Shown: positions 1 to 46,060, numbered from the stretch's first letter. The stretch: 46,060 nt of DNA from Pseudomonadota bacterium (GCA_947498315.1 CANMLD010000011.1:1-46060); one strand, 5' to 3'. Numbers and translations: made by a program. The notes: generated from the letters alone by a model not told the origin.

Positions 1-88
1 TCACCCGTGCGCGACGGTGGGCTCACCCGTGCGCGACGGTGGGCTCACCCGTGCGCGACGGTGGGCTCACCCGTGCGCGACGGTGGGC
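1..88. repeat. Tandem repeat, 22-bp unit tcacccgtgcgcgacggtgggc x4, directly upstream of selB
   Basis: Four consecutive identical copies read directly from the sequence; may continue upstream of the window. Confidence 0.97.
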
Positions 89-141
89 GTTGCGACCGGG
101 GCAGGATGACAACCGCGTCGGTCCTGACTAGGCTCCCGCGC

Positions 142-2091
142 ATGCTCATCATTGGCACGGCTGGACACATCGACCACGGCAAGACCTCGCTGGTGCGCGC
201 CCTCACCGGGCTCGAGACCGATCGACTGAAAGAAGAACAGGCTCGCGGGATCTCAATAGAGCTCGGCTTCGCTTGGATGGACGTCGGCGGGCTGCGGTGC
301 GGCATCGTCGACGTACCTGGCCATGAGCGCTTCATCCGTCAGATGATCGCAGGTGCCACCGGAATCGACCTGGTCATGCTCGTCATCGCTGCCGACGAAG
401 GGGTGATGCAGCAAACGAGAGAGCACCTCGACGTGTGCCGGCTCCTCGGCATCACGAGCGGCTTCGTCGTGCTTTCCAAAGTCGACCTCGTCGATTCCGA
501 GTGGCTCGAGCTAGTCAAATCGGACGTGGCCACGTTCGTCCAAGGGAGCTTCCTCGAAGGCGCCCCAGTAATCGAATGCACGTTGCTCCCTGGGGCTACC
601 GGTGGAGCGGCTCAGGCAACGGACGCCATCAGGCGCGAGATAGAACGGCAAGCATCCGCCGCCGGCGAGCGGCGCGAATTGGCCGCTGCCCTGCCCTTCC
701 GGCTGCCAATAGACCGCGTCTTCACCATGCGCGGCTTCGGCACCGTCGTTACCGGAACCGTGGCTTCGGGCAGCCTCGATGTCGGCGACGCCGTGACCCT
801 TCAGCCGAGCGGCGCTGTCGCGAAGGTCCGCGGGATCGAGAGCCACGGCGACGCGCTCGACCTCGCGGCGAGTGGGCGCAGGGCTGCGGTCAACCTCCAA
901 GGCCTCGACCGCGACTCGGTCGACCGGGGTGAGGTGCTGGCGCGACCTGGAACGTTCACGCCTTCGCACCTCCTCGATGTCGAGCTGCACCTCCTCGCGC
1001 ACGCGGGAAAGATATTGGAGACGAGCGCCAAGGCCCTCGTCCACCTCGGCACCACGCAAGTGACGGGGACGATCATCCTGCTCGGCGCCGACGCGATGGA
1101 ACCTGGGGAGACGTGCCCGGCTCAATTGCGCCTCGACCGTCCCGTCGTTGCCATGGGCGGTGACCGGGTCGTTCTGCGCGGGTTCGAGCAGTTGGCCCAT
1201 TACGGAACCACCTTCGGCGGAGCGACGGTGCGGCACCCCACGCCGCTCAAACACAAGGCAGGTGACTCCGACGTCCTCGCGGCAATTCGGACGCTGGCCA
1301 GCGATGACACGAACGCGAAGCTCCGCATAGCTGCACGCGACGGCGGCCTTGTCGGATACGACGAGCGCCAGTTCACTCAAGTCCTCGGCATCCCCGCCAG
1401 CGAGATCACGGCGGGACTGACCGCATTGACCGCAGCCAGGCAGTTGTTCCGAGTGCCGGACGGGGGCGTCGATCGCTTCGTCCACGCTAGTCACTTCGAC
1501 GCCTTGTGTGAGAGAGCGATGGTTCTGGTCGCGGCCTATCACGAGCGCTCGCCGCACAGACCGGGCATGCCCCTCGGCGAGCTGCGGTCGCAATTGCGCC
1601 ATGACCTCTCACCCCGTCTCTTCTCAGAGATCCTCTCGGCCCTCGAGACCCGAGGAGGCGTCACTGCCGAGCAGCGGTGGGTACGACGCGCGGCGTTCAC
1701 GCCACGGCTCAGCGCCGCCATGGCGTCCGCGCGCGAACGCGGGCTCGCACTGCTCCGCGCTGCAGGGCTCGTGACGCCGTCGCTGAGTGAGCTGAACGAC
1801 CAGCTCCGCGGCTCCACGTCAACTCCGACGGCTCAGGAGGTCGCGGAGGTCGTGGAGCTGCTCGTGGAGGAGGGCGTCGTGGTCAAAGTCGAAGGGCTCA
1901 TCTTTCACAAAGCGGCCATCGACGGGCTCGTCAGTGCCGTCCGGACGTGGTTCGACAGTCACGAGACCCTTAGCACCTCCGAGTTCAAGAATCTTACCGG
2001 GGCATCCCGTAAGTATTCGGTACCACTGGCGGAATACCTCGACTCCCTGAAGCTGACGGCGCGATACGGCGACGTTCGAAAGCGTCGGTGA
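142..2091 (+). CDS. selB: Selenocysteine-specific translation elongation factor SelB
   Basis: [60 protein letters not shown], translation-GTPase motifs, C-terminal winged-helix-like region. ATG at 142 preferred; the upstream extension is translated 22-bp repeat. Confidence 0.95.
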
Positions 2092-2114
2092 ACCGTCCTG
2101 ACGTCCCCTTGCTC

Positions 2115-2400
2115 GTCGAGACGTGTCAGACCGTCGAGACGCGTCAGACCGTCGAGACGTGTCAGACCGTCGAGACGTGTCAGACCGTCGAGGGGTGTCA
2201 GACCGTCGAGACGTGTCAGACCGTCGAGACGTGTCAGACCGTCGGGGGGTGTCAGACCGTCGGGGGGTGTCAGACCGTCGAGACGTGTCAGACCGTCGAG
2301 ACGCGTCAGACCGTCGAGACGTGTCAGACCGTCGAGACGTGTCAGACCGTCGGGGGGTGTCAGACCGTCGAGACGCGTCAGACCGTCGAGACGTGTCAGG
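2115..2400. repeat. Minisatellite: ~16 copies of an 18-bp unit (consensus gtcgagacgtgtcagacc) between selB and the GT39 gene
   Basis: Direct reading; unit variants agacgtg, agacgcg, aggggtg and ggggggtg. Confidence 0.97.
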
Positions 2401-2452
2401 TGCTCGGAATAGGTTGCGGGACCCTCGCGGACTGGTACTTTCGCGCGCCGTG

Positions 2453-4948
2453 ATGAGCGCCCACCCGAAACGCCGACTGTTGATCGCGGGCCTCCTCCTC
2501 GCCGGATTCGGCGCGGCGGCGGCGGCGGTCGTCTTAAGGCCGGCCCAGGGCCTGAAGCTCGAGCACAAGAACCGCCCAGACGCACCTCCCGTCATTGACC
2601 GGAAGGTCCAGATAGAGGTCGAATCTCTCACTGAGAACGACCCCTTCTACCGTCTCGAAGAGAATCTGGAGCTCGAGTGGACCGGCTGGCTCTACTTGCC
2701 GCGCACGGGCAACTATCGCTTCGAGATCGAGAGTGATGACGGCAGCAGCCTCTACTTTGGCGACGTTCGGCTGGTGGACAACAGCGGCAAACACCCTCGC
2801 CGCACCCGGGGGGAGGACGTCTTCGTCGAACGCGGGTGGATCCCAATCCGGATCGAGTACGAAAACGCCAACGGGGGCGGCTACTTCGACCTCCGATGGC
2901 GTCTCCCGTCGGGGTACAATACCGTCGGTCGTCTCCCGCGCGCGTACCTACGCCCCGACCGGCCAACGAGCCCCGGCCTGCTCGAACGCGCGCTCCCCGC
3001 CCTCTCTTTCATTTGCTTTGGCATCGCGTTGCTTGCGGTCTTCCGCGAGCGCGTCCGCTCGCTCATCGCTCGTCTTCGGGCTCCGGAACATCGAGCGACG
3101 GTCCTCGCCGGTGCTGGCGTGTTCTTGCTCGCGCTCGGCGTGCGGGCCGCGACGGTCGGCGCACAGAGCGAGACGTGCGACGAGTGGGCCTATGTCGGTG
3201 CGGGTGACGTTTACTACCGAAACGTCGCTGCGCTTCAGTTCGATGCAGAGCAGTGGCGGATAAACCGCGAGCATCCGCCTGTCGGAAAGCTCATCTACGG
3301 CGTCGCTCAAGCGGCATTTGGTGGCGGTCCAACGCCGGCCCGGCTGGCTTCGGCGCTCCTCGGCAGCCTCACGGTTCTGCTCGTGTTCGCGCTAGGACGG
3401 CGCCTCAGCGGGGTTGGAACGGCGACGATCGCGGGCCTCGTGGCTGCGCTGCTGCCACCGGCCATCGCCCATTCGAACATCGGTACCCTCGAAGCCCCTC
3501 TCGCGTTCTTCTACACCGCGTCCATCGCGTGCTACTTACGCGGCCTCGAGGACGACGAGGAAGCCTCGGGCTTTCAGGCCCTCGCTTGGCTTTGTGCCGG
3601 GCTCGCCGTCGGAACGAAGTTCACTGCAGGGCTCCTCATCCCCTTCTTCTACGTAGGCTGGGTCATCTGGCACCGGCGCAGCGCCCGGATGACGGGGACC
3701 GTGCCGATGCCGTGGGGAATGTACGTTGGCCCCGTCCTCGCCGCGCTCCCCGTCATCTTGCTTTGGCCTTGGCTATGGGAGAAGACCTTAGAGCACCTCC
3801 TCGAGACCGTCGGCCACTGGAAGAACCGGCCTGGCCCCGAGCTCTTCCTCGGCGAGCTCGTGACCGATCGACCGAAGTCCTACTTCCTCGTCTGGTTCCT
3901 GGCGGCGGTGCCACTGTCGGTTCTGCTGACGTCGGTGCTGGGCTTCGCTCGCGCCATCAGGGCCACTGATCGGCGTTGGTACATCATCCTCGTTTGGCAG
4001 CTCCTCCCCTTCGCCTGGTCTTTCGTGACCCTGCGCCAGGGCGGCTATCGCTACGTCTACCCCGCGTTCTTCCCGCTCGCGCTCCTGGCCGGATTTGGCG
4101 CGGACTGGCTGGCGGGTCGGCTCCTCCCGCTGCTCGGCACCGTCAGGGAGGCCATTCGCGCTCGCGTCGCACTCTGGGTGGTCGGGGCGGTCGTCGTCTC
4201 GGGGGCTGCGCTCGGGGCACTACGGACCGCCCCCTACTTCCACTACTACTTCAACGAGGCCCTCGGTGGCACCCGCGGCGTCTACGACAAGCAGCTCTTC
4301 GACATCGGGTTTTGGGCGGAAGGCATTGACCCGGCGGTCGCGTGGCTCAACGCCAACGCACCTGCCGGAGCTACCGTTGGGCTCGCAGGCGCCGTTGACC
4401 ACACGGCCTTCGGCCTGAGGCCCGATCTGCGTCGTTGCCTGGAAGCGAGGTCCGGCTGCAGCCCATCACGTGACTACGTTATTCGCGACACCCTCCGTGT
4501 CGGAAGCGAAGGGCTCCTTGGCTACGAGCAGGTCTTCGCCGTTCGCACGATGGGAGCACCGCTCTTGGCGGTCTACGAGAGGAAGCCGGCGCCGGGCGCG
4601 AACGACGCCGGGAGGGAGGGCAGCCGTTCGACGCCAACCGAGGCAGGGCCCCCGCCTGCAACGTCGGCTTCGCGCGTCCCGCCACGGCGCGAGGTGCGGA
4701 GCTTCGCGTTTCGCCGGCCCTTCGACTTCATGATGGAGAGGCCGCGTCTCGGCACTCGTCGGTTGCCCATCGAGCTCGAGATCGTCTTCGCGCGCGAGGC
4801 GCCGGTGGCAGGGGAAGACGATATCCCGTTAGGTGGGCCGACCCTAGATGAGCCGACCCTAGATGAGCCGGCCCTAGATGAGCCGGCCCTAGATGGGCCG
4901 ACCGGCATCCCGCTCGATTCGTTGGAGATTCCGCTCCGTGAGCCGTGA
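2453..4948 (+). CDS. PA14-domain / GT39 (PMT-like) membrane glycosyltransferase fusion
   Basis: N-terminal TM, PA14-like segment (GWLYLPRTGNYRFEIESDDGSSLYFGDVRLVDNSG...), then multi-TM GT-C region (ETCDEWAYVGAG...INREHPPVGKLIYGV). ATG at 2453 just downstream of the 18-bp repeats. Confidence 0.82.
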   Translation: MSAHPKRRLLIAGLLLAGFGAAAAAVVLRPAQGLKLEHKNRPDAPPVIDRKVQIEVESLTENDPFYRLEENLELEWTGWLYLPRTGNYRFEIESDDGSSLYFGDVRLVDNSGKHPRRTRGEDVFVERGWIPIRIEYENANGGGYFDLRWRLPSGYNTVGRLPRAYLRPDRPTSPGLLERALPALSFICFGIALLAVFRERVRSLIARLRAPEHRATVLAGAGVFLLALGVRAATVGAQSETCDEWAYVGAGDVYYRNVAALQFDAEQWRINREHPPVGKLIYGVAQAAFGGGPTPARLASALLGSLTVLLVFALGRRLSGVGTATIAGLVAALLPPAIAHSNIGTLEAPLAFFYTASIACYLRGLEDDEEASGFQALAWLCAGLAVGTKFTAGLLIPFFYVGWVIWHRRSARMTGTVPMPWGMYVGPVLAALPVILLWPWLWEKTLEHLLETVGHWKNRPGPELFLGELVTDRPKSYFLVWFLAAVPLSVLLTSVLGFARAIRATDRRWYIILVWQLLPFAWSFVTLRQGGYRYVYPAFFPLALLAGFGADWLAGRLLPLLGTVREAIRARVALWVVGAVVVSGAALGALRTAPYFHYYFNEALGGTRGVYDKQLFDIGFWAEGIDPAVAWLNANAPAGATVGLAGAVDHTAFGLRPDLRRCLEARSGCSPSRDYVIRDTLRVGSEGLLGYEQVFAVRTMGAPLLAVYERKPAPGANDAGREGSRSTPTEAGPPPATSASRVPPRREVRSFAFRRPFDFMMERPRLGTRRLPIELEIVFAREAPVAGEDDIPLGGPTLDEPTLDEPALDEPALDGPTGIPLDSLEIPLREP
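4835..4903 (+). repeat. 15-bp in-frame tandem repeat (gagccgaccctagat-type, ~4.6 copies) encoding (G/E)P(T/A)LD near the GT39 C-terminus
   Basis: Direct reading; protein GPTLDEPTLDEPALDEPALDGPT. Confidence 0.95.
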
Positions 4949-4965
4949 TGGACGCGGCCTCCTAC

Positions 4966-4999
4966 AACGTTACCGAGAACGTTACCGAGAACGTTACCT
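4966..4999. repeat. 12-bp tandem repeat aacgttaccgag (~2.8 copies) at the convergent GT39/moaC junction
   Basis: Direct reading: aacgttaccgag aacgttaccgag aacgttacct; overlaps the moaC stop codon. Confidence 0.93.
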
Positions 5000-5494
5000 A
5001 GCCTCTCGCGAGAGCACGAAGTCCGACTTTCCGCCCGTCTTTTCAATCAGCCGCACCGGCCCGATGACGGCCTCACGATCGACCGCCTTGACCATGTCAT
5101 AGACCGTGAGCGCGGCGACAGTAACTGCCGTGAGCGCTTCCATTTCGACACCGGTGGCGCCATGGCAGCGGACGGCAGCCTCGATGCGAGCGCCGTTGTC
5201 GTCGAGCGCGACGTCGACGTCGACCTTCGTGAGCGCGAGGGGGTGGCACAGCGGGATGAGGTCTGAGGTCCTCTTCGCCGCCTGAATACCGGCGATACGA
5301 GCCACGCCGAGCACGTCGCCCTTCTTCATCGCCGACTCGCCAATGAGGCGTCGGGTCTCGGGCAGGAGCGAGACGAACGCCTCGGCCCGAGCCGTACGAA
5401 CGGTCGGGACCTTGTCCGACACGTCCACCATCCGCGCCGCCCCGTCTGCGGTGACGTGGCTGAGGGCGAGAGGCGGGACCGGTACGGAGCTCAT
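4994..5494 (-). CDS. moaC: Cyclic pyranopterin monophosphate synthase MoaC
   Basis: [66 protein letters not shown] motifs. Start overlaps the upstream gene's stop (ATGA). Confidence 0.96.
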
Positions 5495-8400
5495 TTGCAG
5501 TCGCCGAGGATGGAGCGGTGGAGCTCTGTCGCCTTCGAAATCGGGGACAAGACTGCAAAATCAAGGCACTTGTCGCTGTTGAAGTCGTGAAGGACGTAGT
5601 CCGTGACGCCCGGAGCGATGGGGACGATGGTGGGGTTCTCGAGTTGGAGCGGGTGCCCGGCGTCATCGAGGAGTCCTGTCCCGAGGTAGGCGAGGAGCTC
5701 GCTCTTGGCTTTGTCGAGAACGACGATGTCGAAGACGCCGTCCCCGTTGAAGTCGACGATGCGGGGACGGCTGATTCCAGTGGAGGCCGGGATCTGAAAG
5801 GTGGGCGTCCAGATAACCGTCCCGACTTTGCCCACGGGTCCGGGGAGGGCCTCGCCGTAGGCGATGGTCAGCAGGCCAGTGCCACAGGTCGCGACCACCT
5901 CGGGCAACAGGTCGCCGTTGATGTCTTTGATGTCGACGCCCGTCACGTCGGTGCAGAGTCCGAAGGTCCGGGGCGGGATGTCGAGGGCGCAGGTGTTCTT
6001 GTTCCGCTCGAAGATGCGGATGGACGAACCTAGGACGACGACCACATCCTCGAAGGGGTCTGACTTCTCGAGGTTGGCCGGGAGCGGATTCGCCGCGTAG
6101 CTTTGACCAACTCGCGTCACGAAGAGGTCGCGGACGCCAGTCCCTGGCTCGAACTTGATCGGGCTGGCCATGTCGAAGCCGCCGCTACCATTTCCTGCGG
6201 CGACTCGTACGAGTGGGAAGAGGTCCTCGCCCTCTTGCTCAAAGGCGAGGACGACGAGGTCCGTCACGGTGTCAGTGCCGCAGCTCCACGCGTCCATCGC
6301 GATCGGATCGGAGCCAATCTCGTAGCCCGTATCGATCCACGACCCGGGGAAGAGCTCATCGTTCTGGAGGCATGGGTTCAGTGTGGCGAACTCACTCTGC
6401 GAGAGGACCGTCGAAGAGGCATTGCCCTTGGCGAGATTGAGCGCGTGCAATGGACAGGCGTCGAGGATGGTCTGATCACCCGCCGGCGCCACGTAGGCGG
6501 TCTCTGTCGTCAGGACCAGATCCACTTCGTTGCCGAAGTCGAATCGGCCGGTCGCGACGTCCGAGACATCCCCCTGAAGACCATTGTAGTACTCGCCGCA
6601 GTCCTCTCCGACGCAGTGGGCCGAGTACGGGCGCAGCTCGCTGGTCTCACCGAGCGCCTCCGGAAAGTTGGGAGCCTGAGTCGAGGAGAGGTAAGGGAAG
6701 AACGGAATACGGGGCTCGACGGAGTCCGTGTCTGGGCAAGGACCACCCGTGGGGGTGGTCTCGCCTATCATGACGAGGTCGGGACGTTTGTCGCCGGACA
6801 GGTCGGCGAGCACGAAGTGAGACGGCGTAACTCGCTCTTCGGGCGTGCCCTCCCAGAAGTCCGGGACGCCGTCGTCCGGAGCACAAACGGAGGACTGAGC
6901 CGACTGGTCACAGCTATCGAGCGCGCCGAAAGGCTGGACCGGGATAGGCGTCGGCAAATGGCGAGGGCCTAGAAACGTGCCGTCGGGGCCGTAGCTCGGG
7001 GAGAGCGAGTCCTCCTGACTTGCGCCCATGATGACGCCGACTCGACCGTCAGTGCCGAGCACCACGGCGTCGACCTCAGTGTCTTTGTCCATGAACGCGG
7101 TCAGAAGCTGCACTGGGGTGAGTCCGAGCCCGGTGAGTCGCGGGCTCTCGAAGTTCGTGCCGAAGGGGCCCGTGATGGTCGTGGGGACGGGCAGGACAGC
7201 GGTCGACATGAAGCTCCACAGCGTCCCTGTCTGTTGATTGGCCACCAAGAGGTCGGGCCAGTCATTACCAGACACCTTGGGTCCTCCCATGTCGACGTTG
7301 GCGATCTCGGAGGGTGTGCCTTCGACGCAGATCGCACGGCGCACGGTCGTCGTGACACCGCCGCTGAACTCGTTCTTGAAGTCGTATCCGCCGGTTCCAA
7401 AGACTTGCCAGATCTGGCCGGCGTCGCGGAGGACGAGGAGGAGATCTTCGAAGTTGTCGCCCTGATTGAGCCTCGTCGGCAGAATTTGGACGACGGGCGA
7501 GGGTAGAATCGCGCCGCCCCACGTGAAGCCGAGCACCAGCTTGCCGAAGCCGTCGTGCCGGTACACCGACACTTCGATGCTGCCGCCTTCCCGGCTGACG
7601 ACGACATCCCTGGCGTTCGCGCTGTCGTCGATGATGGGCGCGAGCACGATGGAGTTCACATGGCCGATACCGGTGAACGTGACCGCGTCGTTGAAGCACT
7701 TCCCCGGCGTATCGGTAGTCGCAAGCTCGCCGTTCGGAAGCGTCGGGACCGGTCGATAGTCGCATCGGTCCATGTCGATGGCCCCCGTCTTTCCTGACCA
7801 CTTCACGACGCCCGACGAGCGGATGAGATGGCCGACCGCGTGAAAATCCGACTTCGTGCCAAAGACGATGTCTTCGAGAGAGTCGTTGTCCGCCGGCCCT
7901 GCTTCTGGGTCGGGAGCAAAGGTGTCGAAGGTCAACGCCGAGACGGGAACGGGGATGTCCAGGCTCTGCACGAGGCCCCAGCCCGGTTTGCACACCCAAG
8001 GTAGGTACTCACCGCTGAAGTCCGGGCCCGCTTTGCTGAGATCCGGCGTGCAGACACCACCGCTCGGGTGGTCTTCCGTCACATGAACGAAGGCCCGAAC
8101 GAGGCCGGTCCCATCAAGGCCTGGACCGACGACCACGAGGTCGACGTCGTCGTCGACGAGCGGGTTGAGCTGGGTTGGGATGACGAAGTTGACGGCCCCG
8201 TCAGGGATCTCGAGCTGAACGGCAGCCAAGAGCGCTCCGTCGTCGTTCTCGAAGTAGACGACACCCTTGTTCGTCGTGCCCAGCACGTCCGTATCGCCGT
8301 CACCGTCGAAGTCGACGACGGAGATTCGGGAGACCGGGTCTGTAGGCTTCTCGAGCTGCGGTGCGACGAACTGAAGCTGGGTGATGATGTGAGGTGAAAA

Positions 8401-9306
8401 CGTCTCCGTGAAACACGGGTTGCCGTTCGCGTCGCAGGCAGGATCGGTGTCTGGCGATACGAGTGACGTTCGGCAGGTGTTACCGTGCAGGTCAGTCGAC
8501 TCGACAGCGAGGGGCCAGGGCCCGGTGGGGCGTTTGGCGACGTCGATGGTGGTCTCGAAGACGCCAGCAAAGACCCCTTCAGGCGGGATCTCGAAGGTGT
8601 GGACCGTCTCGTCGGTGGTCGCGTCGATGATGCGGAGCGAGGCGATGCTGGAGTGGTCGAGGGCTTCGAGCTTTACGGGGAGGTCACCCACGTAGGGCTG
8701 CCCGTACGTGTCGGCGATGATGGTCGGCGCCATCCGCACGACGAACGGACAATGCCGGTCGACCTTGAGCTGATGGCGTACTTCGCACTGAATCTGCTGC
8801 TGAGTCCCCTCCGGATAACCCTGGGGCACGGTGGGGAGCCCCGCGATACGAACACACACGTCGAGAGGCCCTTCGTAAGGCACCGGCGGTTCACCGAGGT
8901 CGAGTTGATAGCCCTCCCAGCGGAAGAATCCGGCCTCGAGCGAATCACCTGAAAGGTCTGGGAGTGGCTGCGGATCTTGAGGATTGTCGCAGGCTCCCTT
9001 CCACCAGATCCCCGCTATGGAGTCGAACTCGAGCTCGGGGTGGGTCAACTGACCCAAGAGGTCGATCTTCGTTCCCGTGCGGGCCCCCGCTTCGGGGAAC
9101 GCCATCGAGATGGAGCAAGAAGCGAGCGGCGGGAGAGCCGTATCTTCCTCCTCTTTGGTATCGATGACGTCCTTCTTGACCTTGGTGTCGTTCCCATCGG
9201 ATGAGTATGTGTCGGCGGGGGCACCGTCGCTCGGCTCGGAGCAGGCTAGGCCCGTCGCGCTCAGCAGCGCGAGTGCCACTCCACTCACCTTGTCGAATCG
9301 TCGCAT
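5491..9306 (-). CDS. Large secreted FG-GAP/VCBS-repeat lipoprotein
   Basis: [24 protein letters not shown] lipoprotein signal; repeated [47 protein letters not shown] motifs. ATG at 9306 chosen as the signal peptide start. Confidence 0.85.
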
Positions 9307-9551
9307 GCCTGCCCCCTGTGCTCTCGGCGTCCCGGCATCGGCCCCCTGTGGAGCGGAAGACACCAACGTGGAGTATTCAAGGACGGGGTGGTGCGGTCAA
9401 GGAAGTGGCGTCCAGTGCGCGTTTCGGCGTCAGCCCCAGCGCCGGCGCCGTTCAGTCGTAAACAATGTTGATTGATCGACGGAACGCACAGGCGTAAGGT
9501 AAGGGATTGAGTGCGGTCATCGGCTCATGGACGCATTTGGAGAGGGTGAAA

Positions 9552-11849
9552 ATGTCAGTAGAACAGCGTGTAGCAGGGCAGCCGGACAACGGGCTTCAGA
9601 GCGGAGCGGCGTCGCCGCGTCTTCGGCTAGCGGCGGGTACGCTCGCGAGCGTGACGTTGGCGCTCGCGGCCTTCGCCGTGACGACGGGTGCCAAGGGCTG
9701 CGGCTCGAGCTCGTCTTCGGGCGACGAAGACCCCATCTGCAAGGTGGCCAGCGACTGCGAAGGTCTGCCGCACATCGCGTGTGACGGCACCTGGAGCTGC
9801 GACGAAGGGCAGTGCAACTTCACCTGCGAGCAAACCGATCCCGAGCCGACCAGTTGCACCAGCAACGCGGACTGCGACGAAGGCCTCGTCTGCGAGATCC
9901 CGGCCGCCTGCCCTGCCTGCAAGATGGCCGCACCGTGCGCCTGCGCAGGAGAGTGCAAAAAGCCGGTCGTCGACCCACCGCCCACCGGCTGCCAGAGCGA
10001 CACGGATTGCGCGTTCGGCCAGCAGTGTCTCATTGCGTGCCCGTCCTGCATCCCTGGCGCCGTGTGCCCGCCATGCGACGGCCAGTGCGTGGACGTCGGC
10101 CTCCCCCCGGGCGCGTGTCAGTCCGATGCCGACTGCAAGGATGGCATGGTCTGCGCAGGCGGCTTCAACCCCACGATGCTCATCGCTTGTGAGCCGGACG
10201 CGAACGGGGAGATGAACTGCCCGCCGAAGTACGGGACCTGCACCCACGTCGACCCACCGCCCACCGGCTGCCAGTCGGACGCCGAGTGCAAAGAGGGCTC
10301 CCCGTGCCAGATCATCTGCGCGCCGTGCATGCCCGGTGGGGACTGCCCGCCATGCTTCGGTGAGTGCCTGCCGGTGACGACCACGGCGTGCTGGACTGAC
10401 GCCGACTGCGCCAAGGGCGAGGCGTGCGTCACCGACTCGTGTGACTCGAACGCCGACGCGGCCGGGATCCCCTGCTTCATGGCCGAGGATGGCACCACGA
10501 ATTGCGATGGGTGCGCTGGCACATGTCAAGCGGTGGTGGAGCCCCCAAGCTGTTCGTCGGACCTCGACTGCAAGCCCGGATACTATTGCACCATCGAGAC
10601 CTGCCCCGACGCCCCGTGTTACTTCGATCCCGCCACCGGTACGGAGACCTGCCCGCCCTGCACCGGCAGCTGTACGCCCTACGAGGACACGGTCGGCTGC
10701 GCGAGTGACTCAGAGTGCGCCGAGGGGCAACTCTGCGAGATCATGTGCCCGGTCTGCATCACCTTCCCGTGCCCGTGCATCGGCACCTGCACGGACCCGA
10801 AGCCGGGTTGCGAGTCCGACGCCGAGTGCGCGCCGGGCGAAGCCTGCATCAAGGACGTCTGCCCGCTCGCTCCCTGCGCCTTCGACCCGGCAACGGGTGA
10901 GGCCGTCTGCCCGCCGTGTTACGGCACCTGTCAGGGCACGGAGCCGCCCCCGTATGACTGCCAGGTCGACTCGGACTGCGCGTCCGGGTACTGCGCCATC
11001 GAGCTGTGCACGAAGATCGCCTGTCAGGAGGGTGGTCCTTGCCCCATCTGTCTCGGCTACTGCTCAGAGCCGGAGCCCGCGGGCTGCACGTCCGACGCAG
11101 ATTGCGGCAAGGGTCAAGCCTGCGCCATCGCGTGCCCGGCTTGCTTCGCGCCGGGCGGCTGTGGTCCGTGTATCGGCACTTGCGTGGACGTGGCGCCGTC
11201 GGGGTGCGTCGCCACAGGGTGTTCGGGCCAGATCTGCGCTGCGCAGCCGATGGCCTCGACCTGTGAGTGGAAGCCCGAATACGCCTGCTACGCCTACGCC
11301 AACTGCACTTCCGATTCGGTCGGGCAGTGCGGTTGGCAGAAGACGCCGGAGTTCGTGGCTTGCATGGACAAGCTGAACGGCGTCGGGATGTGCAACGGCG
11401 ACGCGGCCTGCCCGCCCGGGACGGCGTGCATCAATGGCAAGTGCTCCGAGATCCCGCAGCCAACCTGCCAGGTCACGGGCTGCTCTGGAGAAGTCTGCGC
11501 GGCTGAGGAGACGGCCAGCATCTGCATCTGGCAAGAGGAGTTCACCTGCAATGCGTACGCGACCTGCGCTGCAGCAGCGGATGGCGTCTGCGGGTGGCAG
11601 AAGACTCCAGAGTACGTGAAGTGCCTCGAGGCACTGAATCCGCCTTCGAAGACCTGTGTCGTCACGGGCTGCTCGAACCACATCTGCGCCGATAAGCCCA
11701 TGATCACGACCTGCGAGTACAAGCCCGAGTACCAGTGCTTCGCCGCCGCGAAGTGTGGGGTGCAAGCCGACGGGAACTGCGGCTGGCAGAAGACCGACGC
11801 GCTGAGTGCGTGCCTCAAAAATCCGCCGAGCGCGCCCGGGACGCCCTGA
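9552..11849 (+). CDS. Secreted cysteine-rich repeat protein: ~11 CxSDxDCxxGxxC modules plus three eight-cysteine-cluster modules
   Basis: Repeated GCQSDADCKxGxxC...CPPCxGxC; three C-terminal CxVTGCSxxxCA...C...C...C...CGWQKT...C units. ATG at 9552 preceded by agagggtga. Confidence 0.85.
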   Translation: MSVEQRVAGQPDNGLQSGAASPRLRLAAGTLASVTLALAAFAVTTGAKGCGSSSSSGDEDPICKVASDCEGLPHIACDGTWSCDEGQCNFTCEQTDPEPTSCTSNADCDEGLVCEIPAACPACKMAAPCACAGECKKPVVDPPPTGCQSDTDCAFGQQCLIACPSCIPGAVCPPCDGQCVDVGLPPGACQSDADCKDGMVCAGGFNPTMLIACEPDANGEMNCPPKYGTCTHVDPPPTGCQSDAECKEGSPCQIICAPCMPGGDCPPCFGECLPVTTTACWTDADCAKGEACVTDSCDSNADAAGIPCFMAEDGTTNCDGCAGTCQAVVEPPSCSSDLDCKPGYYCTIETCPDAPCYFDPATGTETCPPCTGSCTPYEDTVGCASDSECAEGQLCEIMCPVCITFPCPCIGTCTDPKPGCESDAECAPGEACIKDVCPLAPCAFDPATGEAVCPPCYGTCQGTEPPPYDCQVDSDCASGYCAIELCTKIACQEGGPCPICLGYCSEPEPAGCTSDADCGKGQACAIACPACFAPGGCGPCIGTCVDVAPSGCVATGCSGQICAAQPMASTCEWKPEYACYAYANCTSDSVGQCGWQKTPEFVACMDKLNGVGMCNGDAACPPGTACINGKCSEIPQPTCQVTGCSGEVCAAEETASICIWQEEFTCNAYATCAAAADGVCGWQKTPEYVKCLEALNPPSKTCVVTGCSNHICADKPMITTCEYKPEYQCFAAAKCGVQADGNCGWQKTDALSACLKNPPSAPGTP

Positions 11850-11852
11850 TCC

Positions 11853-13040
11853 ATGCGACGACTCGCCGCGCTTTTGATGGTCGCCCCCCTGGCTTGTCAA
11901 GACGGCGCGGCGGGTCTGTCACCGTCGCTCGGTGGCGGCGACGTCATCGGTGCATCGGGTGACGCGACCGGCGGCAACGCCGACTCTGATGACATCGGCG
12001 GTTCCGACTCCGGTGACGGGGTCGCCGGGTCGGACGTCGACCTAGGCGACTCGGACTCGACTGGCAGCGATGGCGACGCCGTGATGGCGGACGATGTACT
12101 GGAGGCAGAAGACGTTGGAGCGTTCGAGGACGTGACGGCGCCCGATGATGTCGTGAGCTCTACGGACACGGAGCCGAGTGGAGACGTCGGGAGCGAGCCA
12201 GACGTCACCCCGGACGACGTGGCTGTCCTCGAGGACACGCTCCCCGTCGACGACGTCACGCCAGTCGACGACGTCGGCCTTGGCGAGGATACGAACCCGA
12301 GCGAGGATACACCCGTGCTCGAGGACGTGCCGGCGATAGCGGATGTCCCGGACACCAGCTCCGAACCTGACGACACGAGCGCGGCTGACGTCGCGCCACC
12401 GCTCGGGCCCGAGACCGTCTGGTTCCGACTGAACGACATGGACTTCGTAGCGCCGGCGTTGTGCCTGCCGGGGCCGGGGAGCTGCCTGGACATCACAAGC
12501 TTCGCAAACACCTACCTCGGTCCCGTGTTCAGCGACACGGTCGAGCCAACCGACATCGTCCTCTCGTTCACCCAGCCCGAAGGCAGCACGACCGCAGCGG
12601 TGGAGCTGGGCGAAGGCGACTGCGTTCGAACGGGCGAGGTCATCTCGAGCTGTGAGGTCGGCGATACTCCCCCACCCGCGTCCTTTGACGCTACAGTCTC
12701 GACCACGGACGCCTGCCTCGGCGTCGCTGCGCCGTGTTTCGCCACCAACGAGGCGCTCTCCTCGTTGGCGGTGCAAGTCGGGACGTTCCAGATCGGGCTC
12801 TCTAATGCGGAAGTCGCGGGTCGCATCGTCGGAGCCGGCCCGGACCGAACCATCGAGGACGGGCTCCTGAAGGGCTTCCTGCCCGAAAAGATCGCCAAGA
12901 CCTTGACCGTCGACGCTCCGGTCTTCGGGGTCTTGTCCGTCGCTCAGTTGATGGCAAAGGCGCCCCTGATCACCGTGAACACGCAACCCGGTTGGATGGT
13001 CGAGTTCTCGTTCGCCGCCGCCGAAGTCCCCGGACCTTAA
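11853..13040 (+). CDS. Secreted lipoprotein with Asp/Val-rich low-complexity linker
   Basis: MRRLAALLMVAPLACQDG lipobox; long linker (EDVTAPDDVVSSTDTEPSGDVGSEPDVTPDDVAVLEDT...) then a globular domain. Confidence 0.75.
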   Translation: MRRLAALLMVAPLACQDGAAGLSPSLGGGDVIGASGDATGGNADSDDIGGSDSGDGVAGSDVDLGDSDSTGSDGDAVMADDVLEAEDVGAFEDVTAPDDVVSSTDTEPSGDVGSEPDVTPDDVAVLEDTLPVDDVTPVDDVGLGEDTNPSEDTPVLEDVPAIADVPDTSSEPDDTSAADVAPPLGPETVWFRLNDMDFVAPALCLPGPGSCLDITSFANTYLGPVFSDTVEPTDIVLSFTQPEGSTTAAVELGEGDCVRTGEVISSCEVGDTPPPASFDATVSTTDACLGVAAPCFATNEALSSLAVQVGTFQIGLSNAEVAGRIVGAGPDRTIEDGLLKGFLPEKIAKTLTVDAPVFGVLSVAQLMAKAPLITVNTQPGWMVEFSFAAAEVPGP

Positions 13041-13065
13041 GGGCCGCAACTCCAAGAGAGCCATT

Positions 13066-13731
13066 ATGACGAACTGGCGAGATACGGAGCGGCACGAGCG
13101 GCTCTGGAAACAGGTCGAGCCGTGCCTCCCACCGGGCGAGATCGCGCACGACGCCCTCCACATCGAGCGTGTCTACCGGTGGGCGCTGAAGCTCGCCCAA
13201 GAACATGGTGTGTCCCGCGAGCTCGCTGGAGCGGCCGCGCTGGTCCACGATCTCGTCCCCATACCGAAAGACTCCGTTGACCGACCGCTCGGGGGCGAGA
13301 AATCGGCGTTGGCGGCGGGCCCGGTCCTCACCGAGGCTGGATATGATCCGGGCGACGTGGCGGCCATCGTGGACGCTGTGCGGACGTCGAGTTGGTCAGC
13401 CGGCCACGCGCCACGGAGCCCGCTTGGCGCGTTGCTCCAGGACGCCGATCGCTTGGACGCCATCGGCGTGATCGGCGCCGCCCGTTGCTTCGCGACGGCC
13501 CAGTACATGTCGAAGCCCGACCGTCCGGGCCGGCTCTACGACCCGACGGACCCCTTCGGCGCGAGCGGCCGGGCTCTCGACGACCGGCGCCAGGCCATCG
13601 ACCACTTCGAACGGAAGCTCTTGAAGCTCGCCGCGTCGATGCACTCCGACCTTGCGAAGCGCGAAGCCGAAAGACGCCAGGCCTCGATGCTCGCGCTTCT
13701 ATCAGCGCTTCGGGACGAGCTGTCGCCCTGA
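13066..13731 (+). CDS. HD-domain metal-dependent phosphohydrolase
   Basis: HDALHIERVYRWAL, ALVHDLVP, LLQDADRLDAIG and the C-terminal YDPTDPFGASGRALDD...HFERKLLKL pattern. Confidence 0.85.
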   Translation: MTNWRDTERHERLWKQVEPCLPPGEIAHDALHIERVYRWALKLAQEHGVSRELAGAAALVHDLVPIPKDSVDRPLGGEKSALAAGPVLTEAGYDPGDVAAIVDAVRTSSWSAGHAPRSPLGALLQDADRLDAIGVIGAARCFATAQYMSKPDRPGRLYDPTDPFGASGRALDDRRQAIDHFERKLLKLAASMHSDLAKREAERRQASMLALLSALRDELSP

Positions 13732-13894
13732 CGGACATGGCCCTCCACTCCTTGACGCCTTTGGACGAGCTCGTGGGGAGATGAGCGAATCGCAGCGCCT
13801 CCGAGTCCATGAACAGCACATTCGGTTTGCCACCATCGCCCCCGGCTGGCACAACCCACTCGCCGGCGCCAAACGTGCGCCTCCTGGAGTCATC

Positions 13895-14707
13895 ATGCGA
13901 ACCTCTTTACTCGCCCTCGCCATCCCGGCCGTCTTCGCTCTCGGTTGTCAGAAATCCACGCCGACCCCGGCTGCTGCGCCTGCTGCGGCGGCCGTCAAGC
14001 CGGCAGAAGCGCCCGCTGCGCCTGCGCCACAGGCCGCTCAGCCCGAAGCACCGACCGGCGCCACGGCCGGAGCTATCGTCGCTGCGCCTGCCGCTGAAGC
14101 AGCGCCCGTCGCTCCTGCGGAAGGGGCGACTATCGCCGCCGCGGACGGCGCGCAAGACGGCGACGCCCCGAAGGCAAAGGGCTGCGGCGGGTGTGGCGGC
14201 GCCTGCGGCGGCGCAGCCAAAGCCGAAGACAAGGCGGCGGCACCGACGGCGTGCACAGGCGAGCCCGGCGTCGGCGTCGCGGCCCCGGAAGGCGTTGCGG
14301 CCCCCGCAGCGGCAACCGCGGCTCACTTCGGTGAGGCCTTCACGCTGACCGATTCGGTTGCGGTCGACGACGTGATGAGCCGCCCTGACGACTTCAGTGG
14401 CAAGACCATCCGCGTGGCAGCGAACATCACCAAGGTCTGCAAGAAGAAGGGCTGCTGGTTCGTCGTGGCCGGCGAGAAGGCCGATGGCGCCTATATCCGC
14501 GTCACCATGAAGGATTACGGCTTCTTCGTCCCCCTCGACGCCGACGGGCGCAAAGCCGTGGTCGAGGGCGTCTTCACGAAGGTCGACGTCCCCGAGGCCG
14601 CACGTAAGCACCTCGCTGAAGACGGCAAGGAAGACCCGACCAAGGTACAGGGCTCGGCCGTCGAGCTGACCCTAGTGGCCACGGCCATCGACATCACGAC
14701 GCCCTGA
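13895..14707 (+). CDS. DUF4920-like lipoprotein with Ala/Pro/Glu-rich linker and CGGCGGAC motif
   Basis: MRTSLLALAIPAVFALGCQKS lipobox at ATG 13895; C-terminal VDDVMSRPDDFSGKTIRVAANITKVCKKKGCWFVV...FVPLDADGRKAVVEGVF. Confidence 0.8.
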   Translation: MRTSLLALAIPAVFALGCQKSTPTPAAAPAAAAVKPAEAPAAPAPQAAQPEAPTGATAGAIVAAPAAEAAPVAPAEGATIAAADGAQDGDAPKAKGCGGCGGACGGAAKAEDKAAAPTACTGEPGVGVAAPEGVAAPAAATAAHFGEAFTLTDSVAVDDVMSRPDDFSGKTIRVAANITKVCKKKGCWFVVAGEKADGAYIRVTMKDYGFFVPLDADGRKAVVEGVFTKVDVPEAARKHLAEDGKEDPTKVQGSAVELTLVATAIDITTP

Positions 14708-14715
14708 CCCTCGAG

Positions 14716-15531
14716 GTGGGAAGCGCGCGCCACGCCGGGCCCGACTCCGAGAGACTCGACCGTCTCATCGCTCACGGGCTCGGCTGGACGCGCTCTGCTG
14801 CTCAAAAGGCCATTCGCCGTTGCCGGGTGACCATTGACGACGTGTGGGTGCGCGATCCCGCGACCAAAGTGGCTCCGAAGGCTCAGGTCAAGGTCGAAGA
14901 CCGGGTCGTGCCTCGTCTCGACCGCACCGTGCTCATGATGAACAAGCAGGCCGGCTCGGTGTCGGCGAACGTAGACGCGTCAGAGCGGACGGTGATGGAG
15001 GACCTCCCCGAGCCGCTTCGGCGTGACGACCTGCGAATCGTGGGCCGCCTCGACAAGGACACGACAGGGCTCCTGCTCCTCACCAACGATGGCGACCTGC
15101 TCCATCGCTTGACGCACCCACGTCACGGCATCGAGAAGACGTACGGGCTCACTTTTGAGGGGACGCTCGATGGGGATTCGGCGGCCCGCTTCGAGGCTGG
15201 CTTGACTCTCGATGACGGCACGCAGTGCGCCCCCGCCCATATCACGTTCACCGGCCCGGACGCCGCCGAAGTGCTCGTGCATGAAGGGAAATACCATCAG
15301 GTGAAGCGCATGATCGCCGCCATTGGTGGGCGCGTCATCACACTCGAACGAACGCGGATGGGACCGCTAGTCCTCGACGCCGACCTTCAGCGTGGACAGA
15401 CCCGTCCACTGACGGAGGGCGAGATCGAGGCGTTGGACCAAGCTGTAAGCCCGAGCGCCGGCGTCGCCGGCAGCAGCCCGGGACATCGAGTCAGTCATGA
15501 GCGGCGGCTAGAGGACGGAGAGCAACCGTAG
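14716..15531 (+). CDS. rsuA: RsuA/RluB-family 16S rRNA pseudouridine synthase (GTG start)
   Basis: S4-like N-terminus; VGRLDKDTTGLLLLTNDGDLLHRLTHPRHGIEKTY, HEGKYHQVKRMIAAIG. The exact subfamily is not resolved by eye. Confidence 0.85.
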   Translation: MGSARHAGPDSERLDRLIAHGLGWTRSAAQKAIRRCRVTIDDVWVRDPATKVAPKAQVKVEDRVVPRLDRTVLMMNKQAGSVSANVDASERTVMEDLPEPLRRDDLRIVGRLDKDTTGLLLLTNDGDLLHRLTHPRHGIEKTYGLTFEGTLDGDSAARFEAGLTLDDGTQCAPAHITFTGPDAAEVLVHEGKYHQVKRMIAAIGGRVITLERTRMGPLVLDADLQRGQTRPLTEGEIEALDQAVSPSAGVAGSSPGHRVSHERRLEDGEQP

Positions 15532-15891
15532 ATTGAACCCGATGCCCATCTTCACGATCAGCGGGGAGCCCGCGTTGTCGAGCAGCGTCATCGAGTAGCC
15601 CTTGGCCTTGCCGGCGACGACGAAGACGGGGACCGAGCCGAGGTCGCCGTAGTTGGAGTCTACGGGGACCGGCATGAAACCGCCGTCGTCCGCGTCGATG
15701 AAGGTCGCGCTCTCTTTGCCGAGCCCGAGCGTGACGGCCTTCAGCTCCTGCCGTGTGGCGCTCGAGACGAAGACCGAGGTCTCATCGGTCAACTTGCTCT
15801 CGCCACTACCGAAGTAGTTTAGGAGCTTGGTCGCCGAGTCCTTGGCTGCCTTGGGGACGATTACCCGACCCTGTGTGCCATCGCTATGCAC
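15508..15891 (-). CDS. Hypothetical protein (possible 5'-truncated remnant), GTG start
   Basis: 127-aa ORF in the gap between rsuA and the aminotransferase gene. The coding-like frame continues upstream (SHDVASFDDQ) to an in-frame TAG with no ATG. Confidence 0.4.
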   Translation of the reverse strand: MHSDGTQGRVIVPKAAKDSATKLLNYFGSGESKLTDETSVFVSSATRQELKAVTLGLGKESATFIDADDGGFMPVPVDSNYGDLGSVPVFVVAGKAKGYSMTLLDNAGSPLIVKMGIGFNLRLLSVL

Positions 15892-16011
15892 CTGATCATC
15901 AAAAGAGGCGACGTCATGCGACGCGCGGGGGTGCTAGGAGCTGCTCATCGCATACGCGCTCTTCCGCGAGACCGCCGGGCCAAGGAAGTTCCCGGTTCGA
16001 CGAAAGCCACC

Positions 16012-17205
16012 TCAGCGACGACGCCCCGGATAGACCTCGAGACCTTCACCGAGGAGGCGCATCGACAGCGCGAGGTCAGCCGTGTTGAGCACGTAAGCGA
16101 TGCGCACTTCGTCGGCGCCGCGACCAGGCTCGGCATAGAAGCCCGCGCCAGGTGCGACCATGACGGTCTGGCCGCCACTCGAGAACGACTCGAGCATGAA
16201 GCGGACGAACGTGTCTCCGTCGTCGATGGGCAGGCGCGCCATCTGGTAGAAAGCCCCCTCCGGTCGGTGCGCCAGCACCCCGGGGATCGCCTTCAGTCCC
16301 TCGAATACGGTGTCGCGGCGACGTCGATACTCATCCCGAGCCACGTCGAAGAAGTCGGGGGCCAGCGATGTAGCCCGAGCCCCGACCACCTGCGCCAAGG
16401 CGGGCGGCGATAGCCGTGCTTGAGCGAACTTCATGGACGATGCCATGACCCCACTGTGCCGCGACACGAGGCAGCCGATACGTGCGCCGCACAGCGAGTA
16501 GCGCTTCGAGAGCGAGTCCACGACGACGGCGCGATCACCAAGCGCTGGGTATGCCAGCACGCTCTGCGGTAAGGCGCCTTCGTAGACGAACTCACGGTAG
16601 ACCTCATCGGCGATGAGGAAGAGGTCGCGGCGCGCACAGAGGTCGACGACCGACTGCATCTCGGCGTCCGTGTACACGGCGCCGGTTGGGTTCGATGGGT
16701 TGCAGATGAGGACCGCCCGAGTCTTCGGCCCGATCCACGCGTCAAGGTCTTCAGGCAGATGGTAGCCCGTCTCGACCGCCGTTGGGATGGGCCTCACCAC
16801 GATGCCGAGGAGCTGCGCATAACCGATGTAGTTCGCGTACATCGGGTCTGGGATGGCGATCTCGTCGCCCGGGTCTAGGCACGCCGCGAGGGCAAAGAAC
16901 ACCGCCTCACTGCCGCCGGTTGTGACGATGAGGTCGGACGGCGCGAGCTCGTGGCCGAGGCGACGATAGTAGGCGAAGAGCGCCTCCCGGAAGGGCGCGT
17001 CGCCCCCCGACGGACCATAGGCGATGACGGTGTCGTGGTAGTCCGTGAGCGCCGCGCGCATCACGGCCGGCGTCTCGATGTCGGGCTGTCCAATGTTCAG
17101 GTGGAGGACGTTCACGCCGCGCGCGCGCGCCGCGTCGGCATACGGAACGAGCTTTCGAATGGGGGAAGAAGGCGAATCGAGGCCACGGCGTGAGGGAGCA
17201 GGCAT
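16012..17205 (-). CDS. Class I/II PLP-dependent aminotransferase (aspartate aminotransferase-like)
   Basis: NIGQPDIETP, YGPSGGDAPFREAL, NPSNPTGAVYTDAEM, DEVYREFVYEG, DSLSKRYSLCGARIGCLV. ATG at 17205 chosen. Confidence 0.93.
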   Translation of the reverse strand: MPAPSRRGLDSPSSPIRKLVPYADAARARGVNVLHLNIGQPDIETPAVMRAALTDYHDTVIAYGPSGGDAPFREALFAYYRRLGHELAPSDLIVTTGGSEAVFFALAACLDPGDEIAIPDPMYANYIGYAQLLGIVVRPIPTAVETGYHLPEDLDAWIGPKTRAVLICNPSNPTGAVYTDAEMQSVVDLCARRDLFLIADEVYREFVYEGALPQSVLAYPALGDRAVVVDSLSKRYSLCGARIGCLVSRHSGVMASSMKFAQARLSPPALAQVVGARATSLAPDFFDVARDEYRRRRDTVFEGLKAIPGVLAHRPEGAFYQMARLPIDDGDTFVRFMLESFSSGGQTVMVAPGAGFYAEPGRGADEVRIAYVLNTADLALSMRLLGEGLEVYPGRRR

Positions 17206-17302
17206 GGCTGGAGCGTGCATTCCCCGTCGGCCGAGGTCAACTACGCCGCCGCCACTTCTCTCTGTCCTTGAATACCGTGCTGTGGGTCGGTAGCGTGCCG
17301 CC

Positions 17303-18412
17303 ATGCGAACGCGTCACCACCTCCGCTCCTCCTCTCCCCTGATCGCCGCGGTCGCCGCGTTTTGCCTTAGCGCAGCTGCCTGCTCGGCGGAGGGCGGCAA
17401 AGGCAAGTCCGACGCCAACGGCGGCGTGGACGGCGACACGTCGATGAGCGCCGACGGCGTAGCGACCGAGATCGCGGATGGGCCCGATGTGGCCGATGAG
17501 CAGGGCATCGCTGCAGAGCCCGACGTCGCTCTAGAGCCTGACGTCGCAGGCCCGCCTGACGTGGCGGAAGTGCCGGATGTGCCCGTGGTTCCGGACGTCC
17601 CGCCAGTCCCCGACACCGCCGTGGAGCCCGAGCTCGCTGATGAAGACGGCGACCAGGTCCCGGACGTTGCCGACCTGTTCCCGAAGGATCCGAACCTGCC
17701 GGGCACCGTCATCCCGGGTAAGGTCTACGCGCACACGATGAACGAGCTCTACTCCATGGACGTGAAGACCTACAAGGTCACGCTGGTGGCAAAGTTCAGT
17801 TGGCCCGATCCCTTTGCTGTGTTCAACACGCTCACCGACATCGCCATCGATCGCTACGGCGTCCTCTATGGCGTGGGCAAGTCGGTCATCCACGTGTGCC
17901 ACCCGACGACGGCGAAGTGCACCGAAGTCGGCGAGCTCCCCGAGAACTTCAACGCCATGTCGTTCGTGCCGGCAGGAGTCCTCGACGTCGACAAGGACGT
18001 CCTCGTCGGCGTCGGCAGCGGAGGGACCTGGTATCGCCTCGATCTGATTCAGGGTTCTTTCGTCCCGACTGCGCTCGGTGAGTACGGCGACCCCTACACG
18101 TCGAGCGGCGACGTCTACTCGATCGCCGGCATCGGGACCTTCGCGTCCGTGAACAAGTCGGGTGACACCAGCGACTGGCTGGTGGAGGTCGACCCGGCAA
18201 CGGGCGCGGTCATCAAGGAGGTCGCGCGCCTCGAAGGCTACAGCTCGGTCTTCGGCATCGCCGGCTGGACCGACCGGGCCTTCGGGTTCGACGACGGCGG
18301 CGCCATCATCGTCGTGGACGTGAAGACCGGCGTGGTCGTCAAGGAGCTGCAGAACACGGGCAAAGGCTGGTGGGGCGCGGGCGTCCCGACGGTGGTCCCG
18401 AAGGACCAATGA
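17303..18412 (+). CDS. Secreted lipoprotein with D-V-P-E repeat linker and beta-propeller-like C-terminus
   Basis: MRTRHHLRSSSPLIAAVAAFCLSAAACSAEGG lipobox; linker PDVALEPDVAGPPDVAEVPDVPVVPDVPPVPD; C-terminal TDIAIDRYGVLYGVG... Confidence 0.75.
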   Translation: MRTRHHLRSSSPLIAAVAAFCLSAAACSAEGGKGKSDANGGVDGDTSMSADGVATEIADGPDVADEQGIAAEPDVALEPDVAGPPDVAEVPDVPVVPDVPPVPDTAVEPELADEDGDQVPDVADLFPKDPNLPGTVIPGKVYAHTMNELYSMDVKTYKVTLVAKFSWPDPFAVFNTLTDIAIDRYGVLYGVGKSVIHVCHPTTAKCTEVGELPENFNAMSFVPAGVLDVDKDVLVGVGSGGTWYRLDLIQGSFVPTALGEYGDPYTSSGDVYSIAGIGTFASVNKSGDTSDWLVEVDPATGAVIKEVARLEGYSSVFGIAGWTDRAFGFDDGGAIIVVDVKTGVVVKELQNTGKGWWGAGVPTVVPKDQ

Positions 18413-18422
18413 CACTAGTTCG

Positions 18423-19685
18423 CTACAAGCGCCGCGCCGCCGAGATCCACGTGTCGAGCAGCCGCTCATCGGACGGGTAGCTGCGATAGAAGACGAGCAG
18501 CGCTGCCATCTTCGCCAACATGGGTCCAAACCGCAGCGCCAGCTTCGGGACCGAGGCGGCGCCCTGAAGACGGCGGATCGACGACCTCAAGCCCAGTGAC
18601 GGGAAGCGCTGCTGCATGGCTGCGGTGGCTGAGATCGGGTCGATCAGCCCGGCACGCATCAGCTCACGCAAGTCGGTCTCACTCAGCGTCTGCGAGAAAC
18701 GCCGGACGACGTCGTAGGCCGCGAAGGTGCCGCCGAAGCGGCGTTGCCAGGCGACGGCGTAGTCGTAGGGCCTCCCCTTCGCTAGGGCCTCGCCGACCAT
18801 ACGAGCAGCCACGAGGCCGGCACCGATCCCCGATCCGTGCGCTGAGAAGACCTGTCCCGCGACGTCGCCGAGGGCGATGACGTTGCCTCTTACGAGGCGC
18901 TCCCGGGGCCGCGCGAGCGGGATCGCCCGCGCGCCGCCAAAGCGCCGGGGACCGATGAAGGGGTTCGACGCCACGAACTGGTCGAGCATCTTCTGGCCGG
19001 ACGGGTTGCCAAGCGCCGGGATCGAACCGCACAAGATGCTGAGGTGCTCACCTTCGAGCCGGACGTTGATGATGGAGAAGCCCCCAGCGATGCCGGTGAA
19101 GCACAAGGTGTCGCCCGGCTCGACGCCGTGGCGGGCGAAGAAGGCGCGCGCCGCCGCCGGGTCGGCCAGCTCGCGCATCTCCTGGGCCGCAACGCAGAGG
19201 TCCTCCCGAGCGACGGGCGGCGCTTCGAAGAGACCAGAGCCAGCGAGTCCGGACGCGTCGACGATCCAGCGCCCTCTGACGGGCCCACTCGAGGTGTCCA
19301 GAGCGTCGCCTCGGCACGCAAGCGCCGTGGTGTTGCCTTCGAGTACGGCGCCGCGCTGCCGTGCGAGCGCCTGGAGTCGTGCGACCAAGAGCCGCATGTC
19401 GACCTCGAGGACGCCGTGCTCGTCGAGCGTGATCTTCTCGGGGCCATAGCCGCAGACGAAGTTGAAGCGGTGGCCTTCACCGAGCAGCTCGTCGCCGGCG
19501 GGCTGGGCGACTCCAGCGTCGTCGAACGCCCAGCGCGGGACCGCGTTGACCCACGTGGCTCCCGCGCCGTCCAAGGGGCGGCGGTCGATGCACAGGGTCT
19601 TCAGGCCGCGCCAAGACAGATCAGCGGCCGCGGCGGCGCCGGCCGTCCCTGCGCCAACGACGATGACGTCGAAGTCCCGCATCAC
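18423..19685 (-). CDS. FAD-dependent oxidoreductase (geranylgeranyl reductase/halogenase-like family)
   Basis: DVIVVGAGTAGAAAAADLSWRGLKTLCIDRR (FAD-binding GxGxxG), VIALGDVAGQVFSAHGSGIGAGLVAARMVGEAL. Confidence 0.85.
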   Translation of the reverse strand: MMRDFDVIVVGAGTAGAAAAADLSWRGLKTLCIDRRPLDGAGATWVNAVPRWAFDDAGVAQPAGDELLGEGHRFNFVCGYGPEKITLDEHGVLEVDMRLLVARLQALARQRGAVLEGNTTALACRGDALDTSSGPVRGRWIVDASGLAGSGLFEAPPVAREDLCVAAQEMRELADPAAARAFFARHGVEPGDTLCFTGIAGGFSIINVRLEGEHLSILCGSIPALGNPSGQKMLDQFVASNPFIGPRRFGGARAIPLARPRERLVRGNVIALGDVAGQVFSAHGSGIGAGLVAARMVGEALAKGRPYDYAVAWQRRFGGTFAAYDVVRRFSQTLSETDLRELMRAGLIDPISATAAMQQRFPSLGLRSSIRRLQGAASVPKLALRFGPMLAKMAALLVFYRSYPSDERLLDTWISAARRL

Positions 19686-19687
19686 GG

Positions 19688-20140
19688 CTACCGGCTATTG
19701 CCGGCGCCGAAGGTGGGCTTGCACTCGCCGAACTCGCCAGTTCCATCGGGAAAGCGGCACCAGCTCTCGAGCGCGCCGTTGGTTGGCCAGTCTGCGACGT
19801 CGGCGAGCTCACCATCGACGTCATAGAGGTACGCGACGTCATCTTTCCCGAAGCCGAAGGCGTGCGCGGTCCCCTTCTCGAAGACGAGGAAGGCGCCGGC
19901 GGCGATGCTGGTGCCGGCTGGAAAGGCGTAGGTCTTCTCTGCGGCCTGATCTTCGTCCTGAATGAACCACGCCGACAGGTCGACGGCGGCGCCTGAACGG
20001 TTGTAGAGCTCGATTTGGTCGGTGGAGCTCGAGACCTCGGAGATGACGACGGGGCTGTTCTCGACGGGGACGGCCGTCTCCGAGGGAGAGCCGCAGGCCA
20101 GGAGAGCCGTGGAGATGGAAGCGAGAAGCCAGGGTTTCAT
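19688..20140 (-). CDS. Lamin-tail-domain (LTD) lipoprotein
   Basis: Signal/lipobox MKPWLLASISTALLACGS; VVISEVSSSTDQIELYNRSGAAVDLSAWFIQDED...YAFPAGTSIAAGAFLVFEKG. Confidence 0.82.
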   Translation of the reverse strand: MKPWLLASISTALLACGSPSETAVPVENSPVVISEVSSSTDQIELYNRSGAAVDLSAWFIQDEDQAAEKTYAFPAGTSIAAGAFLVFEKGTAHAFGFGKDDVAYLYDVDGELADVADWPTNGALESWCRFPDGTGEFGECKPTFGAGNSR

Positions 20141-20141
20141 G

Positions 20142-21248
20142 TCACTTCACTCCAAGTTGCAGGCGGAAGCGGAAGGAGTCGGTCTCATCGGCGAAGCCCG
20201 TGTCGCGTAGCCAGGAGCCATCGACATGAACAGAGAGGTGATCATTGAAGAAGCGCGCGACGGCGCCGACGGTCAGCTCGTGCTCGGTACGCTCGGGCGC
20301 TTCGTTGTTCTCGAGGCGCTTCGTCAATGAGTACCGTGCCGCGACCGTGTAGTCATGGAGGAAGGTATAGTCGACGTTCCCGAAGCCGGCGACGAAGCGG
20401 GTGAAGTCAGGGTCGACGAGGTCCTCGGCCCTGTACAGCGCGCCCAAGCCGATGGAGGCGCCTTCCACTCGCATCAGGACGTCGCCTTCGAGCCGGTACC
20501 CGGTGTCGCGCTCTCCAACTTTCGCCGTCGTGCGATCGACGTGGACGAGGGCCGACAGCGCGCCGCCGATACGGAAGCGACCACCCCTGCGATCTCCTTC
20601 GTCGTAAGGATCGAGCCCATCTTGATGGTATCCGACGCGTGCGGCGATGACGGGCCGGAACTCGGGCGTCTCCTCCGCAAAATCAGAGGGTTGTAGATCA
20701 CCGAAGATACCGAGTGCCCACTCCAGCTCGTCCTTGTCACCGTTATGAAGGAGTACGCCGAGATCGCGCCGGGCCTGAAACCCATCCTCGAGCATGCTCC
20801 GCTCGGCTAACACCAAGCCGAACGCGCTGTTCATGAATTGCCGAAGAAACGGGCGTTTCATCCGCCCCGCTCGAACCTGCAGATGCTTCTTGTAGGCCCT
20901 GACGTTGAGGAAGGCGTTGGCGACCTCGGCGTCGAAGCCACCGAAGTCCATGCCGAGGTCGAGCTCGAGGAGCTTTTTGTAGTCGCCCCTCAAGATGACG
21001 CGCGCTCGAGGCAACTCCACCTGATTGGACTCGGCCTCGCTCTCGTGGGTGTAGCGGACCTGAAGCCGCCCACGAGCCGAAAAGTCGAACGCCGGCTCTT
21101 TTTCCAGCTCGTTTTGACTGGGATTGGGCGGAGGCGTGTCGGCACGCGCCCCACCCAAAGGCGCCACTAGGGTTGCGACGAAGACAATGGCGATGGTTGA
21201 TACGAGTGCGTCATCGCGGCGGGAACGAGCTACGTTGTTGATCTTCAA
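20142..21248 (-). CDS. OprO/OprP-type (phosphate/polyphosphate-selective) porin family protein, TTG start
   Basis: FDFSARGRLQVRYTHESEAESNQVELPRARVILRGDYKKLLELDLGMDFG...LQVRAGRMKRPFLRQFMNSAFGLVLAERSM, multi-strand barrel pattern. Confidence 0.78.
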   Translation of the reverse strand: MKINNVARSRRDDALVSTIAIVFVATLVAPLGGARADTPPPNPSQNELEKEPAFDFSARGRLQVRYTHESEAESNQVELPRARVILRGDYKKLLELDLGMDFGGFDAEVANAFLNVRAYKKHLQVRAGRMKRPFLRQFMNSAFGLVLAERSMLEDGFQARRDLGVLLHNGDKDELEWALGIFGDLQPSDFAEETPEFRPVIAARVGYHQDGLDPYDEGDRRGGRFRIGGALSALVHVDRTTAKVGERDTGYRLEGDVLMRVEGASIGLGALYRAEDLVDPDFTRFVAGFGNVDYTFLHDYTVAARYSLTKRLENNEAPERTEHELTVGAVARFFNDHLSVHVDGSWLRDTGFADETDSFRFRLQLGVK

Positions 21249-22867
21249 TGAGGACTCCGAAGTCGGCGCTCCAGCGCGAGCATTAGGAACAGAGTCACCA
21301 GCAGGGCGGAGATGGCGACGACCCAGGTCGTGCCAGACCTTACCGGCACGAGGGGCGTCGCCTGGACAGTCTGCTCATGAAGTAAGGGCTGTACGTTGGG
21401 CGGGGGCGACCACGCCGCACGGTCACGAGACGCCGGCGCCGCCGAGGACGGCCCAAGCCCATCAGAGCGAGGTGACCACCCGTCGAGCTCGAAGGGCAAA
21501 TCGTCACGACAATCTCGCACGTCGACGAAGAGTCGGCTCCCTTCTGCCGCGTTCTGCCAAAGAAGCGACTTCGAGAGCGTGATCTTGCCCGGTGAGTCGA
21601 GCTTCACCGTCGCCTGGGCTGCGGCGCGACGTGAATGGGCGATGACGCAGTTGGTAGCGGTAGTGAGGCCCCCATCAAAGGCGGAGAGCCCTCGCCCAGA
21701 CTCGAGCAAGAAGGTGCCCTGAACCACCGCGGTCGAGCGCTGGCCCACGCTGACGGCCTTGCCCATCGCCAAACGGAACAGTGAGTTCGTTACGGTGAGG
21801 GTAGAGTCATGCCCCGCGTCGATGCCGTCGTCTCCGAGCGCCTCGAAGATGGACGACGTGACCGTGGCTCGGCTGGCCACGAGATCGAGTCCATCAGAGG
21901 CGAGCTTACGAAACTCCGTGTTCGAGACCTCGATCTCAGCGCGTTCCGCGTGAACGGCGTCTTCCCCTCGCGACTCCTCGAAGAGGCAACTCTCGAACGA
22001 CGCGTTCGAATCGACGACGCTCACGGCGCCATTCAGGTCTTGGCTGCCGGCGTAGCCTCCAGAGCCTCGGACGAAGTGAACGTGCGAGAATCGGCTCCCC
22101 GCCGCCGAGGCCCCGAGGATGGCGACAGTGCCCCACGGTCCCCGACCGAGCGCCGCGATGGTGATGGGCGCGGCGGCTGTCCCCAGCATCTGCAGACGGC
22201 CGTAGGCGAAGATGCCGCGACCGGGAGCGAGCAAGAGCGTCGTGCCGGGCTCGACGACGAGTGACGCGGCGCGTGGGATGACGAGGTCATGGGCCAGAGA
22301 CCATGCGCCCGACGGGAGGCGATACTCCCCTGGCTTCGGCCCCGTTGCCAGATGCGTCGCTCTGACCCGGAGGCTCTCGGGAGGATCGTCCGCGTGGCGC
22401 TCGGGGTCATCGCCGCGGGGGCGTTTCCCGGCTTCGATCTTCACCGTCAAGGGGGCGCCCGTCCCGGGCACGACGAGCGACAACTGCACCTCTCGCGACA
22501 GCTTTCGATCGGAGGCGAGTCGCACCCAGGCGGAGTCCACGGGTGCGACAACGAGGAGCGGCCGATTCGGGAGCGCGACCGGTGGTCCTTCGTAGACATA
22601 CGCCGCGGGGCCAGCAGCACCCTCAGGCCGCCGCGCGAGCGTCACGACAGGGGTGCGGTTCGCGTCGTCGAGCGTCAGATAGAGCACGTCGGCGTCGCCC
22701 GGCTTGTCGCGGCTCGGCACCAAGAAGCGGGTCAGCGCCACCGGCGTGCCACGTTCGACCTCGACTCGGAGGAGAATGGCCACGGTGTCCGCAAGACCCG
22801 GTAACTCGGCGACGCCGACGACCGCGACGGGGACCCCTGCTGAGGCGCAACAGAGCGCAATCGCCAT
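21245..22867 (-). CDS. Secreted right-handed parallel beta-helix protein with C-terminal TM anchor
   Basis: LPSGAWSLAHDLVIPRAASLVVEPGTTLLLAPGRGIFAYGRLQMLGTAAAPITI followed by beta-helix rungs (VTSSIFEALGDDGIDAGHDSTLTVTNSLF); C-terminal hydrophobic segment VVAISALLVTLFLMLALERR. Confidence 0.8.
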   Translation of the reverse strand: MAIALCCASAGVPVAVVGVAELPGLADTVAILLRVEVERGTPVALTRFLVPSRDKPGDADVLYLTLDDANRTPVVTLARRPEGAAGPAAYVYEGPPVALPNRPLLVVAPVDSAWVRLASDRKLSREVQLSLVVPGTGAPLTVKIEAGKRPRGDDPERHADDPPESLRVRATHLATGPKPGEYRLPSGAWSLAHDLVIPRAASLVVEPGTTLLLAPGRGIFAYGRLQMLGTAAAPITIAALGRGPWGTVAILGASAAGSRFSHVHFVRGSGGYAGSQDLNGAVSVVDSNASFESCLFEESRGEDAVHAERAEIEVSNTEFRKLASDGLDLVASRATVTSSIFEALGDDGIDAGHDSTLTVTNSLFRLAMGKAVSVGQRSTAVVQGTFLLESGRGLSAFDGGLTTATNCVIAHSRRAAAQATVKLDSPGKITLSKSLLWQNAAEGSRLFVDVRDCRDDLPFELDGWSPRSDGLGPSSAAPASRDRAAWSPPPNVQPLLHEQTVQATPLVPVRSGTTWVVAISALLVTLFLMLALERRLRSPH

Positions 22868-22881
22868 GGTCAGAAGCGGGC

Positions 22882-23574
22882 TCAGAGTTCGACCTCCTGG
22901 GCGGTGGCGGTCAGGTGGACGTCAGTGACGCCTGGAATGGACCGGATGGCCTGCACGAGCTCCTCAGGTTTGCCTCGAAGCGACGTGAGCCACGTGGATT
23001 CAACCCCGTCGGGACCCATGGCCTGCATGGTTAGCATGACGAGCCGGCGGGTGCTGGCGCCGAGCACGGCGGGGACCTGGGTGGTGGCGGTCGTGCCAGT
23101 GAAGACCACGCGCAACAGGTAGTCGTCACGAGTACGCGTCCCGAACCGGAGCGCGTGGAGTAGCAGGATGACGCTCAGCATCATCACAGTGCCGGTCGCG
23201 GCGGTCACGTAGCGCCCCGTCCCGGCCGCCATCCCGATGGCCAAGGCGAGAAACACGTAGGCGATGTCCTTCGGGTCCTTCACCGCAGTGCGGAAGCGGA
23301 TCAGCGAGAGCGCGCCGAAGACGCCAAAAGCACGCGCAAGCGAGTCGCCGATGACCACCATGACCAGCGTCCCGACCGCAGCCAACATGACGAGGGTCAT
23401 CGCGAAGGACGACGAGTACTGCATGCCGCGATGGGTGGAGCGGTAGGCGATGGCGACCATGATCGACAGGACGGTCGCCACCAGCATACCGGCAGCAGTG
23501 CGCATCGCGGCTTCGACGGCATCGCCAGAGTCGAGTGACAAGGACTCGAGCGAAAATGAGGTCCAGAGTGACAT
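22882..23574 (-). CDS. DUF4956-family membrane protein
   Basis: Hydrophobic N-terminus; GVFGALSLIRFRTAVKDPKDIAYVFLALAIGMAAGTGRY is characteristic. Stop/start TGATG overlap with the upstream VTC gene. Confidence 0.85.
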   Translation of the reverse strand: MSLWTSFSLESLSLDSGDAVEAAMRTAAGMLVATVLSIMVAIAYRSTHRGMQYSSSFAMTLVMLAAVGTLVMVVIGDSLARAFGVFGALSLIRFRTAVKDPKDIAYVFLALAIGMAAGTGRYVTAATGTVMMLSVILLLHALRFGTRTRDDYLLRVVFTGTTATTQVPAVLGASTRRLVMLTMQAMGPDGVESTWLTSLRGKPEELVQAIRSIPGVTDVHLTATAQEVEL

Positions 23575-24494
23575 CAGGGTGAGTTCCGGGGGTCGAGGGA
23601 TGTCGTGGCAGCCAATGAGAGCCGAGATGAGTTGGCCACAGGCGCATGGTAGAGCAACATCGTGTCTGGAAAGCCGAGGCCCTCCTGAACCACGCCGGCG
23701 CCGGGGCCGTTGCGGAAGAAGGGGGCGATGCTCTCGAGCACGTGACAGTATTTCGAGATCGAGTCCGCTTCGAGAGCGAAACCCGACACCAGCGCGGCCA
23801 TGAAGCCGGGCATGGCAGTCGTGAACTTCAACTCGAGGACGACCACGCCGCCGAGCACCGGCCTCAATGCCTGACGAGTCAGAATGTGGGCCGCACCGGC
23901 CCCCCTAACATCGGTATCGAAGGTGATGCGCGGGTTTCGGGGTCCTTCGCCCGCATACGCAAGCCGTTCGTATGCGATGAGCGCGACGGGGCGCAGGCCG
24001 GGGCAAAAGAGCATCGTCTCGAGAGCAGGCTCGACAGCGCCAGGGTGCCACGCTGGCCGCGTGCCCCCTTCCAGCTCGCTGCGGAGCCAATCCAGAAGGA
24101 CAACGCCGTTCTCCCGCCAAGGAGCAGTTGGCGGGAGGGCGATGCGGCTCTTCAGAATGAAGGGCCCTTCTTTGCGCTTGAGCTCGAGGAATGCCTGATA
24201 GCCGGAGATCCCGTAGGTGCGCAGTCGGAGCTTGGCGCGCGTCTGCAGACCGGCAAGCTTGCCGTGATACGCATCGAGGCCGGGCGTGTCGAAGTAGAGG
24301 GACCGAACGTGGTAAGCGCCGCCAGGGGTGCCCGGAACGGGAGGGCGCAGCCATGACGAACACACTTCGCCCGCTTCGCCGGCCTCACCATTGGCATCGA
24401 CGCGCAAAAAATCGTCGAGGCTCCGGATGAGCTGTCGAGCACGGGACGGGTTGAGACGGTACTTCAGCTCGTATCGGGCTGGAAAACGCTGCAC
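23574..24494 (-). CDS. VTC-domain protein (polyphosphate-polymerase type), GTG start
   Basis: FPARYELKYRLNPSRARQLI, YHVRSLYFDTPGLDAYHGKLAGLQTRAKLRLRTYG, FLELKRKEGPFILKSR, ARITFDTDVR, VLELKFTTAMPGF-like pattern typical of the VTC domain. Confidence 0.88.
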   Translation of the reverse strand: MQRFPARYELKYRLNPSRARQLIRSLDDFLRVDANGEAGEAGEVCSSWLRPPVPGTPGGAYHVRSLYFDTPGLDAYHGKLAGLQTRAKLRLRTYGISGYQAFLELKRKEGPFILKSRIALPPTAPWRENGVVLLDWLRSELEGGTRPAWHPGAVEPALETMLFCPGLRPVALIAYERLAYAGEGPRNPRITFDTDVRGAGAAHILTRQALRPVLGGVVVLELKFTTAMPGFMAALVSGFALEADSISKYCHVLESIAPFFRNGPGAGVVQEGLGFPDTMLLYHAPVANSSRLSLAATTSLDPRNSP

Positions 24495-24675
24495 TAGTTT
24501 AGCCCCCTCATGGGTGGGCGCGAGCCAGCAGGCAAGTTACGGGAATGTGGCGGTCATGTGAAGCGCCCAGCGATTGAGGCGGGTGCATATCCCGATCTTC
24601 ACCGAAGGCCTTCAGCTTTCAGCCCCAGCGCCGGCGTCGCCTGCTTCAGCCGGAGCTAACGTTACGGCCGGCCGG

Positions 24676-24740
24676 CTGGGGCGCCGCCCCAGACCCCGCA
24701 GGGGCTGTCGCCCGTGACCCTCGCGGCGCTGCCGCGCCGC
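24676..24740. other. Three consecutive hairpin-forming palindromes in the intergenic region
   Basis: CTGGGGC-GCC-GCCCCAG (24676-24692), CCCC-GCA-GGGG (24694-24704), GCGGCGC-TGCC-GCGCCGC (24723-24740), read directly. Confidence 0.85.
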
Positions 24741-24855
24741 CATGATTGGGAGCGGAAGCTCCTGGAGAAACGAGCGCGAAGCCTCGGGCTCATACTCGTT
24801 GAACCCAAGTCCGAGGTCTCCGTGAGTCCGAGCCAGTCACGAGCTTCCAGGCAGC

Positions 24856-24948
24856 CTGACGAGCCAACTTCGGCGGACGGCCGTTTCGATCCACTCGAAT
24901 ATTGCCGAGGGCTATGGCCGGGGAAGCGACGCGGCAGCTCATGACTGA
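24856..24948 (+). pseudogene. Remnant of a four-helix-bundle protein gene (23S rRNA-intervening-sequence protein/S23 type)
   Basis: Frame from 24856 reads LTSQLRRTAVSIHSNIAEGYGRGSDAAAHD*, matching the family signature LTSQLRRAAVSIPxNIAEGxGR. A preceding VTSFQAA in another frame suggests a frameshift; no intact ORF. Confidence 0.8.
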
Positions 24949-25004
24949 CTCGATGTCCGGGGCTGCTGCCGGCGATGCCGGCGCGGCGCTCAATGCTGCT
25001 TATG

Positions 25005-25141
25005 AGCGCTCAGCGATCAGCGCTCAGCGAGCAGCGGTCGGCGGTCAGCTTCGGTCGGCCGGCCGGGCTGCATGATTCGCACAGCGCGGCGCTTCCCTGG
25101 CCTCGCCGGGCTGACCGCTGACCGCCGACTGCTGACCGCTT
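25005..25141. repeat. Inverted array of short GCTGACC/GGTCAGC-type repeats (left arm ~25005-25049, right arm ~25110-25141)
   Basis: Left arm agcgctcagcgatcagcgctcagcgagcagcggtcggcggtcagc; right arm gctgaccgctgaccgccgactgctgaccgct. 25032-25049 and the reverse complement of 25117-25134 match 17/18. Confidence 0.88.
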
Positions 25142-25194
25142 GGCGGAAGGTACCGACTGCAAATTGGGATATGCACCCGATTGAGGCCCCGCGT

Positions 25195-26586
25195 TCAGCG
25201 ACTCATGATGCGTTGCTGAGCGGAGATGGGCTGACTAACGAAGGTCAGGAACTCGAGCTGCTCGACGCGATTCCACAGAACCACGATGCTGAGGAGCAGC
25301 GTCAGCAGGGTCGCTCCGAGGTAGCCCCAGCCGTAGAGGTCAGGGCTGTCGACCGTGACCCATGAGAAGAGCAAGTTGAGGCCAAAGAACAGGATCGACA
25401 GCCACATCACTGACTTGCGGAAGTCGAAGTAGAGCAGCACGACCATCAAGACCAGCAGGATGACGTGGAACACGGCCGCGACGGCGGCGATTCGGAAGAG
25501 ACCGAGGTGAGCCTGATCGATGTCGAAGGTGTCGAGGACGCTCGGCAAGAGCACCAACACGAGGATGGTGATGATCCCCTGGTAGATGACCACGACGCCG
25601 AGCGACTTCTTGAGGGCGCTCACGAGATCGGCGCGCCGCGCCTCGATCTTCGAGAGGGGATCCTTCGCGAGGATTCCACCGAAGTACGCTTTGTACTTCT
25701 CGTAGAACTCCGTCTCGATTCGCACGAGGAAGAGCGCGAGCGCCGGCACGATCGTGATGTACGCGAAGAACATGGCGGAGTCGTAAGGGAAGTGCGTGTA
25801 GAAGAGACTCTCCACGCGAATGCCCGACGGCCCAAACCAGAAAACCATCTTGTCCACCCAGATCGCGGCTGAGTAAAAGAAGCCGGCGACGGCGAGGTCC
25901 GGGTACATCCGAAACGACGACATGAAGTCCAGATTGAAGGCCGTATCGTTCGGAAACTCCTCGATGATGCGCCAGATGAGCCAGAAACACAGCACCGTCT
26001 GGCCGGCGAGGAAGCCGCTCATGGTGCCCGTGGTCCCGTAGATGCCGCTCAGCCACCAACCGAGAACGAAGCTTACGACGTAGCCGGCGACGAAGCCGAG
26101 AACGAGAGCGTTGTAGTCCTTGGCCGCCGTCAGGTAGATCATGGCCATCCAGATGACCGAAATGGTCACGTAGAGGCCGGTCGCAGCGATCTTGAACGCG
26201 AACGGCAGCTCGCAGAAGGCGAGGAACGCGGATGCCGTCAGCGCTTGGACGGGCACCAGGAAGATGAGGACGCCGACGAAGGACGGGATGATCGCGCTCG
26301 CTTCGTGAGCGTAGAGTCGATCCGCGACGAAACGCGTCACGGGCAATTGCACGACCCCGGTGGTGATGAGCGAGAACGCGTAGCAATACACGACGGAGAT
26401 CGTGAAGAGCGCGACGCCCTCTTCCTGCAGCGACGGCAGCGCGAACACGCTCAGCGACGCGAGGCAGAGGATCGATAGCAGCCAAGGCCCAGCGAAGATG
26501 ACCGCCGAGTAGATGTACAGCTGAAGCCACTCGGTGAAGGTCTTTCGAGTGACGATCTCGCGGAGGCGGAAGCCTATGCCTGCCAT
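25195..26586 (-). CDS. pelG: Pel exopolysaccharide transporter-family membrane protein PelG
   Basis: MAGIGFRLREIVTRKTFTEWLQLYIYSAVIFAGPWLLSILCLASL..., VVQLPVTRFVADRLY, FYSAAIWVDKMVFWFGPSG..., long multi-TM protein. ATG at 26586. Confidence 0.92.
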   Translation of the reverse strand: MAGIGFRLREIVTRKTFTEWLQLYIYSAVIFAGPWLLSILCLASLSVFALPSLQEEGVALFTISVVYCYAFSLITTGVVQLPVTRFVADRLYAHEASAIIPSFVGVLIFLVPVQALTASAFLAFCELPFAFKIAATGLYVTISVIWMAMIYLTAAKDYNALVLGFVAGYVVSFVLGWWLSGIYGTTGTMSGFLAGQTVLCFWLIWRIIEEFPNDTAFNLDFMSSFRMYPDLAVAGFFYSAAIWVDKMVFWFGPSGIRVESLFYTHFPYDSAMFFAYITIVPALALFLVRIETEFYEKYKAYFGGILAKDPLSKIEARRADLVSALKKSLGVVVIYQGIITILVLVLLPSVLDTFDIDQAHLGLFRIAAVAAVFHVILLVLMVVLLYFDFRKSVMWLSILFFGLNLLFSWVTVDSPDLYGWGYLGATLLTLLLSIVVLWNRVEQLEFLTFVSQPISAQQRIMSR

Positions 26587-26587
26587 G

Positions 26588-28153
26588 TCAAAGCTCCCCG
26601 TCGAGACCGTGGTCCGAGTCCTGCGCAGAATGAGGCGGCACCCCGGCACCGCCGCCGTTGTCGCGAAGCGCGATCATGGAGCGGTACACGTCCTTGTACC
26701 GGTTGATGACCGATTGGCGCTGGTAATGTCGGAAAGCCCGCTCTCGTCCGGCCTGAGCCATACGTCGATGCAGGTTCGGGTCCTGGAGAATCTGAAGGAC
26801 CGCATTGCCGGTCTCTTGTGGCGAGTTGACGTTCGTGACGAGCCCTGCGGAGCCCAAGCGGCGGTCTTCGTCGTTCGCTCCAAAGAGCAGCTCCGAGCAG
26901 GCGCCGACATTGGTGGCGACGCACGGAACTCCCACCGCCATGGCCTCGATGATGACGAAGGGCTGGGCCTCTGAGACGCTCGTCAGCACCACGACGTCGA
27001 GCTTCGGGTAGTACTCGCTCATGTCGACATTGCCCATGAAGCGCAGCCGATCGCCAAGCTGGAGGAGCTCCGCGAGTGACCGACACTCTTCGTAGTAGTC
27101 GACGTCTTCGTCGGGCGTCCCGAGGATGTAGAACGTTGCCGACGGCATCGAGTCCACCACGATTCGGGCGGCACGAATGTAGGTCTTGACGTCCTTGATC
27201 GGCGAGATTCGGCCCACGAAGGCGATGTGTTGGCCCAGCTCGCGCGGCTTGCCGGCAGCCGCCTCAGCAAGCGCCGCGTAGCGCGCGACCTCAATGCCGT
27301 TGGAGATAATCTCGCACTTCTTAGGCGGAGCACCCTGCATTACCTGCGTCTTCTGGTTGCCTGAGTAGAGCGTGATTATCTTCTCGGACTCGTTGTACGC
27401 GATCTGGGAGAGCATCTTGAACTTGCCCATCCAGAGGTTCTGCAGGAGCCCTAGCTCTCGACGCGGCACGTAGTCGACAACGACCTCGTTGTAGATGTAG
27501 GCGGCCTGCGCGATCTCGATCATGCGCTCTTTGGTGTAGATGCCGTGCTCAGTCAACACGAGCGGCGAGCCGTAACGACGATGGCCGAGTGCACCGAGCA
27601 GCCCCGCGTAACCAGTACAGGTCGCATGATAGACCTTGGCTTCTGGGATGGGCGCGTAGATCAACTGGAACAACGGCAACATCAAGAAGCGGCAGGTCCA
27701 GAAATAGTCGAGGTAGCTGAGGTTGGGGAAGTGGCGGCGATAGACGCCAACCATGATGTCCCAAAAACGACGGGAATACAGGATGTCGTATGGCGTTATC
27801 GCAGGGTCTTTGCCCGACGTCAGCGCCTCAGCGATGCGGTGAAAGGTCGACGCGTCACCGTTCTCGATGGCGTGGACGAACTCCTCGACCTCACGCCAAG
27901 CAGAGCGGGAGAACGGTCGCTTGGTGCCCTTCACCACGACCGGGTCGAGCAGATAGATCTCGTTGAACTGCCTCACGTTCTCGGGCAGCCGGTACTCCAT
28001 CTTCTGGACCTGGTGCTTCGAGACCCCGACGTAGATGATCGAGAACGAGAGATCTGGAAGCGACTTGATGAGGTGGTGCGTCCACGTGGAGACGCCACCC
28101 ACCACGTAGGGGTAGGATCCTTCGAGTACCAAGCAAACGTCGGTCAGCGCCAT
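26588..28153 (-). CDS. pelF: GT4 family glycosyltransferase PelF
   Basis: MALTDVCLVLEGSYPYVVGGVSTWTHHLIKSLPDLSFSIIYVG, VYHATCTGYAGLLG, LTEHGIYTKERMIEI, VGRISPIKDVKTYIRAA, SEAQPFVIIEAMAVGVPCVATNVG. Confidence 0.93.
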   Translation of the reverse strand: MALTDVCLVLEGSYPYVVGGVSTWTHHLIKSLPDLSFSIIYVGVSKHQVQKMEYRLPENVRQFNEIYLLDPVVVKGTKRPFSRSAWREVEEFVHAIENGDASTFHRIAEALTSGKDPAITPYDILYSRRFWDIMVGVYRRHFPNLSYLDYFWTCRFLMLPLFQLIYAPIPEAKVYHATCTGYAGLLGALGHRRYGSPLVLTEHGIYTKERMIEIAQAAYIYNEVVVDYVPRRELGLLQNLWMGKFKMLSQIAYNESEKIITLYSGNQKTQVMQGAPPKKCEIISNGIEVARYAALAEAAAGKPRELGQHIAFVGRISPIKDVKTYIRAARIVVDSMPSATFYILGTPDEDVDYYEECRSLAELLQLGDRLRFMGNVDMSEYYPKLDVVVLTSVSEAQPFVIIEAMAVGVPCVATNVGACSELLFGANDEDRRLGSAGLVTNVNSPQETGNAVLQILQDPNLHRRMAQAGRERAFRHYQRQSVINRYKDVYRSMIALRDNGGGAGVPPHSAQDSDHGLDGEL

Positions 28154-28172
28154 CGGTTCATCCTCGGGCCCG

Positions 28173-29252
28173 TCAGCTCGGCCGCGCCATGTCCCAGAAC
28201 GCCAGGACGTCATTGAGCGACGGCGGTAGCTCGCCGCGGCTCTTCAACTCCTCGAGGACGGTCCCGAGCCGGAGCAGATCGCGCTTGTCATAATAACAAT
28301 GGGCCAGCCCGACCCACGCCTGGGTGAGGGTCGGGTTCATCTCGACGACCTGCGCATACGCCTGAAGGGCGACGTCCGTCTGTCGAGCACGGAGCCGTAT
28401 GTCGGCCAGGTCGAGGAGCACGTCATCGCGGTCGGGCAGCCGCGAGAGAACCTCCTCGCACAAGGAGGACGCCTCACGAAGGAAGTACTGCTCCACCGAC
28501 GGGTCGAGGAGACCGCTCAAGATGTAGTCCTTCTCCTGCCGTGCAAGCTCGATGCGGAGGTCGAGGTTGTCAGGGTCGATTTCGAGACGCCGACGCGACC
28601 GGATAATGCCGTCCGAAAGCGACTTCTCGATGCGCGAGAGCTGGCCCGCTACGAAGAACTGGCTCTCGGGGTCGATGTCTTTCAAGCACTCGCGAAGGAC
28701 CTTCACGGCCATCTCTGGCTTGAGCCTGGCGATTGAGAAGATGGCGCCACGCTTGAGCTCTGGGTCGCCCGACTTGATGACGTCGATGAGGGGAGCCACC
28801 TTGCCAAGCCGATCGAGGTCGGCGTGAAGCTCGCCGTCCGAGATGAGCGACATGCCACCCAGTTCACTGCGGACTTCGGGCTCGTAGTGAATGTACTCCT
28901 CGAAGCGACCGACGATACCCGAGCCAGCGAGGTTCCAACGGCGCCGCCAATGGACCGCGGCATACGCGGCAGAGAGACCAACGAGCCCATAGACCGGTAG
29001 GGCGAGGACGAGGACGAACCCGATGACGGACCAGTTCTTCTCGTCTGGGTAGCGAAAGTCCCAAGGCCCCCATAAGCCGTACGTGAGCATCGTCGCCGCC
29101 CCGAGGTGGAACGCGAAGGCGAGGAGCATGTTCACGAACGCGCTCGACTCGAGCTCACTGACCATGGCTAGTACGGACAATGCTTCGAGCACGACGATGA
29201 TGACGTACGTAACGAGGCCCGCGAAGATTGGGCGCCGGCGGGGTCCAGCCAT
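28173..29252 (-). CDS. pelE: PelE-like membrane protein with HEAT/TPR-like repeats
   Basis: N-terminal TMs, then TPR-like DVLLDLADIRLRARQTDVALQAYAQVVEMNPTLTQAWVGLAHCYYDK. Position between pelD and pelF as in pel operons; TGATG overlap with pelD. Confidence 0.72.
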   Translation of the reverse strand: MAGPRRRPIFAGLVTYVIIVVLEALSVLAMVSELESSAFVNMLLAFAFHLGAATMLTYGLWGPWDFRYPDEKNWSVIGFVLVLALPVYGLVGLSAAYAAVHWRRRWNLAGSGIVGRFEEYIHYEPEVRSELGGMSLISDGELHADLDRLGKVAPLIDVIKSGDPELKRGAIFSIARLKPEMAVKVLRECLKDIDPESQFFVAGQLSRIEKSLSDGIIRSRRRLEIDPDNLDLRIELARQEKDYILSGLLDPSVEQYFLREASSLCEEVLSRLPDRDDVLLDLADIRLRARQTDVALQAYAQVVEMNPTLTQAWVGLAHCYYDKRDLLRLGTVLEELKSRGELPPSLNDVLAFWDMARPS

Positions 29253-30673
29253 CAGCCGTAGAGCTCGAAACGTTCGGCAGCCAGGGTCAGCTCTTCGCGG
29301 GAGTCGCCGTGGTCGCCTGTGGTGCCAACGCCGAATCGCAGCGAGAGCTCGGCGCCCTTCGGGACGTCCTGAAGCACGTCCTGTTGGAACTGTGCCAGAA
29401 GACGAGACGCCAGGATCCTCGAACCGTCACCACGCGTTTCGGGGAGGACGAGGGCGAAGGTATCCAGTGTCTTCCAACGCGTCACGAGATCGACGGCCCG
29501 AAGGTTTCGAAGGAGCATGCGGGCGACCCGACGGAGAAAGACCGACTGCTTACCGCGAGGGACTCGCTCCAAGTTCACGATCTTCACGACCAGAAGCGAC
29601 GTCGGCACGTTGTATCGACGCCAACGGCCGAGCTCCTCTTCCAGACGGCGGACCGCATAGCCGTAGCGATAGGTGCCGGTCTGTTCGTCGGCGGGGTCGC
29701 GTTCGCGTACGCGCTCGTACCGCTGGGCGGACCCGAGGACCTGACTGCCCCACTCGCTGATACCCGTTAGGTTACGAACGGTGCCGGCGTTCAGACCCGA
29801 CAGCGGCAGTGCGAGCACGGCGATGGCGGCATGGACGCGACGTTGGCCATTCTGATCCTCGGTAAAGAGTGGCGCCGCCATGACGACGTCACTCCCAGTC
29901 GCGTCGGAGACGTCGAGGACCGTGACGACCTCACCGTCAGCGACCTTCGCCAGGACCGGCTGCCCCAGCGATAAGCGCCGTGGGAACTCGTCGGGCCGAG
30001 AGAAGCCGCGATCATGGCCCATTTCCCAGCCATCGACGCCGCGGATGTAGACCGCGCTCTTCTCGGCGCCCACGAAGCGATGCACCATCTCGAGGATCGC
30101 CGGGAGCGCCTCTTCTTCGCTGAGTCGCTGAACGGATGCGGCGGCCTCGTAGAAGGCGCCCGTGGTGCCGGTGCTCGACGCGATCCGCTCCTGCAGATCC
30201 TCGTTGTAGTCGCGGACCACCCTGGTCTCGGTAGACAGGACGTCGACGTCACGTTTCAGGACGCGAAGTCGCTCGAGCAACTGGGTGATTTCGTCTTCGG
30301 AGACCTGCCGAATCTCGCCGATGATCGTTCCGAGAACGATGAGCAAGTAGGGGACAGTCATGAGCTCGAGGTCGAGCAGAGCAGCAGCGGAGTCGAAGGA
30401 TTGGGGATGCGCCATCGCCTTGGCGGCGATGAGGATGCCGGCCCCGATGACCCCAGCGATGGACCCGTCCGTTGTCCCGTAGCGCGCCGCGATGAAGAGC
30501 GTAACCACGAAGAATGGGTGCAGTTGTGCATCGGGCCAGGCGAATTGGTCGAACGTGAAGCTCCAACTCACCACGCATAGGATCGCGTAACCGGCTATGA
30601 TCTCGAGCAACGCGTCGAGACGGCGACGAGTCGCCATCGTTTGGCGCTCATCGAGTACGGCAGTGGTATCCAC
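29252..30673 (-). CDS. pelD: PelD-like c-di-GMP receptor candidate: N-terminal TMs, GAF, degenerate GGDEF (GTG start)
   Basis: TM block LLEIIAGYAILCVVSWSF...; GAF-like middle; C-terminal RRYNVPTSLLVVKIVNLE...LRNLRAVDLVTRWKTLDTFALVLPET, with GGDEF replaced and RAVD just upstream. GTG at 30673 overlaps the upstream TAG. Confidence 0.83.
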   Translation of the reverse strand: MDTTAVLDERQTMATRRRLDALLEIIAGYAILCVVSWSFTFDQFAWPDAQLHPFFVVTLFIAARYGTTDGSIAGVIGAGILIAAKAMAHPQSFDSAAALLDLELMTVPYLLIVLGTIIGEIRQVSEDEITQLLERLRVLKRDVDVLSTETRVVRDYNEDLQERIASSTGTTGAFYEAAASVQRLSEEEALPAILEMVHRFVGAEKSAVYIRGVDGWEMGHDRGFSRPDEFPRRLSLGQPVLAKVADGEVVTVLDVSDATGSDVVMAAPLFTEDQNGQRRVHAAIAVLALPLSGLNAGTVRNLTGISEWGSQVLGSAQRYERVRERDPADEQTGTYRYGYAVRRLEEELGRWRRYNVPTSLLVVKIVNLERVPRGKQSVFLRRVARMLLRNLRAVDLVTRWKTLDTFALVLPETRGDGSRILASRLLAQFQQDVLQDVPKGAELSLRFGVGTTGDHGDSREELTLAAERFELYG

Positions 30674-32754
30674 TAGAACGCCCCCGTGTAAGAGATGGTG
30701 AAGAGGTTCTCCTGGAATATCCGAGTGGCGTCCCCAACCAGGGTGTCGGTTCGCTGGTACCCAGCATTCATCGAGTGCTGCGGGTGGAAGCGAACCCGAA
30801 GTTCGGCGCCATAGGCGAGCTGGAACGCTTCGTCCTCGAAGACCCACAGCGGACGCACCGTGAGCGAGTACCGGAACTGCCAGTTGACGTCGTGGTAGAG
30901 CACCAGAGGCAACGCCACGGTCTGATAGAGGTCCGGCGCGAAGTAGGGGATACGACCCCCGGCCTCGTCCGAGCTGGTTTGGAACCAAGTACCCCCGTAC
31001 TCCAAAAGGAGATCGAGCGACAGCGGATCGTCGATGAGTCGAACGCCCGGCGTCACGAGCCACTCTACGCCGTTGTTGCGGATTCGGTCGGTCGTGAGGG
31101 GATCGGTGTGGATGAAACGGCCATACTTGACCTCGAGCTCGAGGAGGAAGCGGGAGACCTCGACGTCCCAGCCAGCGCCGACGTCATAGCGGGCAGTGTC
31201 GAAGAGGATGGCGTCTAACGTAGATTCATCAGGCGAACGGGCAAGCCAGAGACGCAGGTTCCACGGAGCGACCGTAGAACCGTGCGCGTACCGCCAGCCG
31301 AGGCGGATGTCCGCGAAGGTCGGGATGTCGTTATCGTAGGCCGAGACGCCAGCGTTGATCTCGAAGACCGACCTTGGGCTGCTCTTGAGGTCGACTCCGA
31401 CCCCGCCACGGTGTGCATTGAAACTAGCATCCGGCGCAAGGTCGATTCGAGGCCGTCCTTCGTAATGAGACCAGCCGTAGTTGGCGCCCCATCGCAGCCA
31501 GTCGAGCGCTTGATGGTCAGCGCCGAGCGTGAGGTGGTGCCGTGTCAGCCCGGTAGAGTCCTGCAAGTACTCGTAAGCGGGAGTGATTCGCGGTCCGACT
31601 TCACCTGCCGCGAGATCGCGCTGAAGCTCCAATTCATCGTTAGGGGAAGTGGCACCGATGAGGCCGTCGTAGAGGCGCAGTGCCTCACGGTGTTGGCTGC
31701 GCGACGGGTAGGTGTCAGCGAGAAGACGCTGCGCATCCATGTTCGTTGGGGCCGTGCCCAGGAAGGCCTCGAGCTCAGCGATGGCAACGTCGACGTCGCC
31801 ATCGTCGCTGGCATAACGCGCCAAGCTGAGGCGACGCTTCAGGTTGTTCGGTTCACGCGCCGCGGCTGGCGCTAGAGTCGCGACAGCAGCGGCCGATTCC
31901 CCGCGACTCGCTTGCAGCAACGCGAGCCGGTCGCGGGCGTCGCCTTCGCTGGAGGGCCGCGCGGCCAGTCGCCCGAGGAGGGCCTCAGCGCGCACCGTGT
32001 CTCCGATCGCGCTCGATGCCTCGATCGACTTCCACATGAGCACGCTATCGTCAGGAGAGAGCTCGACGGCGCGCGCAAAGGCCGCCGCCGCTTCATCGTC
32101 CATCTTACGGCGGGTGTAGGCGTCTCCGAGCCGCTCGAAGGCCTTGAAGTCGCTCGTGCGGAGCTCCGTGACTCGCTTCCACGCACGAACCGAGTCTACA
32201 GGGTGCCCGAGCCCATCTCGGAGCGTCGCGACTTGCTCCCAGCGGTCGACGTCGTCGGGCGCTTGGACCAGGTAGCGGTCGAGCGCCGCTGCCGATTCCG
32301 AGGGATCGCCTGCGGCGAGATGGGCGCTCGCGAGCTCGAGCAGTCGGTCAGCTGTGTCGCCGGTCTGCTGGCAGATGGCATCGAGCACGGAAGCGTAGTC
32401 GCGGTATCGCCCGAGCTTGCCGTAGATTATGGCGAGCCGTTCGAGTACGGCAAGGTCCCTCCGGACGAGCGAGATGGGTTCCGCGGCCAACAAGGCGCGG
32501 AGGTAGTCACCCCCATCGAGCCGCACGTCCACGAGCAGAAGTCGCGCGTCCACGTCGTCACCGCACAGGCGTACGTAACCCTCGAGAAGGGCCGCCGCAT
32601 CGTCGAGACGACCTTCAGAGCGCAGGGTTGCGGCCCTTGCCGGTTTGTCGCCTATCGGCAGCGGAGTGCGCCCCGCCGGTGGCCGCTGCAGTGCCGAGGC
32701 AGAGCCGGCACCGAGCAGGCAGACGAGCGCCAGATGCCGAAGTCCCAGAGACAC
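30673..32754 (-). CDS. PelB-like TPR protein with C-terminal outer-membrane beta-barrel
   Basis: Signal peptide, tandem TPR-like helices (AFERLGDAYTRRKMDDEAAAAFARAVELSPDD), then amphipathic barrel region ending ENLFTISYTGAF (terminal aromatic). GTG start. Confidence 0.72.
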   Translation of the reverse strand: MSLGLRHLALVCLLGAGSASALQRPPAGRTPLPIGDKPARAATLRSEGRLDDAAALLEGYVRLCGDDVDARLLLVDVRLDGGDYLRALLAAEPISLVRRDLAVLERLAIIYGKLGRYRDYASVLDAICQQTGDTADRLLELASAHLAAGDPSESAAALDRYLVQAPDDVDRWEQVATLRDGLGHPVDSVRAWKRVTELRTSDFKAFERLGDAYTRRKMDDEAAAAFARAVELSPDDSVLMWKSIEASSAIGDTVRAEALLGRLAARPSSEGDARDRLALLQASRGESAAAVATLAPAAAREPNNLKRRLSLARYASDDGDVDVAIAELEAFLGTAPTNMDAQRLLADTYPSRSQHREALRLYDGLIGATSPNDELELQRDLAAGEVGPRITPAYEYLQDSTGLTRHHLTLGADHQALDWLRWGANYGWSHYEGRPRIDLAPDASFNAHRGGVGVDLKSSPRSVFEINAGVSAYDNDIPTFADIRLGWRYAHGSTVAPWNLRLWLARSPDESTLDAILFDTARYDVGAGWDVEVSRFLLELEVKYGRFIHTDPLTTDRIRNNGVEWLVTPGVRLIDDPLSLDLLLEYGGTWFQTSSDEAGGRIPYFAPDLYQTVALPLVLYHDVNWQFRYSLTVRPLWVFEDEAFQLAYGAELRVRFHPQHSMNAGYQRTDTLVGDATRIFQENLFTISYTGAF

Positions 32755-32771
32755 TCAGTTGTTTCCTGTGC

Positions 32772-35216
32772 TTACTGCGCGCTCTGCTGCGAGCGCATCG
32801 AATCGCGAACACGAACGACGACGAGGACCAAGAGCAACGCACCCAGGACGCTAAACATCAGGAAGACGGTGTTGGAGTCGTTCGCGGGTTCTGAACCGCC
32901 GGCGACAGCGACTGTGGTAGAGGCCTGCGGCGGATCTTTCGGGGTGTTGTCAGACGCCGCGGCCACGGGGGCGACTCCGCTACCTTCGAGCGAGGCGCCA
33001 TCAGCCCGTCGTGCGGGCTCGTAGACAGGAAGCTGCGGAACGAGGTCGCCGTTTTTGACTTGGATGACTTCGCCGGGCGCCTCTTGGACCACTTCGACTG
33101 CGCCGTTCGGCCCAACGAGGACTGCAGAGCCGGCGAGCTGGTCGACTTTACGCTCGACCCAGAGGTACTCGGAAGCCTGCATGTAAGCGGGCTCACCGCG
33201 TCCGCCTGAGACGACGAGCAGATTGCGTCGGGCGTTCCACGGCGACTTGCCGAGGAAGATCCACCCGGCTTCAGCGCGGAACGTGTCGCCGGTGTAAGTG
33301 CGGATGTTGTCGGCGGTCGCCGACTCCGCGAACATGCTCTCAGGGAGACCCTTGAGCACGGCGGCGTTCGCACGGATGGTCGCGTAGTCGCCAACGACCA
33401 TGAGGTCGCGGTCGGCGAGGTCGGCGTCGGCGAGGCTGCCAACGCGCCTTACCCAGGGGTGCACCCACTGCGCCCTGGGGACGCCGTCGCGGCCCATGAT
33501 GCGCGGGACCTTCTTTCCGAGGTACGCGGCAACGTTCGCGACCACGGTGAGCGACCCGTCCGTCGGCTCGTCAGCGACGCCGAACATCAGGCCGTTCAGG
33601 TTTGGCTCTTTACCAGCGACCCAGGGATAGGAGCGCAGCGACGTCGTCGGCTGGTCGTTCAGCGTGTATGCCACGAACGACGTATTGAAGAGGGTGACCC
33701 AGGCCATCTCGGGGAAGTTGTATCGGCAGTCCGGGTCCCCGATGTCGAGGAAGAACTCGAGGTCGACGACGAGGGTGCGGGCACCGAGGAGCTTCTCTGG
33801 GATGACGACATCGGCTTCGAGTCGACGGGCCGTGCGCGGGGAGAGGCGGACCGAGCGCACGGGCTCGTCGTTGATCTTGACGAGCAGGGACGAGGTCTGC
33901 GGCACGAGCAGCTCGGAGTGGCTCATGATGAGGCGGACGAAAGACGGCGCCTGAACGCGGCCAACGTACGGGTTCGGGAACGCGACACGCGCGAAGTGGT
34001 GGAACTTGCCGCGCTGCGTGGAATCGGAGGAGCCGAGGTCGGCGAGCGTCATGGTGACGCTGCCCAGCTTGTCGTTCAGAGCGGCCGCTGGAATCTCCGG
34101 CTTGGTCGCGAACGTGACGGCGCGGACCGAAGGTTGTCCCATCTTCGGGTCCGTCTTCCACTCGTCCGAGAGCTTCGGGAGGGAGAGCGCCGTGACCGCT
34201 TTGGCTAGGGCCGCGTCATCGACACCGGTGACCACGAGCGCGAGCCGGCTGGGGTTGAATGGGTTGGGCGACTCGAAGAGGTGGCCGAGACTCGGATCCC
34301 CCGCCCGGAACGACTCCACGAGCTCGAGGCCCGCGGCGGCGAACTTGTTCACGAAGTCGGTCGGCCCGACGATGATGACGTTATGGCGCGCGAGCTCGTC
34401 GCGGAGGTCCGCCGTGATGTCGCCTACCTGTCGAACTTCGAGGCCACCGGATTGGAAGCGGGTATCGGCGCCGATACGGGCCGAGACGACACCGACACCG
34501 GTGAGAACGTCCGCCGATGGCGCCGTCGGAATCGCGATGATGGCGTGCGTCTGCTTCTCTTTGCCGTCCGAATAGAAGAACTCGGGGCGAAGGAAGCTCT
34601 GGGGGAACTTCGCGAGGTCGAGCGACACGGGCTTCTCGCGGTAGCGGATGATCAGACGGCTCTCCTTCTCGATCGTGATCCACAGCGCGGGGCTGTGAAC
34701 GTCGTCGCAGAGCTCGAGGTCTGAACGCATTTTTGCCGTGATATCGACCACGTTACTGTCACCGAGCTTCAGATACTCAGTCGGGATGGTCCAGACGACC
34801 TTGCCTTGCTGGGCGTTGTCGACGCTGAGGAACACGCTGTTGATGGCGTTGCCGTTGACCGATGCGGTCATGGACGACAGGCGCTCGATGAGGACCGGTG
34901 AGTGCGAGAAGTGCAGCTCGAGGACGGCCTCTCGGGTCAGTTCCCACTGCTCGGGTAGCGGCACCCAGTGCTCGACGTGAACGAGCACGCCACGGTAGGT
35001 CTTGCTGACGTCACCGGCGAGGCTCACGAATGCGGGAGGCGCGTCGGATGCGGGAGGCGCGTCGGATGCGATCCCGGCAGTGGGGTCGAGTTCGAGGGTA
35101 CCGACGGGCACCGGCGCGCTGGGCGCCTCCTCGGCTGCTGCAGGGGCCTCCTGAGAAGAGCTCATTCGGGTGGTCAAGGTACCCAAAGCGAGAACCAGGA
35201 GCGAAAGCCGCTTCAT
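32772..35216 (-). CDS. BcsB-like cellulose synthase regulatory subunit, periplasmic with C-terminal TM
   Basis: VHVEHWVPLPEQWELTREAVLELHFSHSPVLIERLSSMTASVNGNAINSVFL, VDLEFFLDIGDPDCRYNFPEMAWVTLFNTSF, PFNPSRLALVVTG; C-terminal TVFLMFSVLGALLLVLVVVRVRD. Confidence 0.83.
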   Translation of the reverse strand: MKRLSLLVLALGTLTTRMSSSQEAPAAAEEAPSAPVPVGTLELDPTAGIASDAPPASDAPPAFVSLAGDVSKTYRGVLVHVEHWVPLPEQWELTREAVLELHFSHSPVLIERLSSMTASVNGNAINSVFLSVDNAQQGKVVWTIPTEYLKLGDSNVVDITAKMRSDLELCDDVHSPALWITIEKESRLIIRYREKPVSLDLAKFPQSFLRPEFFYSDGKEKQTHAIIAIPTAPSADVLTGVGVVSARIGADTRFQSGGLEVRQVGDITADLRDELARHNVIIVGPTDFVNKFAAAGLELVESFRAGDPSLGHLFESPNPFNPSRLALVVTGVDDAALAKAVTALSLPKLSDEWKTDPKMGQPSVRAVTFATKPEIPAAALNDKLGSVTMTLADLGSSDSTQRGKFHHFARVAFPNPYVGRVQAPSFVRLIMSHSELLVPQTSSLLVKINDEPVRSVRLSPRTARRLEADVVIPEKLLGARTLVVDLEFFLDIGDPDCRYNFPEMAWVTLFNTSFVAYTLNDQPTTSLRSYPWVAGKEPNLNGLMFGVADEPTDGSLTVVANVAAYLGKKVPRIMGRDGVPRAQWVHPWVRRVGSLADADLADRDLMVVGDYATIRANAAVLKGLPESMFAESATADNIRTYTGDTFRAEAGWIFLGKSPWNARRNLLVVSGGRGEPAYMQASEYLWVERKVDQLAGSAVLVGPNGAVEVVQEAPGEVIQVKNGDLVPQLPVYEPARRADGASLEGSGVAPVAAASDNTPKDPPQASTTVAVAGGSEPANDSNTVFLMFSVLGALLLVLVVVRVRDSMRSQQSAQ
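35030..35070 (-). repeat. 18-bp tandem repeat (atgcgggaggcgcgtcgg x2 plus partial) in the 5' part of the bcsB-like gene
   Basis: Direct reading; encodes SDAPPASDAPPA in the mature N-terminus. Confidence 0.9.
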
Positions 35217-35477
35217 TCAACATCCTCCTCAATCGTGCTGCTGCCTAACCAGTCCTCGCCGTGGCGTGGAAAGAACCTCGACAGTCAGAGGCGCAAATAG
35301 CCACGCAAGCTGTACTCGGGGCCGCCTTTCCTGGCAAGCCATGGTTTGACCAGCCGACCTGAGATCGAAGGACTCTGGGGCGTGGCCAAGGCTCGAGCGG
35401 ACCCTGCCGGCGCCCGAGCGCGTCGTCAGGAGCTTCGAGGTTTCCTTGGTCGCGCTTGACCCGTGCGCCACCGTCGT

Positions 35478-35523
35478 TATTCTCCTGGCAGTATTCTCCT
35501 GGCAGGCAGTATTCTCCTGGCAG
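35478..35523. repeat. 14-bp repeat tattctcctggcag x3 (gcag insert before the third copy) at the pcnB translation start
   Basis: Direct reading at 35478-35491, 35492-35505 and 35510-35523. Confidence 0.95.
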
Positions 35524-36860
35524 TGACTGTCCCGCTTAGGAAATCGAGCCCCCTTCTGAACTCTGAATTGCCCGCCTCGCTCGACCACGAGCTCCTCGAC
35601 ACCGATGCCATCGATGTTTGCCGCCGACTCCAAGACGCCGGTTTCACAACCTACCTCGTCGGCGGGTGCGTCCGTGACGCCCTGTTGGACCGCCAACCGA
35701 AGGACTTCGACGTCGGAACCAGCGCCACGCCTAATCAGGTTCGACGACTGTTTCGCAACTCGCGGCTCATCGGTCGGCGCTTCCGACTGGTCCACGTGCT
35801 CATCGGACCGAAAATTGTCGAGGTCGCCACATTTCGCGGCGCGGGCGATGGCGAGGAAGACAGTCAGGCCACCGAGAGCCCCTTCGACGGCGCCGAAGCC
35901 GACGAAGATGGCTTCATTAGGCGTGCCAATGTCTTCGGCTCCCCCGAGGAGGACGCGGCGTCACGCGACTTCACCATCAACGCGCTCTTCTACGACCCCG
36001 TCGCGCGGACCATCATCGACCATGTCGGTGGGTACGCGGACATCAAAGCGCGCCGAATCAAGACCATCGGGCCACCGGAGCTCCGATTCCGCGAAGACCC
36101 CGTACGCATTCTCCGGGCGATCAAGTTCTCGGCGCGTCTCGGATTTCGCATCGACGCACCGACCTTCGCAGCCATGCCCGTGGTCGCTGGCGACATCGAC
36201 AAGTGCCCGGTGGCTCGCGTCACGGAGGAGGTCTTCCGAATCGCGGAGAGCGGCCATATCAAGGACGCCGTCTCGCTAATGAACGACACGGACGTGCTTC
36301 GCGTGGTGCTCCCCGAGCTCGCGGACGCGCTGCCGGATCTGGCCGGTCGGTACGAGAAGCACCTCGAACTGGTCGACCATGTCGTTCGGGCGCATCGGGG
36401 GCTGCCGCGGGAGTTGGTGATTGCGCTCCTGTACTTCCCAATCCTCGAGTCCTGTTCGACGAGCACGGATCCGTCCGTCGTCGGTCGAGCAGTTGAAGCC
36501 TGGCTCAATCCAGTCGGTGTCCGCATGCACATCGCGGTGCGAAATCGGCTGTCGATTCGAGGCCTGCTGGTGCTCCTCCAACGTATGAAGGACCTCCGGC
36601 GTACTGTTCGTCTCTCACCGCACGACTGGCGCGCGCTGCCGCTAGCTCTGACGGTGTTGCGTCTCCTTTATCGGCGTGACGGGACCGGACGGGAGGTCTA
36701 CCAACACTGGCGTCAGATAGCGGCCGAGCAGGGCCTCGCGTGGGTCCCGGCGGAGTCTCCACTGGTCGACACGGGCGACGTTCATTTCCGAGAACCACGC
36801 CGTCCCGCAACCGAAGGCTCTCGAAGTACTGGCTCGCGCGGAATGCGGGGAGCGAGCTGA
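35523..36860 (+). CDS. pcnB: Poly(A) polymerase / tRNA nucleotidyltransferase family protein (PcnB-like)
   Basis: TYLVGGCVRDALLDRQPKDFDVGTSATPNQVRRLFRNSRLIGRRFRLVHV, SRDFTINALFYDP, EDPVRILRAIKFSARLGFRID. Start ambiguous (GTG 35523 or GTG 35463). Confidence 0.92.
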   Translation: MTVPLRKSSPLLNSELPASLDHELLDTDAIDVCRRLQDAGFTTYLVGGCVRDALLDRQPKDFDVGTSATPNQVRRLFRNSRLIGRRFRLVHVLIGPKIVEVATFRGAGDGEEDSQATESPFDGAEADEDGFIRRANVFGSPEEDAASRDFTINALFYDPVARTIIDHVGGYADIKARRIKTIGPPELRFREDPVRILRAIKFSARLGFRIDAPTFAAMPVVAGDIDKCPVARVTEEVFRIAESGHIKDAVSLMNDTDVLRVVLPELADALPDLAGRYEKHLELVDHVVRAHRGLPRELVIALLYFPILESCSTSTDPSVVGRAVEAWLNPVGVRMHIAVRNRLSIRGLLVLLQRMKDLRRTVRLSPHDWRALPLALTVLRLLYRRDGTGREVYQHWRQIAAEQGLAWVPAESPLVDTGDVHFREPRRPATEGSRSTGSRGMRGAS

Positions 36861-37576
36861 TGTTCGCGCTATTGCTAGCCGGCTGTCTCGTCGCGGCAAC
36901 GGACCCGCAGGCGCTCCTCGCTCGCACCGACGCCGCCGCGAACCGTGCCAAGGACGTCGTCCTCGAGCTCGCGATCTCCGTTGAGATCCCGGGTGTCGAA
37001 CGGCTCGCCCGCACGGTTCGGGTCTGGCAGCGTGGTCAGGACCAGCGACTCGTGAAGTTCGTCGCGCCGGCTCGTCTGCGTGGAACCGGACTTCTGATGC
37101 CGGAGGCCGGACAGACCTTCCTGTATCTCCCGGCCTACGAAAAGGTGCGACGTATCGTCGGGCGCGATGGGGCCGGGTCCTTCATGGGGACCGGGTTCTC
37201 TATCGGTGACCTCGCGAGGACACGTTTCCAAAGTGACTACACCGCGGCTCTCGTGTCGGAGAGCCCAGCAAGTGACGTTCTGAAGCTCACACCGAAAGCC
37301 TCGGACGCGCACGACCACGCGGCGCTCATCGTCACGATTCGACGAGAAGACTCATTGGTCTCGCGAATCGAGGCTGTAGATGCCGCGGGAAAGGCGATTC
37401 GAACGCTCGTGGCCAGTGACTTTCGTGCCGTGGGCGGTTACACAGTAGCGCATCACGTCGACGTGCTCGAACATGCTGCTCGTCGGAAGACGACGGCACA
37501 ACTCGAGTCGGTGCAATTCGACACCGGGCTGTCGCCAGACTTCTTCACGGAGCGGGAATTACGACGCGCACCGTGA
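36860..37576 (+). CDS. LolA-like outer-membrane lipoprotein-sorting family protein
   Basis: KFVAPARLRGTGLLMPEAGQTFLYLPAYEKVRRIVGRDGAGSFMGTGFSIGDLARTRF is typical of the LolA-like family. ATG overlaps the pcnB stop (TGATG). Confidence 0.82.
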   Translation: MFALLLAGCLVAATDPQALLARTDAAANRAKDVVLELAISVEIPGVERLARTVRVWQRGQDQRLVKFVAPARLRGTGLLMPEAGQTFLYLPAYEKVRRIVGRDGAGSFMGTGFSIGDLARTRFQSDYTAALVSESPASDVLKLTPKASDAHDHAALIVTIRREDSLVSRIEAVDAAGKAIRTLVASDFRAVGGYTVAHHVDVLEHAARRKTTAQLESVQFDTGLSPDFFTERELRRAP

Positions 37577-37668
37577 CGTCGAGAGTGGAGACCGACGAGC
37601 GGTCCAGAGCAAAGAGACCGGCCGTCGCGCCGGAGTGGAGTCGGCCTGAGAGGCCGGGGAGAACGCGA

Positions 37669-38265
37669 ATGAAGACGATGAAGAACATGGCCGCTCGAGT
37701 AGTCACGATGTCGCTTTTCGGCGTGGCCGCGATTGGCTGCAGCGACGACGCGAGCTCGTCGACGGCGACGACAGACGGTGCAGACGGCACTGACGGAACG
37801 GATGGAACCACTCCAGCTTTCACTGGAGGCAACTTTCAGCTCACGACGCAAGCCGTCGATGACGAGTGCCTCGAAGGGAGCCTCAGCATCGTCTTCATGC
37901 CGGAAGGGGATGCCAAGCCGTACAAGCTGGCGAACACGACCGAGCTCCCGGCCTCCGACGCGCTCCCCGCTTCGTACAAGATCAGCCTGCAGGCACCGTT
38001 CACGGAGCTCCCCGTCAAGGTCGAGGCCGACGGCTCCAACATGAAGATCGCCGACGCCAATCAGACGGACATCCTCGTCGACGAGGACCAGTGGGCCGAC
38101 TGCAGAGCCAACATGGAGATCGACGCCAGCATCACTATCGCTGACGACGACAACGTCGACGTCAACGCGACCATCACAGTGACCGGCTGGAACGGCTCCA
38201 CCTGCCCCGTCGCCACCAGCGGCTGCACAATCAAGCTGACCATGACGGGCGACCGCGTCGAGTGA
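37669..38265 (+). CDS. Secreted lipoprotein of unknown function
   Basis: MKTMKNMAARVVTMSLFGVAAIGCSDD lipobox, DGADGTDGTDGT low-complexity segment. Confidence 0.7.
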   Translation: MKTMKNMAARVVTMSLFGVAAIGCSDDASSSTATTDGADGTDGTDGTTPAFTGGNFQLTTQAVDDECLEGSLSIVFMPEGDAKPYKLANTTELPASDALPASYKISLQAPFTELPVKVEADGSNMKIADANQTDILVDEDQWADCRANMEIDASITIADDDNVDVNATITVTGWNGSTCPVATSGCTIKLTMTGDRVE

Positions 38266-39827
38266 TCGCGCAGGGCCGGCCGACGTCCGCGTCTTGGTCG
38301 GCCCGATCGTGCCGTGCTGAGCTCACTCGGGTGCACTCGAGCCAAAGCTCGTCAACCCAGCCCGTTCGCCTCCGGCATCCCATCGCGTGGACGTGGCCCA
38401 CGGGGCGTTCCGTGACACTCCTCGTCGCGCTACTGACCGCTTCGAGCCCGTCTCGAGCCGACGATGGCGAAAGTCAGGTCCGCTTCGGAGGTCGTTTCGC
38501 CACGGCCATGCAGCTCGGCCTCAGCGGCTGCAGCGGCGCTGAGAGTTGCCGCTTCCTCAACTTTCGCAACGCCAACGTCCTCGGGCTGACCGTCGATGCG
38601 ACGCCGTCGCGGACCGTGGAGTTGAGGGCGGGCGTCGCCGTCCGGAACATCAACGTCGCCGACATCGAGACCTTCGACGACACAGGCGACATCTCAAAGG
38701 TTCAGCCGGTCGACATACGCCCGCTCGAGTCGAAGATCGTCCTCTTCGACCTCTTCGGCGCCGGAGGTCTGGATCTCACCGCTGGCTACGTCCGGATCGC
38801 ATGGGGCACGGCCGATGGCGTCAGCCCAACCGACATCGTCAACGCCTACGATCTCGAAGACGGCTCCGGCTTCGATGCCCGCCTGCCCACGATGGCCGTC
38901 GGCGTCGGCTATACGGTCTCCCGGTTCCGCTTCGACGCCTGGATGTTGCCGCTCTTCGAGCCAGCGATCCTGCCGGTGGACAGCATCGACGTGACCGCGC
39001 TCGGCGATACCGCCAACGTCTTCGATCTCCGCGACCTGTCGAGCAGCGCGCCGCCGGAGGTCCGCCAAGTCGAGACGCCGACGACCACGCCCGAAAACAA
39101 CGCAAGCAACATCGCCGTCGCGGCGCGCGCACGCTGGGAGAGCCCCGTGGGTGATTTCTCCCTCATGTTCTACCGAGGCCACGAGTCGCTGCCACAAGCG
39201 CACGGCGATGCGCGGCTCACTGGCTTTCAAACATCGAACCGCGTGGACCTCGGCGTGCCGCTCGTCTACCCGACCCTCATGATGGCGGGCGCCGACTGGC
39301 GCGGCGAGCTCGGCGGTGACGTCTCGGGCTGGATCGACGTCGGCGTCTTCTTCCCAGGTGAGGCCGCGCTCTCCATCTCTCGCTCACAACTCGAAGCCTT
39401 GGTGACCCTCGGGCGTATCGACGAGGTCCCAGACCCGCTCCCCCGGCAGGTGACTCAGGACGACGCTCCGTACGTCAAGGTCGTCGCTGGTGCCGACGTG
39501 CTCCTGAACGACACGATCTACCTCAACCTACAATACGCCTATGGCTCCGCCCTCGAACGGCAGCGCGCCGACCTCCATCATTACGCGCTCTTCGCCGTAC
39601 GGGTCTCGCTCCTCGATGGCCGACTCGAGCTCGAGGCACGCGGCGTCTTCGAAGCGACACTGGACAGAGCCTTTGGCTTTCAGGCGGGCGGCGCTATCAG
39701 TTGGCTACATGGCGACGCGGCGAGGCTTAGCTTGAGCACCACCTTTCTGGACGGAGAAGCCGGGACGACCCTGCGAAAACTCGACCGGATGTCCCACCTC
39801 CGCCTCTCAGTGGACACACGGTTTTAG
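38262..39827 (+). CDS. DUF1302-like outer-membrane beta-barrel protein
   Basis: VRFGGRFATAMQLGLSGCSGAESCRFLNFRNANVLGLTVDATPSRTVELRAGV..., alternating amphipathic strands, C-terminal LRLSVDTRF. The true start may be downstream of 38262. Confidence 0.7.
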   Translation: MIAQGRPTSASWSARSCRAELTRVHSSQSSSTQPVRLRHPIAWTWPTGRSVTLLVALLTASSPSRADDGESQVRFGGRFATAMQLGLSGCSGAESCRFLNFRNANVLGLTVDATPSRTVELRAGVAVRNINVADIETFDDTGDISKVQPVDIRPLESKIVLFDLFGAGGLDLTAGYVRIAWGTADGVSPTDIVNAYDLEDGSGFDARLPTMAVGVGYTVSRFRFDAWMLPLFEPAILPVDSIDVTALGDTANVFDLRDLSSSAPPEVRQVETPTTTPENNASNIAVAARARWESPVGDFSLMFYRGHESLPQAHGDARLTGFQTSNRVDLGVPLVYPTLMMAGADWRGELGGDVSGWIDVGVFFPGEAALSISRSQLEALVTLGRIDEVPDPLPRQVTQDDAPYVKVVAGADVLLNDTIYLNLQYAYGSALERQRADLHHYALFAVRVSLLDGRLELEARGVFEATLDRAFGFQAGGAISWLHGDAARLSLSTTFLDGEAGTTLRKLDRMSHLRLSVDTRF

Positions 39828-40058
39828 GGCAGCGTGGTCTGATGACGCTGCCGACTCGGACGCACCCTCTAACCCAGCGATGACCCCTGCGCCTCGGGTA
39901 TCATTCGACGTTTGACGTGGACCCTCCGTATCCATAGTCTGTCGGGGCCGAGGTGCGCTTGGCGGTCGTTACGTGTTCAAACGGGTCCATCCCTACGGCA
40001 GCCGTGCCGGAACGACGACGCGCTCAAGCCATGGTTTCAGCAGGAGGCAATCGTGTCG

Positions 40059-41447
40059 ATGAAGCGACTTTCAACCATGATGGTGACCAGTCTCGCGATG
40101 GGCTTGAGCGCTTGCGGTGGCGCGGTCCAGACGGAGACCGGCCCTGCGGGCACCACATCCGGAGCCCTCTCAACGAGCGGCGCGATCGCCCCCGCAGCGC
40201 CTCTCGATAAGTCGCTGTCCGCGCCCTCGCAGCTCACCATGCCTCTGGCGCCAACGCCCATGCCCAAGGCAGCTCTCCCCGCGAAGGTCGGCGCTGCAGC
40301 CGCCGTGGCGCCTGCCGCCACCAACGCCGGCACAGCCCCATCGGCCGTGACTCCCTCAGTTGCCGCACCCGCAGCAGTTGAGGAGGCGGCTATCCCCGCC
40401 GTGAGCGGCGACGCCGCGCCGGTCGCAGCCGGGTCGGCCATTGCCGACGCCAGGGTCGCGGCCATTGCCCTCGATTCGAAGTACTTGACCGCTGACGAAC
40501 GGCTCAAGCTCGTTGGGCTTGCAGTCGAGACGGTGTGCCTCGGCTTCTCCTTCGACCAGACCGAGCACCCACGGGTCATCGCACAGCTTCATGCCTCCTC
40601 CGGCATCGACGCCAAGACCTTCGACCGGCATCTACCGAGCCTGTTCGCCGAGACAGCAACTTCGGAAGCGGTGGGCCGGACCAGACTGCTCTGCAGCGAG
40701 TCGACGGCGCCTCCAGAAGCTGTGGCGCTCTCAGATGCCGACCGTCCGCTACTCGAGACGCTGCTCGGTGTCACGCTGGGCGTCGGCAAAGCCAAAGCAG
40801 CCGTCGTCGATGACGCTGTTTACAACCGCGTCGTCGAGCTGCTTCGGACCCGTGAAGACTTCCGCAAAGCCTTCGTGCGCGAGGCGGCCGCGGCAATCGA
40901 AGCCCTTGCCGAGAGCAACGAGCCCGTGCCCACGACCGAAGCCGTTCAGCCGGGAGGTCCATCAGAGGCGCAGCTCCCTCAGATCGGCGCGGAAGATCCG
41001 CCGGCGGATGGCGGGTGCACGAGCGACAAGGACTGCAAGGGCGACCGGATCTGCGTAGACGGAAAGTGCGTCAATCCGCCCTCGGGCGACGCCCCTCCAG
41101 GGGATACGCCGCCAGCGGACCCGAATGAGCCCGCACCCGATCCGTCAAAGCCGGTGTCGGAGACGCTTCGCTTCAGCGGCTCGCTCAGCGGCAGCGGCAC
41201 GGTCAGCTTTCGCATCAAGGGCCGTACCATCACAGGTGCCTCGGCGTCCGTGCAAGGTATCAACTTCAGCTTGAAGTCGAGCGGCATCGACGGCAAGGGG
41301 GGCTTCCAGCTCATCGGTAACAACGGCGGCAACTACGTCCGTATCCGCGCGACCTACAGCGCCGGCAAGAAGTGGGCTAAGGGCAGCTTCGAGGGCACCA
41401 TTAACAAGCGAAAGATCTCTGGATCGGTCACGGCCTCCGCCCGCTAA
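40059..41447 (+). CDS. Lipoprotein with Ala/Pro-rich region and one CxSDxDC cysteine module
   Basis: MKRLSTMMVTSLAMGLSACGG lipobox at ATG 40059 (upstream caggaggcaa RBS); GCTSDKDCKGDRICVDGKCVNPP. Confidence 0.75.
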   Translation: MKRLSTMMVTSLAMGLSACGGAVQTETGPAGTTSGALSTSGAIAPAAPLDKSLSAPSQLTMPLAPTPMPKAALPAKVGAAAAVAPAATNAGTAPSAVTPSVAAPAAVEEAAIPAVSGDAAPVAAGSAIADARVAAIALDSKYLTADERLKLVGLAVETVCLGFSFDQTEHPRVIAQLHASSGIDAKTFDRHLPSLFAETATSEAVGRTRLLCSESTAPPEAVALSDADRPLLETLLGVTLGVGKAKAAVVDDAVYNRVVELLRTREDFRKAFVREAAAAIEALAESNEPVPTTEAVQPGGPSEAQLPQIGAEDPPADGGCTSDKDCKGDRICVDGKCVNPPSGDAPPGDTPPADPNEPAPDPSKPVSETLRFSGSLSGSGTVSFRIKGRTITGASASVQGINFSLKSSGIDGKGGFQLIGNNGGNYVRIRATYSAGKKWAKGSFEGTINKRKISGSVTASAR

Positions 41448-41455
41448 CACTAGTG

Positions 41456-42655
41456 CTACCCGGCGAGGAGCCGTCGCGTGACGGCGTCCGCCAGGCTCCG
41501 CCCCCTCGGCGTGAGCCTTAGCCTTCCCCCGATGACCTCCACTACACCCTCTCGCAGAAGCGGAGCCAGCCGTTCTTCGAGCCCACATGAGGCATCGAGT
41601 TCGAGCTCGGCGCCGAGCGCCTCGAGGTCCACTCCCGAGCCGTAGCGCAACCCCGTCATCACACGCTCGTCTCGGTGATCGTCTCGAGACACGAGCTCCT
41701 CGGTCCCGACGGGGTCCTGACCACTCATCGCAGCACGAAGGTACTCTTTATGGGGGCGGAGGTTCTCACGCCGCCGAGCACCGCCCGGGCGCCATCCCGA
41801 GAACGAATGGGCCCCCGCGCCGAGCCCGAGATAGGGCTGGCCGAGCCAATAGCCCGTATTGTGGAGGCTCTCGAAGCCAGGCCTGCAATAGCTCGAGATC
41901 TCATAGGCGTGGAGCCCGTAGGACGCCAAGGTCGGTTCGATGAGCTCCCACTGGTCGGCGGCGACGTCCTCGGTGGGTAGGGACAGACGCCCATCCCGAA
42001 CGGCGCGTTCGAGCCCGGTGCGAGGCTCGACCGTGAGGTGGTAGAGGCTCAAGTGGTCCACCCCGGTATCGAGCACCCGGACCAGCGTGTCCCGCCAGGA
42101 CGCCGCCGTAGAACCGGGGAGACCGAAGATGAGGTCGACGGTAACAGCGGGGAAGGTCCTGACCGCGACGTCGAGCGCCGCGAGACCGAGGGGCGCGTCG
42201 TGACTACGCCCCAGGATGTGAAGCTCGGCGTCAGTCACGGCCTGCAGGCCCAGGCTCAAGCGGGTGATGCCCGCCTGCACATAGGCCGCGAGCAGCGCGC
42301 CGTCGGCCGCCTCATTGGGGTTGGCCTCGAGAGTGACCTCCGGTGCGACGGCTCTCGTCGCGGCCACGAGGTGAGCGAGCGTGTCCGCGACGCCGGCGGC
42401 GCCCCATAGCGACGGTGTGCCACCGCCAAAGTAGATGCTCAGGACGTCCCGACCGGCAATCTCGGGCAGACGCAGGTCCGACTCCGCTCGTACCGCCGCC
42501 GTGTAGTCGGCCCGCGGGATCTCGGTCACGCGAGCGACGTTGAAGTCGCAGTAGCGGCATCGCACGGTGCAATAGGGGAAATGCAAGTAGATCGAGGCTG
42601 TACGACGCGAGTCGATGCGCTCGTGCGGCAGCATGCGCGCCATTGTGAGCGTCAC
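41456..42655 (-). CDS. hemW: HemW-like radical SAM protein (coproporphyrinogen III oxidase family)
   Basis: SIYLHFPYCTVRCRYCDFNV (CxxxCxxC), YFGGGTPSLWG, TLEANPNEA, LSLGLQAV, DLIFGLPGST, LGLGAGAHSF. Start GTG 42655 (GTGA overlap) or ATG 42643. Confidence 0.9.
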   Translation of the reverse strand: MTLTMARMLPHERIDSRRTASIYLHFPYCTVRCRYCDFNVARVTEIPRADYTAAVRAESDLRLPEIAGRDVLSIYFGGGTPSLWGAAGVADTLAHLVAATRAVAPEVTLEANPNEAADGALLAAYVQAGITRLSLGLQAVTDAELHILGRSHDAPLGLAALDVAVRTFPAVTVDLIFGLPGSTAASWRDTLVRVLDTGVDHLSLYHLTVEPRTGLERAVRDGRLSLPTEDVAADQWELIEPTLASYGLHAYEISSYCRPGFESLHNTGYWLGQPYLGLGAGAHSFSGWRPGGARRRENLRPHKEYLRAAMSGQDPVGTEELVSRDDHRDERVMTGLRYGSGVDLEALGAELELDASCGLEERLAPLLREGVVEVIGGRLRLTPRGRSLADAVTRRLLAG

Positions 42656-43734
42656 GATAGCCTCACGGCGGCGATTCGGATGGGGCTCGCTTCGACCCGA
42701 GTAAGTCGTCGCGCGCCTTCCGGGGTGCGGTCTATGAAGAGCTCGCCATCGAGCGTGTAGCTCCCTAACGCATCGAGAACGCGCGCGTCCGGCACGTCGA
42801 GGACGGACGGCGACGTAGAGACGCCGCCAATCATCAGCGATGGAATGAGCCGAATGATCCGGCCCGGATGGGTCTCGAGGAGCACCTTGGCAAAGAACCC
42901 CTGGCCGTCGGTTGGAACGGCGATGGCCGTGAAAGCGCCCTTGGCGATGGCGAGGTCGATGGTCGTGGCCACGGCCCCCAGGTTCACGTCGAAGACGCGG
43001 TCGTCGACGCGGACTGGCCTGCCAGTCGCGTCGAGCTTCCAACCGTGTTCCCGCCACATCCGAGTCCCGACGGTGTAACCGACGAACACTTCAGTGAGAA
43101 ACTGGAGCAGCCCGCTGTAGCCTTCACCAAAGAGCGTATACATCTCGACGGCGTTGGCCACGATCTCAGTGCCGAAGACGAAGCCCAGCTGGCTGCGGCG
43201 GGTTGTGCCATCGACGTCTTCGGTAACGGAGATGAGACGGATCTCCCGAGTAGACAGGTCCGCAAGCCGCTTCCCCTCGAATCGACGGCGGAAGTCGACA
43301 ACCGTACGAACGGGGTTGCTCGAGGTCCCGGTCGATCGCGACACGATGTTGAGCGTGCCGCCGTTCAGGAACAGCAGCCGAGGGATTGGGACTGACCGTC
43401 CGAGACGTTGTGAGGCCGCCCTACAGAGCGCCACCAACCGGTTCACACCGAGGTGCAACGTGCCGTCCCCGCCGTTCAGCCCAATGACGTTCACGCCACG
43501 GCGCACGAGCAGATGCACGAGGGCGTCGTCGAGCTCAGCCGCGGTGCGCGTCATGACGGACTCGGACGGGCTGTGCAGCGCTCGCGGGAGCAGCTGATCG
43601 TAGAGCCTCGTGCGGGCGTTCGTTCGCGAGAATGGGTTGGTGATGACGCCGAGCCGCGCTGGGCGCTCAGGCGAGAGGTTCTGCAGTAGAGCGCCCGCGG
43701 CCTCTGGGGTCAGCCCCGAGAAGGCTGTCGTCAT
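42652..43734 (-). CDS. Diacylglycerol/lipid kinase-family protein
   Basis: LGVITNPFSRTNARTR, VNVIGLNGGDGTLHLGVNRL, LLFLNGGTLNIVSR. ATG at 43734. Confidence 0.85.
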   Translation of the reverse strand: MTTAFSGLTPEAAGALLQNLSPERPARLGVITNPFSRTNARTRLYDQLLPRALHSPSESVMTRTAAELDDALVHLLVRRGVNVIGLNGGDGTLHLGVNRLVALCRAASQRLGRSVPIPRLLFLNGGTLNIVSRSTGTSSNPVRTVVDFRRRFEGKRLADLSTREIRLISVTEDVDGTTRRSQLGFVFGTEIVANAVEMYTLFGEGYSGLLQFLTEVFVGYTVGTRMWREHGWKLDATGRPVRVDDRVFDVNLGAVATTIDLAIAKGAFTAIAVPTDGQGFFAKVLLETHPGRIIRLIPSLMIGGVSTSPSVLDVPDARVLDALGSYTLDGELFIDRTPEGARRLTRVEASPIRIAAVRLS

Positions 43735-43820
43735 TGAAGGCGGGTCCTGCGCTGGCGGGAGAATGGTCACGGTTTGGAGACGCGGGACGGGCCACCGGTG
43801 GACCGCGTCCCCGGCTCGGC

Positions 43821-45836
43821 TTACTCGGGCTCGATCGCAGTGAACTCGTTGGTCACGTCGATGTCCGACGACCCGATCTGGATGGTGGTGTCCCACACGC
43901 AGGGCAGCTCGCTCTTGCCCCATGCGTCGATGGTCAGGTTCGCGTCGAGGTCATAACACTGGCAGGCGGCCTGGGTCGCCAGACGGAAGCCGTTGCCGGT
44001 GTCGAGGTCGAGGTCGGTGAAGAACTTCGTGAGCTCCTGCTCGGCGAGCGGGATGGCCACGTCGCAGGCCGCCTTGGCGATGTTCGCCGTGAAGCCCGTG
44101 CCGCCGTTGGTGATGCTCTCAGCGAAGAGGTCGCAGCAGGTCGTGTTCGCGCTCTGGTCGAACTCGAGCTTGAGGCACTCCTTCCCGCCCACGAGGACCT
44201 TCAGGTACTCCTCGATGGAGTCTACCTTCGGGCTATCGGGAGATACGCCGGCGAGCAGCGGGAGTACTTCCTTCTCCACGATGTAGAGGAGCAGCGCGCC
44301 GTACTTGATGTTGAGCGAATGCTCGTTGATGTTCAGCATGAACTTGTTGTCGGGGTACTCGACCTTGCCGGACCACACACCGGTGATGGTGCCACCCTGA
44401 AATGCCTGAACCGAGAAGCTGCGCTTACCGCAGTTCTTATCGGTCGGGTCGCAGGTGGTCCCGAGCGTCCAGCGGTAGTTCACAGTGTGCCACTCGGCGG
44501 CGGTGGTCGCTTCGACGATGCTGCCGTCAAAGTTCGGCTCTTCGTTGATCTCGTAGGTCGCTACGAGCTCGAGCTCCTTCAGGATCTTGGCGAGGTCTTG
44601 CCCGGTGAAGAAGATGTCGCTCGCCGTGTCGTTCTGCTGAATGAGATCGACGAGGAGCTCGCCCATGAGCTGCTTGATGGCGAGTCCGACGGTGTCGAAG
44701 CACGTGTCCGCGATGCAGGGGTTCGCGGGATCGACGAACGCATACCCGCAGAGGTCGGAGATGACGCTCGTGTTCTTGCCGATGTCGCAGACGAGCACGA
44801 GGAGCTGAGCGGCCGGGTCGCTAAAGAGCCCGAGGACGACGTTGACCCACTTCTCCACGTTCTCCGGCAGTGCGCTCACGAGGTCGAAGCTAGTCGTGAC
44901 TTCGTACTGCTTCTTCCAGAGCGGCGGCAGGTCCGTGAGCTGCACTTGGACGGTCTTGGAGCCGACCCAGCTCACCTCGGCCTTCGTGTCATCGCAGCCG
45001 AAGACCATCGCCGGACCCGAAAGGTCCTTGCCGATGCCGACAACGGTGTATGCCTGGGTGCCTTCTTGCTCGAGACCAGGCAGCGACGTGAAGGCCGTCG
45101 ACTGGGTGAGGCCCTTCGGCGGCGAGCTCAGGTCGGCCGTGGGGAGGCTCTTTGGGTCGATATCGGTGCAAAGCCAAGGCTTCGCTTCCGTCTGCTTGAA
45201 GAGGTAGGTGGTGACGCCTTGAAAAGAGCGTGTACCGCCGTACTTGTAGGTGACGGTGAGCGGGATCTGGCCCTTCGGCGTGACCGCGATATCGAAGAAG
45301 AGCGGCGGGATCGTCACGTCGTCGAGCGACTCGACCTTGACCTCATACTGCTGAACCTGCTGAGCGGTCTGCGAGACCGTCGCCGAGGCGACGCCCTTGT
45401 CGACGCCCTCAGGGAGCGTGTAGCTCGTGTTGGTGTTGAGCTTCAGCGAGTTGTTCGGGTTCTTGGTGATGGTCCAGCGAACACCGACTTCGCCCACGAG
45501 CTCGTTGCCGCGAAGCGCTTTCACTTCGAGGTCGCGCGTCGTGTTGAAGGACATCGACACCGAACAGCGGTTGTTGCCCTTGCAAGTCACGCCATCGTCG
45601 CCCTTTTCAGCCACGAACTCGAGGCGGAGGGGATCGGTGCTCACGACGGTGTCGGCGGGTGGTGGACCGCCGTCGGGGGTGTCTTGAACGTCGGACCCGG
45701 GAAGGATTATCCCGTCGCTCTCTTCGACGTCGCCGCCTGCGATGGGTAGGCCAGAGCTACCGCCGTCATCGCCACAACCCTGAAACACGAGAGCGGCGAA
45801 CACCGTCGCCACCAAACACACATCAAGACGCTTCAT
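43821..45836 (-). CDS. Large secreted lipoprotein of unknown function
   Basis: MKRLDVCLVATVFAALVFQGCGDDGGSSG lipobox at ATG 45836; continuous coding frame. Confidence 0.75.
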   Translation of the reverse strand: MKRLDVCLVATVFAALVFQGCGDDGGSSGLPIAGGDVEESDGIILPGSDVQDTPDGGPPPADTVVSTDPLRLEFVAEKGDDGVTCKGNNRCSVSMSFNTTRDLEVKALRGNELVGEVGVRWTITKNPNNSLKLNTNTSYTLPEGVDKGVASATVSQTAQQVQQYEVKVESLDDVTIPPLFFDIAVTPKGQIPLTVTYKYGGTRSFQGVTTYLFKQTEAKPWLCTDIDPKSLPTADLSSPPKGLTQSTAFTSLPGLEQEGTQAYTVVGIGKDLSGPAMVFGCDDTKAEVSWVGSKTVQVQLTDLPPLWKKQYEVTTSFDLVSALPENVEKWVNVVLGLFSDPAAQLLVLVCDIGKNTSVISDLCGYAFVDPANPCIADTCFDTVGLAIKQLMGELLVDLIQQNDTASDIFFTGQDLAKILKELELVATYEINEEPNFDGSIVEATTAAEWHTVNYRWTLGTTCDPTDKNCGKRSFSVQAFQGGTITGVWSGKVEYPDNKFMLNINEHSLNIKYGALLLYIVEKEVLPLLAGVSPDSPKVDSIEEYLKVLVGGKECLKLEFDQSANTTCCDLFAESITNGGTGFTANIAKAACDVAIPLAEQELTKFFTDLDLDTGNGFRLATQAACQCYDLDANLTIDAWGKSELPCVWDTTIQIGSSDIDVTNEFTAIEPE

Positions 45837-46060
45837 TGCGGACCGCCTCCCATTTCTCACCGCTCGCCCGACCGTCGGGGCGACTCGCCGCCGTGCCGCC
45901 CCGCGGGCGGTAACATTGCGACTCACCCCATGCGACCTACCTCAGGACACCCTACGGGCGCACGTGGAGTCGCAGAACGTCGAAATATACGGGGAAGGAC
46001 CGCAAAACCAAGGGATTTCGGCGAATACGCCTGGGTACCGACGCCTCAACCGATCCGACG

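Follow-up and report, generated by a model that had tools for sequence, protein, structure and literature searches.

What is a cellulose-type BcsB subunit doing at the head of an operon whose other genes resemble those for the Pel polysaccharide? In the biosynthesis of Pel, a sticky biofilm polymer, PelF polymerizes UDP-GalNAc, the chain is exported by PelDEFG, and PelA deacetylates and trims the polymer. A first-pass annotation of the window, the whole 46,060-nucleotide stretch that we analyzed (contig C11 of G000, a Myxococcota MAG that is 91% complete), had described such an operon and proposed that BcsB stands in for PelA and PelC, possibly with a different polymer as the product. On the evidence set out below, we consider it rather probable that the operon is a c-di-GMP-gated, Pel-type synthesis and export locus that includes BcsB, that is, a variant of Pel and not a wholly new system. 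All six genes were recovered on the minus strand between 35216 and 25195, in the order bcsB-pelB-pelD-pelE-pelF-pelG (Table 1), and their close packing was confirmed, with intervals from bcsB to pelG of 17, -1, -1, 19, and 1 nt after adjustment of the starts. Those of pelD (GTG, 30673), pelF (ATG, 28153), and pelG (ATG, 26586) were chosen by homologue length and are likely to be the true ones. No bcsA, pelA, or pelC lies within the six-gene operon.

TABLE 1 Genes of the bcsB-pel operon and those following pelG, in window coordinates
Gene	Coordinates	Strand	Product and features
bcsB-like	32772..35216	-	814 aa; signal region, CBD-FD-CBD-FD layout, C-terminal transmembrane helix; PF03170, 1.4e-39
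pelB-like	30673..32754	-	693 aa; signal peptide, ~11 TPRs, C-terminal beta-barrel (~14-16 strands)
pelD-like	29252..30673	-	473 aa, GTG start at 30673; membrane segments, GAF, degenerate GGDEF, I-site RAVD
pelE-like	28173..29252	-	359 aa; N-terminal hydrophobic segments, HEAT and TPR
pelF	26588..28153	-	GT4 glycosyltransferase; EX7E motif EAQPFVIIE; NF038011 equivalog
pelG	25195..26586	-	Predicted Pel transporter; PF16933 over the full profile
VTC (polyphosphate-polymerase-like)	23574..24494	-	PF09359, 5.8e-30; 3' of pelG; possible accessory gene
DUF4956 (MgtC-like)	22882..23574	-	Membrane protein; PF16316, 3.6e-15; possible accessory gene
Secreted beta-helix protein	21245..22867	-	PF13229, 3.1e-06; in line with the VTC and DUF4956 genes

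The core of the operon is recognizably that of a Pel system. PelF scores 484.5 bits against its equivalog profile (cut-off, 100; E = 4.3e-145) and PelG scores 442.5 bits against PF16933 (cut-off, 29; E = 2.5e-132), and genome-wide each is present as a single copy, as judged for PelF by profile search. PelD, whose homologues begin at the pelB stop, combines its GAF domain with a degenerate GGDEF domain that the GGDEF profile still matches at 2.2e-06. In both of the operon families defined below (f1, which includes the window, and f3), the RxxD I-site is kept and the GGDEF signature is lost, the pattern that would be expected of a c-di-GMP receptor devoid of cyclase activity. Likewise, a phmmer search with Azospirillum PelE matches the window's PelE at 4.4e-15, and HEAT/TPR repeats follow its hydrophobic segments. 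The PelB-like protein matches TPR profiles and OMP_b-brl (7.8e-05), and its model shows 22 helices followed by barrel strands, the TPRs beginning directly past the signal region. A fold search with this model was dominated by eukaryotic and designed TPR proteins; among the matches listed, the one from the outer membrane was BcsC (9b8a), which aligned along almost the entire length. By profile and model, the protein is a porin composed of TPRs and a barrel, of a kind that sequence alone cannot separate into PelB, BcsC, and PgaA.

The three genes that follow pelG in Table 1 accompany the operon only in G000 and G234. VTC and DUF4956 genes belong to the accessory set reported beside Gram-positive pel operons (PMC7112168; PMC12345266). 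The window also encodes a 368-aa protein (20142-21248) that overlaps the beta-helix gene by 4 nt and has no match in Pfam or NCBIfam.

That a BcsB-like gene heads the pelB-D-E-F-G genes was upheld by the profiles of all six products and, for BcsB, by predicted structure as well. Besides PF03170, a PDB profile search with the BcsB alignment retrieved BcsB chains only (best E, 1.9e-08). AlphaFold predicts, with moderate confidence (pLDDT, 63.8), a pair of sandwich domains, a pair of alpha/beta domains, and a helix at the C terminus, and the best 22 Foldseek matches to this model are all BcsB chains (top E, 1e-33). The 32772-35216 product is therefore retrieved as BcsB both by profile and by structure, and misidentification is ruled out by this agreement. 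A genome-wide profile search found no other BcsB in G000, and the protein is 34 to 90% identical to other pel-linked BcsBs versus 24 to 30% to those of Myxococcota cellulose systems. Further relatives were also encountered. A plasmid search gave weak matches only; the match from Leptolinea sits in a WbaP-type polysaccharide cluster. A 3.4-kb contig (L079, G032:C16) carries a second BcsB, which shares 82% identity with the one encoded in this bin's operon and reflects either strain mixture or duplication. In G183, a divergent BcsB (L092:7832-10138, contig C138) occurs in addition to a separate cellulose-type BcsB, and no synthase was recognized among its five scanned neighbor genes. In G085, a distant BcsB-like protein is encoded directly 3' of a non-BcsA GT2 glycosyltransferase (L095:5732-9967), possibly another BcsB partnership.

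The arrangement is not peculiar to one assembly. We sampled 290 Myxococcota genomes, 22 of which encode PelG. The order bcsB-pelB-pelD-pelE-pelF-pelG was found in four of the four sampled f1 genomes (G000, G234, G165, and G204) and again in a further genome (L076). With the operon recurring in four bins besides that of the window, an assembly artefact was ruled out, and the repetition of the gene order in these bins goes far beyond chance. The second family, f3, comprises eight genomes with the order bcsB-DUF2194-pelD-pelE-pelF-pelG, although some of the contigs break inside the operon. Thus, the comparison of neighborhoods across Myxococcota that the first-pass annotation had proposed reveals a bcsB-pel arrangement conserved in two families. 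A scan of genome contigs with narrow peptide patterns retrieved only relatives of f1 and f3. A tree of PelF plus PelG joins f1 and f3 in a single clade (100/100), to which none of the remaining Myxococcota, proteobacterial, or fusobacterial sequences belongs, and the BcsB tree is consistent with this topology (81/91). The simplest reading is that BcsB joined the Pel system by one ancient recruitment. One might still argue that the essential path consists of PelDEFG, the deacetylase, and PelB alone, which would make this ordinary Pel with BcsB as a dispensable addition, given that ten pelG-bearing Myxococcota genomes, as well as a Cetobacterium pel operon with the same type of deacetylase, do without BcsB. 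However, BcsB is retained in 12 of the 12 genomes of its clade, as the first gene wherever the contig shows its position, and more than 100 of its positions are invariant between f1 and f3, which makes its dispensability distinctly unlikely in our judgment.

The reported absence of BcsA proved to extend beyond the window. TIGR03030 stayed below its cut-off throughout G000, ruling out a BcsA elsewhere in this genome, and did so in all 12 f1 and f3 genomes, whereas two cellulose-type controls scored 874 and 865 bits. Conceivably, BcsB could serve a different, unlinked GT2 synthase and share with the pel genes nothing but transcription. Contig C59 of G000 does carry a generic GT2 (125 bits to CelA), BcsB-like proteins can accompany synthases other than BcsA, as in G085, and the Bacillus subtilis genome exceeds the PF03170 cut-off while one control genome alone passes that for BcsA. 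Yet comparable GT2 matches are absent from G165 and from all eight f3 genomes, and bcsB nonetheless remains linked to pelDEFG in f1 and f3 alike, at approximately 35% identity. We regard such a division of labor as very improbable.

The supposed lack of PelA, in contrast, does not hold for the genome as a whole. On contig C6, apart from the operon, lies the sole DUF2194 (PF09960) gene of G000 (C6:43120), followed on the same strand by its only GH114 gene (C6:44789; 5.8e-27). A DUF2194 profile of ten sequences matches PDB entry 9ZAU at 1.2e-93, which is the Pel deacetylase PelADA of Bacillus cereus (PMC13254593), and the seven catalytic residues of PelADA (D262, D263, H350, H354, R458, H488, and D491) are conserved, seven of seven, in the ten sequences (offset, 25). 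By homology, DUF2194 is a PelADA-type deacetylase family, and the predicted PelA of G000 is split and displaced, as in Gram-positive bacteria. Along with this predicted deacetylase and hydrolase side by side on C6, the genome encodes PelF, PelG, PelD, PelE, and a TPR porin. In f3, a second DUF2194 gene adjoins a TPR-barrel porin whose barrel aligns with that of the window's PelB along its length (hhalign probability, 99.5). Porin and deacetylase thus swap places between two loci in f1 and f3 and are therefore tied to one pathway. Furthermore, DUF2194 exceeds its cut-off in 12 of the 290 Myxococcota genomes, exactly the 12 f1 and f3 genomes that have PelG and the divergent BcsB, and in the other ten PelG genomes BcsB and DUF2194 both stay below cut-off. 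This coincidence would arise by chance with a probability of about 1.5e-6 (1 in C(22,12)) if the labels were free, but the 12 genomes represent two related families and are not independent. From this co-occurrence in two related families, we infer that the C6 pair may act jointly with the operon in f1. Because deacetylase and hydrolase are encoded in the genome, and the deacetylase lies inside the operon itself in f3, BcsB does not replace PelA, contrary to what had been suggested.

PelC is a different matter. With a profile of four sequences, PelC was detected in none of the 12 BcsB-type genomes, in line with the first-pass annotation. The absence is weak evidence, however, because seven of the eight other pelG-bearing Myxococcota genomes searched also gave no match.

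Several other pel loci came to light in the course of these comparisons. A Myxococcota pel type lacking BcsB (f2; L046 to L049) falls in the Azospirillum clade; its layout, seen best in L047, has a separate deacetylase, a GH114 gene, and two TPR proteins 5' of pelDEFG. The locus of Cetobacterium somerae (L111:4199-13433) reads GH114-pelD-DUF2194-pelE-pelF-pelG, with no porin or BcsB annotated. The hosts of L111 and L112 are Fusobacteriota, which are diderm, and in Fusobacterium two secreted-looking proteins encoded 3' of pelG could be parts of the export machinery. In the control genome of Thermotoga maritima, PelG, DUF2194, and GH114 are present and BcsB is not; these profile matches suggest a PelADA-type Pel system there.

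Does the presence of BcsB imply a different polymer, as had been considered? Its two carbohydrate-binding-type domains might have been recruited to guide a different glycan made by a PelF of changed specificity. The separate position of the PelF/PelG clade relative to the other sampled Pel clades would fit this idea, as would the statement that divergent pel operons may yield different polymers (PMC7112194). Against it, PelF lies far above its equivalog cut-off (484 versus 100 bits), next to its GH114 gene the genome still encodes a PelADA-type deacetylase whose catalytic residues are all retained, and GH114-type genes also adjoin pel operons in Paraburkholderia, Azospirillum, and Cetobacterium. 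We consider a changed polymer unlikely: as far as gene content can predict the product, a Pel-like GalNAc/GalN polymer is indicated by the synthase as well as by the deacetylase and the hydrolase.

For a Pel-like product, the following route can be envisaged. PelF would polymerize UDP-GalNAc, a donor assumed from its family, and PelD, PelE, and PelG would form an inner-membrane complex that is switched on by c-di-GMP at the PelD I-site. With its C-terminal helix as anchor, BcsB would serve as a scaffold in the periplasm where the chain leaves this complex. In E. coli, a groove between CBD-1 and FD-1 allows the BcsB semicircle to tether BcsC by its first TPR (PMC11379886), and the BcsB of the operon may likewise deliver the Pel chain to the PelB-like porin at its TPR solenoid. 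The DUF2194 protein would partially deacetylate the chain and the GH114 hydrolase would trim it, both being encoded on another contig. The handover from BcsB to PelB, the identity of the polymer, and the cooperation of the two loci are all inferred. More tentatively, a BcsB crown might have replaced both the PelC ring and the contact between PelA and PelB, in which case Pel and cellulose export would share an interchangeable, synthase-independent periplasmic module; this is a possibility to which we give somewhat less than even weight.

How the inner-membrane Pel synthase of Gram-negative bacteria is coupled to deacetylation and export has been stated to be unclear (PMC13254593), and the need of Pel for a PelC ring, when the BcsC and PgaA porins have none, has been called puzzling (PMC12141448). 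Both questions become accessible to genetic and structural tests in a naturally occurring Pel system that has BcsB and in which PelC was not detected. Such a system would further demonstrate that in Gram-negative bacteria BcsB is not bound to cellulose or BcsA, which matters for annotation wherever BcsB is taken as a sign of cellulose production. In their accessible parts, surveys of Pel operons report rearranged and split operons as well as Gram-positive types, and we found no BcsB in a pel operon there. Likewise, we found no report of the BcsB-pel combination in the accessible literature, and an earlier description elsewhere is possible. The claim of an undescribed system therefore survives in part, in that the combination has no match in searchable papers, but what it designates is a variant of Pel and no separate system. 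This variant is real, conserved, and apparently new; the half of the claim that denied it a PelA is wrong at the genome level.

Compared with known systems, the operon resembles pelABCDEFG of Pseudomonas aeruginosa in the shared order of pelD, pelE, pelF, and pelG at its 3' end, in a PelD with RxxD and a degenerate GGDEF, and in its TPR-barrel porin. It differs in having bcsB at its head, no fused PelA, no detected PelC, and a much shorter porin (693 versus 1193 aa; PMC12141448). With the Gram-positive pelDEADAFG operon of Bacillus cereus, of which a similar version occurs in Fusobacteriota, it shares the DUF2194 deacetylase (PelADA), a separate hydrolase, and, in the window's genus, the VTC and DUF4956 genes beside the operon; in contrast, its host is diderm and has a porin and BcsB, and the f1 deacetylase lies outside the operon. 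From the fusobacterial pel systems it is further set apart by its separate PelF/PelG clade. The ydaJKLMN operon of B. subtilis is comparable in that this genome, too, encodes a PF03170 protein. YdaN is the BcsB-like protein and YdaM the GT2; the operon has a GT2 synthase and a monoderm host, and is not known to include pelDEFG. Finally, the operon has in common with the cellulose system BcsAB-BcsC the BcsB fold with its membrane anchor and a TPR-barrel porin, whereas it encodes neither BcsA nor a GT2, and its synthase is the GT4 enzyme PelF.
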